From the NCBI RefSeq assembly GCF_023973165.1, contig NZ_CP099547.1:310001-374000 (forward strand): DNA of 64,000 nt, written 5' to 3'. The notes beneath the pieces were generated by a model. That model searched no databases. It was given only the letters and a program-made list of their open reading frames with translations, and had not been told where the DNA came from. The translations under genes and the position numbers were made by a program. Positions 1-64,000 of this stretch are shown here, in pieces; the first letter of the stretch is position 1, and each line of letters opens with the position of its first letter. This DNA comes from Arcanobacterium pinnipediorum (GTDB lineage: Bacteria > Actinomycetota > Actinomycetes > Actinomycetales > Actinomycetaceae).

Positions 1-67
1 CTCTACGATCATTGCCGTTTCAACACCAGACAACGCTCAAGTTTCGATTGAAGGGAGCACCAAGTGA
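1..67 (+). CDS. nuoM: NADH-quinone oxidoreductase subunit M, C-terminal tail (partial)
   Basis: Reading frame 2 is open from the left edge to a TGA at 65-67, and that stop overlaps the GTG start of nuoN at 64. Tight overlap of this kind is usual inside nuo operons, where nuoM directly precedes nuoN. Only about 21 residues are visible and they carry no diagnostic motif, so the identity rests on position alone. Confidence 0.45.
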   Translation, partial: STIIAVSTPDNAQVSIEGSTK

Positions 68-1662
68 ATCTCACGGTTAATTGGCTTGCTACGTTACCAC
101 TCGGCATCGTATTGGGAGCGGCAGTTCTGGGTACTTTGTTCGAAGCTTTTCTTCCCCGGTCTATGCGTCGCGTGGCTCAAATCGGGTTATCTCTCGTGGC
201 ACTCACTGCGACGTTCATCGTTGTTGTGTGGCGTTGGATGGAACTTTCTGGTCAAGAAAATCCAGGGATGTTACGCCCACTGTCTTTTTCACAAAGTGCG
301 CCATTTTCCGGGGTATCCCTAGTCGAAGATAGTATCTCCATTCTGGGGCAAGCCGTCATCGTGCTATGTGCATTCTTGGCGTTCATGCTCATCGCAGATC
401 GCAGCGTGCTTCGTGATGGCGCGTTTGCGGCTTCGGCAGCTACGCGCCCAGGCTCTGCCCAAGAGCGTGAATCAACCGAAGCAGGTCGGGAACAAACCGA
501 AGTTTTCCCTCTCGCCTTATTCGCTACCGGTGGCATGATGGCCTTCGTCTCAGCCTTCGATCTACTCACGATGTTCATCGCGCTCGAACTGCTATCACTT
601 CCGCTCTATGTATTGAGTGCGACAGCTCGGCGTCGCCGACTCCTATCCCAAGAAGCTGCGCTGAAGTACTTCCTCCTAGGGGCGTTTTCGTCGGCAGTAT
701 TTTTGATGGGTGCGGCATTTATCTACGGGGCAACTGGAACGTTGAGCTTCTATGGCGTTGCTATTTTGGCTCGCCAAGAACAAGCAACCGTGATGTTCTT
801 GGCGGTTGGTGCGATTATGCTCGTCATCGGCTTACTATTCAAAGTCGGTGCAGCCCCCTTCCACTCTTGGACTCCTGACGTCTATCAAGGAGCGCCGACG
901 CCGATCACCGGCTTCATGGCAGCAGGTACCAAAGCAGCGGCATTCGTTGCGATGATTCGCGTTTTCGTATGGATCGTAGGCGGTGTGCCTGATGCGTTTG
1001 GTATCTTTATGTGGGTCATTATCATTGCAACGATTGTTGTTGGTACCGTGATGGGTCTCGTCCAAACTGATATCAAGCGGTTGTTAGCGTATTCGTCCAT
1101 CGCCCATGCTGGTTTTATTCTGATCGCAGTAAATGCTACGTTAGCTGGTATCCAAGGCATTCAGCTTGCTTCGCTAGCCGCCATTGTTTTCTACCTGTTA
1201 GCATACGGCTTAGCAACAATTGGTGCTTTCGGCGTGGTTACTCTCGTGCGTGGAAAAGACGCAGATGGAAACCTTTTGGGTGAAGCAACTACGATTTCGC
1301 ACTGGGCCGGTTTGGGTAAACGCCATCCGTTCCTAGCCACAGCTATGGTTGTCTTCTTGATGTCCTTTGCTGGTATCCCGCTCACAGCCGGCTTCATTGG
1401 TAAGTTCGAAGTATTTGCTACCGGTATCGTTGCTGGCGATAGCGTACTGGTTATTATTGCGATCATTGCCTCAGTTGCTACTGCGTTCTTCTACTTCCGC
1501 TTGGTCCAACTTATGTTCTTCACCGAACCTGTTGAAGATCACATTGAGGTTGTTTCTTCCGAAGGTCTGAGTTTAGTTGCCATCAGTGTTGCACTGGCTG
1601 GTACTATCGTGCTAGGTATCTTCCCAAGTCCGATCCTCGATTTCATTGCGGGTATATTCTAG
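64..1662 (+). CDS. nuoN: NADH-quinone oxidoreductase subunit N
   Basis: This is a membrane subunit of respiratory complex I, one of the antiporter-like proteins that couple NADH oxidation by quinone to proton translocation. The 532-residue product is hydrophobic almost throughout, with about 14 predicted membrane segments. It has the proton-antiporter core, including KVGAAPFHSWTPDVYQGAPTP near residue 260 and DIKRLLAYSSIAHAGF near residue 340, both typical of NuoN. A GTG start at 64 is preceded by GGGAG. The stop shares one base with the next gene. Length fits the actinobacterial family. It closes the nuo operon, whose other genes lie to the left of the window. Confidence 0.95.
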   Translation: MNLTVNWLATLPLGIVLGAAVLGTLFEAFLPRSMRRVAQIGLSLVALTATFIVVVWRWMELSGQENPGMLRPLSFSQSAPFSGVSLVEDSISILGQAVIVLCAFLAFMLIADRSVLRDGAFAASAATRPGSAQERESTEAGREQTEVFPLALFATGGMMAFVSAFDLLTMFIALELLSLPLYVLSATARRRRLLSQEAALKYFLLGAFSSAVFLMGAAFIYGATGTLSFYGVAILARQEQATVMFLAVGAIMLVIGLLFKVGAAPFHSWTPDVYQGAPTPITGFMAAGTKAAAFVAMIRVFVWIVGGVPDAFGIFMWVIIIATIVVGTVMGLVQTDIKRLLAYSSIAHAGFILIAVNATLAGIQGIQLASLAAIVFYLLAYGLATIGAFGVVTLVRGKDADGNLLGEATTISHWAGLGKRHPFLATAMVVFLMSFAGIPLTAGFIGKFEVFATGIVAGDSVLVIIAIIASVATAFFYFRLVQLMFFTEPVEDHIEVVSSEGLSLVAISVALAGTIVLGIFPSPILDFIAGIF

Positions 1663-2678
1663 TGAGTCTTATTTCGAAACTATTTGATCAGCAGTCTTCA
1701 GCTCTTGTTGAAGAACTTTCTTCCCGGATGGAGAAAGTAGAGTCAGCGTTGCGCGAGGCTGTCCAAGTTGATGATCTTGTTGTAGACGAAGCCACTTCCC
1801 ATCTAGCTATGGCTGGAGGGAAGCGGCTTCGGCCTGCATTATGCCTTTTGACTGCCCAACTCGGGCCACGTCCAGCAGATCCAGAAGTCTTAGATTCTGC
1901 TGTTGTGGTTGAGTTGACCCATTTGGCAACGCTATATCACGACGACGTAATGGATGATGCTCCACTGCGTCGCGGTGTTCCCTCAGCGCAATATATCTAT
2001 GGCAACTCTTCAGCTATTTTGGCTGGTGATGTGTTGTTTGCGCGAGCTTCGAGCATTGTTGCTCAACTAGGTCCGCAAGCAGTGTTGCTTCATGCGCAAA
2101 CATTTGAGCGGTTGTGTATGGGACAACTCCATGAAACGATTGGTCCGCGTGCTGGTGAAGATCCGATCGCACACCATATCCAAGTGTTGGCAGATAAAAC
2201 GGGTTCGTTGATTGCCGCATCGGGACGCTACGGCGTCTTGTATTCGGGTGGCGACCATGAGTTGGCGGAAGAAATTGCTCAGTTTGGCGAAAAAGTTGGG
2301 GTTGCGTTCCAGATTGCTGATGACGTTATTGATTTAGTATCTGATCCAGAAGTCACCGGAAAAACACCGGGAACAGACCTATTAGAGGGCGTTCCTACGA
2401 TGCCAACGTTATTACTTCGCCGCCATGCAACCAATGGCACGTTGGATGAGATGGGGCGCGAAATTTTATCCTATCTTGATGAACGTGACCTGACGCAAGG
2501 CGATAATCTCGCCGTCGTCGTCGAACTTTTGCGCTCGCATAGTGTTGTTGAAGAAACCCGGATGCTTGCTCATCAGTGGATTGACGAGGCTTTAACTCAT
2601 CTAGAAATCGTCCCGGATGGCCAAGTGCGCTATGCGCTTGAATCCTTCGCACGAGCAATGGTGGATCGGCTCGCATAG
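1662..2678 (+). CDS. Polyprenyl (trans-isoprenyl) diphosphate synthase
   Basis: This is a class I prenyltransferase that condenses isopentenyl diphosphate onto allylic diphosphates to make the long side chain of menaquinone. The 338-residue protein has both aspartate-rich metal-binding motifs: DDVMDD at residues 94-99 and DDVID at 220-224. GGKRLRPAL near residue 52 is the substrate-binding region. The GTG start at 1662 overlaps the nuoN TAG by one base, so the two genes are co-transcribed. A menaquinone side-chain gene directly after nuo is common in Actinobacteria and fits supply of quinone for complex I. Chain length cannot be read from the sequence; heptaprenyl to nonaprenyl is plausible. 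Confidence 0.92.
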   Translation: MSLISKLFDQQSSALVEELSSRMEKVESALREAVQVDDLVVDEATSHLAMAGGKRLRPALCLLTAQLGPRPADPEVLDSAVVVELTHLATLYHDDVMDDAPLRRGVPSAQYIYGNSSAILAGDVLFARASSIVAQLGPQAVLLHAQTFERLCMGQLHETIGPRAGEDPIAHHIQVLADKTGSLIAASGRYGVLYSGGDHELAEEIAQFGEKVGVAFQIADDVIDLVSDPEVTGKTPGTDLLEGVPTMPTLLLRRHATNGTLDEMGREILSYLDERDLTQGDNLAVVVELLRSHSVVEETRMLAHQWIDEALTHLEIVPDGQVRYALESFARAMVDRLA

Positions 2679-2815
2679 TGCGCGGTTGTGCGCCATGCCG
2701 AAGCGAAACAAAACGCCACGCTTGAGGTGAACTTGACGCACGTAACTACTCGTGATGCCACAAATCAGAGTAGAATAACAGATAGTATATGCGTTTTATT
2801 TTCAACGCCAGAACC

Positions 2816-2821
2816 AAGGAG
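2816..2821 (+). promoter_or_regulatory. Ribosome binding site deciding the secA start
   Basis: AAGGAG lies 6 bases before the GTG at 2828. The earlier in-frame ATG at 2789 has no such site and would add 13 residues that do not resemble a SecA N-terminus. Confidence 0.75.
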
Positions 2822-2827
2822 TCATAC

Positions 2828-5644
2828 GTGCGCAATCTTCTCAATAAGCTTCTTCGAGCCGGTGAAGGCCGGATTTTGAGAAAGCTTAACGCTATCACAA
2901 ACCAAGTGAATCTGCTTGAAGACGTTTACTCACAGATGAGTGATGAGGAGCTCAAAGCCGTCACAGCTGAGTTCCGCAAGCGGATCGCCGCGGGGGAGAC
3001 GCTTGACGATCTCATGCCTGATGCTTTTGCTGCGGTGCGAGAAGCCTCGGTGCGTACTCTAGGTCAGCGCCATTATGACGTGCAGATTATGGGTGGCGCG
3101 GCGCTACATCTCGGTAATATTGCCGAAATGAAAACTGGTGAAGGCAAGACTCTGGTTGCAACACTTGCGGCTTATCTCAACGGTTTGTCCGGCGACGGCG
3201 TCCATATCGTTACCGTCAATGACTACTTGGCTTCCTATCAGTCTGAGTTGATGGGGCGAGTATTCCGATTCTTAGGTATGACTACTGGTTGTATTTTAGA
3301 AGGTCAAACCCCAGATCAGCGCCGCCAGCAATACGCTGCCGATATTACCTACGGTACGAATAACCAGTTTGGGTTCGATTATTTGCGCGATAACATGGCG
3401 ATGGAAGAAAGCTCGATGGTCCAGCGTGGTCATAATTTCGCCATCGTCGACGAAGTAGATTCCATCCTTATCGACGAAGCGCGTACTCCGCTTATTATTT
3501 CAGGGCCGGCCGATGGCGATGCTAACCGGTGGTATGTGGCGTTTGCTGACGCGGTGAAAAACATGCGCCGGGACACTGATTATGAAGTCGATGAAAAGAA
3601 ACGCAACGCAGGTATTTTAGAGGCGGGAATCGACAAGGTCGAGGATATGCTGGGGATTGATAACCTCTATGAGTCAGTCAATACTCCGTTGATCGGCTAT
3701 CTCAATAATGCGATTAAGGCCAAAGAACTCTTCTACCGCGATAAGGACTATATCGTTCGTGACGGTGAAGTGTTGATCGTTGATGAGCATACCGGCCGTG
3801 TTTTGCCTGGGCGACGCTATAACGATGGTATGCATCAAGCTATTGAAGCTAAAGAAGGGGTGGAAATCAAGGCAGAAAATCAGACCTTGGCTTCCATTAC
3901 CTTGCAAAACTATTTCCGGATGTATAACAAACTATCGGGTATGACCGGCACTGCGGAAACCGAGGCAGAAGAGTTTGCCTCCACCTATGATATTGGTGTT
4001 GTTCCGATCCCAACTAATAAGCCGGTTGCGCGTATCGATCAGCGCGATATTGTCTATGCGAATGCTGAGTTGAAGTTTGCTGCGATTGTTGATGATATTA
4101 AGCAGCGTTTTGAAAAAGGTCAGCCGGTATTGGTTGGTACGGCATCGGTTGAGCATTCGGAACTGCTTTCGGGGCTGCTGAAGAAAGCCCGGATTCCGCA
4201 CGAGGTCTTGAACGCGAAGCAACATGAGCGCGAAGCTTCAGTGGTGGCGATGGCTGGGCGTAAACATGCAGTAACAGTTGCTACGAATATGGCTGGCCGT
4301 GGTACAGACATCATGCTGGGCGGCAACGCAGAACATATTGCGGTGGAAATGATGGCTAAGCTGGGGCTTGATCCGGAAGAAAACACCGAAGAATACGAAG
4401 AGCGTTGGCCAGAGATTTTGCAGGCCGCTAAAGATCAAGTTGCCACCGAACACGACGAAGTGACGGCTCTTGGTGGGTTATACGTTTTGGGTTCTGAGCG
4501 CCATGAGTCACGCCGAATTGATAATCAGCTACGTGGTCGTGCCGGACGTCAGGGAGATCCGGGCGAGTCTCGTTTCTATCTTTCTCTCGACGACGATCTC
4601 TTGCGACTTTTCGGGCCAACGATTGTCAATACGCTACGTAGCAGTGCCCAAGATGAACCGCTTGATTTTAAGATTATGGCCAATGCTATCCAAAAGTCGC
4701 AGGCGCAACTCGATGGCCGAAACGCTGAAGTGCGTAAAAACGTGTTGAAGTATGACGACGTTATGAACGATCAGCGAACGGTTGTCTATACTGAACGTCG
4801 GCGAATTCTCAGTGGGGAAGATGTTGAGAACCAGATCCAAAACTTTATGGATTTTGTTGTTGATGACATCGTTACAGCTAACACTGAAGGTCCTGCAGAC
4901 GACTGGGATTTGGATATGTTGTGGGCTGATATGCGCCAATATTTTAAGCCCAGTTTTACGCCAGAAGAATTCATTGAAGAGCATGGCGATCAGAAGTTGC
5001 TCACCCGAGAGATTATTCGCAATGAGTTCATCGAAGATATTCACGCCCAATATGAAGAGCGTGAAGAAGAACTAGGTGATGAGCAGATGCGTCATATTGA
5101 ACGCCAGGTCTTATTACAGACCCTGGATCGCAATTGGCGTGAACATCTGTATGAGATGGATTATTTGAAGGAAGGCATTGGGCTACGTGCTATGGCCCAG
5201 CGCAACCCACTTGTGGAATATAAGCAAGAGGGTTACCAAATGTTCCAGTCAATGAATGACCAGATCCGCAGTGAGACGGTCAGTTTCTTGATGGGCTTTG
5301 AGTTACCTTCAGAGCGTTTGGCTCGAGAAGCCAGTGAAGCTGCTGAAGTCATCGCACGCCAGGGTGCGCTAATTGGAACGCAAGGAGCCTCTCCAACAGC
5401 CGCCGCCGCTGCTGTGGCTGCAGCTAAGTCAGAAGCAACAAAGGCTGCAACTGAGAAGATTCTTGGGCTCAAGCGTCCATCTGCTGCTGCGAAGATGACC
5501 TACACGTCTTCGGCTAAGGACGGTTCAGGTGATGCGCGTGCAACCAATGCGCAAGGTCGTGAGGTTAGCGGGCAAACCACAGCCGGCTCCCAAGCTCCAC
5601 AGATGAATCGTGCTCAGCGTCGCGCAGCTAAAAAGCGCAAGTAA
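2828..5644 (+). CDS. secA: Preprotein translocase ATPase SecA
   Basis: SecA is the cytoplasmic motor that drives unfolded preproteins through SecYEG. With the GTG start at 2828 it has 938 residues, normal for SecA1. Visible motifs are Walker A MKTGEGKT near residue 102, the DEAD-type Walker B with [15 protein letters not shown] near residue 206, the preprotein cross-linking region, the helicase motif [19 protein letters not shown] near residue 495, and [14 protein letters not shown] near residue 570. The C-terminus is Ala-rich, then basic, ending [12 protein letters not shown]. The zinc-binding CxCxSxxxxxC(H/C) tail is absent, as in many actinobacterial SecA1 proteins. It stands alone, 150 bp after the prenyltransferase gene and followed by a strong hairpin. 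Confidence 0.97.
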
Positions 5645-5723
5645 GGTTATCGCGCACTAGCTTGGGGCTTTATACCCTAGCTTAATAATGTGATACCTAT
5701 GCTTAATTAAGTAGAATGTCATT

Positions 5724-5756
5724 GTTGGGTCACGCGCATATTGCGCGTGACCCAAC
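5724..5756. terminator. Bidirectional hairpin terminator after secA
   Basis: A perfect stem of about 15 bp (5724-5738 with 5742-5756) has a 3-base loop TAT. It lies between the convergent ends of secA and the Rv3235-like gene, so it probably stops both transcripts. Confidence 0.75.
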
Positions 5757-5764
5757 CATTGTAT

Positions 5765-6361
5765 TTAGGCAATTTCGAGAGCGGTTACTTGCCAGCGTTC
5801 ACGGCGAATCTCTAGGCGTAGCGCCACTGCTCGAATGCGAAATCCGTCGTGGATGACAACTGATACTTCTGCGATGCGACGCCGCGGATAGTTGATACAG
5901 AGCCGGCGAATTACAGGGCGAGCTGAGCGCGATGCTGGCCCGTGCAACCGTAGATTCAATCCGGCACGTGAAGCCAGTGCGCGGTAAACTCCTGGCGTCA
6001 ACCAGGATTGTAGATGGCGAATTGGTCGATGCCCTTGAAGAACTTCGATGGTTTGTCCAACCACTCGTGCCGCAAATGTTTTTGCCGGTGCCAGCTCGTG
6101 TGGTAGCGGTTTATCCAAAGCTCGGCGGTCGTCGTCGTCATCGATATGCTCGCCACTGGAAATCATGATCGCAATACGATCAAAGGGGTGATCGAGTGAG
6201 GTGGTGGGAGGCGAACTGTAGTCGCGCTCAGTTACCGGAGTGTGGAGCTGGAAGTGCGCAGAGGTCTGGGCAGGAACTGGCATATAACTCAGTGTTTGCT
6301 GTGCTGGCAGATAGCTAGCTGGTTGTTGAGTCTGAAGACTGTAGGCGGGAGCGCTAGGCAT
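5765..6361 (-). CDS. Rv3235-family protein
   Basis: This is a 198-residue protein with a Pro/Gln-rich, low-complexity N-terminal half and a conserved C-terminal domain from about residue 95. The C-terminal pattern (helix with RVVGQTIEVLQGHRPIRHLQSWLTPGVY split by RASRAGLNLRLH, then two beta strands with RICINY-like and ISVVIHDGFR-like stretches) resembles the actinobacterial family named after Mycobacterium Rv3235, found near secA. The fold is said to be SnoaL/NTF2-like in some annotations; the function is unknown. It starts 5 bp after the LysM gene and ends facing secA, so it is the second gene of a LysM-Rv3235 operon. No signal peptide is seen. Confidence 0.75.
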   Translation of the reverse strand: MPSAPAYSLQTQQPASYLPAQQTLSYMPVPAQTSAHFQLHTPVTERDYSSPPTTSLDHPFDRIAIMISSGEHIDDDDDRRALDKPLPHELAPAKTFAARVVGQTIEVLQGHRPIRHLQSWLTPGVYRALASRAGLNLRLHGPASRSARPVIRRLCINYPRRRIAEVSVVIHDGFRIRAVALRLEIRRERWQVTALEIA

Positions 6362-6366
6362 GGTCT

Positions 6367-7014
6367 TTACTTTCCGTGTGTGGGGATGAATATTTGTTGG
6401 CCAGGATGAATGAGATTGGGTTCGCTAATGGTTTCGCGGTTTGCTTCCCAGAGGTCTAATACTTTGGTAGAGAGTTCAGAATCAGAGAGGTTGGGAAATA
6501 GTCGATTAGCGATTGACCAGAGGCAATCTCCTGGTAAGACGGTGACTGTGGACTGAGCAGGGAGTGAAGTGGGTGCAGCTAGGGCTATATCGTGGGGTGC
6601 AATAATGCGACGTCGTAACGATTGTGGTGTTTGCTCGGAGCTGTGTTGCTCGGGACTGTGTTGCGCGGGCGCGTATTCTTGCGATACTGCTCGAGGTTCC
6701 GGCGGTCTAGGATGATTGTCAGCGGCTGCGAAAGCAGGGGTAGGTGCGAGTAGCAAGACAGACACTGCGATATGGCGCGCTTTTGGCGAGCCAAACCGTG
6801 CAACGTAGCGTAAAACAGTTGATAGATTGTAGGTTTTCGCAATAGCTAACAGCAGATGTGAGAAGCTGTGCCAGTAAAACATGGCGGCAAGAATCACGAG
6901 GCTAAAAAGAGCTAGAAGACTATTAACATCGCTGAAATGGCGGGGTGTAGTGAGCTGGGCGGCAGCCCATGAGGACGTTAGTGCACAGCTGAGTAGTATT
7001 AATGCTTTTTTCAT
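6367..7014 (-). CDS. LysM-domain envelope protein
   Basis: The 215-residue product has an N-terminal hydrophobic signal or anchor (residues 1-20), a second membrane segment (about 32-58), and possibly a third near residue 80. A Pro/Gln/Ser-rich linker follows, then a C-terminal LysM domain from about residue 157, with STVTVLPGDCLWSIANRLFP and ending HPGQQIFIP. LysM binds the glycan of peptidoglycan, so the protein probably sits in the membrane with the LysM domain contacting the wall. It is the first gene of a minus-strand pair with the Rv3235-like gene and is divergent from the gene at 7154. Similar membrane/LysM proteins occur in this neighbourhood in other Actinobacteria. Confidence 0.8.
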   Translation of the reverse strand: MKKALILLSCALTSSWAAAQLTTPRHFSDVNSLLALFSLVILAAMFYWHSFSHLLLAIAKTYNLSTVLRYVARFGSPKARHIAVSVLLLAPTPAFAAADNHPRPPEPRAVSQEYAPAQHSPEQHSSEQTPQSLRRRIIAPHDIALAAPTSLPAQSTVTVLPGDCLWSIANRLFPNLSDSELSTKVLDLWEANRETISEPNLIHPGQQIFIPTHGK

Positions 7015-7099
7015 ACGTGGCTCTCTTTAGCGACTATTTAATGATGTTTGATATTCTTTCGTTCTTTTTAGAAATATAAAAGGGGGTACACCCGGCATC

Positions 7100-7105
7100 T
7101 ATAAT
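7100..7105 (+). promoter_or_regulatory. Candidate -10 box TATAAT
   Basis: A perfect TATAAT hexamer lies in the divergent intergenic region, with no convincing -35 partner. If used, transcription would begin near 7112. That makes the GTG at 7106 an unlikely start and favours the ATG at 7154 for the gene downstream. Confidence 0.45.
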
Positions 7106-7153
7106 GTGGATAAGTTCCCGGGAGGTTTTTACGGGTTAGATAAAATCGAAACC

Positions 7154-7702
7154 ATGGTCTGGGAAGCAATTATTGAGAGCATCGGCGCCCAAATCCGCAA
7201 TGAAGAGCGCGCTCATCTATTAGACGAAATAGCTGAAATCACACAAGCAGAAACTGCTAGTGTCAGTTTCAGTGACCGGATCCGCGGCGCGCGCGGGCGC
7301 TACATTACAGTGGCAGTCGATGAACACTACCTAAGTGGGATGGTGATCGAATCTGGGGCTGACTGGTTGATACTTTCAGCTCAAGCCCAGCAACATCTTA
7401 TCTCTTTGCCTGCGATAGACTCCGTTGTGGGCCTGAGCCATGCCTTGGCGCAAACGACGCGGTATGTTCCTACGATGAACTCTGTTCTACGTCGTTTAAT
7501 CGGGGAAAATGTTCAGATCAATAGAGTTAGAGAAATGAGTACCGGGCAGCTCGTTGAGGTGGGGATGGACTACATTGTGCTCTCCAGCTCGGCTGTGACA
7601 CAGTGGTCTATGGCCTACGAGACGGCGGAGCACTTTTCTGCTGGACAAACCGAGCGTTACATCCCTCTCGCTCGGGTAAAAATGGTGAGCAGTGCGCTGT
7701 GA
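7154..7702 (+). CDS. Conserved actinobacterial protein of unknown function
   Basis: The protein has 182 residues from ATG 7154 and no signal peptide or membrane segment. A helical N-terminus (residues 1-35, many Glu) leads into a beta-rich region with a GARGRYITVAV-like strand, a second strand pair ending DWLILS, and a repeat-like second copy (QINRVREMSTGQLVEVGMDYIVLSSS). The layout suggests two small beta-barrel modules. Actinobacterial homologues are annotated only as hypothetical, or wrongly as Fis-family regulators. An upstream GTG at 7106 would add 16 residues but overlaps a TATAAT box. The stop lies inside the first unit of a 28-bp tandem repeat. I do not assign a function. Confidence 0.65.
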   Translation: MVWEAIIESIGAQIRNEERAHLLDEIAEITQAETASVSFSDRIRGARGRYITVAVDEHYLSGMVIESGADWLILSAQAQQHLISLPAIDSVVGLSHALAQTTRYVPTMNSVLRRLIGENVQINRVREMSTGQLVEVGMDYIVLSSSAVTQWSMAYETAEHFSAGQTERYIPLARVKMVSSAL

Positions 7703-7768
7703 AGATTGCGCTGTGAGCAGTGCGCTGTGAAGATTGCGCTGTGAGTAGTGCGCTATGAAGATTGCGCT
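7685..7768 (+). repeat. 28-bp tandem repeat, three copies
   Basis: Three direct copies occupy 7685-7712, 7713-7740 and 7741-7768. The first two are identical and the third differs at two positions. The stop codon of the preceding gene (7700-7702) lies inside copy 1, so the array begins as coding sequence and continues as the 3' untranslated region. Confidence 0.9.
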
Positions 7769-7810
7769 AGGTGAGGATGCTAGGCGAGATAGTCAGGCGA
7801 GAAATAGAAT

Positions 7811-7845
7811 GCGGGTGATGATCTACCTGGCAGATCATCACCCGC
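7811..7845. terminator. Bidirectional hairpin terminator
   Basis: A perfect 14-bp stem (7811-7824 with 7832-7845) has a 7-base loop. It sits between the plus-strand gene ending at 7702 and the minus-strand HTH gene ending at 7871, so it is placed to end both. Confidence 0.75.
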
Positions 7846-7870
7846 ATACTGTAGGGATGTTTGAATCTAA

Positions 7871-8083
7871 CTAATCGTCAAAACTGTTTGATGAGATTTT
7901 CTCACGGGTCTTTTCATAGGCAGCTTGAATGTATTCTTCAACTGCATTTTCCGAAATCCGCCACTGCCCGCGGCCACCAACTTGGATCGCAGACAGTTCG
8001 CCATTTTTAATCAGAGTGCGGACCTGACCGGCTGAGACGCTAAGGTTTTCAGCAACGTCCGCGATGGTAAGAAACTTTTGCAT
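7871..8083 (-). CDS. Small helix-turn-helix (excisionase/BldC-like) DNA-binding protein
   Basis: The 70-residue protein is almost entirely one winged-helix MerR-like domain: FLTIADVAENLSVSAGQVRTLIKNGELSAIQVGG then GQWRISENAVEEYIQ. This is the HTH_17/excisionase pattern, also seen in actinobacterial BldC. Such proteins bind DNA cooperatively and act as regulators. No phage integrase or recombinase lies nearby, so a developmental or housekeeping regulator is more likely than a true excisionase. Its upstream region holds DnaA-box-like sequences. The target genes cannot be inferred. Confidence 0.8.
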   Translation of the reverse strand: MQKFLTIADVAENLSVSAGQVRTLIKNGELSAIQVGGRGQWRISENAVEEYIQAAYEKTREKISSNSFDD

Positions 8084-8100
8084 GTTGCTATTTTGGCACT

Positions 8101-8167
8101 TTTTTCCACGCGACGGTGTACGAAATTCGCAGTTGGCGTACGGTTGTGGAAAACTAGCTGTGGATAA
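8101..8167. other. Cluster of DnaA-box-like sequences
   Basis: The short divergent gap between the HTH gene and the SAF gene contains TTTTCCACG (from 8102), TTGTGGAAAA (from 8144) and an exact TGTGGATAA (8159-8167), the reverse complement of the DnaA box TTATCCACA. No dnaA, dnaN or other origin gene is nearby, so this is not proposed as oriC. Confidence 0.35.
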
Positions 8168-8206
8168 CTTTTCTGGCGTTGGTGTTATTACTGAGATTAT
8201 TAAGTT

Positions 8207-8794
8207 ATGCTTTCAATTCAGCGAATAACTCAGCGAGCCCGTGATCCGCGCATTTTACTAGGCACTGTTCTAGTATTGGGCGGAGGTGTGGTTGGTGGGC
8301 TACTTGCACAGCCAACACAAAGCGTTTATGTGCCTCAAGCCAGTGTCCACATTGCAGCAGGTGACCACTTAACTGCCGAGCAGTTCACGTTTGTGGAAAT
8401 GCCCCAAGATCTTGCTGCGAGCTATGTTCACGGGTCCCACATCCCACAAGGTTCATTCGCACAACGTGCACTAGCGCCAGGGGAGTTTCTCCCCAAGGCC
8501 ACGATCGGAACCGCAAAGGAAGGCAATACGATCGCACTATCGTTAGCCGCTCCAGTCTCATCGGATCTCAAGCCTGGTCAAGAAGTGACCATTTGGCGAA
8601 TCCCGCATCACTATGATGGTCAGGCCAGCATCGTTGCCCAACATGCGCTCTTTGTCTTAGTACATGAAACTCGTGCAATGACCGATGGCAGACCAATTGT
8701 TGATGTCCGGTTAAATGATGCTGGAATAGCAGGCGTCATTACTGCACTGGGAAACGGCGATGAATTTATTATTGTTGCAGAAGGTAGTAACTAG
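8207..8794 (+). CDS. SAF-domain membrane-anchored protein
   Basis: The 195-residue protein has an N-terminal membrane anchor (about residues 18-38, ILLGTVLVLGGGVVGGLLA). A periplasmic-type SAF domain follows, with VYVPQASVHIAAGDHLTAEQF and later GEFLPKATIG. SAF domains of this arrangement occur in CpaB/FlgA-like proteins and in actinobacterial proteins encoded beside a CpaE/ParA-like ATPase, as here. The TAG stop overlaps the GTG of the ATPase gene by one base. No other pilus or Flp assembly gene is in the window, so its exact role is unknown. The Shine-Dalgarno sequence is weak. Confidence 0.7.
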   Translation: MLSIQRITQRARDPRILLGTVLVLGGGVVGGLLAQPTQSVYVPQASVHIAAGDHLTAEQFTFVEMPQDLAASYVHGSHIPQGSFAQRALAPGEFLPKATIGTAKEGNTIALSLAAPVSSDLKPGQEVTIWRIPHHYDGQASIVAQHALFVLVHETRAMTDGRPIVDVRLNDAGIAGVITALGNGDEFIIVAEGSN

Positions 8795-10011
8795 TGAGTG
8801 TCTTGTTATGTCTACCGGCTCAGATTGATTCGGCAGTAGTTGAAATGCTCTCTGAATCTGGCCAAACGCATCTGATAGCGCGTCGTTGCGCTGATTTAGC
8901 AGAAGTTCTTGCCGGTGCTCGTGCTCGCATAGCTAGTTTGGCGATCATTTCTGAAGATCTTGATTTCTTAGATTTAACACTGATATCTGAGCTACGGCAA
9001 TACGTTGGTGTTGCAGTTGTTCTCAATACTGCAACCGATGGCCTACATTCTTCGCAACGCATCTCATCGCGCGATCTGCGTTCTTTAGGAGATGTTGAGA
9101 TTCTTTCTCCCGCGCCGCGAGAGATTGTGGCACGGATGCAGGCAGTGCACGATGGAAGATCCTTTTCGCCTCGGCCCAACTCCGGTGAACTTAGTAGCAG
9201 CATATCGCCACGCAGTCCATTGGTTGCGTTTTGGGGACCTCATGGTTCACATGGACGGTCGTCGCTAATCCGCGATTGTGCGGTGAGATTGGCGCGCCAA
9301 CACACACTACGCGTCGTGGACGCAGATGCCTCTTCGCCGTCGTTGGCACAATTTTTCGACGTCGAAGAAAACTCCGGAATCATCGGCGTCGCCCGCATGA
9401 TCGATCAAGGTAAGGAAGCCAACGTATCGGCAATGCTTTCGGATCTCCCGCCACAATTTAACGACGTCGAATTGCTGGCTGGGATGAATACTGGGCATCG
9501 ATGGCGTGAGATTTCGCGTCCAGTAGCAGATCGGATGTGGCCGATTCTTTGTGCTCAACCTGGTGGAGTGTTCGTGGATTTAGCAGGCGGCTTAGATGAA
9601 CACGCGGAGCGAATAGATCGCTGGGCTCTCACGCGTTCGGCTCTGGCAAGTGCTGATATCGTTCTACATATTGCCTCAGCTACGCCCACGGGGTTGCGGC
9701 GATTGATCGAACACTGGGATGCCACTCGAGACCAAGGATTTACTCACGAAGCCGTTGTACTCACTGCGGTTCGAGCCTCCGCACTGGGCCTTAAACCAAT
9801 GTTCCATGCCCGCGAAGTGCTCCACAGTGCAGGTATTTCTCAAGTGCCCATTTTTGGTGTTCGTCAAGACTATGCTCGACTCGATCGAGTGCTTATCGCA
9901 GGGAAATCTATGATGCAGGCCTATCCCAAGACTGGCTATTGCCATGACGTAGAGCGAGTTTGTCGCTGGATTGAGGATACAATGCAGATATGCGTATCTA
10001 CATCCCATTGA
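8794..10011 (+). CDS. CpaE/ParA-like P-loop ATPase
   Basis: The 405-residue protein has an N-terminal receiver-like half (about 1-130), a linker, then a MinD/ParA-type ATPase domain. The P-loop is WGPHGSHGRSSL near residue 147, a deviant form in which the usual Lys is replaced by Arg. Related actinobacterial proteins carry GAPGRTT at the same place. A VVDADASSPSLAQFFD stretch near residue 180 is the switch I/A' region, and GVFVDLAGGLD near 255 resembles Walker B. It is translationally coupled to the SAF gene upstream and overlaps the next gene by 22 bases. Such pairs may position envelope or secretion machinery (inference). Confidence 0.7.
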   Translation: MSVLLCLPAQIDSAVVEMLSESGQTHLIARRCADLAEVLAGARARIASLAIISEDLDFLDLTLISELRQYVGVAVVLNTATDGLHSSQRISSRDLRSLGDVEILSPAPREIVARMQAVHDGRSFSPRPNSGELSSSISPRSPLVAFWGPHGSHGRSSLIRDCAVRLARQHTLRVVDADASSPSLAQFFDVEENSGIIGVARMIDQGKEANVSAMLSDLPPQFNDVELLAGMNTGHRWREISRPVADRMWPILCAQPGGVFVDLAGGLDEHAERIDRWALTRSALASADIVLHIASATPTGLRRLIEHWDATRDQGFTHEAVVLTAVRASALGLKPMFHAREVLHSAGISQVPIFGVRQDYARLDRVLIAGKSMMQAYPKTGYCHDVERVCRWIEDTMQICVSTSH

Positions 10012-10439
10012 CATTAAGCGATTTATCTGCCCCACGAGTTTCTGCACGTCGCGTTCATGCGGTTACTGCTGAGCTTCGAGCAATGATCACCGACGAAGAT
10101 AATGAAGGATATGAATATATCGCTACATTAGCAGCAGCCGACGATTCGTTGCGCCTCCTGGATAAGAATTCCACTCTGCCGTTGCGGCGAGTGGTTGGCG
10201 TAGCTGAAGTAGCAGACAACATCGTGCGGCCAGTCCGGCAGCCACAGTTACCAACCGAACAGGACGTAATAGCTGATCTGGAGTGGAATGAGATCGAATC
10301 GTTCCATATTGATGCGCCCGGATCAGAATCTTTAGTTGCTCGAGCGCTTAACGGTGACGAGGAAGCGTTTTTAGCAACCGGAGATATTGAACTACTGTGG
10401 TATGACATTAGTGAACGCCAACACCTTAGCTTTGACTAG
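9990..10439 (+). CDS. DUF6912-like protein
   Basis: The 149-residue soluble protein begins MRIYIPLTLSDL, then reads RRVHAVTAELRAMITDEDNEGYEYIATLAAADDSLRLL (split here for description only into helix and strand). The N-terminal pattern and the acidic C-terminus match actinobacterial proteins annotated DUF6912. Its start overlaps the end of the ATPase gene by 22 bases, so it is the third gene of the SAF-ATPase operon. No catalytic motif is evident and the function is unknown. It faces sbcC with a 25-bp gap. Confidence 0.65.
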   Translation: MRIYIPLTLSDLSAPRVSARRVHAVTAELRAMITDEDNEGYEYIATLAAADDSLRLLDKNSTLPLRRVVGVAEVADNIVRPVRQPQLPTEQDVIADLEWNEIESFHIDAPGSESLVARALNGDEEAFLATGDIELLWYDISERQHLSFD

Positions 10440-10464
10440 AGCCAATCTTTGATTCTTCGTTGCG

Positions 10465-13400
10465 TTAACTGATAACGCTAATCGTTGATCCGCCACCTTT
10501 GGTTGGAGTGATATGGACCTGATTTGCGATCCGTGATTTGAGTTCATCGACGTGAGAAATCAGTCCGACTTTGCGTCCATCACGAGCTAATTCACTCAGC
10601 GTAGTCATCACTTCGTCTAAGACATCGCTAGAGAGAGTTCCAAAACCTTCATCGATCATCAGCGTATCGATTCGAACCCCGCCATTTTCTTGTTGCACAA
10701 CATCCGTTAGCCCAAGTGCCAAGGAAAGCGATGTATAGAATGTTTCTCCTCCAGACAAACTGCGTGTGGAGCGAACCTCACTAACGCCTTCACCGCGAGC
10801 ATCGTAATCGATGATAGATAACCCTAAACCTGTTTTTCGTTCCTTTTCCGCCTCGGTAGAACGCACAAGTTCATAACGTCCATGTGAGAAACGAGTTAAG
10901 TATTCATTAGCATGGGCTATCACCATCTCAAAACGACGCATAAGCACCCACACTGGCAAACTCACATTGGTATGTGAAGCTTTGCCAGCTTGTGCTAACT
11001 GGTCGAGACGAGCTAGTGGGCCTAAATCATCAACTTCCTTCCGCCAGGCGTGAAAGGCTGTATCGACGCTGTTAAAGAGCCGACGTGCAGTGAGTGCACC
11101 TTCACGAGTAATAGCAGCCTGCTGGGCTGATTGTTCTTGGCGTTCTTGAGCTGCTACATACTCCTGAGCGCGTTGCGCGACGGCGGTGGTTTCTTCGCCA
11201 GTTAATGTGGCGATATCAGGTGCTTGGAGTTGCCCGTGGACGTGGGCCCAGTTCGCGTCGAATTCAGAGATTTCGGCTTGACGTTGTTCTAGTTGGTGTT
11301 TATCAAGAAACGCTTGGCGGGCTTCATCTTCACTCATATCTGCTTCCCGCAGCGCATCGTGAAGATGCTGACGTGCCACGCGCACGCGATCGCGCGTTTG
11401 ATCGTAGGTGGAAACGGCATTAACAGCGGCTGAGAGATCTTTTTTATCCTGCCGCAAAGTTGCTATCAGCTCACTAATGGAGGCCGCATCGCCACGTTCC
11501 TTAGCGATGCGTGCACTATCTTTATCAAGTTTTGCTTGTTCTTTAGCAATGCCAGCAGTGAGGTTTTCGTATTCTGCTTCCAGCCGTGACATAGCAACGG
11601 AGCTTTGCTCATGTTCGGCACGCAACTTTGCCAATAAACCATCAAGTTTTTCAACGTCTGCTTGTGCAGAATGTGCCTGGCTCTGTTGTGCTTTAATCTC
11701 AGTGATCTTGGCTGTGAGGGTGAGTGGGGTCTCCTTCCCGAGTTGTTCGCGACAATGCTCGTATGCGGTGCGGGTAGCTGTAAGGAGCGCAGATGAACTT
11801 TCGAGCTCAGTTCGTGCTGTTTCCAATTCTTCGTGGGCGCGTTCCACCTCGGCCTTATTCACATGTTGTGCTTGGGGCCGGGCAGGAGCTGGATGTTCTA
11901 GCGAGCCGCACACCGGGCAGGGGGTATCGGCAGCTAACTGCTGCGAAAGGATAGCTGCTTGGGATGCAACCCAACGGGTGTTAATATCGCTATAGGCAGC
12001 GTTTCGCTTCTCAAAAGTTGCGAGCAGTTCTTGATGTGTTGTTTCAGCTTCTTCTAACTGTGCAAAAGTAGATTCGGCCTGTGCTGCGATCTGAATTTTT
12101 GCGTTGAGTTCATCGAGTTGATGGTCGATGATTGGTAGCGTATCTGCCACAAGGCGCGCTTGGTCTAAATCCTGTTGTGCTTGGGTGATATGTTGCGGAA
12201 GTTCATCGTGGCGCGAACGAGTTTCATGTAACTTCGCACGGCAAGTTTCGCGCAGATCAGTTAGTTCGGTAATGCTCTCTTCGCGGGCAGTGTTTTCCTT
12301 TTCGAGAGTGTGTAGTTCTTGTAGGTAGCTCAACCGTTCATCTATTTCTTCAAATCGATTTTCTACAGCCTGAGTGGTTTGGGTTACCAAAAGAGTTTCA
12401 ATGCCCTGATCTGAAGAATTCTCATAAGAGATGAGCACAGCGTCAATATTGGCGAGCGCTTTGACTAAAGCTTCTCGGCGCTGGCTCAGCTCAGCATCAG
12501 CATCGAGTACAGCACGCCGGCGCTCCAATGGCACCACCGAGGCAAAGTGGCTCTCGATGAGCTTGCGACTATCTGCAATATGCTCACTTTGCTCCACGAG
12601 ATCTTTTTGTTGGGTGAGAAGGCTAGCCCGCTTCTCGATAGCCTCAGCTAATGCTTGTTCTGCTGAGAGCTTTTCGCGGGCTTGGTCTGCTAACTGAGTA
12701 TAACGACTAAGTTCACCAACACTGTGTTCTTGGCGCTCATCGAGAACCTGCGAGGCGTTCGAAAGTGCCTGAAGCAGTTCTTGATGGTCTGGATCAACTA
12801 GTTCATCGACGAGCTGACGAATATCTTCTTCCCACTCGGCTACAGCCGGATTACCCAGCCAACTCGCGGTGGCCTCAACAACTACCTGCCGGCGCTGTTC
12901 TATCTTTTTACTAGCTGTAACCGCGCGTTGGTGCAGCGCTGTGGCAAACTCACGGTAAGGACCGGTGTTAAACAAGGTTTCAAGAAGGGTGGAGCGTTCT
13001 TCAGATTTTAGCCGCAAGAAATCAGCGAATTGGCCTTGAGGTAACACAACTGTTTGGACAAATTGTGCGCGAGTAAGCGGCAGAATCTTAGACAACTCAA
13101 CCCCAACATCGCGTGCTCCACTAGCCAGTATTTCGCCCTGATCCCACTGTTCTTCTTCAATAGCAGTTTCAGAAATCCGCATCAAGGTAGCTTTTTCTGA
13201 CACTGCAGTATATCCGCCGTTACGTTTTGGTTTATCCCAACGCGGCTCGCGCATCACTCGATAGGTGCCACCACTGACGGTAAAGACTAGTTCAACCCGC
13301 GAAGGTTTACTCGGATCTGCATGAGTGGAGCGAATCCGGCTGTAGTCTGATTCACTACCTGCAGTATCGCCGTACAAGGCAAAAACAATCGCATCAATAA

Positions 13401-13530
13401 GAGAAGATTTCCCAGAGCCGGTTGGACCTTCTAAAAGGAACAACCCGCCGCTGGTTAGCGAGTCAAGGTCAAGTTCATGGTGGGAACCAAACGGACCAAC
13501 CCCATCGATGACAAGGCGACGAAACAACAT
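10465..13530 (-). CDS. sbcC: Exonuclease subunit SbcC (Rad50-like ATPase)
   Basis: SbcC is the SMC-like ATPase of the SbcCD nuclease, which opens DNA hairpins and processes broken ends. The 1021-residue protein has Walker A GPTGSGKSSLID near residue 37, two very long coiled-coil arms (about 180-480 and 560-830), and a zinc hook with CPVCGS near residue 537. The C-terminal lobe carries the signature SLSGGETFYTSLSLAL and Walker B DTLMIDEGFGTL. The first codon is one base before the end of sbcD, so the two form one operon. Length is typical of the actinobacterial form. Confidence 0.95.
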   Translation of the reverse strand: MLFRRLVIDGVGPFGSHHELDLDSLTSGGLFLLEGPTGSGKSSLIDAIVFALYGDTAGSESDYSRIRSTHADPSKPSRVELVFTVSGGTYRVMREPRWDKPKRNGGYTAVSEKATLMRISETAIEEEQWDQGEILASGARDVGVELSKILPLTRAQFVQTVVLPQGQFADFLRLKSEERSTLLETLFNTGPYREFATALHQRAVTASKKIEQRRQVVVEATASWLGNPAVAEWEEDIRQLVDELVDPDHQELLQALSNASQVLDERQEHSVGELSRYTQLADQAREKLSAEQALAEAIEKRASLLTQQKDLVEQSEHIADSRKLIESHFASVVPLERRRAVLDADAELSQRREALVKALANIDAVLISYENSSDQGIETLLVTQTTQAVENRFEEIDERLSYLQELHTLEKENTAREESITELTDLRETCRAKLHETRSRHDELPQHITQAQQDLDQARLVADTLPIIDHQLDELNAKIQIAAQAESTFAQLEEAETTHQELLATFEKRNAAYSDINTRWVASQAAILSQQLAADTPCPVCGSLEHPAPARPQAQHVNKAEVERAHEELETARTELESSSALLTATRTAYEHCREQLGKETPLTLTAKITEIKAQQSQAHSAQADVEKLDGLLAKLRAEHEQSSVAMSRLEAEYENLTAGIAKEQAKLDKDSARIAKERGDAASISELIATLRQDKKDLSAAVNAVSTYDQTRDRVRVARQHLHDALREADMSEDEARQAFLDKHQLEQRQAEISEFDANWAHVHGQLQAPDIATLTGEETTAVAQRAQEYVAAQERQEQSAQQAAITREGALTARRLFNSVDTAFHAWRKEVDDLGPLARLDQLAQAGKASHTNVSLPVWVLMRRFEMVIAHANEYLTRFSHGRYELVRSTEAEKERKTGLGLSIIDYDARGEGVSEVRSTRSLSGGETFYTSLSLALGLTDVVQQENGGVRIDTLMIDEGFGTLSSDVLDEVMTTLSELARDGRKVGLISHVDELKSRIANQVHITPTKGGGSTISVIS

Positions 13531-13531
13531 G

Positions 13532-14725
13532 TTACTTTTCTACCTTCCCTAGCTCTTCCCACTGTGCTGTGATGAGTGCGAGTTCATCTGGCGTCAGTTC
13601 CCGCCCGCCGGCACTCACAAAGAATTCCACCAAAATTTCGCGCGGATCGATTTTTGCGGGGTTGAGATCATAAGAAGCTAACTGCTTAAGCCCGATATCG
13701 TGGTGTGCTTCTAAAACGTAAGGAAAATAGTGACGGAGGCGAGCTAACATCCGATCTGGACGATCGATATCGGTTACATAAATACGAACAAAATGATCGT
13801 GAAACTGTGCATACTGGGCAGAGATAAGTTCATCAAAACTGCCGCGCAGCGTAGCAAGTGGCCGGTAAACAGGGGCCGGGATCAACTCAATATCGGGCAC
13901 TGCTCCGGCGTGCTCGATTGAGACCAGAACCGAAGATTTTGTGTGATGTTCTTCAGAAAATGAGAACGGTAGCGGTGAGCCCGCATAGCGCATCGGTGGC
14001 TCAGCATGGACTTGTTGTGGACCATGGAGATGGCCCAACGCCACATAATCAATAACTGACTTTCCATCGATACGAATATCGAAAAGAGCACTAGGCACAC
14101 TATCGACACCGCCAATATGGAGGTCACGTTCGGACTGCGAAGGCTGACCGCCGACAACAAATTCATGCGCCATAATAACTCGAGGCAGCTCGGCCTGATC
14201 AGGATGGTTAGCGATCGTGTGTTCAATATTTTCCGCCACTCGATCTATGGCCGCACCCACCACAGCTTCATGGCTTCGAGCAAGCGGAGACTGCGGATCT
14301 AGAGCTAACCGAAACCGATCAATATCGGGTTCCAGATAGGGAAGTGCATATACATATCCAACTGGCTCACCGTTGCGCCGAACCTGAACTGGCGTTCCTA
14401 CTTGGGATGGATCTGTTGCAATAACGACGTTATCTTTTAGCAAGCCGGCAGTAAACCCCAATCGGGTAGGAGCATCGTGGTTACCGGGGGTAATAATAAC
14501 TGTGGTTACCTCCGCCAAGCGCTGAAGAGTTTCGGATAATAACCGAACCATGGAAACCGGTGGGATACCACGATCGAAAACATCCCCAGATATAAGCACG
14601 GCATCAAGATCGTGGGTGTGCGCTAAACCCACCACATGATCTGCCCACATCTCGTAGGCTTCACGTAGATCTGTTCCGTGAAGCGTGCGACCAAAATGCC
14701 AGTCTGACGTATGTAAAAACCTCAT
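13532..14725 (-). CDS. sbcD: Exonuclease subunit SbcD (Mre11-like)
   Basis: SbcD is the metallophosphoesterase nuclease subunit that partners SbcC. All phosphoesterase motifs are present: SDWHFGRTLHG (residues 7-17), SGDVFDRG near 46, GNHDAPTR near 82, MAHEF near 187 and ALGHLHGPQ near 229. At 397 residues the length is normal. It is the first gene of the sbcD-sbcC operon, and sbcC begins directly after it. The start ATG at 14725 follows a weak AG-rich stretch. Confidence 0.95.
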   Translation of the reverse strand: MRFLHTSDWHFGRTLHGTDLREAYEMWADHVVGLAHTHDLDAVLISGDVFDRGIPPVSMVRLLSETLQRLAEVTTVIITPGNHDAPTRLGFTAGLLKDNVVIATDPSQVGTPVQVRRNGEPVGYVYALPYLEPDIDRFRLALDPQSPLARSHEAVVGAAIDRVAENIEHTIANHPDQAELPRVIMAHEFVVGGQPSQSERDLHIGGVDSVPSALFDIRIDGKSVIDYVALGHLHGPQQVHAEPPMRYAGSPLPFSFSEEHHTKSSVLVSIEHAGAVPDIELIPAPVYRPLATLRGSFDELISAQYAQFHDHFVRIYVTDIDRPDRMLARLRHYFPYVLEAHHDIGLKQLASYDLNPAKIDPREILVEFFVSAGGRELTPDELALITAQWEELGKVEK

Positions 14726-14891
14726 AATGTAAGTCTAACGATCACCTCCCACATAAAATCAATGACACCAGAATATCGCATGACATATTTCGCAACACCG
14801 GCACAATCGCCACCCAGCAAACTGGTAAAATAACACCAGCAGATGGTTTGCGAAACCTTCGCCACCGCCGTCGAAAACCGAGGAGAAAAAC

Positions 14892-16331
14892 GTGAAACCC
14901 GCACCAACTGGAGAAATTCAAAACGTCGCTCCACACGAACTATTCTTTTCCACCACCGATTCCAAAGGCGTTATTCAACTCTCGAACGAAGTTTTCACCC
15001 GTCTGTCTCGCTACGACGTCGATGAACTGCGCGGTGCCCCACACAATATTGTGCGCCACCCCGATATGCCCGCCTCGATTTTCAAACTGGTGTGGGACTC
15101 CCTAGAAGCAGGCAAACCATTTGTTGCCTACATGCTCAACCTCGCCGGAGATGGCTCCGAATACGACGTTTTTGCCACCATCACTCCACTGCCCACCGGA
15201 GGGTATTTGTCGGTGCGCGCCCGCCCCATGCGCGAAGAGGTTTTCGCAAACATTCGCGAGGTTTACGCCCGGGTCCTTGACCACGAAAAGTCACTGATCG
15301 ACGGCGGACTCAACCGACGTCAAGCAGCTCAAGCCGCAGTGCCATTCCTCGCCCAAGAACTTTCTCGCATTGGAATTGACTCCTATGAAGACTTCGAAAT
15401 TTCAGCACTTCCCGAAGAAGTAGCCTTGCGTGAATCCTACGGTGCAACTTTTCCTCAACGCCACGGCCAATCCCAACTCCACGAGATGCTCGAAGCAGTT
15501 GACAAAGAACACCAAACACTTCAAGCCTGGATGGATCACCAAGACGAGTTAGCCAAGATGAGCCACCGGCTTAACACCGTCGTCGAACACGTGCGCACCG
15601 ATATGGCAAACGTCTTGGAAGTGTCGCGTGAATTTACCCAACTGGGCGAAGGTAACCCGGCACTGTACAGTGCGATCGAGCCACTGCTGGTGTGGAACCG
15701 GATGCAAAAAGTCAGTGCCACCTATCTCAATGCGCTCATCTCTAAGGTCACTGCGTTAAACGCACAAATTGCACAAACCCGCTTCCGGATTGCGCTATCG
15801 CGCCTCCACTCGGATATGTGTGGAATTTTCATTGCCGAACTCATCGACACCGGATATGATGCCAAAATCGGAGTACCGGGGCTTGCTCCCGGATTTGTAA
15901 CCCGCGAAGTCTTCGACGTTCAAGCTAACGAAACTGCCGAAGAACGTGCGATCCGGGAGCGGCTAGAATCCCTAGAGATGCTCAGCTCGGTACTCAACGA
16001 CGACGTCGAAGTCCTCCAAAGCCACGCCCGCGCATACCGCGAGCTTGCTGAGGATATCGCCCAGTACATGGATCGAGTATTGCATGCGATTTCGATTCCG
16101 CGTCAGTTACTTGAGCTGTGGCAAATGTCAGCAGTAGACGTAGAAATGCCAGAAATCATCGACTCTGCCAACGCCACCGTCGCCCAAGCCATCGCCCACG
16201 CCCAGGCCTCGCATGAACGCTTGGCGGATCTCCAACGCGAGCTCACCACTATCTCCGAGGTGGAAAACTTTGCTGAACTATCGCAGATCGTGCTCGAAAT
16301 CCATGCAAAAGTGTTGATTATGCAAGGATAA
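14892..16331 (+). CDS. PAS-domain sensor without a recognisable output domain
   Basis: The 479-residue soluble protein starts with GTG at 14892 after AGGAGAAA. Residues about 10-115 form a PAS domain of the Aer/aerotaxis type: FFSTTDSKGVIQLSNEVF, then the signature GAPHNIVRHPDMP and TPLPTGGYLSVRARP. In Aer this fold binds FAD. The rest (about 120-479) is mostly helical and predicted coiled coil, with no membrane segment, HAMP, MCP signalling, kinase, GGDEF or EAL motif. No chemotaxis gene is nearby. A cytoplasmic redox or oxygen sensor acting through protein contacts is possible, but the output is unknown. It is monocistronic and divergent from sbcD. Confidence 0.75.
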   Translation: MKPAPTGEIQNVAPHELFFSTTDSKGVIQLSNEVFTRLSRYDVDELRGAPHNIVRHPDMPASIFKLVWDSLEAGKPFVAYMLNLAGDGSEYDVFATITPLPTGGYLSVRARPMREEVFANIREVYARVLDHEKSLIDGGLNRRQAAQAAVPFLAQELSRIGIDSYEDFEISALPEEVALRESYGATFPQRHGQSQLHEMLEAVDKEHQTLQAWMDHQDELAKMSHRLNTVVEHVRTDMANVLEVSREFTQLGEGNPALYSAIEPLLVWNRMQKVSATYLNALISKVTALNAQIAQTRFRIALSRLHSDMCGIFIAELIDTGYDAKIGVPGLAPGFVTREVFDVQANETAEERAIRERLESLEMLSSVLNDDVEVLQSHARAYRELAEDIAQYMDRVLHAISIPRQLLELWQMSAVDVEMPEIIDSANATVAQAIAHAQASHERLADLQRELTTISEVENFAELSQIVLEIHAKVLIMQG

Positions 16332-16337
16332 AATCTG

Positions 16338-16384
16338 CTAGCTAGCTAAGAACTGTGGTAGATATGTGATTCCTAGCTAGCTAG
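16338..16384. terminator. Hairpin between convergent genes
   Basis: An inverted repeat of the tetramer CTAG/GCTA (16338-16348 with 16374-16384, 11 bp) encloses a 25-base loop between the PAS gene and the minus-strand thiamine operon. The arms are themselves nearly palindromic, so the fold is ambiguous. A terminator role is plausible but weakly supported. Confidence 0.4.
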
Positions 16385-16391
16385 TAGAAGC

Positions 16392-17309
16392 TTATGAATC
16401 TAAAAATTCGTTCGTCCACGAGGATGTAACATCGGCCATCTTCCCGGTGCTAAACCCACCAGAAATCATCCACTGCATGTAGTTATCGACCAGTTCGGGC
16501 TGAATGTGACCCCAGCGTCCGTTATCGGTTAGCCACGATGGCATCATGAAGTTTAACGAATGTCGCAACACCTCAGGATCGACGTGGCACATGGTGTCAG
16601 CACAAGCTTCAAGTGCCTGATCTGGATGTGCAAAAGCATATTCAAAACCGCGTTGCGTAGCTTGGATAAACGAACGAACAGTATCGGGCTCCAAAGCGAT
16701 CATCTCATCGGTGGCACAGATAAAATACGTATGATGTGGCGTAACACCTACCTCGTCAAAGCTCAGCTGAACAATTTCGTCAACCGGGCTAATCCCTTGA
16801 TAAGACTCCCATCCTAAAACATTGAAAACAGCATCAAACTGTCCCTTTTCGACGGCGCGAATATCGGGTTCCCACATTCCGCCAGGGTGGACGATATTGA
16901 CTTTTGAAAAGTCTGCGCCAGCACGCGTTACTGATTGGCGAATTGATTCCACCAATCTCGGTTCAGTAAATGGAACGGCAACAGTTTTTCCTTCCAGATC
17001 CGCAAAGGAATGAATGTTTTTCGATTTCAAAGATATGACCCCACCCATTTGCCGCTGGTTGAAAGTCGCCAACGCTTTCATAGGATTCTTTCCTTGGCGG
17101 GTTTCAACTAATTCCCCTAACCGAATGGAGGCAAACTGGTATTCGCCCCGAGCAACAAGTTCGGCAGGCGTCCCGCGCTCCCACCCGTCAGCGATAATAT
17201 CGACGTCGAGACCAGCCTGGCGATAAAAGCCCTGGGCGCGAGCAGTAAATAAGCCGGCATGGTTTGGCCACGGATGAACATATTCCATTCGAATACGAAC
17301 GAGTTTCAT
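16392..17309 (-). CDS. THI5/NMT1-like substrate-binding protein lacking a signal peptide
   Basis: This 305-residue protein has the NMT1/THI5 type II binding-protein fold: an opening strand, WPNHAGLFTARAQGFYRQAGLDVDI, then ELVARGEYQFASI and DLEGKTVAVPF. It starts MKLVRIRMEYVHPWPNH and has no signal peptide or lipobox, unlike the lipoprotein encoded four genes upstream in the same operon. The Cys-rich motif typical of yeast THI5 pyrimidine synthases (CCCxC) is not seen. It follows the ATPase gene by 9 bp and is the last gene of the TPP-riboswitch operon, so it probably handles a thiamine precursor. A cytoplasmic binding protein or a divergent enzyme are both possible. Confidence 0.75.
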   Translation of the reverse strand: MKLVRIRMEYVHPWPNHAGLFTARAQGFYRQAGLDVDIIADGWERGTPAELVARGEYQFASIRLGELVETRQGKNPMKALATFNQRQMGGVISLKSKNIHSFADLEGKTVAVPFTEPRLVESIRQSVTRAGADFSKVNIVHPGGMWEPDIRAVEKGQFDAVFNVLGWESYQGISPVDEIVQLSFDEVGVTPHHTYFICATDEMIALEPDTVRSFIQATQRGFEYAFAHPDQALEACADTMCHVDPEVLRHSLNFMMPSWLTDNGRWGHIQPELVDNYMQWMISGGFSTGKMADVTSSWTNEFLDS

Positions 17310-17318
17310 TGTTTCTCC

Positions 17319-18065
17319 TCACATGTGTTGATTCTCGTCACACTGATACAGTGACTGATGTATTTGTTGGCAGGTGGCATAAAAGGCGCCATCCTTGGTA
17401 CGTCGCGAACCAGGTGTGCTAGGGACGTCAAATTGTTGAGTGAAACGTCCCGGGCGCGGGCTCATGACGATGATTCGATCAGCTAGATAGACTGCTTCTT
17501 CAATATCGTGGGTAACCAAAATCATCGTTTGGTTACGCGTCTGTAATATGCCCAAAAGCCAATCGTGGAGTTCAATGCGCGTAATTGCATCAAGGGCAGC
17601 AAATGGTTCATCGAGGGTGATCAAGGTGGGATTGATAAGCATGGTTCTCAAAAAAGCCACTCGGGAACGCATTCCGCCAGAGAGCTGATGCGGGTAAGCG
17701 TGGCTAAAACTGTTTAACCCGAACTGCGTGAGAATAGCGTAGGCGCGTTCGCGAGCTTGGGCTTTACTAACTTTTGCGATGCGCAACCCAAGTGCAACAT
17801 TGTCAACCACGGTGAGCCAATCATAGAGCCCTAGCCCCTGGGGCATATGCCCAAATACAGGCGTGGTTTTCCACTGGAGGCTACCACTAGTGGGTTCTTC
17901 AACGCCCGCAATGATGCGTAACAAGGTACTTTTCCCGCAACCAGTTCTGCCAACAATAGCTATTCGTTGCCCCACAGATAACGTCAACGACGTCGGACAA
18001 AGCGCAGTGACCTCAGGGTTCGTAAACGTTTTGGACACTTGGTTAAGGATTAGGAGCTCAGTCAT
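17319..18065 (-). CDS. ABC transporter ATP-binding protein (ThiZ-like)
   Basis: This is the ATPase subunit that powers import of the thiamine-related substrate. From ATG 18065 it has 248 residues; an upstream in-frame start at 18107 would sit well inside the permease gene. Motifs are Walker A GRTGCGKST near residue 40, the signature LSGGMRSR near 130, Walker B LITLDEPFAALD near 150 and the switch VTHDIEEAV near 185. The sequence resembles the SsuB/TauB/ThiZ group. The chosen start overlaps the permease stop by 8 bases, indicating translational coupling. It acts on the cytoplasmic face of the membrane. Confidence 0.88.
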   Translation of the reverse strand: MTELLILNQVSKTFTNPEVTALCPTSLTLSVGQRIAIVGRTGCGKSTLLRIIAGVEEPTSGSLQWKTTPVFGHMPQGLGLYDWLTVVDNVALGLRIAKVSKAQARERAYAILTQFGLNSFSHAYPHQLSGGMRSRVAFLRTMLINPTLITLDEPFAALDAITRIELHDWLLGILQTRNQTMILVTHDIEEAVYLADRIIVMSPRPGRFTQQFDVPSTPGSRRTKDGAFYATCQQIHQSLYQCDENQHM

Positions 18066-18831
18066 TACTTTCTGCCTTGCCACTTTTGACCACAACAGAT
18101 TCAACAAGTGTGGCTGTGCCGTAAAGCAATACGCTCATCGCCATCAACACGAATGCCACAACAAATACCAAGTCAGTGCGAAACGAAGCTTGAGCCGAGA
18201 TCAGCATAATTCCAAGCCCTTGGCGTGCTCCGACGTATTCTGCGAGAGCAGCTGTGGCTGGCGCATAAGTAACGGCTATTTTAATCCCCGAAAACAGTTG
18301 TCCAGCAGCTGCCGGTGTATGGAGATGGATAAGGCGCCACCATCGACAAGCCCCCAAGGTTCGTGCCACATCTATCTGGTCAAGTGTTGCGCTACCTAAT
18401 CCTTTGAGAAAAGAGATAGCTACGGGGAAGAACGTGTAGACAGCTACCAGCAAGATCTTGTTCGTCAAGCCAAAGCCAAACCAAATAATGAGAAGCGGCG
18501 CGATAGCTATGATAGGAATGGTTTGAGAGATCACCAACAGCGTGTGCATAAGGTGAGTCAATCCCCGCATGATAAACATGAGATAGGCAACCAGCATCCC
18601 AACGATTATCCCGCAACTGATCCCGATAATGACTTCACATCCGGTTACGTAAAGAGCCCGGATAACACTGTCATAGTTGTGGATCAACGCCTGTGCGATA
18701 CCCGTAGGAGCAGGAAGCGTCAAAGCATCTATTTCAGAGATCTTGACATATATTTCCCATCCAACAAGCAAGGCACTCACAGCCAGCACAGTGATCGCAA
18801 TTTTTATTCGCCGATTCGCCAAGCCCATCAT
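18058..18831 (-). CDS. ABC transporter permease (ThiX/SsuC-like)
   Basis: The 257-residue membrane protein has about six membrane segments and a BPD_transp_1 domain. The coupling region is present near residue 165, with LGACRWWRLIHLHTPAA in place of the usual EAA loop, preceded by LGSATLDQIDVARTLGA. It resembles permeases of the nitrate/sulfonate/pyrimidine-precursor group. The ATG overlaps the stop of the lipoprotein gene (ATGA type), and its own stop overlaps the ATPase start. Position in a TPP-riboswitch operon suggests uptake of HMP, formylaminopyrimidine or thiamine; the sequence alone does not settle which. Confidence 0.88.
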   Translation of the reverse strand: MMGLANRRIKIAITVLAVSALLVGWEIYVKISEIDALTLPAPTGIAQALIHNYDSVIRALYVTGCEVIIGISCGIIVGMLVAYLMFIMRGLTHLMHTLLVISQTIPIIAIAPLLIIWFGFGLTNKILLVAVYTFFPVAISFLKGLGSATLDQIDVARTLGACRWWRLIHLHTPAAAGQLFSGIKIAVTYAPATAALAEYVGARQGLGIMLISAQASFRTDLVFVVAFVLMAMSVLLYGTATLVESVVVKSGKAESND

Positions 18832-19838
18832 TTCACAAACTCATTAGTCACCAGATCTTCAGCCAAGAGTTTTGCAGATCTCGGTTGGTTATTGGCATCA
18901 AGGATAGTTCCATGCGCCACGAGATAATCCAAGAAGGTCTGCCACGCCTGCAAATCTGCCAGCCCGGTTCTACCCGTTGCATCTGGCCAAAACTTTGTTG
19001 TTAACAGCTCATGTGAACGCTTGACTAACTCTGGATTGAGCTGGGCATCGGGATTCTCAGCTATCAAAATATCGGAAGCTTCATCAAGATGATCCAACGT
19101 ATAGTCATACCCCTTTTTCGTTGCGCTAACAAAATCTTTGACAAGTTCCGGATCATTTTTGATCAGGTCATTTTTCGCCGATATTCCCAACACCGCAGGC
19201 GTTCCAGGCACACCCCACTCCCACGGATACATAAACCGCAACGCAGAACCTTTTAACTCAAACTCAATCGATTCCCAAGTGGATAATCCTTCGGCAAAAT
19301 CAGCACTGCCATCTGCAACAGCCTGGTACGCAGCAGTTCCCATAACAACGGTGTCAAACTCACCTTTTCCGCCGTCGTGTCTTATCATCTCCTTAACTTT
19401 GTCAGTGTTTTGCACACCACCATAAGTTGCAAAAAGTTTGCCATCGAGATCTTTGGGTGTATGAATATCGGAATCAGCCCGAACAGCTATTCCTTGGCTA
19501 GACAACGGCTGTAAGGAATAGACCATCTTCAAATCAGCGCCCTGCCCGTAGGCAATTGCCAGCGATTCAGCGCCCGTGAAACCAAACTCGGCCCCACCGT
19601 GCTCGACCACTGATTCAACCCCGGCTTGGGAAAACCCAAGAACTTCGACGTCGAGCCCAGCGTCTTCGTAATAGCCCTTATTGAGCGCAACATATATTCC
19701 GGTGTGATTGGTATTTGGTGTCCAATCCAAAATCACGCGCACATGTCGGTTAGCGGTATCGTCCGTCGTCGAAGCATCACATCCGCTCAAACCGGCAGCT
19801 AAAACGAAACTACAGCATAGCGCAAGAAATTTTTTCAT
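18828..19838 (-). CDS. ABC transporter substrate-binding lipoprotein (ThiY-like)
   Basis: This 336-residue protein starts with a lipoprotein signal peptide, MKKFLALCCSFVLAAGLSGCDAS, with the lipidated Cys near residue 20. An NMT1/ThiY-type domain follows: VILDWTPNTNHTGIYVALNKG, then ESLAIAYGQGADLKMVYS and DLDGKLFATYGG. The motif DWTPNTNHTG is typical of ThiY and THI5 relatives that bind pyrimidine precursors such as formylaminopyrimidine. It would sit on the outer face of the membrane and deliver substrate to the permease encoded next. It follows the kinase gene by 27 bp in the TPP-riboswitch operon. Confidence 0.88.
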   Translation of the reverse strand: MKKFLALCCSFVLAAGLSGCDASTTDDTANRHVRVILDWTPNTNHTGIYVALNKGYYEDAGLDVEVLGFSQAGVESVVEHGGAEFGFTGAESLAIAYGQGADLKMVYSLQPLSSQGIAVRADSDIHTPKDLDGKLFATYGGVQNTDKVKEMIRHDGGKGEFDTVVMGTAAYQAVADGSADFAEGLSTWESIEFELKGSALRFMYPWEWGVPGTPAVLGISAKNDLIKNDPELVKDFVSATKKGYDYTLDHLDEASDILIAENPDAQLNPELVKRSHELLTTKFWPDATGRTGLADLQAWQTFLDYLVAHGTILDANNQPRSAKLLAEDLVTNEFVK

Positions 19839-19865
19839 AGTAAACCTTTCAAAAAAACAAGTGGA

Positions 19866-21020
19866 TCAAGAAACGCATTGCGAAATATGAGAAAGAAATT
19901 GCTGACCTGGCCGCGATACGAACCACGCAGTGTGCCCACGGAAATACTCGTTATACGACCAGTGCGCAATAGACGCATCTACCGGGGCTTGTGCGTAATA
20001 TTCCAAGAAATGAAGTCCGGCTTCGACTTGAGTCAAGGCGAGCATAGGAGCCAACGATGCACGTTCTGCAGCGGTTAGGTGAACGTGATCGAGGTAGCCA
20101 GAAATAATCTCTGCCGCAATATCGTGGCGGGCGTGGACGTTGCCTCCAGCGCTAATGGCGAGCCAATCGATAGCATGGCGTTCTATCGCTATTGCAAGAT
20201 CAAAGATGCGCGGATTTACGGCGGCGAGGCCAAAATCAATAACGGATGTGACCTGTTCCTTATCCCACAACATATTCGAACAGTGCAAATCGCCATGCGT
20301 CCACTGTTGCGGGATAGTGGGATCGATATCTTCAGATAGTTGTCGAGGTAAGTCTAAATCAGACTCTATGTCATAGCCGTGAGTGGAGATAAAAGCTTTA
20401 ACTGCAGGATGGGATTCGAGAAAGTCAGGCAGGGCTTGAAGCGGATCAGATAGCAGAAGCTGGAACCGGTTATCATAGGCGCTCATTCCCGGATCATGGG
20501 CCGGATAATTCTCGCTCACATTGGCTAGCATCCCCGCTATCTGGCCGATCTTATGTGCTTCTTGAAGGGTGTTTGGCCCGGCCCAACTTCTCGTATTGCG
20601 ATACCTATCTTCACCCACTCCCGCATAGGTAGCTTCATAGATCCATTCACCTGAATCGGAGGCAAAACGCATAACCGATGCGATTTCGCCGTCATCTTGT
20701 TCGGTCAGCACCAAGGGCGGGGTAGGGAACCCAGATGAGTGTAGATACGTGGTGAAATCATGTTGAGCTTGCAACTGGCGGATTGGATACAATGCCGGCA
20801 GATAGCGTTTAACGAAAATATGGGGTAGGTCTGGCCCTAGATCTACCTCGCACCCGGCCGCCATAGGTCTATGCGAATGGCGCACGATGCGAGGAGAAAC
20901 ATGGGTAGTAGACAAAACTCCCAGATCTGAAACGATCCGGGAGGAGTAGTGAGCAATCTCAGCCTGCGTTATGGCAGGCCATTTCTGCTCGACTACCGTT
21001 AGCTGTTGCTCGACTTCCAT
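19866..21020 (-). CDS. APH-fold phosphotransferase, candidate thiamine-related kinase
   Basis: The 384-residue protein has the aminoglycoside/choline-kinase fold. The catalytic loop is WTHGDLHCSNMLW near residue 240, and the metal-binding DFG is in VIDFGLAAVNPRIFDLAIAIER near 258. The family includes choline, thiamine (ThiK), homoserine and antibiotic kinases, so sequence alone does not give the substrate. It is the first gene after a TPP riboswitch, with AAAAGG shortly before its ATG, and it precedes thiamine-precursor transport genes. Phosphorylation of imported thiamine or of a precursor is therefore the best inference. It has no signal peptide. Antibiotic resistance is unlikely given the regulation. 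Confidence 0.75.
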   Translation of the reverse strand: MEVEQQLTVVEQKWPAITQAEIAHYSSRIVSDLGVLSTTHVSPRIVRHSHRPMAAGCEVDLGPDLPHIFVKRYLPALYPIRQLQAQHDFTTYLHSSGFPTPPLVLTEQDDGEIASVMRFASDSGEWIYEATYAGVGEDRYRNTRSWAGPNTLQEAHKIGQIAGMLANVSENYPAHDPGMSAYDNRFQLLLSDPLQALPDFLESHPAVKAFISTHGYDIESDLDLPRQLSEDIDPTIPQQWTHGDLHCSNMLWDKEQVTSVIDFGLAAVNPRIFDLAIAIERHAIDWLAISAGGNVHARHDIAAEIISGYLDHVHLTAAERASLAPMLALTQVEAGLHFLEYYAQAPVDASIAHWSYNEYFRGHTAWFVSRPGQQFLSHISQCVS

Positions 21021-21047
21021 AAGTCACCTTTTAGGCACAGCACGGCA

Positions 21048-21141
21048 CCGACGCGCGACGTTCCTCCGCTGGCATTACCCAGTTCAGGTCAACGGTCGGA
21101 GGTGGGACCCTCCCTCTCAGCCACAATGGCTCCCGTGTCGG
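21048..21141 (-). promoter_or_regulatory. TPP riboswitch (THI element)
   Basis: On the minus strand the conserved THI-box parts appear in order: GGCTGAGAGGG with ACCC-type sequence after it, then ACCTGAACTGGGTAATGCC and AGCG. The P1 helix pairs CCGAC (21137-21141) with GTCGG (21048-21052). It lies 28 bases before the start of the kinase gene at 21020, in the right orientation. A short distance to the Shine-Dalgarno sequence fits translational control, with thiamine pyrophosphate turning the five-gene operon off. Confidence 0.93.
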
Positions 21142-21234
21142 TTACAGGATAACAGGCTTTTGTGATGCTGGCATATTTTTGATATCCACAACACAGCATA
21201 TACGTAGGTGGGTGCTACCCAAGAGGCGTAAATC

Positions 21235-22302
21235 CTACCATTCCTGCTTGCCACGCGAAGCTAGTAATCGTCTAAAGGATTCAACACGCGCCGCGAGCAG
21301 AGAGTCGGGTTCAACGAATTGTGGATCATCAAGGGCACACTCGATCACGCCGGCCTCATGTGTGCATCCGCGCGGGCAATGATCTGCAATCTCATCTAAA
21401 TCGGGAAAGCCGCGCAGTAATCCATCTGGTGTGACGTGCGCTAGGCCAAAGGTGCGCACACCTGGGGTATCGATAACGGTCCCAGCTCCAAGATAATCGA
21501 AAGCCATCGCTGAGGTCGAGGTATGACGCCCACGCCCGGTAACTTCATTAACCCGCCCGATTTCGCGGCTAGCTTGCGGGATCAGAGCATTGATCAGGGT
21601 CGATTTTCCTACCCCGGAATGCCCAACGAGTACCGAGACGCGGCCGGTGAGTTTTTCGCGCAACTGTGCCAAACCGTCGTCGGCACGGTTCGTTTTGGCC
21701 TCACTATGTGTTTTAGCCTCGGAATCGTCGCCGTGTTCGACGACGCTGGTGACAACGATATCTAACCCCATCGGTTCATAGATTGCCCGTAATTCTTCTG
21801 CTGGAGCCAAATCCGATTTCGTCAACGCTAAGATAACGTCCATCCCGGCGTCGTAGGCAGCTACCACGCAGCGGTCAATCATGCCGGTGCGCGGTTCTGG
21901 TTGCGCAAGGGCTGCCACAATCACTAATTGATCAGCATTGGCTACGATAATTCGTTCATTGCCAGATGCTTCACCTTCTTCGCCAACTCGGCGCAACACG
22001 GTTGAGCGTTCGTCGACCCCAGCTATCCGCGCCAGGGTATCTTTGCGTCCAGAGAGATCTCCGACCATAGCACAAACGTCGCCCACAACGATTCCGCGCC
22101 GGCCCAGTTCGCGGGCTTTAACTGCAACAACATCAATGCCCGTCTCGACCATGCGCACATGGTAGCGTCCGCGATCAACCCGATAGATTCGTCCGCGCGG
22201 TGCAGAAGAATAGTCGGGACGAATCTTGGTGCGCGGGCGTGAGGGTTTTCCCGGACGAACTTTGACCCGGTAGTCATCTGTTCCTGTATCGCCTCTACTC
22301 AC
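21235..22302 (-). CDS. rsgA: Ribosome small-subunit-dependent GTPase RsgA
   Basis: RsgA is a circularly permuted GTPase that helps 30S subunit maturation. The 355-residue protein has the order G4 TKSD (161-164), G1 GHSGVGKS (227-234), G3 DTPG (278-281), which is the permuted order typical of the family. An OB-fold precedes the GTPase, and a C-terminal zinc site carries C309, C313, H315 and C322. A basic N-terminal extension is usual in Actinobacteria. It begins 6 bp after aroA, and the aroA-rsgA pairing is conserved in mycobacteria and relatives. Confidence 0.95.
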   Translation of the reverse strand: MSRGDTGTDDYRVKVRPGKPSRPRTKIRPDYSSAPRGRIYRVDRGRYHVRMVETGIDVVAVKARELGRRGIVVGDVCAMVGDLSGRKDTLARIAGVDERSTVLRRVGEEGEASGNERIIVANADQLVIVAALAQPEPRTGMIDRCVVAAYDAGMDVILALTKSDLAPAEELRAIYEPMGLDIVVTSVVEHGDDSEAKTHSEAKTNRADDGLAQLREKLTGRVSVLVGHSGVGKSTLINALIPQASREIGRVNEVTGRGRHTSTSAMAFDYLGAGTVIDTPGVRTFGLAHVTPDGLLRGFPDLDEIADHCPRGCTHEAGVIECALDDPQFVEPDSLLAARVESFRRLLASRGKQEW

Positions 22303-22308
22303 CTAAAG

Positions 22309-23745
22309 TCATCCATTCGTGATCATTGTTTGCCACATTGTGGCGAACTGTGGGAAAGTTTTTGCTGTAGCTTCTATATTATCAACGCGCACCCCGGCAA
22401 TACCCAACCCGAGAATCGCACCGCATGTTGCCATGCGATGATCGGCATAGGAGTGGAGATCGCCGCCGTGTAGCTTGCGTGGATCTGCGTCGATAACGAG
22501 AGTATCACCGCGGGTGTATGCGCTAACGCCAACGCGATTAAGTGTAGCTGTTAATGCCTCAAGGCGGTCGGTTTCATGGCCACGCAGATGCCCGATGTTG
22601 CGCAGGAAACTGCGCCCGGGTGCAAAGGCGCAGATAGCGGCGATGGTGGGCACGAGTTCACCGACGTCGCCCATATCTACATCGAGTGGTTTAATAGTTT
22701 GCGGTCCGTGGCAGATGAGTTTACTTCCCGCAGCAGTAGGTTGGACGTGGAGCTTACCGCCTGCCATTCGTAGTAGTTCAAGATATGCGCGGCCGGGCTG
22801 TGTTGAGTTTTGTGGCCAATTCTCAATCGTTATTTCGCCGCCGGTAACCATTGCGGCACCAAGAAAAGGTCCGGCATTGGACAGGTCGGGTTCGATGTCG
22901 ATTCGCTGGCCGTAGCCGGTGTGCACTGACTTTCGCTGAGCGCTGGGTGGTTGCGCAGCGCTGGCGGTTTTGAGGTCACCTATTGGACGTGGATTAGGTT
23001 TGGTTGGTAGAACCGACCATGAATTATTATCGACGACGACGGTGTGCCCGGCTTGGCGCATAACATCTACGGTCATTGCGACGTGCGGGGCGGAGGGGAG
23101 TTGTTGGGGACTAAGATCTATGACTAAACCGTTTTCCATCAGGGGAGCGCTGAGCAAGAGAGCTGAAAGAAATTGCGATGATGCGCCAGAGTCGAGGGTT
23201 AGCCGCCCGCCCGTGATTGGGCCGTGGGCTTCGATGGTCAGTGGGAAATTCACACCTGTAGTGCTAGGTGAAGTTATTGTGACTCCGAGATCAGTTAGGG
23301 CGCGAACTAGACCAGAAATTGGGCGGTGCCGGGCGTTCGTTGCGCACTCGATGGTAACTTTCCCGGTAGCCATAGCTGCGAGCGGGAGAATGAAGCGCAT
23401 TACCGTCCCGGCCTGGTGGGCATGGATCGATATATTACCGCGAATGCGGATGTGGCCCGATTCGGTGCGTGGTAAGGGGTAAATAATGCACGAGTGCGCA
23501 TTCCATTTCACTTGGGCACCCAAAGTGGTTAGGGCTTCAGCCATCACGAAAGTATCTTGTGATTTAAGAGCGCCATAAAGCTCGACTGGTTCGCTACCAG
23601 TTGCAGCGAGAATCATCCATCTTGCGGTTAGTGATTTAGAACCAGGCAGGCTGATCCGGCTGGTGAGCCGATAGTTTGCTGGCACTGTTGGAGCATGCCA
23701 CCATGAGTTCTCGGGAGAATCACTTATCATGCGATGTTTTGACAC
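22309..23745 (-). CDS. aroA: 3-phosphoshikimate 1-carboxyvinyltransferase (EPSP synthase)
   Basis: AroA joins phosphoenolpyruvate to shikimate 3-phosphate, the sixth step of the shikimate pathway. The 478-residue protein has the substrate-binding start SLPGSKSLTARWMILAATG near residue 33, a DSGASSQFLSALLLSAPL stretch near 195, EPDLSNAGPFLGAAMV near 290, and GHLRGHETDRLEAL near 400 with the conserved Arg-rich site. LPGSKSLTAR carries Ala where Asn is more usual (SxTNR). The length is somewhat above the family norm (about 430), mainly from an inserted linker near 260-275. It is co-transcribed with rsgA. Confidence 0.95.
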   Translation of the reverse strand: MSKHRMISDSPENSWWHAPTVPANYRLTSRISLPGSKSLTARWMILAATGSEPVELYGALKSQDTFVMAEALTTLGAQVKWNAHSCIIYPLPRTESGHIRIRGNISIHAHQAGTVMRFILPLAAMATGKVTIECATNARHRPISGLVRALTDLGVTITSPSTTGVNFPLTIEAHGPITGGRLTLDSGASSQFLSALLLSAPLMENGLVIDLSPQQLPSAPHVAMTVDVMRQAGHTVVVDNNSWSVLPTKPNPRPIGDLKTASAAQPPSAQRKSVHTGYGQRIDIEPDLSNAGPFLGAAMVTGGEITIENWPQNSTQPGRAYLELLRMAGGKLHVQPTAAGSKLICHGPQTIKPLDVDMGDVGELVPTIAAICAFAPGRSFLRNIGHLRGHETDRLEALTATLNRVGVSAYTRGDTLVIDADPRKLHGGDLHSYADHRMATCGAILGLGIAGVRVDNIEATAKTFPQFATMWQTMITNG

Positions 23746-23812
23746 GAAGACGACGTTAGGTGCGAGCGGCTGCAGTCATTACGTTATAACTCCAGCCGCA
23801 TCGACTACCATG

Positions 23813-24328
23813 CTAGGAACGTGCGGGAGCGATCTGCTCAAAACGCTGGGATGCATTTTGAACTGCTCGTTCACTTAACCGGGCTGCGCGCCAGCCAACC
23901 GAGGGCTTGCCAGAACGATCGGTGGATGCAATCAACGCACCTCCAATAAGACCAGCGGCAGAAAGTAGCCCTGAAATGTCCTTCTTGCGCTCAGCTAGAG
24001 GCTTCTTTTCCCACACTGGATTGTTTGCCAGTGCCAGTGGAATCTGGGTAATTCCAAGTAAAAGAGCAGCCGAGCGTGGCGCTCGCGAACGCGCTAGTTG
24101 CAGGCCAGCGAGGGCAACCACGCCACCGGATAGGCGAGTGAGTAGATCGAGCGTTGCATCGCTAGGTTCACTAATTCCCAGCTTCGTATCCACACCAGCT
24201 TTTTGGGCTAAGACCCAGAGCTTGCGGGCTGGCTTGCGATGATCTTGAGGCTTAGTAACAGCATCTATGCCAGAGACAATAAATGGTGCAGCGAGTAACG
24301 GACGAGAAATCTTGTTCACAATAGTCAT
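23813..24328 (-). CDS. DoxX-family membrane protein
   Basis: The 171-residue protein begins ISRPLLAAPFIVSGIDAVTKP, the opening typical of DoxX-like proteins. Three to four membrane segments follow, with LTRLSGGVVALAGLQLAR and a later SGLLSAAGLIGGALIA. DoxX proteins are small polytopic membrane proteins, some linked to redox or oxidative stress. It stands alone, 67 bp after the aroA start region and convergent with no neighbour. Placement beside aroA and near a SigH-like factor is recurrent in Actinobacteria (from memory). The function is not established. Confidence 0.8.
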   Translation of the reverse strand: MTIVNKISRPLLAAPFIVSGIDAVTKPQDHRKPARKLWVLAQKAGVDTKLGISEPSDATLDLLTRLSGGVVALAGLQLARSRAPRSAALLLGITQIPLALANNPVWEKKPLAERKKDISGLLSAAGLIGGALIASTDRSGKPSVGWRAARLSERAVQNASQRFEQIAPARS

Positions 24329-24408
24329 AGCCCTAGCTTAGCGTGACATTCCCACGAAGTTTGCGAAACACAGAAAATTACGCTGAAAGTAGAGTTGAAT
24401 ATGGCTTC

Positions 24409-25167
24409 CTAGAGGTCAATGATTTTGGCGAGCGGCCCATAGTGTGCATCAATAGCACGTTTGTAGGCCTCAAGATCGCCAGCCTCAGCGGCTTGAAGCA
24501 TATCTCGGTGGGCATGCGCAGTAATAAGAAGTTCATCCGAAGCTGGGGTTTGTAGCTCCGGAATGAAGGCTTGATGGACCAGCCACATCGCACTAATCAA
24601 TTGCGAGATGAGCGAATCTCCAGCAAAACGGGTCAATGCTTCGTGGAAAGCAATATCTTCGTCAAGATACGTTTGTCCCGAGCTGGCACGTTCAACCATA
24701 CGATCTACAAGAGTGTGCAATTCTGGATTATGCGTTCCGGCAAATTCTCGCACAACATCATCGGCAATCCCTAGATCGAGAACTTTTCGCGTAATAACTA
24801 CTTGGCGCAAGCTAGCTTTTCCAGACGACTGATCTAACGAATTGCGAAGAATAAGGGTTTGAACGAGAGGTTCGAGTGACATCTGCCCAACGAAAGATCC
24901 ACGACCTTGATGGACGCTCACAATATCAAGAGCAGCTAATTGACGAAGAGCTTCGCGAACTGATGAACGTGAGACTCCTAAATCTGCACACAACTCTGCC
25001 TCCGTTGGCAGTGCGTCACCAGGTTTTAGGTGGTGGTTGAGGATATAACCTTTTATTGCATCCATCGTGGCTGTTGAACGCATGACTGTACCAATCATCG
25101 AACGATCAGGCGTTGATGAAGCAGTGTACTTCTTCAGGATCACTTGCAATGACTTGTCAGACAACAT
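24409..25167 (-). CDS. FadR-family (GntR) transcriptional regulator
   Basis: The 252-residue protein has an N-terminal GntR winged helix (LKPGDALPTEAELCADLGVSRSSVREALRQL, described in two parts: a helix then the recognition helix) at about residues 45-105. A C-terminal all-helical FCD ligand-binding domain follows, with the metal-site pattern DEDIAFHEAL and later HRDMLQAAEAGD. It is divergent from the nanK-nanE-nagB-nagA operon, so it probably represses that operon and responds to an amino-sugar phosphate. ATG 25167 is kept as start, but starts at 25098 or 25083 would give a more typical N-terminus. A palindrome lies just upstream. Confidence 0.85.
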   Translation of the reverse strand: MLSDKSLQVILKKYTASSTPDRSMIGTVMRSTATMDAIKGYILNHHLKPGDALPTEAELCADLGVSRSSVREALRQLAALDIVSVHQGRGSFVGQMSLEPLVQTLILRNSLDQSSGKASLRQVVITRKVLDLGIADDVVREFAGTHNPELHTLVDRMVERASSGQTYLDEDIAFHEALTRFAGDSLISQLISAMWLVHQAFIPELQTPASDELLITAHAHRDMLQAAEAGDLEAYKRAIDAHYGPLAKIIDL

Positions 25168-25175
25168 AGGCTTAA

Positions 25176-25190
25176 TTGTAACGAATACAA
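25176..25190. promoter_or_regulatory. Candidate GntR-type operator
   Basis: TTGTAACGAATACAA is a 15-bp imperfect palindrome with 5-bp arms TTGTA/TACAA. It lies in the divergent region between the regulator and nanK, overlapping a TACAAT -10-like hexamer on the minus strand. Size and symmetry suit a FadR-family site. Confidence 0.4.
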
Positions 25191-25290
25191 GGCATCGTTG
25201 CCCTGTTTTACGGCAGATTTTTTTCGAACTAATTTTTCGCTAATTTTGTCTAGGCAGTGTGCGATACAGTCAGAAAGCTGAGGAACAAAG

Positions 25291-26211
25291 GTGGTTCTTC
25301 TTTCACTAGATATTGGTGGTACCAAAGTCGGTTGGGCGATCGTTACTGGCGGCATTGACGAACTATCGATCAGCGAACGTGGTTCGATTCCAACCCAGGC
25401 TTTCGACGGCGGTGAGCGGGTTGCGCAACGAATTTGCGAGCTGGCAACCGAGATTGTGGAACGAGTGAGCGTAGATGGCATCGCGGTAGCCTCTGCCGGC
25501 GTCGTCGATCCACAAACAGGAGCTATTGTATCTGCAACCGGAACGATGCCAGGCTGGGGTGGTACCCCGCTAGGTGATCTGCTGCGTGAAGCTACCGGAA
25601 AACCAGTGTGGGCTATCAACGATGTTCATGCACACGGTTTAGGCGAAGCGATTCTCGGCGCTGGGCGCGGTTTTCGTTCAGTTCTAGCCTGCGCTGTAGG
25701 TACTGGAATCGGTGGCGCACATATTAGTGATGGTCGAATAGTTTTCGGCGACCACAACTTAGCTGGGCATTTCGGCCATATTCACCATCATTTTGCGGCC
25801 GGGCAGCAGTGCTCTTGCGGGCGTGATGGCCACATTGAGGCGATCTGTTCTGGTTCTGGCATCACTACCTGGTTCAATTCGCGCTCGGGCGATGTAACAG
25901 TAAACAATGGCCGCCAACTCCAAGACTTAGCTGAAACTGGTCACGAACTTGCTGCCACAACCTTTGCCCAATCAGCCTATGCGCTCGGTGAAGTTCTTGG
26001 ATCATTAGCAAATTCCATCGATCCTTCCGTCATCGTCCTATCTGGATCGATGACCCGCTCGGGGCAAACCTGGTGGGACGAAGTGCGCCGCGGATACCGC
26101 GCAAGTGCCATGGATTTCGTTGCGGAGCTTCAATTACGCAACGGTGAGTTAGGGTCTGACGCCCCGCTATATGGCGCCGCCCTGTATTACTATTCAAGAG
26201 AGAGTAAGTGA
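25291..26211 (+). CDS. nanK: ROK-family sugar kinase, probable N-acetylmannosamine kinase
   Basis: The protein phosphorylates a sugar, most likely N-acetylmannosamine, giving the substrate for the epimerase encoded next. The 306-residue protein has the ATP-binding opening LSLDIGGTKVGWAIV, the ROK signature AVGTGIGGAHIS near residue 135, and GHFGHIHHHFAAGQQCSCG then RDGHIEAICSG. In the zinc motif CxCGxxGC, the last Cys is His here. The GTG start at 25291 follows AGGA. The TGA overlaps the ATG of nanE, so the genes are coupled. Glucokinase or N-acetylglucosamine kinase remain possible from sequence alone; the neighbour decides for NanK. Confidence 0.85.
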   Translation: MVLLSLDIGGTKVGWAIVTGGIDELSISERGSIPTQAFDGGERVAQRICELATEIVERVSVDGIAVASAGVVDPQTGAIVSATGTMPGWGGTPLGDLLREATGKPVWAINDVHAHGLGEAILGAGRGFRSVLACAVGTGIGGAHISDGRIVFGDHNLAGHFGHIHHHFAAGQQCSCGRDGHIEAICSGSGITTWFNSRSGDVTVNNGRQLQDLAETGHELAATTFAQSAYALGEVLGSLANSIDPSVIVLSGSMTRSGQTWWDEVRRGYRASAMDFVAELQLRNGELGSDAPLYGAALYYYSRESK

Positions 26212-26882
26212 TGAATCCGCTTATTGAATCATTACGAGGCACCGTAATCGTCTCGGTGCAAGCCTATCCAGGTGAGCCATTGCGCCACCCTGAAACTATG
26301 GCTCAGATGGCGCGGGCTGCTGAACTGGGTGGCACCTCTGCCATTCGCTGCCAAGGCCTCGCCGATATTTCTGCAATCAAAGGGCGAGTCAAAATCCCAG
26401 TCATTGGATTGTGGAAAGAAGGCGATGAGGGAGTCTATATCACCCCCACGTTGCGCCATGCCCGGGCCTGCTCGATGGCTGGCGCCGATATTGTTGCTAT
26501 CGACGCTACCGGCCGGCCACGCCCAGATGGGCTAAGCTACGCCCAAACCATTGCAGAGTTGAAGAAAGATGGCATCTTAACGATGGCTGACTGTGGTTCA
26601 TTTGACGATGCCCAACGCGCTGTCGATGCAGGCACTGACATCATCTCCACCACACTGGCAGGGTATAGTGGAGATCGGGAAAAAACAGATGGTCCAGACT
26701 TTGAATTATTGGCGCAGATGGTAGAAGCATTCCCAACTATGCCAGTGATTTGCGAAGGTCGAATCCATACTCCACAACAAGCTCGCCAGGTCCTTGAAGC
26801 CGGTGCGTTTGCCGCCGTCGTCGGCACTGCAATTACGCACCCAACTTCGATCACGTCCTGGTTTATCAACGCAACTAAATAA
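26211..26882 (+). CDS. nanE: N-acetylmannosamine-6-phosphate 2-epimerase
   Basis: NanE converts ManNAc-6-P to GlcNAc-6-P. The protein has about 223 residues and a TIM-barrel pattern: LRGTVIVSVQAYPGEPL, GTSAIRCQGLADI, KIPVIGLWKEGDEGVYITPT and GADIVAIDATGRPRPDG (each a strand-loop element), then VICEGRIHTPQQARQVLEAGAFAAVVGTAITHP near the end (phosphate site). The catalytic Lys lies in the IGLWKEG-type segment. An in-frame GTG at 26208 is an alternative start; ATG 26211 overlaps the nanK TGA. It is the second gene of the operon. Confidence 0.93.
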   Translation: MNPLIESLRGTVIVSVQAYPGEPLRHPETMAQMARAAELGGTSAIRCQGLADISAIKGRVKIPVIGLWKEGDEGVYITPTLRHARACSMAGADIVAIDATGRPRPDGLSYAQTIAELKKDGILTMADCGSFDDAQRAVDAGTDIISTTLAGYSGDREKTDGPDFELLAQMVEAFPTMPVICEGRIHTPQQARQVLEAGAFAAVVGTAITHPTSITSWFINATK

Positions 26883-26937
26883 CGAAACTTTAACTCAAGA
26901 ACGAAAGTTCTCGGCAACAACGAAAGAAGACTCGCAC

Positions 26938-27714
26938 ATGTATGTTGGAATTTTTAAAGACGAAGAAACGCTCGCTAAAGCCGCAGCACAGTATTTGATC
27001 AACAAGCTCAATGAATCTGATTCCAAGGTCGTAGGCGTGGCCACCGGTTCCACACCGCTACCACTTTATAAAGAACTGCGCCAGGCCCACGCTGCTGGTA
27101 CTTTCTCTCTCGAAGGCTTTAAGGCCTTCGCTCTCGATGAGTACATCGGCATCGATCCAGAGCACCCAGAGCGTTACCGCAACGTGTTGCGCGCCGAGCT
27201 TGTTGGAGATGAGCGCACCGGTTTGCGCGAAGAAGATCTCAACACCCCAGATGGTAGCGCGGCTGACCCGTATGGAGCTGCCCAGGCGTATGATAAGGCG
27301 ATTAAGGATTCGGGCGGCATCGTCGTTCAGATTCTCGGCATCGGTTCTGATGGTCACATCGGTTTCAACGAACCAGGTGGTGCTCTGACCTCACGTACAC
27401 ACGTCGAAGCGTTAACAGCACAAACTCGCGAAGATAACGCCCGCTTCTTCGACAATGATCTGGCCAAGGTTCCAACCCGCTGCATCACCCAAGGATTGGG
27501 CACCATCATGGAGTGTGGTGTGCCGCTGCTGATTGCTACTGGCGCTGGTAAGGCAGACGCAGTTCGCGAACTTGTTGAGGGTGGTGTTTCAGCCAAGTGG
27601 CCAGCCACGATTCTGCAGATGCATCAAGAAGCTGTAGTTTTCTTAGATGAAGCCGCCGCAGCTAAGCTTGAACTCAAAGACTTCTACATGGAACGCTGGG
27701 AGTCACTACGATGA
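26938..27714 (+). CDS. nagB: Glucosamine-6-phosphate deaminase
   Basis: NagB converts glucosamine-6-phosphate to fructose-6-phosphate and ammonia. From ATG 26938 it has 258 residues, the normal size. The frame is open further upstream, but that extension overlaps nanE and is unlike the family. Motifs are VGVATGSTPLPLY near residue 33, FALDEYIGI near 63, the active-site GIGSDGHIGFNEPG near 133 and TQGLGTIMECGVPLLIATGAGKA (two halves) near 180. GAAAGAAG lies upstream as a Shine-Dalgarno sequence. The stop overlaps the ATG of nagA (ATGA). Confidence 0.95.
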   Translation: MYVGIFKDEETLAKAAAQYLINKLNESDSKVVGVATGSTPLPLYKELRQAHAAGTFSLEGFKAFALDEYIGIDPEHPERYRNVLRAELVGDERTGLREEDLNTPDGSAADPYGAAQAYDKAIKDSGGIVVQILGIGSDGHIGFNEPGGALTSRTHVEALTAQTREDNARFFDNDLAKVPTRCITQGLGTIMECGVPLLIATGAGKADAVRELVEGGVSAKWPATILQMHQEAVVFLDEAAAAKLELKDFYMERWESLR

Positions 27715-28871
27715 GCGTTTTCGAAGGAAAAGTTCTCAACGCACGCGGTGAGCTTGTTGGTGGCGGTTTGGAGATCGACGACGACGGCGTGCTCGTCAAT
27801 CTTTTACCTGTTGGTGATGAGTTGGCGCACGGATGGATCACGCCAGGGCTGATCGATATTCACAACCATGGCGGTGGGGGTGCTTCCTTCCCAGACGAAA
27901 CTGACCTTGACGGGGTTTATACGGGGATTGAGGCTCATCGCCAGCTTGGCACTACCGCAATGTTGGCTTCTACTGTTTCGATGATCGATCCGGTGCCTGC
28001 TATTGAGAACTTGGTCAAGGCATGTGAAGCTGGGCAATTGTTGGGCATCCACATGGAAGGTCCATATATTTCTCCGCATAAGTGTGGGGCACAAAATCCT
28101 GCCGCAGTGCGCAATCCCGACGTCGATGAGTTGCGTACTTGGTTAGAGGTAGGCAAGGGCTGGATTAAGTCAATGACTATTGCGCCCGAAGTCGATAACG
28201 CTTATGAAGCGGCGTGTTTATTGCTCGATTTTGGGGCACTACCTTCGTGGGGACACACCAGTGGCACTACTGCCGATGCGCGTGATCTTATTGCGCGCAC
28301 GACCGAATATGGCCGATCGAAGGGGATTGAGGTGCCACAAACGGCAACGCATTTATTTAATGCTATGCCTACCCTTGCCCACCGCGAGCCAGGTCCAGTT
28401 CGTGAGCTGATTGCTTCGGCGTGCCGTGGCGAAACTGTTGTAGAGCTCGTTGCCGATACTATCCACGTCCACCCCGATCTGGTTGGTGATGTTGTACGGG
28501 TAGTTGAAGATTCGGGCCAGATGGCTGGCGTAGCATTCGTCACCGATGCTATGGCTGGGGCTGGAATGCCTGATGGGGATTACATCCTAGGTTCCCTCGC
28601 AGTTACTATCATCGACGGGGTTGCTCGGCTGACCGATGGTGGCGCGATTGCTGGTGGTACTGCGCGTTTGGCGGAGGAGATCCAGCGGATGGTTACCGGC
28701 GGGCACTTGGATATGGAATCGGCTGTGCGTTGTTGTGTTGCCGGTCCAGCTCGTGCACTGGGACTGCGTGGCGATGAACCTGGCGTTACTTTGGATTTCG
28801 AAGTGGGCAAGAAGCCGAACTTCGTCGTCTTTGACGCTGATTTGAATATGACGCACTATCAGCGCGCATAG
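27711..28871 (+). CDS. nagA: N-acetylglucosamine-6-phosphate deacetylase
   Basis: NagA removes the acetyl group from GlcNAc-6-P, giving NagB its substrate. The 386-residue amidohydrolase has GLIDIHNHGGGGASFPD near residue 47, GIHMEGPYISPHKCGAQN near 114 with the metal-binding Glu, SWGHTSGTTADA near 180, TATHLFNAMPTLAHREPG near 213 and FVTDAMAGAGMPDG near 277 with the catalytic Asp. HxH in the first motif is HNH, as in other NagA proteins. ATGA overlap with nagB shows coupling. The order nanK-nanE-nagB-nagA feeds ManNAc and GlcNAc-6-P into glycolysis; no transporter or sialic acid lyase is in the window. Confidence 0.95.
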   Translation: MSVFEGKVLNARGELVGGGLEIDDDGVLVNLLPVGDELAHGWITPGLIDIHNHGGGGASFPDETDLDGVYTGIEAHRQLGTTAMLASTVSMIDPVPAIENLVKACEAGQLLGIHMEGPYISPHKCGAQNPAAVRNPDVDELRTWLEVGKGWIKSMTIAPEVDNAYEAACLLLDFGALPSWGHTSGTTADARDLIARTTEYGRSKGIEVPQTATHLFNAMPTLAHREPGPVRELIASACRGETVVELVADTIHVHPDLVGDVVRVVEDSGQMAGVAFVTDAMAGAGMPDGDYILGSLAVTIIDGVARLTDGGAIAGGTARLAEEIQRMVTGGHLDMESAVRCCVAGPARALGLRGDEPGVTLDFEVGKKPNFVVFDADLNMTHYQRA

Positions 28872-28970
28872 ATTTTGATGTTTACGGACTCTACGCGAGT
28901 TCTGGGCGGACTGGATATTGCATAAGTGTTATGCGGTATCTGGTCCGCTTTTCCATGTAAGCTGGTAGTG

Positions 28971-29579
28971 ATGAACGATGTCATAACTGCCTCAGTCGAT
29001 AAACGTATTCTCGCCGATCAGTTCGAAAGTCAAGCTTTGCCGTTACTGGATCAGCTTTATGGTGCAGCGTTGCGCCTTACTCGTAATCCTGCTGATGCCG
29101 AGGATTTAGTCCAAGAAACCTATGCCAAGGCTTTCGCGGCATTCCATCAATATAAGCAGGGCACTAATCTCAAGGCGTGGCTGTATCGTATTCTCAATAA
29201 TGCCTTCATTTCTAACTATCGCAAGGCGCAGCGTAGACCAAAAGAAAGTGACTCAGATCAGGTAGAAGATTGGCAAGAATATGCTGCCTCTACTCATGAT
29301 TCACGAGGTTTGATGTCTGCTGAAGCCGAAGTTCTACAAACCCTTCCCGATTCGGAGATCAAAGATGCGTTAGACCAGCTTTCTGACGATCGTCGAACAG
29401 TGGTGTATTTAGCTGATATTGAAGGGTTTTCCTATCAGGAAATTGCCGACATTGTTGGGGTGCCAATTGGCACAGTGATGTCTCGCCTTCACCGTGGGCG
29501 TACTCAGCTCAGAGAGATTCTTCGTGACTATGCCCGCGGACTGGGATATAAAGTAAAGCAGAAGGCGGAGGAGAAGTAG
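28971..29579 (+). CDS. sigH: ECF RNA polymerase sigma factor, SigH/SigR-like
   Basis: This is a sigma factor of the redox-responsive ECF12 group. From ATG 28971 it has about 202 residues. Region 2 includes [27 protein letters not shown] with the -10-recognising helix [18 protein letters not shown]. Region 4 includes [29 protein letters not shown]. The last codons overlap the GTG of a zinc anti-sigma gene, the classic SigR-RsrA or SigH-RshA order. In that system, oxidation of the anti-sigma zinc thiols frees the factor to induce thioredoxin and other thiol genes. A GTG at 28968 is an alternative start. Confidence 0.9.
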
Positions 29580-29860
29580 TGAAACGTTTTGACGATTTAT
29601 TGGACCAACTAGATGAGTGCCACTGTGCCGAGGTGGAGTGTGATTGCTCAGAAGTTTTAGCGCATTTGTTTGAGCTTGTTGATGAAGGCATACCGTGTGA
29701 TCAAGCGCAGCGAATGTTACAGCACAGCGCTGGATGTGATCATTGTGCAGATATGATCCGTGCGGAAGTTAAAGTGCGAGTCGCATTACAACGTTCGTGT
29801 GGATCTGAAGTAGCTCCCGAAGAGCTGCGGGCGCGGATTGCAGATGCTTTGCAAGGCTAG
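29579..29860 (+). CDS. rsrA: Zinc-containing anti-sigma factor, RsrA/RshA-like
   Basis: The 93-residue protein is Cys-rich, with the ZAS motif HSAGCDHCADMI (HxxxCxxC) at about residues 49-56. Further Cys residues lie at positions 14, 20 and 22 and just before the motif (GIPCDQ). This matches RsrA/RshA, which bind their sigma factor and release it on disulfide formation. GTG at 29579 overlaps the sigma stop TAG by one base. The product is cytoplasmic, with no membrane segment. It pairs with the SigH-like factor immediately upstream. Confidence 0.9.
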   Translation: MKRFDDLLDQLDECHCAEVECDCSEVLAHLFELVDEGIPCDQAQRMLQHSAGCDHCADMIRAEVKVRVALQRSCGSEVAPEELRARIADALQG

Positions 29861-30052
29861 CTTTTGATGAAGAATTACGCTGTGGGGTTTGATTTTTCTG
29901 CTCGTGTTCTTCTCCAAGGCAGCCATCCTATTAGTCAACATTGCTCCAGCGTGAGTGGCTCCATCAATGTCAATATGACGCAGTAGCCTATAGCCGGTAG
30001 AATATGTTTTTGTCGTGCCGTAAATCTACGGCCGGAGTTGAAGGAGTACACT

Positions 30053-30127
30053 ATGTCGAAGCGTTCGCGTAAGCGCCGTGACCGCAAGAAGCGCGGTTCA
30101 AACCACGGCAAGCGTCCCAACACCTGA
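30053..30127 (+). CDS. Ribosomal protein bL37
   Basis: A 24-residue ORF from ATG 30053 to TGA 30127 encodes MSKRSRKRRDRKKRGSNHGK then RPNT. The pattern (K/R-rich start, then NHGKRPN) matches the tiny actinobacterial 50S protein bL37, described from mycobacterial ribosome structures. AAGGAG at 30041-30046 lies 6 bases before the ATG. It follows sigH-rsrA and is followed by a strong terminator. The gene is below the size limit of most gene finders and is often missed. Confidence 0.9.
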   Translation: MSKRSRKRRDRKKRGSNHGKRPNT

Positions 30128-30163
30128 TCTTGGGTCCGAAGCTTGGGAATCTCTTGATTCCAA

Positions 30164-30198
30164 TGAAAAGAGAGCAACTAATAGTTGCTCTCTTTTCA
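30164..30198 (+). terminator. Intrinsic terminator after bL37
   Basis: A perfect 16-bp stem (30164-30179 with 30183-30198) has loop AAT and an A-rich 5' and T-rich 3' flank. It also lies 24 bp beyond the stop of the minus-strand gene at 30222, so it can serve both sides. Confidence 0.85.
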
Positions 30199-30221
30199 TA
30201 TGTTAATTGCGCACTGGATTC

Positions 30222-30584
30222 TTAGGTGTGCGTTTTTTCTTTCAAAACGATGAAAGCTGAAGCGATAAGTGCGATCATGCCGGCAAGGATGATCGGTAGG
30301 AATCCTTGCGTCCATGGCGGATTAGGTGACATATTATCTGCTGCTTCGACCATCGAGCCGAAAGCAAGCATTGCGTAGACGAAGCACGCAAGTGATGTGA
30401 CCCAAAGCAGCGCTGTAGCGGTTCTCGCTACGTTGTTTAGTTGCGAATCTTTAGTCAACAACACAACGGCGGCAACAAACAAAGCTACGCTAATGAAAGA
30501 ACCTATCGGAGCTAGGATGAAAGGAGCTAAGATGGCTCCTACTGGCCACGTCGCCAGAAATATCTTCTCTTTTGTCTTAGTCAA
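30222..30584 (-). CDS. Small polytopic membrane protein, unknown
   Basis: The 120-residue protein has four predicted membrane segments (about 12-30, 33-50, 58-78 and 92-113) and a basic C-terminus ending LKEKTHT. No family is recognised. It starts with TTG at 30584, after GGAGGGAAG, and the start overlaps the end of the DUF2599 reading frame (stop 30577-30579). It was therefore once the second gene of an operon with that secreted-protein gene. The upstream gene is now broken, so expression of this one may be reduced. Confidence 0.6.
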   Translation of the reverse strand: MTKTKEKIFLATWPVGAILAPFILAPIGSFISVALFVAAVVLLTKDSQLNNVARTATALLWVTSLACFVYAMLAFGSMVEAADNMSPNPPWTQGFLPIILAGMIALIASAFIVLKEKTHT

Positions 30585-31652
30585 TTATCTTCCCTCCACC
30601 TGGATTGCACATTGAGTTAACAGTTTGCAGGTAGCCGACGTTGGGGCGCCATTCATCAAGATTCCACGTCGATTTCCAAAAAGTAAATTGTTGGTGACAG
30701 ATATATTGGTCTCGCATGTCGTCAAGATTGACGTTTAGTCCTCTATTCTTGTATTTCGCGTAAAGTTCGTTTCAGCCCGCAACACCAACTAAATAACCAG
30801 GAGCATTAGCGCGCGCCCAACCCGTTGGTGAAACCTTAAGGGTCCACCCTTCACCCCGGTGCTCCCATCTTGCCGTTGAAATTAAGTCGAAACCTAACCA
30901 AGGATCAGCAACTACCGGATAGGTAACATCTGCCCCTCGATGTTCTACATGCTGTATAACGGCATTACCCTCGATGGTGTAGTAAGTGGGAACTTCCATC
31001 CCCTTAGTGTCAATTGCCCAAGGGGCAGAAATTCCGCCAACCAGATCATTATTAGAGTTTAGAATATACACGCCCTTCAGAGGTTCGGTTCTCCCCTCAG
31101 GGGTGTAAATTGTTCTAGTTCCGCACCAGTCACCAATCGTAAGTCCGAAGATAAATCCAGCCTATGGTGAAATTCTTGAGGGCTATCTATTGAGGTTATG
31201 ACAGTGTTGATTCGTACGCCATCTTTTGTTGCTTGTACCGTTTGAGCGAGATTCTCGCCAGCATAAACAACGGATCCATCGTCTGTAAGTGGACCTTTGC
31301 TCTTCACTTCAGGGTCTAGAAACAGTTTAGCGCTAGAGGTAGGAGAGGGGCTGTTAGTCGAAGTAATAACAACTGGCTTGTAGGTGTCTTTAGGGATCTC
31401 TACATCCACATCACCGCGCGAAAGATATCCATCTTCGGTTGGGACGGCTTCTATGTTATTAATAGCTACTTTATCGGGCGTTGCTTGAGCGACAATTTAA
31501 GCAAGTTCCTGATCGCCTAGATCACGTGAATTCTCAGATAAGGGTGACGCAAACGCGTAAGTCATAGTGCCGATAGCAAGAGTGCATGAAGTGGCAATTG
31601 ACGTGAGTACTGATATTTTTCTGATGGTTCTTCCATTCCTCGAAGTGAACAT
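30577..31652 (-). pseudogene. DUF2599-domain secreted protein, broken by three lesions
   Basis: Read from ATG 31652, the frame gives a signal peptide (KISVLTSIATSCTLAIG, then TYAFAS), and a continuous protein of about 358 residues can be rebuilt across three lesions. These are an in-frame TAA at 31497-31499 after ELA; a one-base frameshift near 31110, beyond which IYTPEGRTEPLKGVYIL continues; and a TGA at 30772-30774 where the C-terminal domain reads VGVAG-stop-NELYAKY. The C-terminal part has GWTLKVSPTGWARAN, DMRDQYICHQQF and WNLDEWRPNVGYLQTV, which is the DUF2599 pattern. A Trp is expected at the TGA (TGG to TGA). Function of DUF2599 is unknown. Confidence 0.8.
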
Positions 31653-32055
31653 TTAGTGAGATTTCACATGTGTGCCATCTCACTCTTTGAGTGTATAAGA
31701 AATATGTGACCTGGTGAAGTGAAATTGCGAAATAGGTAACATCTCTTTTAACTGTGCACGAAAACTCATGTTCGTGGGTGGTATGTGGCGAAGGTGAGAC
31801 AATGCGTTCCTGGCAGGCGTTAATGTCTCGAAGCTCCCCTTTGATGTTGTGGGGCGCGACGACGAGCAGGCAATCGCTAGTGTGGTAAAGAATGCGCATG
31901 TCTTGAGTATGGTGAAGCGCAAGACTGCGTTAGGTAGTGGAATAGACAAGTTAACTCGCTGACTGGAATACCACGTATCACACGTTCTTAGCTCACCGCA
32001 CCCGGCTACCAAATGGTAGCTGAGTTCCCACTTATGCCAGGTTGAGCCCGGCTAA
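31653..32055. other. Decayed non-coding stretch
   Basis: No intact gene is supported here. On the plus strand a frame around 31770-31955 reads NVSKLPFDVVGRDDEQAIAS then VVKNAHVLSMVKRKT up to a stop, with a stop just before it. It could be the remnant of a small gene that I do not recognise. The stretch lies between the DUF2599 pseudogene and a transposase remnant, so it looks like a decaying zone. Confidence 0.4.
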
Positions 32056-32265
32056 AACTTGTTAAACACTCTGGTGAAGAAAGGTACTTTGGTTACCTAT
32101 CTTGACCCTATACTCCACATCGATGGTGATCGTGTTGCGTCGACGTCGAATCATATTGAGGGTGTGATTAACACTTAGTTGCAGTTATCGCTAAGTGTTT
32201 ATCAGGGTATGGGCCTTGATCGTCAAGTTGAAACCATGTTGTCGTGGTCGGTGCCCACATGCTGA
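32056..32265 (+). pseudogene. Remnant of an IS1249-type transposase (C-terminal part)
   Basis: A frame from 32056 reads NLLNTLVKKGTLVTYLDPIL, then HIDGDRVASTSNHIEGVINT, an in-frame TAG (32176-32178), and LSVYQGMGLDRQ, ending TGA 32263-32265. It parallels the intact transposase at 60160-61296, which has RLVDSGHLFTFLNPDL, NNQIEGGINSPL and RRHRGMSID at matching places. Only the C-terminal third survives, with no inverted repeats. The divergence shows it is an older, different copy. Confidence 0.7.
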
Positions 32266-32320
32266 ATTACCTGCCCAGCCAATAACACATTTTTGCTACA
32301 GGCACCTACATGCTTTGCGC

Positions 32321-32536
32321 CTACGCTTTGGCGTCCTCTTCTGGATTTTTTGGCGGGCGCCCGCGTTTGGGAAGTTTTCCGGTACTGGTTGGTAGTCGAC
32401 CGGCACGGCGTAGCCCATCGCGCAAGATCACTTCGATTTGCGCGTTGACTGACCGTAAATCATCCTCGGCCCAGCGGGCGATGGCATCGTGGACTGCTGG
32501 GTCGAGGCGAAGTGAGATTGCTTTTCGTTGTGCCAT
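32321..32536 (-). CDS. Ribbon-helix-helix (Arc-like) DNA-binding protein
   Basis: From ATG 32536 the protein has 71 residues. MAQRKAISLRLDPAVHDAIA, then RWAEDDLRSVNAQIEVILRDGLRR, is a ribbon-helix-helix fold, with a basic Pro-rich tail. Longer open frame upstream overlaps the SPFH gene and is not needed. Small Arc-like proteins encoded just after SPFH/band 7 genes are a recurrent pair in Actinobacteria (from memory). Here the gap is 16 bp and both genes point the same way, so they form one operon. It may bind the palindrome upstream of the pair. Its role as toxin-antitoxin partner is not supported. Confidence 0.82.
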   Translation of the reverse strand: MAQRKAISLRLDPAVHDAIARWAEDDLRSVNAQIEVILRDGLRRAGRLPTSTGKLPKRGRPPKNPEEDAKA

Positions 32537-32552
32537 CTTGTCAGTATGTTGG

Positions 32553-33518
32553 TTACTGGTAGAGGCCGCCAGCGTTGATAACTGGCTGGGTCTGGCCGTC
32601 AGAACACAAAACAACGAGCAGGTTGGAAACCATGGCGGCGCGTCGTTCTGGATCAAGATCGACGATATTTTTTTGTTCGAGTTGATCCAGTGCCATCTCA
32701 ACCATAGATACCGCGCCGTCTACGATTGTTTCGCGAGCATCCACGATTGCCGCAGCTTGCTGGCGCTGTAGCATTGCTTGGGCGATTTCAGGAGCGTAAG
32801 AGAGAGAAGAAATGCGCGTCTCCACGATTTCTAAGCCGGCAACGCTCACTCGTTCGGCAACTTCATTAGCTAGTTCGATGCTGATATCTTCGGTAGATCC
32901 GCGTAGTGAGGAGCGGCCATCTACTGGGAAATCGTAAGGGTGCTGGGTGGCAATGTGCCGGAGCGCTGATTCGGACTGGGACTTAATAAATTCTACGTAG
33001 TTCTCCACAGAGAATTGCGCTTTAGCGGTATCAGCTACTTGCCAGACGACGATCGCAGCAATATTAATCGGATTACCGCTGTAATCGTTGACCTTTGTCT
33101 CGTTGGTCTCGAAATTGCGTACTCGCACCGAGACTTTCTTACGACTTGAGAGTGGGTAGGTGAAGCCAAAACCGGTGATGCGGATAGTTCCTTTGTAGGT
33201 ACCAAAGAGTTGGACGACGCGTGATTCTCCGGGGGAGATGACGATGAAGCCACTTAGCATTATGACACTGACTAAGATTACGATCGCACAACCTGCCATG
33301 ATGATACCCGTCAGGGTGGTGGCGCTACCAGAATCTTGCGCGATGGCTCCTTGGATAAAGAACCACGAACTTACAATGATAGCTGCGATGACGATGAAGA
33401 GCGCAACTATCGCGAGACCAGTTGGCAGGCACCACGCTCGCTTTTCCGTTACATCAACTCTGATGCCGGAGTGTCCTACCGGATCGGCTGCTACCTTCAC
33501 TGTTGGAGTGGTGCTCAT
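32553..33518 (-). CDS. SPFH/band 7 domain membrane protein
   Basis: The 321-residue protein has two membrane segments at the N-terminus (about 30-57 and 68-93). An SPFH domain follows: [21 protein letters not shown] near residue 90 (first strand pair), [29 protein letters not shown] (second half of the domain), then a helical region with [25 protein letters not shown] proteins (flotillin/stomatin/prohibitin types) form membrane rings that organise lipids or control proteases. It precedes the Arc-like gene by 16 bp. A perfect 44-bp inverted repeat lies just upstream of its ATG, suggesting special regulation. Confidence 0.87.
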
Positions 33519-33526
33519 AATAAAAT

Positions 33527-33577
33527 CCTATCCTCGTAAAAGTGATATTAAAATGATATCACTTTTACGAGGATAGG
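33527..33577. promoter_or_regulatory. Perfect inverted repeat, 22-bp arms, upstream of SPFH gene
   Basis: Arms 33527-33548 and 33556-33577 are exact reverse complements, separated by 7 bases. The palindrome begins 9 bp before the SPFH ATG. The inner part contains TGATAT and ATATCA elements, TGATATCA-like half sites. Possible roles are an operator for the Arc-like protein or an mRNA hairpin masking the start. It is also placed to act as a terminator for nothing obvious, so regulation is the better reading. Confidence 0.6.
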
Positions 33578-33666
33578 CAAGGTGTCCACATCAAGTTCAC
33601 GCACTTGGAAGTGTGACTAACGATTTTAGCCTCCAAACCAGCAGTGAACTTGGCGTGTTTTAATTC

Positions 33667-34914
33667 CTAGTGCTTGTGTGTAGCTGTGCGCATCGGTTTT
33701 ACGTCAGGATCGATAAACCCTAAATCCTCGGCAGTTTCTGGAATTTCATTGGTCAACCAACGTGCCGTATCGTCGTCGGCGTGCTGACGTACAATCGTGC
33801 GGAACTCGCCCATCTCGAAGTACAAGCAATTGGTAAGCGGATTGCGCTTGTGCTTAATGATCTTATACAACCAGTAGATAAACAAACCAATATTGAACAG
33901 CAATGCTGCCCAAGCGCAGACGATATTAGCAACTGGATTCATGGTGGCGTAGTTCGTCATTGAGCTTGGCTTAACCAGCAGCTCGGGCAGTAAATTATTG
34001 GCTGCAATCCAGAACATCAATGTAAAGCATCGGAACCAAATCCACTGACCTTTAGCCCAAGTGAAGGCAGGAATCGTACACGCCAGAAGCAAAGCGAAGG
34101 TGCAATACCAGGTGTAGTCAGCAAGAGCGTTATACAAGAACGCATGGTTCCACAAATCGTAGGCAATGACCCATGGCCAAACCATATCCACCCAGATAAG
34201 TCCGCGCACCTGCTTCTTGCCGTTCGCCGTCGTCGTCTTCGATTCTGAGGTGACGAAGATCTTACCCAAACCGGTAATCGTAATAATATTGAGCAAACCT
34301 GCAAGTGCGGAAACGATGTTCCAGTGCCCGCCAATGGTGCGGAATCCAGTGGCTGGATCAATGCCGACGTGATTGGCTTCGAAGTTAGCTGCCAGAGCTT
34401 GATACCATTCGGCGGAATGCAGCGGTGCAGTTATGCCACGAGATTCAGGCAAGCCGTTAAGGACGTCAATCGAATGGGAGGCGTTGATGTCTTGCAAACA
34501 TTGTGGGCTTGCTGCACACGCATAGTAGGAATCAGCTTGGAAGAAAATAGTAATATCGCGGATATTGGCTTCCATGATATTAACTGCTAATCCTAGCCAG
34601 AGCGCAATCCCCATCCATAGTGCGTATTTGCGTGCCTTGTCCGGATGGCGTTTGCCAAACACCAACAGGTAACCAGTCATTGTTGCCGTGGCGATCATGA
34701 TGACGAACTTGCCAAATGGGAACCAGCCCACCATAGGTACTCCATGGATGATCACGTACGGCATCACCGCAATACCGCCGATAGTCCATAGTGTGAAAAT
34801 GGTCCAGTTCCACCGGCGATTGATTTCAGCTACAGCGATCTGGGCAACGAGAACAATCACCCAGAAAATATAAACTGCGGGAGTTCCGATTTCCCATAGG
34901 AATAGTGACGACAT
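33667..34914 (-). CDS. DUF5692-like polytopic membrane protein
   Basis: The 415-residue protein has about ten predicted membrane segments and a cytoplasmic C-terminal tail of about 60 residues. It is similar to the protein encoded at 36410-37474: both have a W-x-IxYDLWN-x-x-x-x-YN-x-L stretch (VWPWVIAYDLWNHAFLYNAL here, near residue 253), then CTIPAF and a WIWFRCFTL region, and both have an IMEANIRDI/IIEAVIRDF segment. The overall pattern resembles the uncharacterised family DUF5692 (from memory). There is no enzymatic motif I recognise. It is divergent from the SRPBCC-like gene at 35087 and separated from it by about 170 bp. Its role is unknown. Confidence 0.65.
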   Translation of the reverse strand: MSSLFLWEIGTPAVYIFWVIVLVAQIAVAEINRRWNWTIFTLWTIGGIAVMPYVIIHGVPMVGWFPFGKFVIMIATATMTGYLLVFGKRHPDKARKYALWMGIALWLGLAVNIMEANIRDITIFFQADSYYACAASPQCLQDINASHSIDVLNGLPESRGITAPLHSAEWYQALAANFEANHVGIDPATGFRTIGGHWNIVSALAGLLNIITITGLGKIFVTSESKTTTANGKKQVRGLIWVDMVWPWVIAYDLWNHAFLYNALADYTWYCTFALLLACTIPAFTWAKGQWIWFRCFTLMFWIAANNLLPELLVKPSSMTNYATMNPVANIVCAWAALLFNIGLFIYWLYKIIKHKRNPLTNCLYFEMGEFRTIVRQHADDDTARWLTNEIPETAEDLGFIDPDVKPMRTATHKH

Positions 34915-35086
34915 GAGATGTCCTTTGTTCGTATATTGCGGAAAAATGGGCGTCTTATCCGATACATCTCTGTATCGAGTAGGACTTAATCCTCAATATT
35001 AGCGTGAAAAATTTGAGATACTGGAGACTAACGTCACAGAGTAGTGACTGGTCGTATTTTTACGACGGAACAACGAAGGAGAATCG

Positions 35087-36127
35087 ATGAAAACGTCATC
35101 GTGGATGAAGCTCGGTGGAGCTGCAGCGCTCACCGGCCTTAGCGGACTGGTGGCTTTTAGCCAGTTCAGCGGAAAAGCTACCAAAGAAGAGCAAGAATGG
35201 GTCTACCCCGGCGATGATCTGATTGATGCCAACTATGAAAATGGCTATTCATCAACATACGCTATCGATATTGATGCTCCAGCTTATGCTGTTTACCGAA
35301 TTTTCAAGCAGATTGGTGCAGACAAGTCCGGTTCGTTCAGCTCTGAATTCCTTGAGCGAACCTTTGCTCGGCTACCATTCTTTAACTCCTATGAGATTCA
35401 GGAAGAATTCCAACAGCCAGACTCAATGATGCCCGGTGACGTTGCCGCCTTCGATTTTCACGGAATGTCGATGGAATGGGCAGATATTGTTCCCGGAAAG
35501 TACATGGTGCAGTGGGTTGATACCAAGAACCCTCCAGCCGCGCCAGGTTCTTACGCATTCCGGTTCCCATTCATGAAGCACTTTGCTGCGGCATGGTGTT
35601 TCTACTTTGTTCCGCTCAAAGGAGATCGGTGCCGTCTGATTAACCATTGGCGTATCGGTTTCGAGCCAGATAACCCGACGATTTCAGCCATCAACTGGAT
35701 CAATATTGAGCTCATTGGTGGGGTGATGACTCACCTGCAAAACCTCTACGTCAAGCGTGTGGTGGAATTCCGCAAGAAGCAACAACACACCGGGAAGATG
35801 ATGCGCGGTATTCTAGGTGGCCGTTGGTTTAATACTGGTACACCAGCTGGACGCTGGGATGGTACGCCGCTGTTCGAAGAGACCTACACCCAGTGGATGC
35901 GATACGGTCGCCAAGCCCCGGCGGTAGCCGAAATTCGTGAACCTGTTACGGATAACCCACAATGGCCACCGACGGGTCCAGGCACACCATGGGCTGATAT
36001 TGTCGACGAAGATTACTTCACTGATTGGGAAGAGCCAGAATTTTCTTGGGACGAACAGATTCGACAGAAGCGGGAAAAGACCTACCTCAAGGGGTGGGGC
36101 AAGAAGAAGCCTTCTGCAGAACAGTGA
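35087..36127 (+). CDS. SRPBCC-like protein between two membrane-protein paralogues
   Basis: The 346-residue protein has an N-terminal hydrophobic stretch, MKLGGAAALTGLSGLVAFSQF, that may be a signal anchor. A region resembling the SRPBCC/START-like lipid-binding fold follows: YAIDIDAPAYAVYRIFKQIG, then ADIVPGKYMVQWVDT and RCRLINHWRIGF, with a Trp-rich C-terminus that is very polar. The fold usually forms a pocket for a hydrophobic ligand. It is divergent from one DUF5692-like gene and convergent with another. AAGGAG lies upstream of the ATG. I do not know a function; a ligand or lipid shared with the membrane proteins is only a guess. Confidence 0.6.
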   Translation: MKTSSWMKLGGAAALTGLSGLVAFSQFSGKATKEEQEWVYPGDDLIDANYENGYSSTYAIDIDAPAYAVYRIFKQIGADKSGSFSSEFLERTFARLPFFNSYEIQEEFQQPDSMMPGDVAAFDFHGMSMEWADIVPGKYMVQWVDTKNPPAAPGSYAFRFPFMKHFAAAWCFYFVPLKGDRCRLINHWRIGFEPDNPTISAINWINIELIGGVMTHLQNLYVKRVVEFRKKQQHTGKMMRGILGGRWFNTGTPAGRWDGTPLFEETYTQWMRYGRQAPAVAEIREPVTDNPQWPPTGPGTPWADIVDEDYFTDWEEPEFSWDEQIRQKREKTYLKGWGKKKPSAEQ

Positions 36128-36153
36128 GCGACTAAGTAGTTAAACTGCGACCC

Positions 36154-36189
36154 AAAGTGGGTGAATGTCAAGAGGCATTCACCCACTTT
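36154..36189 (+). terminator. Hairpin terminator after the SRPBCC-like gene
   Basis: A perfect 14-bp stem (36154-36167 with 36176-36189) has an 8-base loop and a short T run. It lies 27 bp after the stop of the gene at 35087. Confidence 0.75.
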
Positions 36190-36330
36190 TAGCTTTATCG
36201 TGGCTCTGAGATCTTGTAGGAGGAATGTGTGGTCGGGCTGTGGGCAGTGGATGCGGTTGAGCTACGGGCGGTAAATATGGTGGTTGAAATGCAAGGCGTG
36301 AAGTGAAGTAGCTAGTTTGTTGCCTAGCAA

Positions 36331-36378
36331 CGAAAACGGAACCGGGTAAATCTAAGTGAAATACCGGTTCCGTTTTCG
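36331..36378 (-). terminator. Hairpin after the second DUF5692-like gene
   Basis: A perfect 15-bp stem (36331-36345 with 36364-36378) has an 18-base loop. It lies 32 bp past the stop of the minus-strand gene ending at 36410. On the minus strand it could end that transcript. Confidence 0.6.
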
Positions 36379-36409
36379 GCACAAGTGCCACTATCGGGTT
36401 GTCGTTATA

Positions 36410-37474
36410 TTAGCGTTTCGGTCGCATTCCCTTACGGTGCTTTGCAACTTTACGGTAGTGCAGTTCTTCTGGGGTCTTTCCCAGACGGTGTGCAATCTGC
36501 TCCTTATCTTCGTCGGAGGCAAAAGAGCGAACGAGTTTGGCATATTCGGGTGTATCGGAATAAATCTCGACTTTAAACGGATTGCGCTTGAGGGTGACAA
36601 TGCGATAGAGGTGGTAGCCAAATACCCAGACATTGACCACAAGTGCAAGGAATGAGAAGAGGAACAGTGCGCTTTCGTTATGTGCTGAGCGATGAGCGAA
36701 GATTGAATCATGCATGAAGTGGGGGAAGGTCAGTACGACGGCAGACCATAACGTTAGTGTGTAGGCGCGGAATTGGATCCACGATCCACGCAAACTAGGC
36801 AGAAGGGCTGGGATCGTACATGAAGCCAATAGCGCTATGCCAGAATACCAGGCACGGTCAGACAGGCAGTTATAAACATAGGCGAAATTCCATAGATCGT
36901 ATCCAATGATCCATGCCAGGGTGAGATCGCCCCACACAACAGCCTTGCTCTTCTTGTTGGCAATGAAAATACCAACCCAACCCGAAATCGCTAGCAGGTT
37001 GAGGATTCCAGCGATTCCGTTCATGTAATTCCATGGGCCGCCCCAGGTAGCGAGACCTGTTTCAGGCTGTAGATCATGAATGTTGGCGCATTGGAAATCG
37101 CGAATAACTGCTTCGATGATATTGATGGCCAAAATTGCGGGCGGAATCATTAAGTACCATTGGTTGTGCCGAAGTTTTTGAGAGTATTGCAATCCAACGA
37201 GGGACAAGGCTCCGGCCAAGGCTGAGTATTGTTTAACTATAGGGAACCAGCCTGCTGATGCAGTTCCTGCAGTGGAGTGTGGCCACCAGAAAATCGTTAA
37301 TAAAACTGGTGCAACAACGAAGACTGCTAAGACCACCCATTTGTTGCGTTGGGCTAACCAAGCGGTAACTGCAAGGGCAGCTGTGACGATGATAAGCATT
37401 GCGTAATCCCACCATTGTCCAACTTCGAATGCGAAAAGAGTGGGATATTCAGGAGCAGGAATTGCGGTAAACAT
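36410..37474 (-). CDS. Second DUF5692-like polytopic membrane protein
   Basis: The protein has about 354 residues from ATG 37474, which has AGGG six bases upstream; a start at 37492 is also open. About ten membrane segments are predicted, with a short cytoplasmic tail. It is a paralogue of the protein at 33667-34914: here LAWIIGYDLWNFAYVYNCLS, then CTIPALLPSLRGSWIQFRAYTLTLW, and IIEAVIRDFQC. It is convergent with the SRPBCC-like gene and separated from it by terminators. The pair of paralogues around one soluble or anchored protein suggests they act together. Substrate or activity is unknown. Confidence 0.65.
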   Translation of the reverse strand: MFTAIPAPEYPTLFAFEVGQWWDYAMLIIVTAALAVTAWLAQRNKWVVLAVFVVAPVLLTIFWWPHSTAGTASAGWFPIVKQYSALAGALSLVGLQYSQKLRHNQWYLMIPPAILAINIIEAVIRDFQCANIHDLQPETGLATWGGPWNYMNGIAGILNLLAISGWVGIFIANKKSKAVVWGDLTLAWIIGYDLWNFAYVYNCLSDRAWYSGIALLASCTIPALLPSLRGSWIQFRAYTLTLWSAVVLTFPHFMHDSIFAHRSAHNESALFLFSFLALVVNVWVFGYHLYRIVTLKRNPFKVEIYSDTPEYAKLVRSFASDEDKEQIAHRLGKTPEELHYRKVAKHRKGMRPKR

Positions 37475-37639
37475 GTGTACCCTCATTATCAATACGGAAG
37501 TGTGTTGTGAATAACATGGTACGTCTATCTTAGTGAGTGGCGTGAGCTAAAAATTGGGACTTTCGTGCGGTCGAGAATGGGGTTATTGTTTCGATTGGCT
37601 AATTTTGAGTGATAGATGACGGGGTAGAAGCGTTCGTTA

Positions 37640-37653
37640 TTAGGACACCCTAA
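37640..37653. promoter_or_regulatory. DtxR-like iron box (distal)
   Basis: TTAGGACACCCTAA matches both half sites of the DtxR/IdeR core TTAGG-N4-CCTAA, differing only in the 4-base spacer sequence. It lies 160 bp before the haem surface protein start. A second copy is at 37735. Confidence 0.55.
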
Positions 37654-37734
37654 GTGTGAAGTGTCGCTATGAGTGGGTGGAGTGATGGGGTAGAAGGTAG
37701 TGTGCCCGCACTAAATAATTTAAGTATTGATTTA

Positions 37735-37748
37735 TAAGGTTGCCCTAA
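37735..37748. promoter_or_regulatory. DtxR-like iron box (proximal)
   Basis: TAAGGTTGCCCTAA matches the DtxR core TWAGG-N4-CCTAA and lies 65 bp before the haem surface protein start. With the site at 37640 it suggests iron-dependent repression of the haem uptake locus. Confidence 0.6.
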
Positions 37749-37812
37749 GTAGCATGTTCGTGTCACTAACGTGGTGATGAATCCGTCGCCTGATTATAGG
37801 AGTTATTCACTA

Positions 37813-40800
37813 ATGGGCCGCACTATGAGAAAGATGCTTGTTTCTGCACTTGCAGCAACAGCATTAATGCTCGGGAATACCATCCCGGCTATGGCAAGCC
37901 AGGAAAATGAGGCAGTTGTAGCACAGCCGACTACGGCTACCACTGACGTTGCTTCCACAGATGAGGTTTCAACACCAGGAGTTGAAGAGGCAGCTCCTGC
38001 TGAAAAACCAGCTTCGCAGACTCCTGCTCCACAACAGCCACAAGCTGAAGAGGCTGAAGAAGCTGAAGAAGCTGAAGAGGCTGAAGTTACGGAAGCTGAT
38101 AGCGTATCAGCGCCGACTGAGACTGAAATTGCCCAGCCTGCTGAAGGTGGGACTGATCAGTCTACGGCCGCTGAAGAGACGGCTAATGATGGTCGTATTG
38201 CTGTTACAAGTGGTTCAGCTAACTGGGATTTCCGCAAGTCATTCCGTGATTATGTTGGAATTGAAGGTGAAAAACTCACCGATGTGACTATTTTGGAACG
38301 CGGCAAGAATCTGTTATGGAATGTCGCGCCAGGTCAGAAACTTGATCTTACGGGAGCAACTGGAAAACTGAAGTTCACCGGAAAGATTGAATGGTCAAAG
38401 TATGATGGCTACTTGAATCTGTGGATTGCTAATCCAACAATCGATTTCGAGAACAAGCAGCTCCTTGCCGATGGTTATACCCGAGGCACTATGGCTAAAG
38501 CTGGAGTAGTCGAATTTGTTCAGCAACCAATTGCACAATTGGCAGACTTGAGTGTTACGCAAAAAGAAGGATACGTTGTTGTATCTTCGCTTGAACCAGT
38601 TTTAACGGAGCATGTTAAGTCTCTAGTAGGTTTTTACGCTGGAGAAAAGGGAGCCCCATTCGTAGCTACCATTGGGACGAGCGTGGATAACACTGCCGTT
38701 CCGCAACCAGTTCTGTGGGAAATGTTCCCCGAACGCTGGAGTGACCCAGTAAATGGTCCAGTCTATAGCGATGATCCGATCACAAATGTTGAGATTCCTG
38801 ATGCCAATCTCGAAAAGTGCATTCGCTCGCAGATGGATGTTGATCCAAAGATTCCGATGACGAATAAGGTTCTTGAGGGCATTCAGTCCATAAACTGTGC
38901 TGCTTTGGATATTCAAAATCTCCAAGGCATTGAAAAAGCTATCAATCTATCATCCATTAATCTCTACAAGAACAAGATTACCGATCTTGGGCCACTACGT
39001 GATTTGACGAAGCTCGTCAGCCTTTCTGTAGGAGGAAATCGGTTGACGTCGCTTGCTCCATTGGCAAAGCTGACAAAACTTCACTCCCTCAGCGCTGAGG
39101 AAAATTGGTTGACGGATGTTTCAGTGGTCAAGAATCTGCCAAATCTTTCAACGCTAAATCTTGCGAATAATCGCATCAGCGATATCACGCAATTGCCAAT
39201 GTTAGAGCAGAATCCTGATGCGGAGACGATTGAAGAAGTCAACTTGTCGCATAACCGCATTTCCGATCTTTCTCGTTGGAATGAATTGGTGTTTATCAAG
39301 AACGTCAATCTTTCGCACAACCTCATTGAAGATCTTGGTACTTTGCCACTAAAGCGCGGTATTCGTGAGCTTGATTTGCGCAATAACTTCATCACTGATC
39401 CATCGCCGTTAGCAGCTTGGAAAGAGAATGCTGCCTACATTACATGGATCAAACTTGCCTACAATTCATTCGGCCAAGACGGATGGGATGCGCTGCAGCC
39501 TCTAACCGCTATTACCGATGAATATCAGGGAACTACGCGCAACTTGTTGCGCGGTGGACCAAACAAGCGAAAGACTGCAGAAGACCTGCGTAATCCACAA
39601 ACTAAAGAGGCTGTTCAGCAAGCCCATGTGGATGAAGATGCGGTAATTACTGCTGAGATCGCGCAGATTAATGAGGCGATTGAGGCCAAGCGTCAAGCTG
39701 AAGAGGCTAAGCGTCAGGCTGAAGAAGAGGCTAAGCGTCAGGCTGAAGAAGAGGCTAAGCGTCAGGCTGAAGAAGAGGCTAAGCGCCAGGCTGAAGAAGA
39801 GGCTAAGCGCCAGGCTGAAGAAGAAGCCAAAGCTAATCAGAACAAGGTTTCTGGCTCGCTTTCGTGGGGTGTAAAGAAGTCCTTCCGTCAATACATTCAC
39901 GGCTTTGCTCGCGGTGATTGGACCCTCTCTGATGGTGCAACTGGCGAATTTGATTTCCCGGTCAAAAATGATGGAAAGATTTCGGCTGATAATTTCACCG
40001 AAATGAATTTCGCAGGCAAGGTACATTTCACAGCTCATCATGGTCTGCTTGACCTTGCAATCTCAGAGCCGACGATTAAACAAGAATCGGGAGCGTGGAA
40101 ACTCTACGCAACATTAGATTCGCGTCCATTTGACCGGAATGATGTTAGTAAAGTCTTTGCTGGAGAGAAGATTCCGCTTGCAGACCTCGAGTCACATCGA
40201 GTTGCGATAGCTGACTTGTCAGCTCCGCAGAAAGTTGTTACCGGCGACGCGATTTCATTGTCCTTCGCGGAGGTTAATCTAACATCAGCCGGTGCGACGG
40301 CGTTCGCCAACTTCTATCCAGCTGGCCAGGAACTCGATCCCATCACCGTAGCTGTGGAGATTACTAAGGTAAACACGGATACTCCTGGTACGGATACTCC
40401 TGGTACGGATACTCCTGGTACGGATACTCCTGGTACGGATACTCCTGGTACCGATACTCCAGGAACTGGTGACTCTACCTCGACCACCGAAGGCGTTGCC
40501 AACATTGGAACCCTCGATTGGGGAGTCAAGGATAGTTTCCGCAAGTACATTCACGGCTTCGCTAAGGGCGATTGGGAACTCTTTGACGGTGTAACTGGCG
40601 AGTTCCTCTTCCCACTCAAGGCCGGTGAAAAGGTATCGCTAACCGATATCGCAGAAATCAACTTCGCGGGCAGAGTACACTTCACTGGACACCACGGCCT
40701 ACTCGACCTCACTATTTCGGAACCAACAGTCAAGAAAGAAGCTGATGGTTGGAAGCTCTACGCAACGGTAGCATCACGGCCACTCGATAACCAGAACGTG

Positions 40801-41880
40801 GCAATGGTTACTGCTTTCCGTAGCGCACAGCCAGCATCTGCAATCACCTCATCGCGAGTTGCACTTGCTACCCTTTCAGATCCGCAAATGACTGATGTTG
40901 GTCAAGGAGTGAAGCGCCTAACCTTCGCAAATGTTTCCCTCACCGCACAAGGAGCGCAAGCATTTGCCGGATTCTATCAGCCGGGCCAAAGCCTTGACGC
41001 ACTTACAATCACACTCGGTGCTAGCGTCAAATCCGACGATTCTGGAAAGAACAGGGCAGACGGTAACGGCAAGGACGGAGCCGATCAAGGTAATAAGGGT
41101 AATCAGAAGAACGATGGTGGTGTAGATCCAAACCAGCAGATGTCTAACGACAATGGTGGTAAGGAATCACAGATGAAGCAATGCACTGTTGATACAAACA
41201 AGAAGCGTATCGCCAGTGGAAACCTCAACTGGGCAATCCGCTCCTCGTTTACCACCTACGTTCGCGGCTCAATCGCACACGGTGGCTGGGACCTCAACGG
41301 TGCTTCCTGGAACGGTAGCGAGTTTAGCTTCCCAGCAACTGGCGGACTGTACAACACCGCTACGCGCTCCGGCTCGATCTACTACGGCGGCTCAGTACAC
41401 TTCACCGGACACAACGGTATCCTCGATCTGACAATGAGCAACCCAAGTATTTCCATGAACGGAAACAGCGGATCGCTCTACCTGACTGTAGCTGGATCAG
41501 ATATGAGCGGCAACAAGTTCAATCTTGGCCGGGTCCAATTCGCCACAATTTCGTTCAACGGAGTTTCGGTCTCTGACGGTGCACTGAGCTTCAGCGGCGC
41601 ATCTGTAGCGCTGACCGCCGAAGGAGCAAAGGCATTCGCCGGATTCTACCAGCCAGGCGAACAACTAGATCCAATGTCATCTAACGTTAAACTCATCCCA
41701 GCAACGGCATGTGACCCAGCAACCGGTGAGCTTATCGAATACGGTGCATTCGGTGAAACTCTTGCAACAACGGGTGTAAGTGTTCAGGTAATGTTCCTTG
41801 TCTCAATCCTGACGCTCTTTGCCGGAGCTGGACTCATCGGCGCTCGTCGTCGATCCGTCACACCCAGTGCCCGCAACTAA
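37813..41880 (+). CDS. HtaA/leucine-rich-repeat surface protein, sortase-type
   Basis: From ATG 37813 (AGGAG at 37798-37802) the protein has 1355 residues: a signal peptide (1-40); Glu-rich linker (to about 130); HtaA 1 (about 133-290); LRRs (about 324-565) with LNLANNRISDI, NLSHNRISDL and LDLRNN; coiled linker of KRQAEEEA repeats (about 626-673); HtaA 2 (about 677-850); DTPGT repeat; HtaA 3 (about 893-1070); Gly/Asp/Asn linker; HtaA 4 (about 1130-1295); then LATTG at 1317-1321, a membrane segment and RRRS. HtaA domains bind haem or haemoglobin (known for Corynebacterium). LATTG in place of LPxTG, with a hydrophobic segment and basic tail, indicates sorting to the wall. It precedes hmuTUV. 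Earlier in-frame start 37771 lacks a Shine-Dalgarno site. Confidence 0.88.
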   Translation: MGRTMRKMLVSALAATALMLGNTIPAMASQENEAVVAQPTTATTDVASTDEVSTPGVEEAAPAEKPASQTPAPQQPQAEEAEEAEEAEEAEVTEADSVSAPTETEIAQPAEGGTDQSTAAEETANDGRIAVTSGSANWDFRKSFRDYVGIEGEKLTDVTILERGKNLLWNVAPGQKLDLTGATGKLKFTGKIEWSKYDGYLNLWIANPTIDFENKQLLADGYTRGTMAKAGVVEFVQQPIAQLADLSVTQKEGYVVVSSLEPVLTEHVKSLVGFYAGEKGAPFVATIGTSVDNTAVPQPVLWEMFPERWSDPVNGPVYSDDPITNVEIPDANLEKCIRSQMDVDPKIPMTNKVLEGIQSINCAALDIQNLQGIEKAINLSSINLYKNKITDLGPLRDLTKLVSLSVGGNRLTSLAPLAKLTKLHSLSAEENWLTDVSVVKNLPNLSTLNLANNRISDITQLPMLEQNPDAETIEEVNLSHNRISDLSRWNELVFIKNVNLSHNLIEDLGTLPLKRGIRELDLRNNFITDPSPLAAWKENAAYITWIKLAYNSFGQDGWDALQPLTAITDEYQGTTRNLLRGGPNKRKTAEDLRNPQTKEAVQQAHVDEDAVITAEIAQINEAIEAKRQAEEAKRQAEEEAKRQAEEEAKRQAEEEAKRQAEEEAKRQAEEEAKANQNKVSGSLSWGVKKSFRQYIHGFARGDWTLSDGATGEFDFPVKNDGKISADNFTEMNFAGKVHFTAHHGLLDLAISEPTIKQESGAWKLYATLDSRPFDRNDVSKVFAGEKIPLADLESHRVAIADLSAPQKVVTGDAISLSFAEVNLTSAGATAFANFYPAGQELDPITVAVEITKVNTDTPGTDTPGTDTPGTDTPGTDTPGTDTPGTGDSTSTTEGVANIGTLDWGVKDSFRKYIHGFAKGDWELFDGVTGEFLFPLKAGEKVSLTDIAEINFAGRVHFTGHHGLLDLTISEPTVKKEADGWKLYATVASRPLDNQNVAMVTAFRSAQPASAITSSRVALATLSDPQMTDVGQGVKRLTFANVSLTAQGAQAFAGFYQPGQSLDALTITLGASVKSDDSGKNRADGNGKDGADQGNKGNQKNDGGVDPNQQMSNDNGGKESQMKQCTVDTNKKRIASGNLNWAIRSSFTTYVRGSIAHGGWDLNGASWNGSEFSFPATGGLYNTATRSGSIYYGGSVHFTGHNGILDLTMSNPSISMNGNSGSLYLTVAGSDMSGNKFNLGRVQFATISFNGVSVSDGALSFSGASVALTAEGAKAFAGFYQPGEQLDPMSSNVKLIPATACDPATGELIEYGAFGETLATTGVSVQVMFLVSILTLFAGAGLIGARRRSVTPSARN
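39688..39831 (+). repeat. Tandem coding repeat encoding KRQAEEEA
   Basis: A 24-bp unit is repeated about six times with a few synonymous changes, encoding the heptad-like KRQAEEEA run. It forms a long charged helix or coiled linker between the LRR part and HtaA domain 2. Slippage here would change the length in frame. Confidence 0.9.
40375..40464 (+). repeat. 15-bp coding repeat encoding TDTPG
   Basis: Five identical copies of a 15-bp unit (40375-40449) and a sixth variant copy (40450-40464) encode a TDTPG spacer between HtaA domains 2 and 3. Such perfect repeats are prone to copy-number variation. Confidence 0.92.
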
Positions 41881-41939
41881 TTAGATGGCACAGAAAAATG
41901 AGACAACTGACTAAGGTCAGTTACTGTTAACGATAGCGA

Positions 41940-41970
41940 CGGTGTGGAGCACTCAGTGTGCTCCACACCG
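41940..41970 (+). terminator. Hairpin between the HtaA protein and hmuT
   Basis: A perfect 13-bp stem (41940-41952 with 41958-41970) has a 5-base loop and no clear T run. It could act as partial terminator or mRNA processing hairpin that lowers expression of the hmuTUV genes compared with the surface protein. Confidence 0.55.
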
Positions 41971-41997
41971 CGTTCGTGCGAAGAGAGCCAAAACGTG

Positions 41998-43083
41998 ATG
42001 AAACGAAAACTAACTATCCTCGTTGCCATACTTGCGACAACCCTAGGAGCATGCGGCACACCGGTACATCCTGACGAAGCAAAAAAAGATGCCAGCCAGC
42101 AGGAAAGTTCCGAACAAAAAACCGACGTCGAAACCACTAAAGCCGCGCTACCAAATCCACATGAGATCACTGGCTTGCGAGTTGTTTCCGATATACCAGA
42201 TCCCGAAGCAGTATCTGGAAATTTCCCGCAAAAACTGCCAGTAACGATGACCGACGTCGAAGGTAACAGCGTCACGATCACTGATACCTCTCGAATCTTA
42301 GCCCTGGACTTACCAGGAACATTAAGTAGAACCGTCATCGCCTTAGGATACGGAAAGAATCTCGTCGGACGAACTGTTTCCTCAACCGAAGAACAACTCC
42401 GTGATTTACCGGTCGTGACCGAAAATGGTCACACTCTCAACACTGAAGCGATCCTATCCTTAAACCCAACCGTGATTATTGCCGATCGCAGTGTTGGTCC
42501 ACCCGAATCTCTTGATCAACTGCGCGCCTCAGGTATCCCCGTCGTCCTGATAGATCCACAACGCGGCCTAGAGCACAATGCGCCACTGATTATGAGTGTT
42601 GCCCAAGCCTTAGGGAATGAAGAAGCAGGAAAAGCACTGGTAGAACGCACCGAAAAAGAAACCCAAGAAGCTGTTGCGCAGATCAAGGAATGGATCCCAG
42701 AACAGCCGATGGAAGCAGCGTTCTTGTATGTGCGTGGCACCGGCGGAGTATTCTTTATTCTCGGTGCCAACGAAGGCGCATCGGAGCTCATCAGCTCAGT
42801 TGGCGGAAAAGATCTCGCAAAGGAACAAGGCATAACCGGCCTCACCCCAGCAAATGCGGAATCACTTGTTGCGCTGAACCCAGAAGTTATTTTTACGATG
42901 AGCGCTGGTCTGGAATCAACTAACGGCATGGAAGGATTCCTGGCACGTCCAGGCGTATCAGAAACCCGAGCCGGACAAAACCAGCGCGTCGTTGCCATCC
43001 CAGACGGCTTATCGCTATCCTTCGGTCCTCAAACTGGGCAAACGCTACTAGCAGTTGCCCGTGCACTGTACGGAGTTGAATAA
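41998..43083 (+). CDS. hmuT: Haemin ABC transporter substrate-binding lipoprotein
   Basis: HmuT takes haem from surface proteins and passes it to HmuUV. From ATG 41998 it has 361 residues and starts with a lipoprotein signal, MKRKLTILVAILATTLGACG, with the lipidated Cys near residue 18. The periplasmic-binding fold follows (ILALDLPGTLSRTVIALGYG, LVGRTVSS near residue 120, then ALNPEVIFTMSAGL near 295). Residues about 30-60 are a charged linker. A GTG at 41995 is an alternative start. hmuU begins 4 bp after the stop, so it belongs to the hmuTUV operon. Haem as the ligand is supported by the HtaA neighbour. Confidence 0.88.
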   Translation: MKRKLTILVAILATTLGACGTPVHPDEAKKDASQQESSEQKTDVETTKAALPNPHEITGLRVVSDIPDPEAVSGNFPQKLPVTMTDVEGNSVTITDTSRILALDLPGTLSRTVIALGYGKNLVGRTVSSTEEQLRDLPVVTENGHTLNTEAILSLNPTVIIADRSVGPPESLDQLRASGIPVVLIDPQRGLEHNAPLIMSVAQALGNEEAGKALVERTEKETQEAVAQIKEWIPEQPMEAAFLYVRGTGGVFFILGANEGASELISSVGGKDLAKEQGITGLTPANAESLVALNPEVIFTMSAGLESTNGMEGFLARPGVSETRAGQNQRVVAIPDGLSLSFGPQTGQTLLAVARALYGVE

Positions 43084-43087
43084 CACT

Positions 43088-44137
43088 ATGGCACCAGTTG
43101 CTGCGGGCCTCGCACGCCGCAAAATACGTGTGACAGTCACATTTGTGATTGTCATAAGCGCACTCGTCATCTCAACCTTAATCTCAGCACTCCTGGGACA
43201 ATATCCAGTAAGTGTTAGTGACGTCTTGCGATCCCTATTCGCCCCAATCGGATTAGCTCAATATCCTGACGAGCCACTGGTGTTCTCCACACTATGGAAT
43301 ATCCGATTCCCGCGAATTTGTTTAGGATTGTTTGTGGGTGCGGCGCTCGCAGTAGCAGGTGCAGTTATGCAAGCAGTATTCTCAAATCCACTTGCCGAAC
43401 CTGGCATCGTGGGTGTGTCTTCGGGAGCATCAGTCGGTGCTGCACTAGCACTCGTTTTTGCTCCGCATGCTTTAGGCGGCTTTTCAGTACCGCTAGCAGC
43501 ATTCGTCTCCGGCTTAGCTGCAGCCATGATTGTTTATATGCTCTCGCGCTCGAACGGGAAAGCAGATGTGATCGTTCTCGTCCTCACCGGTATTGCAGTG
43601 ACGGCGGTGTGTACCGCGTTAGCGTCAATCGCTACCTATATTGCCCCAACCACCGCCCGGGACCACATTGTATTTTGGCAAATGGGTTCACTAAACGGAA
43701 CCGTATGGTCACACGTTTGGATCGTCGCCGTCGTCGTCACCTTTGGAATTGCCGTCTCACTGATGATTACCAAGCAACTCGATACGCTATCGTTAGGCGA
43801 ACGTGCAGCTGGACATGTGGGCATTAACGTCCAACGCCTGCGACTGATCGCCATCACTCTTGCCACGTTACTCACCGCAGCGGCTGTTTCGTATGCGGGA
43901 GTTATCGCCTTCGTTGGACTAATCGTTCCACATGTGATGCGTTTGGCTTTAGGTCCAGTTAATCGTGTGTTGCTCCCCGCATCGATGTTTGCCGGGGCAT
44001 TGCTGATCACACTCTCTGATCTGGCAGCCCGCACGTTAATACCGTTTGCAGACTTGCCAATCGGTATCTTTACCGCACTCGTTGGCGGCCCAACATTCTT
44101 CATTTTATTGCGCACTCGGCTACGGATGGGACGCTAA
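43088..44137 (+). CDS. hmuU: Haemin ABC transporter permease
   Basis: From ATG 43088 the protein has 349 residues and about ten membrane segments of the FecCD type. Motifs are NIRFPRICLGLFVGAALAVAGAVMQAVFSNPLAEPGIVGVSSGA (family signature, near residues 75-118) and GVIAFVGLIVPHVMRL near 278 with the coupling loop. The open frame extends upstream to 43055 but would overlap hmuT. Its stop is separated from hmuV by one base. It forms the membrane channel for haem import, with HmuT outside and HmuV inside. Confidence 0.92.
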   Translation: MAPVAAGLARRKIRVTVTFVIVISALVISTLISALLGQYPVSVSDVLRSLFAPIGLAQYPDEPLVFSTLWNIRFPRICLGLFVGAALAVAGAVMQAVFSNPLAEPGIVGVSSGASVGAALALVFAPHALGGFSVPLAAFVSGLAAAMIVYMLSRSNGKADVIVLVLTGIAVTAVCTALASIATYIAPTTARDHIVFWQMGSLNGTVWSHVWIVAVVVTFGIAVSLMITKQLDTLSLGERAAGHVGINVQRLRLIAITLATLLTAAAVSYAGVIAFVGLIVPHVMRLALGPVNRVLLPASMFAGALLITLSDLAARTLIPFADLPIGIFTALVGGPTFFILLRTRLRMGR

Positions 44138-44138
44138 C

Positions 44139-44924
44139 ATGACTAATAATCGACGCCCAGGAACCAAAGCGGTGAGTGCTCAAGGCATCACATTTTCCTA
44201 CGGTAGCCGGCAAATTCTTCACGATGTGTCACTTTCAGTTAATTATGGTGAAGTTGTTGGTCTGTTAGGTCCCAACGGAACTGGAAAATCTACGCTGGTG
44301 GGAATTATGGCCGGAGATCTCGAAGCCGACCAAGGCAGCGTGCGATACGAGGAAAGCGAACTAGCCCAATTTTCTCGCCGCGAGCTTGCCCAAACTCGTT
44401 CCGTGATGCCGCAAGCAATCGACTTCCCGTTCTCATACATGGTTCAAGACATTGTGGCTATGGGCCGTCAATGCTGGGATCCAGATCCGCAACGAGACCA
44501 AGAGATCGTTTCTAGCTCGCTCGAACGCACCGATGTTGGCGGTTTTGAAGATAGAGACGTCACTCGACTATCGGGCGGAGAAAAGGCTCGCGTGACGCTA
44601 TCGCGGGTGCTGGCCCAAGAAGCCAGCGTCGTTTTTCTCGATGAACCAACCGCGGCGCTGGATATCGCACACCAAGAACGTACTATGCAGATTTGCCGTG
44701 AGCTTGCCCAGGCTGGCCATGCAGTTATCGCAGTTATGCACGATTTGCAATTAGCAGGTACGCACTGCGACCGGATTGCGCTCATGAGCCACGGGTCGAT
44801 TGCGGCTTATGATCGGCCCGAGGTGGTACTCAACAGTGAGCTGCTTTCTCAGGTTTATGACTGGCCGATCGACGTGATTCGAGTGGCTGGACGTCTTGTT
44901 GTGCTACCACAGAGTCCCGCGTAG
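44139..44924 (+). CDS. hmuV: Haemin ABC transporter ATP-binding protein
   Basis: From ATG 44139 the protein has 261 residues. It has Walker A GPNGTGKST near residue 47, a Q-loop in RSVMPQAIDFPFSYMV, signature LSGGEKAR near 145, Walker B VVFLDEPTAALD near 165 and H-loop VMHDLQLA. HmuV-type proteins differ from siderophore ATPases in small details, and the operon context (HtaA, HmuT, HmuU) supports haem. Upstream open frame to 44046 overlaps hmuU and is rejected. It is the last gene of the haem locus. Confidence 0.92.
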   Translation: MTNNRRPGTKAVSAQGITFSYGSRQILHDVSLSVNYGEVVGLLGPNGTGKSTLVGIMAGDLEADQGSVRYEESELAQFSRRELAQTRSVMPQAIDFPFSYMVQDIVAMGRQCWDPDPQRDQEIVSSSLERTDVGGFEDRDVTRLSGGEKARVTLSRVLAQEASVVFLDEPTAALDIAHQERTMQICRELAQAGHAVIAVMHDLQLAGTHCDRIALMSHGSIAAYDRPEVVLNSELLSQVYDWPIDVIRVAGRLVVLPQSPA

Positions 44925-44961
44925 CACGCAAGGTTATAACCGCAGCGCTACATTGGGCGTT

Positions 44962-45588
44962 TCAGTGTGACGAAGTGGTGGATTCGGTTGGCGAAACACC
45001 AAGCCATTCATGCCACCCTTTATGTAACACCAGCCATGCCATCAAACCATAGCCGGCTTGGCGTGGCGTATAGCTTGCCGTCATGGACATATCAGTAGAC
45101 CACTGTTCATGGTTATATAACGGAGTAAAGCAATCGACGTAAGGTACATTGCGGCGCGCACAAACATCAGCGAAGGCTTGGCTGAGATCGTTTTGGTTGC
45201 GTAAGGGTTGATCGTTGCGCGGTGGTGGTCCGACGACGAAGGCAGAGAGCCCGAAACTTATGGCGTTGTCTAAAATATTGGCGACGTAGAGCCGGGAGCG
45301 TGCCAGAGACAAGCCGCGTTCCATATCGTGAGAGCCCAAACCTAAAACAAGCCGATTATCTGCTTCTCGATCCATGCGGCTAACAACATCCTTCTCCCAC
45401 CGAGCAGCCAGCGCTTCAGTTCCTTCGCCAGGGGTGGCAAGGGTGAGATGGAGCAGTGGCGGATCGCAGTGCGTGCGGGCCATGACACGTCCAGTCCATC
45501 CTAAAGCACGCGCGTCACCAAATCCGGCGACGAGTTCATCGCCGACGAACATTATGCGCATCGGATGATCGCTATTAACTCTGGTCAT
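44962..45588 (-). CDS. SGNH/GDSL-fold protein with altered catalytic motif
   Basis: From ATG 45588 (AAAGGG upstream) the protein has 208 residues. It has the SGNH-fold opening MRIMFVGDELVAGFGDARALGWTGRV, where GDSL-type enzymes have the nucleophile Ser in GDS but here the sequence is GDE. Block III resembles LVLGLGSHDMERGLS, where the usual N is S or H. The expected C-terminal DxxH is replaced by YTPRQAGYG. The catalytic triad is therefore not visible and the protein may not be a hydrolase. Similar GDELVAG sequences occur in other Actinobacteria (from memory), so this may be a distinct subfamily. It stands alone, convergent with hmuV. Confidence 0.72.
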   Translation of the reverse strand: MTRVNSDHPMRIMFVGDELVAGFGDARALGWTGRVMARTHCDPPLLHLTLATPGEGTEALAARWEKDVVSRMDREADNRLVLGLGSHDMERGLSLARSRLYVANILDNAISFGLSAFVVGPPPRNDQPLRNQNDLSQAFADVCARRNVPYVDCFTPLYNHEQWSTDMSMTASYTPRQAGYGLMAWLVLHKGWHEWLGVSPTESTTSSH

Positions 45589-45641
45589 GGTTACCCTTTC
45601 CACTCACATCGTGGATCGTTTCTTCTTCAGCTACTCATATC

Positions 45642-45692
45642 TTACTGGTTATTAGGCACTTACTGGTTATTTGGCACTTACTGGTTATGGGG
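45642..45692. repeat. 18-bp direct repeat, 2.8 copies
   Basis: Copies at 45642-45659 and 45660-45677 differ at one base (TTAGG versus TTTGG), and a partial copy runs from 45678. It lies in the upstream region of the SGNH-fold gene, between that gene and kgd. No function is evident. Confidence 0.75.
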
Positions 45693-45730
45693 TGCGAGCT
45701 AAGCGCTGATATTCGTTTGCGTCCAGATAA

Positions 45731-45767
45731 GGATGGGAGGGTTGATTTTCACGCAACCCTCCCATCC
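45731..45767 (-). terminator. Hairpin terminator after kgd
   Basis: A perfect 13-bp stem (45731-45743 with 45755-45767), extendable by one pair, has an 11-base loop. It lies 51 bp past the stop of the minus-strand kgd gene. Confidence 0.7.
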
Positions 45768-45817
45768 ATACGCGCATTTCATTGCACTGCGCTATGAAAT
45801 GCGCGGAGCTCTACGCT

Positions 45818-48800
45818 CTACTTGGCAAAAACCTCATCAATAATTGTTTGTGCTTGGGCTTGGTGGATCTTGCCAAGGCCGGTGGCAGTTGAGGCTGCAG
45901 CAGGGCGCGAGACTCGTTTGACCTGCAAACCCATAGGCAAGAACATCTCTAGCGCAAGGTGTGGCCATGCGCCTTGATTTGCCGGCTCATCTTGAGCCCA
46001 GATCAGCTCGGCATTCGGATATTTAGCTAACTCGTTAGCTAGTTCTTGGACTGGGTGGGGATAAAGTTGTTCGATACGGATAATGGCAACCGAGGTATCA
46101 TTATCTTTTTCGCGCCGGTCAAGTAGATCGTAGTAGAGTCGTCCGGTGCACAGCACAACTCGCGTGACGTCGAGATCTTGACGATGCTCCCCAATAACTG
46201 TTTGGAATGTGCCGGTTGTAAAATCTTCTACCTGCGAAACTGCCCCTTTACGGCGCAACAATTGCTTAGGCGTGATAGCAATGAGCGGTTTGCGGGGGCG
46301 TTGATAGGCTTGGCGGCGCAACATGTGGAAGTGATTAGCCGGGGTAGATGGCTGAACAACAATCATATTATTCTCGGCACAAAGCTGAAGATAGCGTTCG
46401 ATACGTGCTGAGGAGTGATCTGGGCCTTGGCCTTCGTAGCCGTGTGGCAACATCAGCACCAGTGAAGATTTTTGGTTCCACTTTTGTTCGGCTGATGAAA
46501 TAAATTCGTCGACTACCGTTTGGGCGCCGTTGGCGAAATCGCCAAACTGCGCTTCCCAGACCACCAGTGCATCGGGGCGTTCTACAGAATAGCCGTATTC
46601 GAATGCCATCACTGAGTATTCTGAAAGGGGCGAATCATGGATTTCGAATCGTGCTTGATCTTCGGTGAGATGTTGAAGCGGAGTCCATTCTTTACCAGTG
46701 CCATCGCCATGGGAAATAGCGTGCCGTTGGACGAAGGTTCCGCGGCGTACATCTTGACCAGACATTCGTACCGGAACTCCTTCAATCAGCAGCGAACCGA
46801 AGGCAAGAAGTTCACCAAAGCCCCAGTCGATATTTCCCTGAGTGGCCATCTCGTTGCGTTTGGTGAATAGCTGGAGGACTTTCTTGTGTGGCGTAAACCC
46901 TTCTGGTACTTGCACATGTGCTGCCCCGATACGAGCCAAAACCCCAGGAGTGGTAGCGGTTTGCCACCCGATCATTGCGGCGGCGTCGTCGTCTTGTGAA
47001 TGCGGTTGCCCTAAAGACACAGCTGCTTGTATTTCAGACTTCGTCAGCGTATCGTCGGATTCGCGCACTGAATTCAATGCCCGATCGAGGGTATCTTGAT
47101 AAGTGTTTTCAAGTTCGGCTACTTCTTCGGACGTCATATCGCCACGGCCGATCAATGCTTCAGCATAGATACGGCGGGTGGTGCGTTTGGATTCAACGAG
47201 GGAGTACATCACTGGTTGAGTCATCGACGGATCATCGCCTTCGTTGTGTCCGCGACGGCGATAGCAGATGATATCGATGATGACGTCCTTGTGGAATTCT
47301 TCGCGGAATTCTTGAGCCAAGCGCGCTACTCGTGCCACTGCTTCGGGATCGTCTCCGTTGACATGGAATATGGGCAGCTGCAGACCTTTTGCCATGTCGG
47401 TGGTATAGCGTGAGGAGCGACCTAACGAAGGGGCAGTGGTGAAACCGATTTGGTTGTTGACGATGATGTGGATCGTGCCACCGTTCTTATAGCCAGGCAG
47501 CTGGGAGAGGTTGAATGTTTCCCAAACCACTCCTTGCCCAGAGAATGCCGCATCACCATGGATCAGGATCGGCAAGACCGGGTAGAACGAATCTGTTACC
47601 CCCATCAGGTCGTGTTTTCCGCGAACGATTCCCTCTAAGACGCCGTCGGCAGCTTCAAGATGAGAGGGGTTAGCGGCAAGATAGACGCCGACTTTCTTCC
47701 CTTTAGGTGAGGTGTAGCTGCCTTCAGTTCCCAAATGATATTTGACGTCACCTGAACCTTGTACCGAAGAAGGATCGATACGTCCGTCAAACTCGTTGAA
47801 GACTTGTGCATAGGATTTACCAGCGATATTGGTCAGTACGTTGAGCCGGCCACGGTGTGCCATGCCGATAGCAACATCGCTCAATCCTGATTCTGCCGCT
47901 CCTTCTAGGATTGAATCCAGAGCCGGTATCAGGGATTCACCGCCTTCAAGGGAGAAGCGCTTTTGCCCGATGTACTTTGTTTGCAAGAAAGTTTCGAAAG
48001 CCTCAGCTTCGTTGAGTTTGGTTAAAATACGACGACGTTGTTCGATCGTGGCTGGTTCAGCAGGGCGCTCAAGGCGTGCTTGGAACCAGGTGCGTTGTGC
48101 CGGATCTTGAATATGCATGTATTCGATGCCGACTGTGCGGCAGTATGCTTCGCGGAGCTGGTCAAGGATTTGGCGCAGTGTTAAATGCGAAGATTCGGCA
48201 AAGCCGCCAGTGGGGAAGGACCGATCCAAGTCCCATAATGTCAAACCGTAGGAGCTGATTTCTAGGTCCGGGTGACGGCGAATATGGAAGGAGAGCGGAT
48301 CAGTATCTGCAATGAGATGGCCGCGTTGGCGGTAGGCGTGAATCAGTTCCGCAATACGTGCCGGCTTGCCCAGTTCTCGTTTGGCATCGTATTCGACGTC
48401 GGTTTCCCACACGAATGGTTTAAACGGAATATGGAGTGCTACATAGACTCGATCATAGAAACCATCTAACCCGAGAAGCTTGTGTTCCATTAGGCGCAAG
48501 AAACGCCCAGAGGTTGCTCCTTGGATAACACGGTGGTCATAGGTGGAGGTGATATGGACGACTTTCGATATGCCCATACGTGCTAGTTGTGCTTCGGCAG
48601 TTCCAGCAAAAGCGGGTGGGTAAACCATTGAGCCAACCCCGACGATAAGCCCTTGGCCCTTCATCAACCGCGGAATGGAGTGGGTTGTGCCAAAGCCACC
48701 AGGGTTAGTTAGTGAAACTGTTGTACCTTGATAGTCTTCAATGGTCAGATTATTTTCTCGTCCGCGCTTGATCAGATCTTCGAAGGCGATCAAAAATTCG

Positions 48801-49567
48801 GAGAACGTCATATGTTCGGCATGTTTAATCGAGGGCACAACAAGGGTGCGTTCCCCATTTGGTTTGGTGACGTCGATAGCGATACCAAGATTGACAGCTG
48901 AAGGTTTGACTAACGTCGGTTTGTTAGCCTCATCGAGCTTATACGAGTAGTTCATCTCGGGCATCTCGGATAATGCTTCAACCATCGCATAGGCGATCAG
49001 GTGCGTGAAAGAGACTTTACCGCCGCGCGTAGAAGCAAGATACTTGTTGATAACACGCCGGTTATCAAACATGACGCGGGCAGGAAGAGCGCGCACGGTG
49101 GTAGCAGTTGGTAGCTCTAGTGAAGCATCCATGTTCTTCACAAGTCCGCGATCGCTACCTTTGAGCGGGACGAATTGTGAATGTTCTTGTTCGTATATTT
49201 GGCCTACTTTTGGTTTGAGGTCAAATTTTTGCGCGTAAGGGGTTACTGCGGGTTGTGCTGCAGAGCGTGGTTGAGGTGGAAGGTCTGAGCGGGTCACATT
49301 GGTTGACGCGGTCACTTCTCGGCCGTGTGTTGAATGGATGGTTCGCTGATCTTGTTGGGTTTGTTCTGAAACCTCAGGCTGGGCAGCTGGCTCGTGGATA
49401 ACGGGGCTACGCCCAGCAGCTTGCCAAGCACGAAACATTTCTTTCCATTGTGGTCCAACACTTTGGGGGTTGTTCAAATACGAGGAGTATAAATCCTCAA
49501 CAAAGCTTTGGTTCGTTCCAAAATCTTCTGATTGGGATGACGTCACTGTCTTTGCCTCACTAGCCAC
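45818..49567 (-). CDS. kgd: Multifunctional 2-oxoglutarate dehydrogenase/decarboxylase (Kgd/OdhA type)
   Basis: This 1249-residue TCA-cycle enzyme combines an E2-like succinyltransferase domain and a TPP-dependent E1 domain, an arrangement limited to Actinobacteria. The N-terminus has the peripheral helix FVEDLYSSYLNNPQSVGPQW. An acyltransferase domain at about 150-370 has TLVVPSIKHAEHMTFSEF and STYDHRVIQGATSGRF. The E1 part has YMHIQDPAQRTWFQ, GMAHRGRLNVLTNIAGK near 590, GDAAFSGQGVVWETFNLSQL near 690 and RRGHNEGDDPSMTQPVMY near 800. No lipoyl domain is present, as expected. GTG is the start codon. It makes succinyl-CoA, and its TPP need links it to the thiamine operon. Confidence 0.95.
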   Translation of the reverse strand: MASEAKTVTSSQSEDFGTNQSFVEDLYSSYLNNPQSVGPQWKEMFRAWQAAGRSPVIHEPAAQPEVSEQTQQDQRTIHSTHGREVTASTNVTRSDLPPQPRSAAQPAVTPYAQKFDLKPKVGQIYEQEHSQFVPLKGSDRGLVKNMDASLELPTATTVRALPARVMFDNRRVINKYLASTRGGKVSFTHLIAYAMVEALSEMPEMNYSYKLDEANKPTLVKPSAVNLGIAIDVTKPNGERTLVVPSIKHAEHMTFSEFLIAFEDLIKRGRENNLTIEDYQGTTVSLTNPGGFGTTHSIPRLMKGQGLIVGVGSMVYPPAFAGTAEAQLARMGISKVVHITSTYDHRVIQGATSGRFLRLMEHKLLGLDGFYDRVYVALHIPFKPFVWETDVEYDAKRELGKPARIAELIHAYRQRGHLIADTDPLSFHIRRHPDLEISSYGLTLWDLDRSFPTGGFAESSHLTLRQILDQLREAYCRTVGIEYMHIQDPAQRTWFQARLERPAEPATIEQRRRILTKLNEAEAFETFLQTKYIGQKRFSLEGGESLIPALDSILEGAAESGLSDVAIGMAHRGRLNVLTNIAGKSYAQVFNEFDGRIDPSSVQGSGDVKYHLGTEGSYTSPKGKKVGVYLAANPSHLEAADGVLEGIVRGKHDLMGVTDSFYPVLPILIHGDAAFSGQGVVWETFNLSQLPGYKNGGTIHIIVNNQIGFTTAPSLGRSSRYTTDMAKGLQLPIFHVNGDDPEAVARVARLAQEFREEFHKDVIIDIICYRRRGHNEGDDPSMTQPVMYSLVESKRTTRRIYAEALIGRGDMTSEEVAELENTYQDTLDRALNSVRESDDTLTKSEIQAAVSLGQPHSQDDDAAAMIGWQTATTPGVLARIGAAHVQVPEGFTPHKKVLQLFTKRNEMATQGNIDWGFGELLAFGSLLIEGVPVRMSGQDVRRGTFVQRHAISHGDGTGKEWTPLQHLTEDQARFEIHDSPLSEYSVMAFEYGYSVERPDALVVWEAQFGDFANGAQTVVDEFISSAEQKWNQKSSLVLMLPHGYEGQGPDHSSARIERYLQLCAENNMIVVQPSTPANHFHMLRRQAYQRPRKPLIAITPKQLLRRKGAVSQVEDFTTGTFQTVIGEHRQDLDVTRVVLCTGRLYYDLLDRREKDNDTSVAIIRIEQLYPHPVQELANELAKYPNAELIWAQDEPANQGAWPHLALEMFLPMGLQVKRVSRPAAASTATGLGKIHQAQAQTIIDEVFAK

Positions 49568-49732
49568 TCGAAGAATTATCTTAACTTCAAACTATACTGG
49601 AAATGTGTCGAGTTTTACAGTAATTGCGAAGATTGAAATCGTGATGTGTGGAGGAATTGTGGAAATCATTCCTAGAACAAGGCCTAGCTACGCTACGATG
49701 AAGATTATGAGAACTGACGTTGGTGGTAGGTT

Positions 49733-51055
49733 GTGTTAGTAAATCTGATTTTACTCGGGATAGGTGTTCTTCTAACTTTAGGCACTGCAATTTTTGTGGC
49801 TGCCGAATTTTCTCTCGTGGCATTGGATCCGGCAACAGTCGATGCTAAAGCCGAAGATGGCGATGCACACGCAAAAAAAGTAACTAAAGCTCTCCATCAT
49901 CTATCTATTCAACTTTCTGCCTGCCAAGTCGGTATCACAATAACCACGATTTTATTAGGCTATGTGGCTCAGGCGCCGTTACAGGAATTGTTCGGAGAAC
50001 TTTTAGGCCGCACTCTGGTTAGCCAAGCGGCTGCGGTAGCTAGTGGCGTTATAATCGCATTCGTCGTCGTGAATTTATTTTCAATGGTTTTCGGTGAGCT
50101 TGTACCGAAAAATATGGCGCTGGCCGCACCGCTGCGTACTGCTGCGTTAGTGTCGTTGCCGTTGCGTATTTTTACCTTGCTTTTTAAGCCGCTCATTATT
50201 GTGTTGAACAATTCAGCAAACTGGATTTTGAATCGCTTTGGGATCGACGTGGCTGAAGAGCTCTCCGGGGCACGTTCAGCGAGTGAACTTTCTGCGTTGG
50301 TGCGACGTTCTGCCGAGCAGGGAACTTTGGATGTATCTACTGCTCGTTTGCTGACTCGTTCTATAGATATTGGTGCATTGACCGCGGTAGATGTGATGAC
50401 TGACCGTGGGCGAGTAAATCACCTAACTGTCGACCAAACTGCAGCAGATATCATTGATTTGGCGCGGGTTACTGGTCATTCGCGTTTTCCGGTTATCGGT
50501 GAAGATATGGATGATATTCGCGGGATTGTTAATCTGCGCCGTGCTATTGCTATTCCGTTCGAACGCCGCAGTGAGGTCAGTGTAACTTCCTCCTCACTTA
50601 TGATTCCAGTGCCTCGAGTTCCAGAGACCTTAGAATTAGCGCCACTGCTAGTGCGGTTGCGGGCCTCAGGATCCCAGGTCGCCGTCGTCATCGATGAATA
50701 CGGTGGTGTCTCAGGAATCGTCACCCTCGAAGACGTTATTGAAGAAATTGTTGGTGACGTTGCTGATGAGCACGATGGCTCTAACTCTCAGTCGCGGGTT
50801 TTGGCTACCGGAGAAACGATTGTTCCGGGATTGATGCGCCCCGATGAGCTTGCTCGAGAATTCCATATTCAGGTTCCCGACGACGGTCCGTGGGAAACGC
50901 TAGGTGGCTGGATTATGGCTGGATTAGGCAAGATTCCCGAAGTCGGTGACTATTACAGTGCTGAGGGAGTTACAGCGCGCGTTGAGAAAATGGATGGTCG
51001 CCGCGTTGAAACGGTTTGTCTGCGAGTTGACGACGAGGCGGAGGTAGAAGAATGA
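49733..51055 (+). CDS. Hemolysin-family CNNM/CBS/CorC_HlyC protein
   Basis: The 440-residue protein has an N-terminal DUF21/CNNM membrane domain (about residues 1-200, with ATIFVAAEFSLVALDPATVDA and ITITTILLGYVAQAPL). Two CBS domains (about 215-330, with VIDEYGGVSGIVTLEDVIEEIVGDVADEHD) and a CorC_HlyC C-terminal domain follow. Family members act in magnesium or cobalt transport or efflux rather than haemolysis. GTG 49733 follows GGTGGTAGG. The ATGA overlap with the next, related gene shows an operon of paired paralogues, which is common in Actinobacteria. Confidence 0.9.
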   Translation: MLVNLILLGIGVLLTLGTAIFVAAEFSLVALDPATVDAKAEDGDAHAKKVTKALHHLSIQLSACQVGITITTILLGYVAQAPLQELFGELLGRTLVSQAAAVASGVIIAFVVVNLFSMVFGELVPKNMALAAPLRTAALVSLPLRIFTLLFKPLIIVLNNSANWILNRFGIDVAEELSGARSASELSALVRRSAEQGTLDVSTARLLTRSIDIGALTAVDVMTDRGRVNHLTVDQTAADIIDLARVTGHSRFPVIGEDMDDIRGIVNLRRAIAIPFERRSEVSVTSSSLMIPVPRVPETLELAPLLVRLRASGSQVAVVIDEYGGVSGIVTLEDVIEEIVGDVADEHDGSNSQSRVLATGETIVPGLMRPDELAREFHIQVPDDGPWETLGGWIMAGLGKIPEVGDYYSAEGVTARVEKMDGRRVETVCLRVDDEAEVEE

Positions 51056-52083
51056 GTCTTGGACCTTCGTTACTTATCACAGTTGCGCTTCTAGCTATTA
51101 ATGCGTATTTCGTTGCTGCCGAATTCGCGGTCATGGGTTCGCGGCGCTCGCGAATTGAACCGTTAGCGCACGGTGGCAAGAAAAGCGCGCGCACGGTTCT
51201 TTACGCTTTGGAACATGTCACGCTGATGCTTGCTACATGCCAACTCGGGGTAACTATTGCTTCGGTGGCCTTGGGCGCAGTTGCCGAACCTGCGATTGCT
51301 CATGCGATTGATGCGCCGTTAGCTCGGCTGGGAATTCCAGAGTCGATGACGCATCCAATAGCTATTGTTATTGCACTGCTTTTGGTGGTCTATGCACATG
51401 TGGTTATCGGAGAGATGGTGCCGAAGAATCTTGCGGTGACTAACCCGGAGCGCACTGCGCTTATTCTTGGGCCGCCGCTAGTTTATATTTCGAAGTTCTT
51501 TTACCCGATCGTGGCGTCAATGAATTGGGTTGCCAACCATATTATTCGGCTTTTTGGATTCGAACCCAAGAGTGAAGTGGCCTCGGCTTTTACTGCCGAT
51601 GAGGTTGCTTCGATTGTTGAGGTTTCTAAAGCTGCGGGCGTGCTGGATGCTGATGTTGGTTTGATTTCTTCGGCGATTGAATTTTCCGAACAGACCGCTA
51701 GGGAACTGATGATTTCCGAAGCGGAGTTAGAGACTGTTCCTGATTCGTTGACGCCGCAAGAACTAGAAGATCGTGTAGCTCATACGGGTTATTCTCGCTT
51801 CCCAGTGGTGGCTTCCAATGGCGTACTTATCGGATATGTCCATGTTAAAGATATTCTCGATATTGCTCCAGATCATCGCACTGAACCGATTCCCGGTTGG
51901 AAGATCCGGCGTTTGGTGACCGTTGATCCAGATGATGAGATCGAAACTGCAATGCGCGTCATGCAAAAAGCGGGGGCGCATATGGCTGCAATCAATCTTA
52001 AAGATGGCACTCAAGGGGTTATTTTCCTAGAAGATGTGCTTGAAGAGTTAATCGGCGAAGTGCGCGATGCAATGCAGCGCTAA
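51052..52083 (+). CDS. Second hemolysin-family CNNM/CBS protein
   Basis: The 343-residue protein is a shorter paralogue of its upstream neighbour: DUF21 domain (NAYFVAAEFAVMGSRRSRIEPLA, CQLGVTIASVALGAVAEPAI and VIGEMVPKNLAVTNPERTAL at about 1-195), then CBS domains (about 210-340, with HTGYSRFPVVASNGVLIGYVHVKDI). It ends at DVLEELIGEVRDAMQR and lacks the CorC_HlyC domain present in the first protein. The two may assemble together. Magnesium or divalent-cation transport is the best guess for the pair. Confidence 0.9.
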   Translation: MSLGPSLLITVALLAINAYFVAAEFAVMGSRRSRIEPLAHGGKKSARTVLYALEHVTLMLATCQLGVTIASVALGAVAEPAIAHAIDAPLARLGIPESMTHPIAIVIALLLVVYAHVVIGEMVPKNLAVTNPERTALILGPPLVYISKFFYPIVASMNWVANHIIRLFGFEPKSEVASAFTADEVASIVEVSKAAGVLDADVGLISSAIEFSEQTARELMISEAELETVPDSLTPQELEDRVAHTGYSRFPVVASNGVLIGYVHVKDILDIAPDHRTEPIPGWKIRRLVTVDPDDEIETAMRVMQKAGAHMAAINLKDGTQGVIFLEDVLEELIGEVRDAMQR

Positions 52084-52178
52084 CGTGTGGTTGCATTCAC
52101 CACCGATAAATCTAGCGCGAATGTTATCAAAATGTTATGGTTGCATGTAGTGATACGACTACTACATAAGGGAGACGC

Positions 52179-53219
52179 GTGAGCGATTATAAAACTCGGC
52201 CGACTCGCCGCGAATTGCGGCTTGCGCGTCTAGCCGAAGAAGCCCGTCAGTCCTGCACAGACACCGCTTCGCGAACAACGGTCGTGATGGCCGTTCCTGA
52301 AGATCTGCACTCTGGCGATCATGCCGGCGATCTTCCTGAACTTGACAGCAATACCTTTGCTATGGACAACGCGCACGGTGTTGATGAACAGCGTCGGGTG
52401 CGTGTTCCGCAGCTCTATGCTTCCTTGCGTCATTTTTGGCATCAATCAAAAAACCGTCGCGCGTTTGCATCGGCCTCCTGCGCCTTTGTTATTGCTATCG
52501 GAGGCGGATTAGCTCTGGGATCGTATGGATTTGAGACCCATGCCCAGGCAAACTCAGCGGAAGGGGAGTTCGCTGGAGAAGAAATCGATCACAGCCAGAC
52601 TCCAGCCACCTTGCGCTCCCTTTCTGGTGCGGCTGATTCAGCGCGCTTTAAGGCTTACCAGGAGCAATTCTCCGGCCATGCAGTAGTGTGCGAAACTGTG
52701 TCCAGCGCCAATTCGTTGACGGCGTTTGCGCGCAACGATCTCGATAAATTTATTCATCCACTCGCCGCTGGAACCTTTAGTGAAGCTTCGCCATTTGGGT
52801 GGCGAATCCACCCCATCTACGGCACATCTACGCTGCACGAAGGCGTTGATTTTTCAGCAGCTTTGGGTACACCGATCTATGCCATTGCAGATGGAAAAGT
52901 CGTCTTTTCTGGCTCCAGTTCGATAACGTTTGGCGATCCGGTAGTCATTATCGAACACGAAATCAATGGTGAGAAATTCACGTCGTGGTATTTACATTCT
53001 TACGCCTCTGGTATCCATGTTAGCGAAGGCGATAGTGTGCGAATGGGAGACCACATCGCCGACGTCGGAAATGCTGGTCGTTCTACCGGTCCTCATCTAC
53101 ATTTTGAGATTCACCCGGGTGCGTTCAGTGGTTTTGATGGCCCTGGCCCGGTAGATCCCATGACATTTATGAAGGAAAAAGGCGCAGTCGATATTAACGA
53201 CGTCTGCGGAGCACGCTAG
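52179..53219 (+). CDS. M23-family metallopeptidase, membrane-anchored
   Basis: The 346-residue protein has a cytoplasmic N-terminus (about 1-95, rich in Arg/Asp), one membrane segment (about 96-120, ASCAFVIAIGGGLALGSYGF), an external linker, and a C-terminal LytM/M23 domain. The zinc ligands are visible: HEGVDFSAALGTP (H and D) near residue 222 and GPHLHFEIH near 306 (HxH). M23 enzymes cut peptidoglycan cross-bridges or regulate amidases at division. GTG 52179 follows GGGAGAC. It lies 95 bp after the CNNM genes and 5 bp before the GDPD gene. Confidence 0.9.
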   Translation: MSDYKTRPTRRELRLARLAEEARQSCTDTASRTTVVMAVPEDLHSGDHAGDLPELDSNTFAMDNAHGVDEQRRVRVPQLYASLRHFWHQSKNRRAFASASCAFVIAIGGGLALGSYGFETHAQANSAEGEFAGEEIDHSQTPATLRSLSGAADSARFKAYQEQFSGHAVVCETVSSANSLTAFARNDLDKFIHPLAAGTFSEASPFGWRIHPIYGTSTLHEGVDFSAALGTPIYAIADGKVVFSGSSSITFGDPVVIIEHEINGEKFTSWYLHSYASGIHVSEGDSVRMGDHIADVGNAGRSTGPHLHFEIHPGAFSGFDGPGPVDPMTFMKEKGAVDINDVCGAR

Positions 53220-53224
53220 GGGCC

Positions 53225-53998
53225 ATGGCAGATAATCTGTGGAAGTATGGCAATGCTTTAGAAAAGCCCATCGTTATTGCTCATCGTGGTGGCGGGCTTG
53301 AAGCTCCAGAAAACACCTATCATGCCTTTTCGCGGCTGAGTGCTCTTGAGGTTGGCTACATTGAGACCGATGTGCATAGCACCAAAGATGGTGTTGCAGT
53401 TGTTATCCACGATCCAGTTCTTGATCGGGTCTCTAATGGTCGTGGCTTAGTTAGCCATCATACGTGGGATGATGTGAAGAAACTTCGCGATCATTGTGGC
53501 GCTCCATTGATGCGTCTAGATGAAACACTCACGCAGTTTCCCGATATGGTCTTTAACATTGACGCCAAGGAGGATCGGGTTGTTGAACCGCTGATCTGTG
53601 CAATCACGCAGGCTCGCGCATTCGATCGAGTTTCTTTGGCCTCATTTTCGGAACGACGGCTGGCTAAGTTGCGTCAAAGATTGCCCGGAACACCATCTTC
53701 GCTCGGTGTTTCAGCAGTTGCGAAACTTCTATTAGCGGCTAAGTCTACTGGGAAAATACGTAGCGCGTTGTTACGCACCTTGCCAACTATCGACGACGGC
53801 GTCCAGGCAGTTCAGGTTCCCTCTTCGTTTCGGGGGATAAAGATTGTTGATAAGAACTTCATTGAGTTGGCTCATGAGCGAGATTGGGCGGTCCATGTGT
53901 GGACGGTCAATGATGAGCGCCAAGCGCGTCAGCTCATGGAACTGGGAGTAGATGGGATCATTACCGATATCCCTACTTCGATTCGCAACGTATTGTAG
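53225..53998 (+). CDS. Glycerophosphodiester phosphodiesterase
   Basis: The 257-residue protein has the GDPD TIM-barrel signature: VIAHRGGGLEAPENTYHAF near residue 18, VGYIETDVHSTKDGVAVVIHDPVLDRVSNGRG near 43 (split by the metal ligands E and D, H), FNIDAKEDR near 109 and VHVWTVNDERQARQLMELGVDGIITDIP at the end. These enzymes hydrolyse glycerophosphodiesters such as those from phospholipids, giving glycerol 3-phosphate. There is no signal peptide, so the cytoplasmic form is expected. It starts 5 bp after the M23 gene. Confidence 0.92.
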   Translation: MADNLWKYGNALEKPIVIAHRGGGLEAPENTYHAFSRLSALEVGYIETDVHSTKDGVAVVIHDPVLDRVSNGRGLVSHHTWDDVKKLRDHCGAPLMRLDETLTQFPDMVFNIDAKEDRVVEPLICAITQARAFDRVSLASFSERRLAKLRQRLPGTPSSLGVSAVAKLLLAAKSTGKIRSALLRTLPTIDDGVQAVQVPSSFRGIKIVDKNFIELAHERDWAVHVWTVNDERQARQLMELGVDGIITDIPTSIRNVL

Positions 53999-54201
53999 AG
54001 TGCTTCGGATTAGATCTGGACCAGTAGCGGCCTTCTGCTGAGCAGGCACGTACTATAGGCCACTGGCGACGATGGTGATATCGCCGTAGCTGCTGACGGA
54101 GTGGCGTTTGTGGCATTAGTCTTTTATGTCCATCTTGAAGGATTAAATTGTTGGCTTGATGTGTTTAGATTCACCTAATCTGCAGGTAGTAAGAGCTGAG
54201 C

Positions 54202-54220
54202 TTAGGGTAGCCTTAGCTAT
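54202..54220. promoter_or_regulatory. DtxR-like iron box upstream of the ferric iron transporter
   Basis: TTAGGGTAGCCTTAGCTAT matches most positions of the DtxR consensus TTAGGTTAGCCTAACCTWA. It is 57 bp before the ATG of the iron-binding lipoprotein gene. This is the best of the three DtxR-like sites seen in the window. Confidence 0.7.
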
Positions 54221-54276
54221 GTTCTGTAAGGAAATTGCAGAACGGCACATATTCCCTAAACAGAGGAGAGCAACAC

Positions 54277-55347
54277 ATGTTGCGAATTCGCCCAGCTTCG
54301 GTATCGGCACTAGCTGCTATATTTCTAACCCTTAGTGCGTGTAGCACTCCGGCAGATAATAATGCAGAACCATCTCAGCCTGAATCACAGGCTAAGGTTA
54401 GCGAAGAACTCAAGCCCACTGAAGAACCCCTGGTCATTTACTCTGGCCGCAACGAGAAACTCGTCGCTCCGCTCATGGAAGAATTCACCAAAGATACCGG
54501 AGTTAAAGTCGACATCCGCTATGCCGGAACCCCGGAACTTGCTGCTCAGCTTCTTGAAGAAGGCGAAAAGACCCCTGCGCAAGTCTTCCTTTCCCAGGAT
54601 GCAGGAGCACTTGGCCTGATTTCAGGGGCAGACATGTTTGCGCCTCTCGACAAGTCAGTAACTGAGAAAGTTGCACCAGAATATACCTCCCATGATGGCT
54701 CCTGGGTTGGCCTAACCGGCCGTGCACGAGTCATGGCTTACGACTCTGAAAAGCTCACGGCAGATGAGGTACCAGCAGACGTTTTCGAACTTACAGATCC
54801 TAAGTGGAATGGCAAGGTTGGAATTGCCCCTACTAACGCCTCTTTCCAATCCTTTGTTACGGCAATGCGCGTTATGGAGGGTGAAGAAAAAACCGAGAAA
54901 TGGCTAACTGACCTCAAAGCTAACAACGTGCAAACTTTTGCGAAGAATGGCGAAATTCTTGAAGCTGTGAATAATGGGGCAGTTGAAATTGGCTTGATCA
55001 ACCACTACTACTGGGCACGTTCGGAACAGGACCCGAAAACTCTGCGTGCACAGCTGAAATTCGGTAAGCCCGGATCTGTTACCGCACTCGTGAACGTAAC
55101 CGGTGTTGGCATTCTTAAAAAGGCTGCAGATAACCCTAATGCCCAAATCTTTGTTGATTACATGCTGTCCGATAAAGCACAAGATTACTTCCTAGAAAAG
55201 ACCTTCGAGTACCCACTGCTCAAAGGTGCGAAGAGCCCGGCAAACGTGCCAGCTCTCAATGAACTTGGCGGCCCGGACGTTAAGCTTTCCGAACTGTCAT
55301 CGTTGAACGAAACTATTGAGCTACTAACTAAGGTTGGTATGCTCTAA
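54277..55347 (+). CDS. fbpA: Iron(III) ABC transporter substrate-binding lipoprotein
   Basis: FbpA-type protein that binds ferric iron outside the cell. From ATG 54277 (GAGGAGAG at 54263-54270) it has 356 residues and a lipoprotein signal, ending LTLSACSTPAD. After a charged linker the fold begins LVIYSGRNEKLVAPLMEEF, then DIRYAGTPELAAQL, VFLSQDAGALG and INHYYWAR, which includes the Tyr-Tyr iron-binding pair typical of FbpA/FutA proteins. Upstream open frame from 54235 lacks the Shine-Dalgarno. A hairpin lies between it and the permease gene. The DtxR-like box 57 bp upstream fits iron repression. Confidence 0.93.
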   Translation: MLRIRPASVSALAAIFLTLSACSTPADNNAEPSQPESQAKVSEELKPTEEPLVIYSGRNEKLVAPLMEEFTKDTGVKVDIRYAGTPELAAQLLEEGEKTPAQVFLSQDAGALGLISGADMFAPLDKSVTEKVAPEYTSHDGSWVGLTGRARVMAYDSEKLTADEVPADVFELTDPKWNGKVGIAPTNASFQSFVTAMRVMEGEEKTEKWLTDLKANNVQTFAKNGEILEAVNNGAVEIGLINHYYWARSEQDPKTLRAQLKFGKPGSVTALVNVTGVGILKKAADNPNAQIFVDYMLSDKAQDYFLEKTFEYPLLKGAKSPANVPALNELGGPDVKLSELSSLNETIELLTKVGML

Positions 55348-55359
55348 AATCGTCAATGA

Positions 55360-55401
55360 CGCTCGTGCCAGCACGGTGAAACCACCATGCGGGCACGAGC
55401 G
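55360..55401 (+). terminator. Hairpin between fbpA and fbpB
   Basis: A 10-bp stem (55360-55369 with 55392-55401) encloses an inner hairpin-capable loop. Placed between the abundant binding protein and the membrane genes, it probably causes partial termination. Confidence 0.6.
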
Positions 55402-55421
55402 TTTACGAAATACGCATCAAT

Positions 55422-56975
55422 ATGAAATCTGACGCACGATACCGCACCCGTCCACAACGAAGATTGACGCGCGGTCAACATCTTCCGCAAACGCTCGTCT
55501 ATGTGAGCGTTATAGTCGCGTGCGTTAGTGTTATCCCCATTTTCTTCCTCGGGTACAGAGCATTGAGTAATGGGGTGATCTCCTTTGTTCAGGTTCTCAT
55601 CAGAGAACGTAGCATTGAACTATTTTGGAATACGATCTTACTCGGCGCCATCGTGAGCATAGCAAGCGCCATCCTTGGAACGATAACAGCGTGGACAGTG
55701 ACGCGAATATCTCTTTATCGACCCCGATTCTGGATCACGCTCGTCTGCCTTCCTTTGGGCGTGCCCAGCTTTGTATCGGCCTTCGCATGGATCACTGCTT
55801 TTCCTACTTTTACAGGAATTATCCCGTTGGCTATTCTTATGACCCTTGTCTCGACGCCATTTGTCACTGTCCCGGTGATGGCGGCATTGACTCAAATAGA
55901 CCATGCGCAAGCAGACGTTGCACGCACTCTAGGACGCCGTCGAATATATGTCTTCTTCACGATCACGCTGCCCCAAATTGCGCCGGCAATAGGGGCGGGA
56001 AGCATTATTGTTGCTCTGTATACTATTTCAGACTTTGGTGCGCCGGCTTTGATGCGCTACGAAACCCTTACCACCGGTGTCTATGGGCAAGTCATTGCTG
56101 GAGTGTCCAAGCATTCACCAGCTGGACTAGCAATCCTTATTATGCTTATCGCTGCTACCCTCGTCATTGTAGAAAATCTCTTACGGCGTCGAAGCTACCG
56201 ATCCAGCACACATAGCTACCAACCCCCAGCGCAACAGCTTAGCCTTACCGGCCAACTCGCAGTTAGCGCCGTTGTGCTAGTTATTGCGGGAGTTTCCATC
56301 ATTGCCCCACTGGCAGCGCTATTCTATCGCTGGATAGTTCACAGCCAAACAGTAACTGATTGGGATCGAATTGCCCAAGCAGGCCTCACGACGATCATCC
56401 TGGCAAGCCTTGCTGCCACCATCGCCACCCTCGCTAGCCTTGCCATTGCCTATCTCACGGCGCGCCTACGCCACCCTGTTTTGAGCATTATCGAAGCAGC
56501 AACATTTATGGGACATGCTCTGCCTGGTGTCGTCTTGGCGCTGGCGATGGTTAGCTTTACTCTTACCGTCATTCCGTGGGCATACCAATCCCTTCCCACG
56601 CTCATCGTCACTTATGTATTCCTCTTCATGCCTAAGGGGATCGGGGCAGCACGCAGTGGATTCCACAACGTCAGTGTTGAAGCCGAAGAAGTTGCTCGTA
56701 CTCTTGGAGATTCACCTCTTCGAGTATGGGCACGAGTATCAATCCCGGGCGCAAAAGCAGGGATCTTCGCCGGATGGCTCCTTGTGGCTACGGCGGTTAT
56801 GAAAGAACTACCGGCAACCCTCATGCTTCGTCCAAACAGCATTCACACTCTGGCCACCGAATTGTGGAACTACAGTTCCATTGGTTCCTATGGTGCGGCA
56901 GCACCGGTTGGCCTTGCTCTCCTTATTGTTGGAATGATCCCCGCACTCATGCTATCGAGGAGCTTGCACTCATGA
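55422..56975 (+). CDS. fbpB: Iron(III) ABC transporter permease (two-domain)
   Basis: The 517-residue protein has about twelve membrane segments forming two BPD_transp_1 units. Each carries an EAA-type coupling loop: VARTLGRRRIYVFFTITLPQIAPAIGAGS near residue 165 and VARTLGDSPLRVWARVSIPGAKAGIFAG near 425 (each split in two by the G). This two-in-one layout is typical of FbpB/AfuB. The start ATG follows a weak GAAAT-type site. The stop overlaps the start of the ATPase gene (ATGA). Confidence 0.93.
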   Translation: MKSDARYRTRPQRRLTRGQHLPQTLVYVSVIVACVSVIPIFFLGYRALSNGVISFVQVLIRERSIELFWNTILLGAIVSIASAILGTITAWTVTRISLYRPRFWITLVCLPLGVPSFVSAFAWITAFPTFTGIIPLAILMTLVSTPFVTVPVMAALTQIDHAQADVARTLGRRRIYVFFTITLPQIAPAIGAGSIIVALYTISDFGAPALMRYETLTTGVYGQVIAGVSKHSPAGLAILIMLIAATLVIVENLLRRRSYRSSTHSYQPPAQQLSLTGQLAVSAVVLVIAGVSIIAPLAALFYRWIVHSQTVTDWDRIAQAGLTTIILASLAATIATLASLAIAYLTARLRHPVLSIIEAATFMGHALPGVVLALAMVSFTLTVIPWAYQSLPTLIVTYVFLFMPKGIGAARSGFHNVSVEAEEVARTLGDSPLRVWARVSIPGAKAGIFAGWLLVATAVMKELPATLMLRPNSIHTLATELWNYSSIGSYGAAAPVGLALLIVGMIPALMLSRSLHS

Positions 56976-57616
56976 TGGATATACGTAATATTCACGCCCA
57001 TTACACCCCAGGCAATCCGGTTCTTCGAGGAGTGAATCTTCGGGTCCAACCAGGTAGTATCACTACAGTGCTCGGCGCATCGGGAAGCGGGAAAACTACT
57101 CTTCTTAGAGTTTTGGTCGGCCTGCATACTCCCAGTCAAGGACATATCGAATGCGCGGGCCGTGACATCACCACCTTGCCAACTCACCAGCGTAAAATCG
57201 GTCTGGTACCGCAAAATGGTGCGCTCTTCACCCATTTAAATGTTGCGGAAAATATCGCATATGGCCTGAGAGGGGTGCGCCGTCGCCACGCAGCACGCCA
57301 CCCTCGTGTGCTAGAGATGCTCGATATGATCGGCTTAGCTGGATACGCGACGCGACGGCCCGATCAATTATCTGGTGGACAACAGCAACGTGTAGCTCTT
57401 GCTCGAGCTCTGGCACCGCAACCAGATGCGATGCTTCTCGACGAACCTTTCAGTGCCCTAGACCCAGACCTGCGCCAACGCCTACGCTCGGAGTTTTTTG
57501 ATCTGATGCGTTTGCACAACTTGCCGACGATCCTGATCACCCATGATCGCGAAGAAGCCTTCGCAGTCTCTGATCATATTGCTATCCTTGATGAAGGCAT
57601 TATCTGTGACGGGTAA
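56972..57616 (+). CDS. fbpC: Iron(III) ABC transporter ATP-binding protein, short form
   Basis: From ATG 56972, which overlaps the fbpB stop, the protein has 214 residues. A longer open frame from 56726 is inside fbpB and rejected. Motifs are Walker A GASGSGKTT near residue 35, signature LSGGQQQR near 135, Walker B AMLLDEPFSALD near 155 and the H-loop ILITHDREEAF. The protein ends DEGIICDG shortly after the H-loop. FbpC proteins usually go on for about 130 residues with a TOBE regulatory domain, so this one is short. Either a natural core-only ATPase or a C-terminal truncation is possible. Confidence 0.88.
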   Translation: MMDIRNIHAHYTPGNPVLRGVNLRVQPGSITTVLGASGSGKTTLLRVLVGLHTPSQGHIECAGRDITTLPTHQRKIGLVPQNGALFTHLNVAENIAYGLRGVRRRHAARHPRVLEMLDMIGLAGYATRRPDQLSGGQQQRVALARALAPQPDAMLLDEPFSALDPDLRQRLRSEFFDLMRLHNLPTILITHDREEAFAVSDHIAILDEGIICDG

Positions 57617-57699
57617 TCGAACCAAAGCGTGACGATGTGCAATAATGCTCACTGCATTATCAAAGTTAGTCTACCGGCGTGGCAGGCTATCATCGTAGG

Positions 57700-59001
57700 A
57701 TGACCACAGACCATACTATCGTTCAATCAGCCTCATCAACCATTTCGCTGGGTAGTGTTGATCCTGGTATCAGCACTCCGGTGAAAATCACCTCCAATCC
57801 AACAATCCGAGCCATCTTGGTCATTGTTTTCTTTACCTATATTGGGCAAAACATGCTCAATGTTTCGATAGCACCGCTGTCGAGAGCCTTGGGTCTTGTG
57901 GAATGGGCGATTGGTTTGGCAGTGTCTTTGGCGGCGGTTTTTGTAGCACTGCTCGCTCAGTTTTGGGGGCGGCGCGTAACGTACTGGGGGCGTCGTCGCG
58001 TTCTTTTAATTTCGTTGTTCTTGGCGCTATGTGCTGGAGTTATTTTCGCAGCCGCAGTATGGGCGAGATCCACCGGGCTTATTGGTGCAGCTTTCGCGAC
58101 TGTATTGGTCATTGCTGCGCGCGGGCCGTTCTTCGGTTCGGCTGTTTCGGGTATTCCTCCAGCAGGCCAATCCCTTATTGCTGAGATTACTCCGGATGAA
58201 ACCAGCCGTGTGCGCGGGATGGCGGCATTTTCGGGTGCGACAAACCTATCTATTATGGTGGGTTCATTCTTCTCTGCTTCTTTGGGGGCGTGGTGGCTTT
58301 TTGCTCCTGTTTACGCAACCCCTTTCCTTGTAGCTATCGCGTTCATCGTCGCTGTGAAAGCTATTCCTCGTACCGAAAAACCACAGGAGAAGATTCTGCC
58401 TGCGAAGATGTCATGGACTGATCCTCGGGTCAAGCCGTGGGTGCTTTCTATTGTCGGTCTATTCTTCGCTAACGGAGTCGTGCAGATCATAGTTGGGTTC
58501 GTAGTGCAAGATCGGTTGGGCTTCGCACCGCGTGCTGCACTTGGAGTTACTGGTTGGTTGCTGTTGGTCAGTGCTGGTGGAGCGATGATAGCCCAGCTTG
58601 TTATTGTGCCACGTTTAGGGTGGAAACCGCGGCGTCTAGTTCGAGTAGGTTTGCTCTTATCTGTGGTGAGTTTCGTGGGATTGGCCTTCTCATCTCAGCT
58701 CTGGATCATTGGTGTTTCTTCATTCTGTATGGGCTTTTCTACTGGATTTGCTGGTCCAGGGTTTGCCGCTGGAGGATCATTGGCCGTTGGACCCGCCGAG
58801 CAGGGGGCGTTGGCAGGATTGCAACATGCTACAGGAGCATTGACGTGGATTTTCGCTCCGGTGAGTGCGACGGCGTTATACGGTGTACATCATTTGGCGC
58901 CGTTTGCGTTGGCGGGGGTTTTCTTGCTTGCCTCAACGGTGAGCGCATGGGCACATCCAGGTTTAGCTGATACAAAAGTGGTTGCGCGAACCGCTGTATA
59001 G
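57700..59001 (+). CDS. MFS transporter
   Basis: The protein has 433 residues from ATG 57700 and twelve predicted membrane segments. The MFS loop 2-3 signature appears as QFWGRRVTYWGRRRVLLISLF near residue 95. A motif at the second half, VPRLGWKPRRLVRVGLLLSV near 305, is consistent with the matching loop. The substrate cannot be read; an efflux or siderophore-export role is possible because it follows the iron transporter, but no evidence ties them. GTG 57679 is an alternative start; the ATG has a TATCAT -10-like hexamer ending 6 bases before it, so a leaderless transcript is possible. Confidence 0.85.
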   Translation: MTTDHTIVQSASSTISLGSVDPGISTPVKITSNPTIRAILVIVFFTYIGQNMLNVSIAPLSRALGLVEWAIGLAVSLAAVFVALLAQFWGRRVTYWGRRRVLLISLFLALCAGVIFAAAVWARSTGLIGAAFATVLVIAARGPFFGSAVSGIPPAGQSLIAEITPDETSRVRGMAAFSGATNLSIMVGSFFSASLGAWWLFAPVYATPFLVAIAFIVAVKAIPRTEKPQEKILPAKMSWTDPRVKPWVLSIVGLFFANGVVQIIVGFVVQDRLGFAPRAALGVTGWLLLVSAGGAMIAQLVIVPRLGWKPRRLVRVGLLLSVVSFVGLAFSSQLWIIGVSSFCMGFSTGFAGPGFAAGGSLAVGPAEQGALAGLQHATGALTWIFAPVSATALYGVHHLAPFALAGVFLLASTVSAWAHPGLADTKVVARTAV

Positions 59002-59501
59002 GTCACGGAAAAAGGCACATTTCCCAGGCTGTTTTACGTGGTGCATCGTGCTTTTGGCCTTATTATTGCGGGTATTGCATGAATCTTTAGGGTATGGGGG
59101 CATGTACTGGCCAGAACGTGCGTTTTAGTCCGGTGTATGCAAGAGCGTGAGGGTTAGGAAAAGCATGAGTGCGTGGGAGAAGCATCGGTGCATGGACGAA
59201 AACACATCCGTCACGCAACTTTTGGCGTGAGCCCGGCTTAACTATCGGCCCAGCCATCTAGATCCCGGCTCAGCAACCAAACAATTCACCCAAATCTCAC
59301 ATCAGCTCTCTCGCTCCACACCAAAACAGCACCTTCTGCTGATTGTCAGCCTTTCCAAGCTCATCTCGGCTATCAATCGCACTCGTTAAACCCATCTCGA
59401 CTGCCACTCAGAGTTTCCAGAGCCTGTTTCAGCTACTATCCAGTCTGTTTCAGCTACTATCCAGCCTGTTTCCAGCCGTGATAAGACGAGAAGTTGTGCC
59501 G

Positions 59502-59563
59502 AAACCGGGGTATTTGGGGTGATGTCCTCATATACGGGGACATCGCCCCATATACCCCGGTTT
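59502..59563. repeat. Long inverted repeat with 26-bp arms
   Basis: Arms 59502-59527 and 59538-59563 match at 24 of 26 positions with a 10-base loop. It could fold into a strong hairpin on either strand. It may be a terminator for the MFS gene or a trace of a mobile element; no open reading frame uses it. Confidence 0.7.
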
Positions 59564-59872
59564 TGAAACAGGCCAACCCCATCACCAGCCTTGAAAATCC
59601 GACATTTCAGAATAAAACCGGGTTTGGTTGGCCGGCTGTGGCTGTTTACGTAGATTGCTGCGGGTGAGCAGGCAAGATAAACGGTGTTTATGGCGTGGTT
59701 GGCATGAAAAAACGGCCGTATGAATGAGATGCTCAGAGGCGAGACGGGAAGGGAAGGCATGGCAAATAAGTTGTGTCTCAGTTAAAGTAGGTTGTGTCCC
59801 ACTCATGGATCAGAAATGAGAATCTGGGTTAAACACCAAAGCCTCAGAGCTCGGGAACTACTGCACCCAACC

Positions 59873-59990
59873 ACTAAGCCACGCCGGGATGCTGCTCTAA
59901 CGCAGCTGGTGTTCAGTGACTACAACCACGCACTAAGCTACGCCGGGATGCTGCTCTAACGCAGCTGGTGTTCGGTGACTGCACCCAACC
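59873..59990. repeat. 59-bp tandem repeat, two copies and a third partial
   Basis: Copies at 59873-59931 and 59932-59990 differ at several positions, and 59991-60000 starts a third. Each copy contains the short stem GCTGC/GCAGC. It is too few copies and has no spacers, so it is not a CRISPR array. Confidence 0.8.
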
Positions 59991-60136
59991 ACTACGCTAC
60001 ATCGGCAAACTCAACTGGCCATTTCACAGCAACATCTTCCCCTGACTTCACCAAAATGGGACGAGCCGGTTAACGCTAAAAAGCCAATGGAAAGTCTGAT
60101 AGTAGCCAAACCCATCTAAGAGCATTTTGGGTTATA

Positions 60137-61381
60137 GGACAAAAGTTATTGATTTTGGGTTAGTAGTCGTTGCGGTAGGGTGTGTGGGTGTGGAGTTCGT
60201 TCCAGTCAAGGCCGTTGCCCCAGCGATGGTTGTTGTGGTGGGCTCGGTGTCGGGCTGCGGCTTGCTGGTAAGCGCGCATGATGTCCGTGTTGGTGGGCAT
60301 GATACGCAGGATTTCGGCTGGGTTGGCAGGGTTCTCGGTGTGTAGGTAGCACCACCATGACACTGCACGGATCCGGTGATCGATACTCATACCCCGATGA
60401 CGGCGCAGCAGTTCACGTAAAGGCGAGTTGATACCTCCCTCGATCTGGTTATTCATCGCTGGTAGAGAACCGATTATTTCTCCGTCATCGTAAAGATCGG
60501 GATTGAGAAACGTGAACAAATGGCCACTATCGACCAGCCTAGACAGACTATTGCCAGCCTTGACGAGCCGCTCGTGTTTATCGACTAGTTTTCCTTTCTC
60601 GTTACGGGTTTTCTCGGCCAGGAACCCAGCCCAACGGTGACGCCAAGCATAGAAGCTATCGATCCATGCGTGCGCGTGTGCGGGAGTTTTCACATGCAAT
60701 AGATCAACACCGATCCGGTAGAGCTGTCTGCCACATTCAGTTCGTGAGCGTGTGGTCGTGTAGCGTTTGACCTGTTGATAGGCGTGGAACGTGCAGCGTT
60801 GGACACGCGTGGAGGGCCACAATCGTGCCCGAGCTGTTGTGAAACCTGTGCCCCCGTCAGCCACGACCATACCGGGTGGTGGGATTTTCGCGAGCAGGTC
60901 CAGCCAGGCTTGGGTCGATTCACGTCTGGCCACATGCCAGGCAATCACATATTCGGGGCTGCAGGCGATCAGAATGACAGCATCGCGGCCTAAATGGATA
61001 CCATCAACATGGATCACGCGGTGGTCTTGCCCATCGGGTTCGCATATCGGCCAGATCTCCCACAACACAGCGCTCCTGCGTCGGAAGGTCCGGCCCTGTC
61101 CAGGAAGTTCTCGCTGCGTGGTTTTCCCAGTCAGAACGTCTAAGAACGCGCGCAAATCCCGCGAAGTGACGTCGTTATGCCAACGCGAGGTTACCTTGCA
61201 TGAGCAGCAGATCCAGCGTTGGTGGCCGCATTTGTCTTTACCGTTTTTGACCATGCCTTCACCACAAGTAGGGCAGTGTTTCTTGTTCGATCTCATACCC
61301 ACTAGTATGCAACCGACTTTCACCACAATTTTTCCCTGCTATCACGCGGATAACTGGCAACAAAATCAATAACTATTGTCC
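60137..61381 (-). mobile_element. IS1249-type insertion sequence
   Basis: The element of 1245 bp is bounded by 21-bp inverted repeats at 60137-60157 and 61361-61381, which match at 20 of 21 positions. A single transposase gene fills the interior. No target-site duplication is clear in the flanks (GGTTATA on the left, AACCAAA on the right). The frame is intact, so the element may be active. Confidence 0.85.
60160..61296 (-). CDS. Transposase, IS1249 family
   Basis: From ATG 61296 the protein has 378 residues. The N-terminus has a zinc ribbon (CPTCGEGMVKNG then WICCSCKV, two CxxC pairs), an HTH-like segment and a DDE-type core. Conserved blocks are VIHVDGIHLGRDAVILIACS (first Asp), MVVADGGTGFTTARARLWPS (second Asp), RVQRCTFHAYQQVKRYTT and NNQIEGGINSPLRELLRRHRG (Glu). 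This is the pattern that PGAP names IS1249 family, in the wider mutator-type group. Its start at 61326 is open but has no better support. Confidence 0.88.
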   Translation of the reverse strand: MRSNKKHCPTCGEGMVKNGKDKCGHQRWICCSCKVTSRWHNDVTSRDLRAFLDVLTGKTTQRELPGQGRTFRRRSAVLWEIWPICEPDGQDHRVIHVDGIHLGRDAVILIACSPEYVIAWHVARRESTQAWLDLLAKIPPPGMVVADGGTGFTTARARLWPSTRVQRCTFHAYQQVKRYTTTRSRTECGRQLYRIGVDLLHVKTPAHAHAWIDSFYAWRHRWAGFLAEKTRNEKGKLVDKHERLVKAGNSLSRLVDSGHLFTFLNPDLYDDGEIIGSLPAMNNQIEGGINSPLRELLRRHRGMSIDHRIRAVSWWCYLHTENPANPAEILRIMPTNTDIMRAYQQAAARHRAHHNNHRWGNGLDWNELHTHTPYRNDY

Positions 61382-61450
61382 AACCAAAAACTCGAGTCGA
61401 AACGAGTTTCTTTCCAGAAAACCCCACCCTAGCAACGAAAAACAGCAAAA

Positions 61451-61469
61451 CCATCAATAACAATTGTCC
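61451..61469. repeat. Outlying IS-end-like sequence
   Basis: This 19-bp stretch resembles the inner sequence of the right inverted repeat (61361-61381) with a few changes and lies about 70 bp outside it. It may be the end of a lost related copy or a nested insertion target. Confidence 0.5.
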
Positions 61470-61537
61470 GCTAGCCCTAAAATTGGCAAAAAGAAACCGC
61501 TCTGGCTTTTTGCAACTACAGAGCGGATTTCAACAAG

Positions 61538-61610
61538 TACCCCGAACTGGATTCGAACCAGCGACCTTCTGCTCCGGAGGCAGACGCTCTATCCCCTGAG
61601 CTATCGGGGC
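61538..61610 (-). tRNA. tRNA-Arg (CCG)
   Basis: On the minus strand a 73-nt cloverleaf is evident. It has the acceptor GCCCCGA with TCGGGG-type 3' strand, a D-arm AGCTCAGGGGATAGAGC, an anticodon stem TCTGC/GCAGA with loop CTCCGGA (anticodon CCG) and a T-arm with GGTTCGAATCC. It reads CGG arginine codons. CCA is not encoded. The argS gene, its cognate synthetase, lies about 150 bp away on the other strand. Confidence 0.93.
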
Positions 61611-61760
61611 TCAGACTTAGATAGCTTAGCAGGAATACAATCGCAAGGAAAATAGGACAGGTGGTGCAGCGGTAAAAATCACCTAGAATGTGTCCAAGCG
61701 CATTGCGCATTCTGGGTAAGAGATTGAAATATTGACTTGCTTGGCAGATACACTGGAAGT

Positions 61761-63434
61761 ATGACTCCAGAAGAACTCAAATCACTGATACAAACCATTA
61801 TTTTGCAAGCCGGTAGTGCCGGCGAGATCAACCTCGATCTCCAAGATGGCCTTGATGTGCGTGTTGAGCGCCCGCGAGTGCGCGAACATGGAGATTGGGC
61901 TACAAACGTGGCCATGCAACTTGGCAAAAAAGTGGGGATGAATCCACGCGATTTCGCTCAGCTCATTGTTGATAAGCTCGTTGCAGATCCAGGTATTGAC
62001 CATGCGGAAATTGCTGGCCCTGGTTTCATTAACATTACGGTCAATGCGGCTGCAGCTGGTGAATTGGCGCGAAATATTGTTGAACTTGGTCAATCCTATG
62101 GGCACAGTGACGCCCTTGACGGTCATGTCATCAACTTAGAATACGTATCAGCTAATCCTACTGGTCCAATACATATTGGTGGTGCTCGCTGGGCGGCTGT
62201 GGGTGATTCGTTGGCACGTATTTTGAGTGCTTGCGGGGCACGGGTAGTGCGTGAGTACTATTTCAATGATCACGGCTCCCAAATTGATCGATTCGCGAAG
62301 TCACTCTTGGCTCGAGCACGCGGCCAGGAAGCTCCAGAAGATGGATATGGTGGGCAGTATATTGAAGATATTGCTCAGGCAGTAATGGCCGAACACACCA
62401 ACGAGAATAACCCCTTGGAACAAGAAGATTCTCTAGCGCAAGAATTCTTCCGTGAGCACGGTGTGACGCGGATGTTTGGCGAGATTAAAAAGGAACTGGC
62501 AAACTTCCGTGTTGAGTTTGATGTGTTCTTCCATGAAGATACACTCCACGAGTCAGGTGCGGTAGACCAGGCGATCAGTGAGCTTCGCTCTCAGGGCGTC
62601 ATTTTCGAAGACGAGGGGGCAACCTGGATTCGCACCACAGATTTTGGTGACGATAAAGACCGAGTGATCATCAAATCTGATGGCAATGCGGCATATTTTG
62701 CTGGCGATATTGCCTATTATCTCGATAAACGCGAGCGTGGAGCCGATCACGTCATTATTATGCTCGGTGCAGATCACCACGGATATATTGGACGCATGTA
62801 TGCCATGGCGCGAGCTTTTGGCGACCGTGCCGGCAAGGGTGAGAATCTTGAAATTCTCATTGGACAGCTTGTGAATCTGGTTAAGGACGGCCAACCGGTG
62901 CGCATGTCCAAACGTGCTGGCACGATTGTGGTGCTTTCCGATCTCGTTGATGCTGCCGGTGTAGATGCGGCTCGATACTCTTTGGTTCGGGCAGCGATGG
63001 ATACTACGTTGGAAATTGATCTAGGCCTTATTTCCTCACATACTAACGAAAATCCGGTCTATTACGTTCAATATGCGCATGCGCGCACGAAGTCTGTTGA
63101 TGCCAATGCGGCAGCCCATGGGGTTACCCGGGAGCACTTTGATCCGGCGCTACTCGATTCGGCTGCAGATTCAGAACTGATTGCTAAGCTAGCTCAGTTC
63201 CCTGACATTGTTACCCAAGCTGCACAATTACGAGAGCCGCATCGGGTAGCTCGATACTTAGAAGAGGTTGCTGGTGCTTATCACGCTTGGTATGGCGCCT
63301 CTCGTGTCACTCCACGCGGTGATGAAGGCGTTTCGGATGTGCACCGCACTCGGCTTTGGTTAAACGATGCAGCCGGTCAGGTTCTTGCTAATGGTTTGCA
63401 TTTACTGGGCGTTAGCGCACCAGACAAAATGTAA
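61761..63434 (+). CDS. argS: Arginyl-tRNA synthetase
   Basis: ArgS charges tRNA-Arg. From ATG 61761 (GGAAG just upstream) the protein has 557 residues; an upstream TTG frame to 61737 adds 8 unlikely residues. Motifs are the HIGH signature as [17 protein letters not shown] near residue 135, an ArgS-type N-terminal Add domain (about 1-95), [20 protein letters not shown] near 335, the KMSKS-equivalent [13 protein letters not shown] near 380, and the C-terminal anticodon-binding DALR domain (about 430-557). The length is normal. It is followed 12 bp later by a homoserine-kinase-like gene. Confidence 0.95.
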
Positions 63435-63446
63435 GCGTTGCGCGTT

Positions 63447-64000
63447 ATGCGGTTGGTAACTGACTACGCTCGGGTGCGTGTGCCTGCCAGTGCAGTGTTG
63501 TGCAGTAATGATCATGGCGAGCACTTAACGGTGGCATTCGACCTTTGGGATGACTATGCGGCAACGGTGACAGTGGCAGAAAGCCGAACTATGGTTACCG
63601 GCCCTAGTAAAGAGGTTGCGCCGCGAAACGCTGACCATCCCACGATCAAGGCCATGTTGGCCACACTTGATCATATCCAGGCTCCGCAGGCTGGGATCGC
63701 GTTGATTGGCCAGACGCAGATACCGCCTGCGGTTGGCTTAGGAGCGCGCTCAGCGGCAATCGTGGCAGGTATCAACTTGGTTCGAGCATTAGTGGGCGAT
63801 CCGGCAGATTTTACCGATGATGATGCGTGTGATTTAGCGATTTCGTTGGGCGCTTCGCCGTGGCGAGTTCACGCGATTATTTCTGGTGGAACGAGTTTGG
63901 GATGGAGTAGTGGTCAAAGTCAGGGGAGATTGATTCTACCGTTGAGTTCTGCGTTGCCAGTTACGTTACTTGTATCTGAGCCACGTTCGACGGCGGATAG
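63447..64000 (+). CDS. thrB: GHMP kinase, homoserine kinase-like (partial)
   Basis: The frame from ATG 63447 stays open for 184 codons to the right edge. It has the GHMP kinase start YARVRVPASAVLCSNDHGEH, where ThrB normally reads PASxANLGPGFD, and then the phosphate-loop region PPAVGLGARSAAIVAGINLV, where ThrB reads PxxxGLGSSAAA. A later stretch has SPWRVHAIISGGTSLGW. The order argS then thrB fits the amino-acid locus of Actinobacteria, usually argS, lysA, hom, thrC, thrB. The two signature motifs are altered, so activity is uncertain. Another GHMP kinase is possible. The gene is truncated by the window edge. Confidence 0.7.
   Translation, partial: MRLVTDYARVRVPASAVLCSNDHGEHLTVAFDLWDDYAATVTVAESRTMVTGPSKEVAPRNADHPTIKAMLATLDHIQAPQAGIALIGQTQIPPAVGLGARSAAIVAGINLVRALVGDPADFTDDDACDLAISLGASPWRVHAIISGGTSLGWSSGQSQGRLILPLSSALPVTLLVSEPRSTAD

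Follow-up and report, generated by a model that had tools for sequence, protein, structure and literature searches.

THI5 makes HMP-P in yeast. In Escherichia coli, thiamine is salvaged by ThiK and TPP is made from TMP by ThiL, and the ThiBPQ importer carries thiamine, TMP, and TPP, as stated in PMC4112796. Importers of the ThiXYZ and ThiXYZ2 types are listed in PMC6593275 (Table 1). YkoF, encoded in the yko operon, is described in PMC5627462 as a protein that binds thiamin and HMP, and the same paper describes a 98-aa thiamin-binding protein encoded in the thiXYZ operon of Paenibacillus apiarius. Titles and abstract openings of the open-licence literature, among the matches listed, contained no description of a kinase, an importer, and a leaderless NMT1 protein in such a combination.

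The locus analysed here lies within a 64,000-nucleotide stretch of the Arcanobacterium pinnipediorum genome (the window), where five tightly spaced minus-strand genes follow a TPP riboswitch (Table 1). This riboswitch-led five-gene unit had been pointed out in a first-pass annotation, and the observation was confirmed. A covariance search of the leader matched RF00059 over model positions 1–105, which is the full model (E 7.1e-9, above the gathering score of 54.3 bits); the same riboswitch was recovered in a separate search of the genome; and all five ORFs were found with their Pfam domains. The assignments given to the upstream genes also held, namely an APH-fold kinase bearing HGDLHCSN followed by DFG, and an NMT1-family lipoprotein SBP encoded with a permease and an ATPase. 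The mechanically called ORF of the ATPase begins at TTG 18107 (gene end 17319); ATG 18065 is preferred as its start because it overlaps the permease stop.

Table 1. Features of the riboswitch-led unit, in window coordinates.
Feature	Coordinates	Strand	Evidence
TPP riboswitch aptamer (THI element, RF00059)	21043..21146	-	cmscan 58.4 bits
APH-fold small-molecule kinase, 384 aa; proposed thiamine kinase	19866..21020	-	Pfam APH 71.5 bits
Lipoprotein SBP, NMT1/THI5 family, 336 aa	18828..19838	-	Pfam NMT1 167 bits; lipobox; PDB matches
ABC permease, 257 aa	18058..18831	-	Pfam BPD_transp_1 86.4 bits; overlaps SBP stop
ABC ATPase	17319..18065	-	Pfam ABC_tran 94.6 bits; ATG overlaps permease stop
Signal-less NMT1/THI5-fold protein, 305 aa; proposed thiamine binder	16392..17309	-	Pfam NMT1 157.2 bits

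The same gene order with the riboswitch recurs in 12 other genomes of the family, with proteins about 32–56% identical to those of the window, and given this recurrence the cassette is beyond chance. Among 213 family genomes, the kinase occurs in 16 and the last-encoded (terminal) protein in 15, all of them within the 16, and no terminal protein was found in these 213 outside the kinase genomes. The whole riboswitch-led cassette is present in 13 genomes including the window, with the terminal gene broken in one (G601), and in the 13 transporter cassettes the terminal gene lies directly behind the ATPase gene. The riboswitch directly precedes the kinase in 15 of the 16 kinase genomes (the window plus sets of eight and six loci). 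In G585 and G605, the kinase adjoins the terminal protein in two copies each, one pair being led by the riboswitch and the second pair giving no riboswitch match. In the 16 kb read there, neither a match to the cassette permease nor a separate SBP was found (the SBP query matched the terminal protein alone), and the remaining transporter-like matches were weak (28–30%) and fell on ATPase genes over 3.5 kb away, in L144 and L146. Because such pairs exist without the importer, the kinase and the cytosolic protein form the core of the system, to which an importer may or may not be added; it is the kinase, not the importer, that the terminal protein accompanies, a point absent from the first-pass annotation. 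The terminal protein is missing in G272 and broken in G601 (2/16 kinase genomes), so it is dispensable there.

The second copies of G585 and G605 group with G279 in both the kinase tree (support 100/100) and the terminal-protein tree (99/97), and their first copies group in both with members of their own genus (G597, G370, G347, and G588); this matching placement indicates that the two genes moved together, with the reservation that the kinase tree has long branches that meet. Kinase and terminal-protein distances correlate at r = 0.94 over 16 pairs; none of 2000 permutations gave as high a value, although common ancestry and linkage inflate the correlation. A scan of genome contigs found one locus, which contains L044 whole. 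In 396 genomes drawn from the phylum, for many of which only five of the first-look candidates were scored, the kinase profile found a match at E 1e-10 in the genome of the window alone, and the single kinase sequence likewise matched that genome alone among 246. A plasmid search with the terminal protein returned 190 records, all below 60% identity; the three examined, from ten listed, looked like ordinary transporter operons.

The terminal protein had been described as signal-less, which was borne out: no lipobox was present in the 16 terminal proteins examined (14 of the 15 genomes), their N-termini are less hydrophobic than those of the cassette SBPs, and in the window the terminal ATG is preceded at a distance of only 9 nt by an in-frame stop, which leaves no room for a signal peptide hidden upstream. 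A lipobox was found in all nine cassette SBPs examined, from the 13 cassettes. In a tree of 46 rows (16 terminal proteins, nine cassette SBPs, and 21 other family matches), whose branches are long and whose deeper joins are unsafe, the terminal proteins are set off by a branch of length 1.71 with support of 100/100, and the cassette SBPs stand apart from them (93/94). An origin of the terminal protein by recent duplication of the cassette SBP was rejected on the basis of this separate clade. In a profile alignment, the LDW motif of the SBPs corresponds to M/L followed by the invariant E9-Y10 of the terminal family, a conservative change in which an aromatic residue is retained.

The closest solved relative of the lipoprotein SBP is the thiamin-bound 4NMY, which scores 204.5 bits with the SBP family versus 117.3 bits for the formylaminopyrimidine binder 3IX1. 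Thiamine genes were surveyed in a panel of 36 genomes, ten with the kinase and 26 without it, searched for ThiL, TPK, ThiE, and ThiC; the kinase genomes G585, G588, G596, G597, G601, and G605 stand outside the panel. ThiL was above the cut-off in all ten panel kinase genomes (in G300 once two same-frame pieces were added), and none of the ten had ThiC, ThiE/TMP-TENI above the cut-off, or a domain-length TPK; the genome of the window gave no ThiE match at all. Its TPK match covers only positions 9–44 of the 113 of PF04263 and was rejected as a true TPK, the protein being SteA (503 bits); short TPK matches from other genomes extend over much the same positions. Two panel genomes, and no others, have a domain-length TPK, and these are also the only two lacking ThiL above the cut-off. 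Because the SBP is nearer to 4NMY and ThiL is present while ThiC and ThiE are not matched, the cargo is likely thiamine or a phosphate of it rather than a pyrimidine precursor. The host is a probable thiamine auxotroph. The earlier idea of a thiamine or precursor salvage unit is retained as to riboswitch-led salvage by a kinase with an importer, and refined as to the probable cargo. As points against, the genome already carries thiBPQ behind its other TPP riboswitch, and ThiL without a domain-length TPK is also found in 24 of the 26 kinase-less panel genomes, 19 of which lack ThiE above the cut-off (20 if a partial 27.3-bit match in G246 is set aside). To judge from this gene content, kinase-less genomes of this kind must rely on a different kinase or take up thiamine that is already phosphorylated, and with 19–20 of them sharing the profile, the kinase would not be the universal missing step.

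Based on these observations, a possible mechanism is proposed in which the cassette is a TPP-repressed thiamine-salvage unit with a kinase feeding ThiL and a cytosolic thiamine binder; this joint reading is given an even chance of being correct. At low TPP, the riboswitch would permit expression of the operon, as judged from the behaviour of its family. The lipoprotein SBP, the permease, and the ATPase could then import thiamine, as the similarity to a thiamin-bound SBP suggests. The APH-fold kinase may convert thiamine to TMP, trapping it inside the cell and making the substrate of ThiL, which is the one TPP-forming enzyme present of the two looked for (ThiL and TPK); from the gene content, it is considered somewhat more likely than not that the kinase acts on thiamine. 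The terminal protein may represent a periplasmic-binding-protein fold permanently moved to the cytosol, where it could bind thiamine and either buffer it or hand it to the kinase. Three features point to such a role: the protein is found only alongside the kinase, it has no signal peptide, and the catalytic residues of THI5 are not kept. It is tentatively regarded as a binder or carrier rather than an enzyme or a sensor. Conservation also favours the overall reading, mean column identity being higher for the terminal proteins (72%, 9 rows) than for the SBPs (65%, 9 rows) and the kinases (55%, 10 rows). More speculatively, the pair could constitute a two-component thiamine kinase. The kinase would then belong to an unrecognised thiamine kinase family and have a PBP fold as a dedicated cytosolic subunit for delivering or preparing its substrate, the two making up a mobile kinase–binder module under a TPP riboswitch with the importer attached or not.

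Alternative assignments were weighed for both proteins. The kinase may act on another substrate, such as HMP, thiazole, or an amino-alcohol, with the riboswitch merely tying it to thiamine status; this is somewhat unlikely. APH-fold kinases vary widely in substrate, the best curated matches here are homoserine kinases far below the cut-off, and the many kinase-less relatives with the ThiL-only profile also favour it. However, the TPP riboswitch stands directly before the kinase in nearly all the genomes that carry it, and without ThiE, kinases for HMP or thiazole would be useless for thiamine in the ten genomes tested. HGDxHxSN followed by DFG was present in all 17 kinase rows examined (15 of the 16 kinase genomes, with G601 left out), and an AlphaFold2 model of the kinase from a two-row alignment had a mean pLDDT of 47.5.

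The processing in the manner of THI5 that had been suggested for the terminal protein did not survive alignment. The family profile aligns with yeast THI5 at 55.2 bits, and both share a Pfam family, yet both solved SBPs outscore THI5. Lys62 and His66 of THI5, the PLP lysine and the donor histidine, align gap-free to I/L/A/V and E/H/Q in the 16 terminal rows, and the stretch aligned with its CCCFC motif runs into PHHxYF. Together with the unmatched ThiE, which is needed for HMP use, these residues led to rejection of a THI5-type HMP-P synthase supplying the thiamine pyrimidine, despite the absence of a signal peptide, and this identity is considered highly improbable. A different enzymatic role, in which thiamine is imported in a degraded, oxidised, or acylated form and then turned into the kinase substrate through the protein's own conserved polar residues, is unlikely. 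In its favour, D41-G42, R45-G46, R63-L64-G65, N84-Q85, and H192-H193, among others, are invariant in the 16 aligned proteins, H192-H193 lies opposite the Cys-rich stretch of THI5, and the proteins are well conserved (the 72% given above). The protein also occurs with the kinase without the importer, and THI5, an enzyme, has the same fold. Nevertheless, we know of no enzyme of the NMT1/THI5 fold with such residues, G272 has the kinase alone and the terminal gene of G601 is broken, and no cleft was visible in an AlphaFold2 model too poor to show one (two-row alignment, mean pLDDT 38.5). By analogy with NrtC, a nitrate transporter ATPase with a cytosolic SBP-like domain, the terminal protein could instead act within the cell as a sensor that restrains the importer. 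Its membership of an SBP family and the position of its gene behind that of the ATPase would suit this role, which is nevertheless quite improbable, as the protein was never met without the kinase and the doubled pairs of G585 and G605 come with no importer in the region read. The preferred, tentative assignment remains a cytosolic binder acting with the kinase. The interpretation first offered is partly supported: the unit and its parts stand, the likely cargo is refined, and THI5-like processing is not supported.

For the activation of imported thiamine in bacteria with ThiL and no TPK, the cassette offers candidates both for the kinase and for a cytosolic partner that binds thiamine. Should this partner pass substrate on to the kinase, it would be a case of a nutrient-binding protein brought into the cytosol to work for an enzyme, not a transporter. 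The transporter-free pairs make the linkage of kinase and partner directly testable.

Among the known systems, the route from ThiK to ThiL is similar in that an APH-type kinase is proposed to make TMP from imported thiamine for a ThiL encoded in the same genome. We read the kinase as working like ThiK without being similar to it: no sequence relationship was recognised beyond the HGD/DFG motifs (the best blastp alignment spans 35 residues at E 0.064; the family profile scores E. coli ThiK at -1.3 bits). A further difference is that the kinase here stands under a TPP riboswitch, with a cytosolic homologue of binding proteins coupled to it. THI5/THI13 HMP-P synthases resemble the terminal protein in Pfam family and in lacking a signal peptide, and differ in the lysine, histidine, and Cys motif that it has not kept and in a product for whose use no ThiE was matched. 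Importers of the ThiXYZ and ThiXYZ2 types share the TPP riboswitch and the lipoprotein SBP of the NMT1 family, along with a single permease and a single ATPase; here, in contrast, a kinase is placed ahead and a leaderless NMT1 protein behind, and the SBP is nearest to a thiamin-bound structure. YkoF and the P. apiarius protein are thiamin/HMP-binding proteins within TPP-riboswitch transport operons, as is proposed for the terminal protein, which differs in having the NMT1/THI5 fold and in being tied to a kinase and not to the transporter.

The first-pass annotation had described a THI element heading five tightly spaced minus-strand genes for a kinase, a three-gene importer, and a terminal protein without a signal peptide, and this description is right in every testable part. 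The element matches the TPP riboswitch covariance model above its gathering score, and 22 bases separate this match from the first gene. The genes, which are packed with short gaps or overlaps, encode an APH-family kinase with HGDLHCSN and DFG motifs, an NMT1-family substrate-binding lipoprotein (SBP), a permease, an ATPase whose start codon most likely overlaps the permease stop, and a second NMT1-family protein (the terminal protein). A lipobox is present in the SBP and absent from the terminal protein, the ATG of which is preceded by an in-frame stop ending 9 bases upstream; a hidden leader is thus excluded. By eye, the convergent neighbor looks like a sensor protein of the PAS type that has no evident membrane segment. 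The genome is 1.95 Mb in a single contig.

Coordinates of features at the locus in the window and at other loci read in the family (L numbers)
Feature	Locus	Position	Strand	Remark
TPP riboswitch	window	21146-21043	minus	58.4 bits vs gathering score 54.3, full model
ATPase start (ATG)	window	18065	minus	most likely start
Terminal protein gene	window	17309-16392	minus	
Convergent neighbor	window	14892-16331	plus	
Broken terminal gene of G601	L148	about 7654-6864	minus	
Permease-ATPase frame	L050	4486-6102		uninterrupted
Permease-ATPase frame	L051	4431-6047		uninterrupted

Thiamine-pathway genes were compared in a panel of 36 genomes of the family (10 kinase bearers, 8 kinase-less genus mates, and 18 others). 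ThiL is above the cut-off in 34 of them, ThiC is present in one, and TMP-TENI/ThiE is above the cut-off in five. The TPK family PF04263 gives some match in 28 genomes, but only in G251 and G373 does this extend over the domain, the other matches spanning approximately positions 5-48 of 113. These two are exactly the genomes without ThiL above the cut-off; judged by gene content, the enzymes for the last step of thiamine activation are exactly swapped inside one family. The PF04263 match of the window's genome was ruled out as a TPK, being the division protein SteA (503 bits); its ThiL scores 212.3 bits with TIGR01379. All 10 kinase bearers possess ThiL, and none possesses a domain-length TPK, ThiC, or ThiE above the cut-off, G279 showing one weak partial ThiE match below it. 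As ThiE is needed to turn HMP or thiazole into TMP, the imported vitamer should be thiamine or a thiamine phosphate, a ThiN-type route aside. Of the salvage unit for thiamine or a precursor proposed earlier, the thiamine part is thus the likely one, whereas a pyrimidine precursor is at odds with this gene content.

In Escherichia coli, as described in PMC4112796, ThiK salvages thiamine, ThiL converts TMP to TPP, and ThiBPQ is a transporter for thiamine, TMP, and TPP. Given these roles, the TPP control, and the ThiL-only gene content, the cassette kinase is best read, from its context, as a thiamine kinase. However, most of the 26 panel genomes that lack the kinase share this profile: ThiL without a domain-length TPK occurs in 24, and 19 of these also have no ThiE above the cut-off (20 when a partial match in G246 is not counted). 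Such genomes must rely on a different kinase or take up TMP or TPP. By sequence, the cassette kinase does not qualify as a ThiK; the curated models that come closest are those of homoserine kinases, whose cut-offs it misses by far.

The window's genome carries thiBPQ behind its other TPP riboswitch, and a riboswitch match also lies upstream of thiBPQ in seven further kinase bearers read (below the gathering score in G272); the cassette therefore supplements a transport route already in place. What follows the other riboswitch of G347 and G370 is another ABC system; in these two regions (L105 and L098) and in that of G254 (L099), there are ATPase matches but, unlike at the thiBPQ loci of the other genomes read, no ThiB or ThiP match. 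As a guess, the cassette may serve free thiamine and thiBPQ the phosphates.

Profile searches detected the kinase in 16 of 213 family genomes (E 1e-15) and the terminal protein in 15 (E 1e-30), every one of which also has the kinase. A phylum-level sample of 396 genomes gave the kinase profile no match beyond the window's own genome among the candidates scored (E 1e-10). The whole order from riboswitch to terminal gene is found in 13 of the 16, counting the window and G601, in which the terminal gene is broken (approximately 30 residues unmatched, a frame change, and an in-frame stop) and the kinase, riboswitch, and transporter genes are still there. In G272, the kinase is alone, with no TPP riboswitch match. 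At L050 and L051, permease and ATPase share one reading frame, apparently as a fused subunit. The Shine-Dalgarno region directly after the aptamer lies within predicted hairpins in four leaders (L045, L047, L048, and L052), which suggests control of translation start.

In G585 and G605, the order is riboswitch, kinase, terminal protein. The 16 kb read holds neither a cassette-permease match nor an SBP apart from the terminal protein, and the weak ATPase matches (28-30%) come from other genes at a distance of over 3.5 kb. Each genome also holds a second pair (L145 and L147), likewise importer-free and with no TPP riboswitch match; the gene preceding that of L145 resembles, by eye, superoxide dismutase. 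In separate trees of the two proteins, that of the kinase carrying a long-branch warning, the second pairs cluster with G279 (kinase 100/100, terminal 99/97), the first pairs with G597, G370, G347, and G588 of the genus to which G585 and G605 belong (100/99 and 100/100), and G596, also of this genus, with the g182 genomes (89/90 and 100/100). From these matching groupings, the two genes seem to move as one unit. Across 16 pairs, kinase and terminal-protein distances are correlated (r = 0.94; none of 2000 permutations reached this value), although shared ancestry and linkage also raise the coefficient. We conclude that the kinase and terminal protein form the cassette core and that the importer is optional, which speaks against the terminal protein being a second SBP or only a regulator of the importer.

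A terminal-protein profile of 9 rows scores 127.3 bits with 4NMY, 86.0 with the formylaminopyrimidine-binding 3IX1, and 55.2 with THI5. The first of these is a thiamin-bound SBP according to PMC10586155. The LDW motif of the SBPs aligns with M/L-E-Y, in which E and Y are invariant, a conservative change that would be compatible with binding a similar ring. The main rival to a binder role is an enzyme, at which the invariant polar residues of the terminal protein hint. THI5-like processing, one of the two roles first proposed, finds no support at the functional residues of THI5: in a gap-free stretch over 16 rows, Lys62 aligns with I/L/A/V and His66 with E/H/Q (His in four rows), and the Cys-rich motif aligns with a stretch running into PHHxYF. 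Terminal proteins form their own clade on a long branch, and their mean column identity is 72% vs 65% for SBPs and 55% for kinases. Between the window and L044, the terminal protein is the most alike of the five (56% vs 40-50%); against L045 and L046, the aligned ATPase part is slightly more alike. The favored role would be a cytosolic thiamine binder serving the kinase, and the two kinase genomes without an intact terminal protein (G272 and G601) fit such an accessory role.

The titles and abstract openings of the open-license literature searched did not yield this combination, foremost the importer-independent unit of kinase and leaderless NMT1 protein. Every kind of component is already known. 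For the proposed cytosolic binder, YkoF and the small thiamin-binding protein of a Paenibacillus thiXYZ operon, both described in PMC5627462, offer a partial precedent, and the cassette is a variant within known riboswitch-controlled thiamine salvage.
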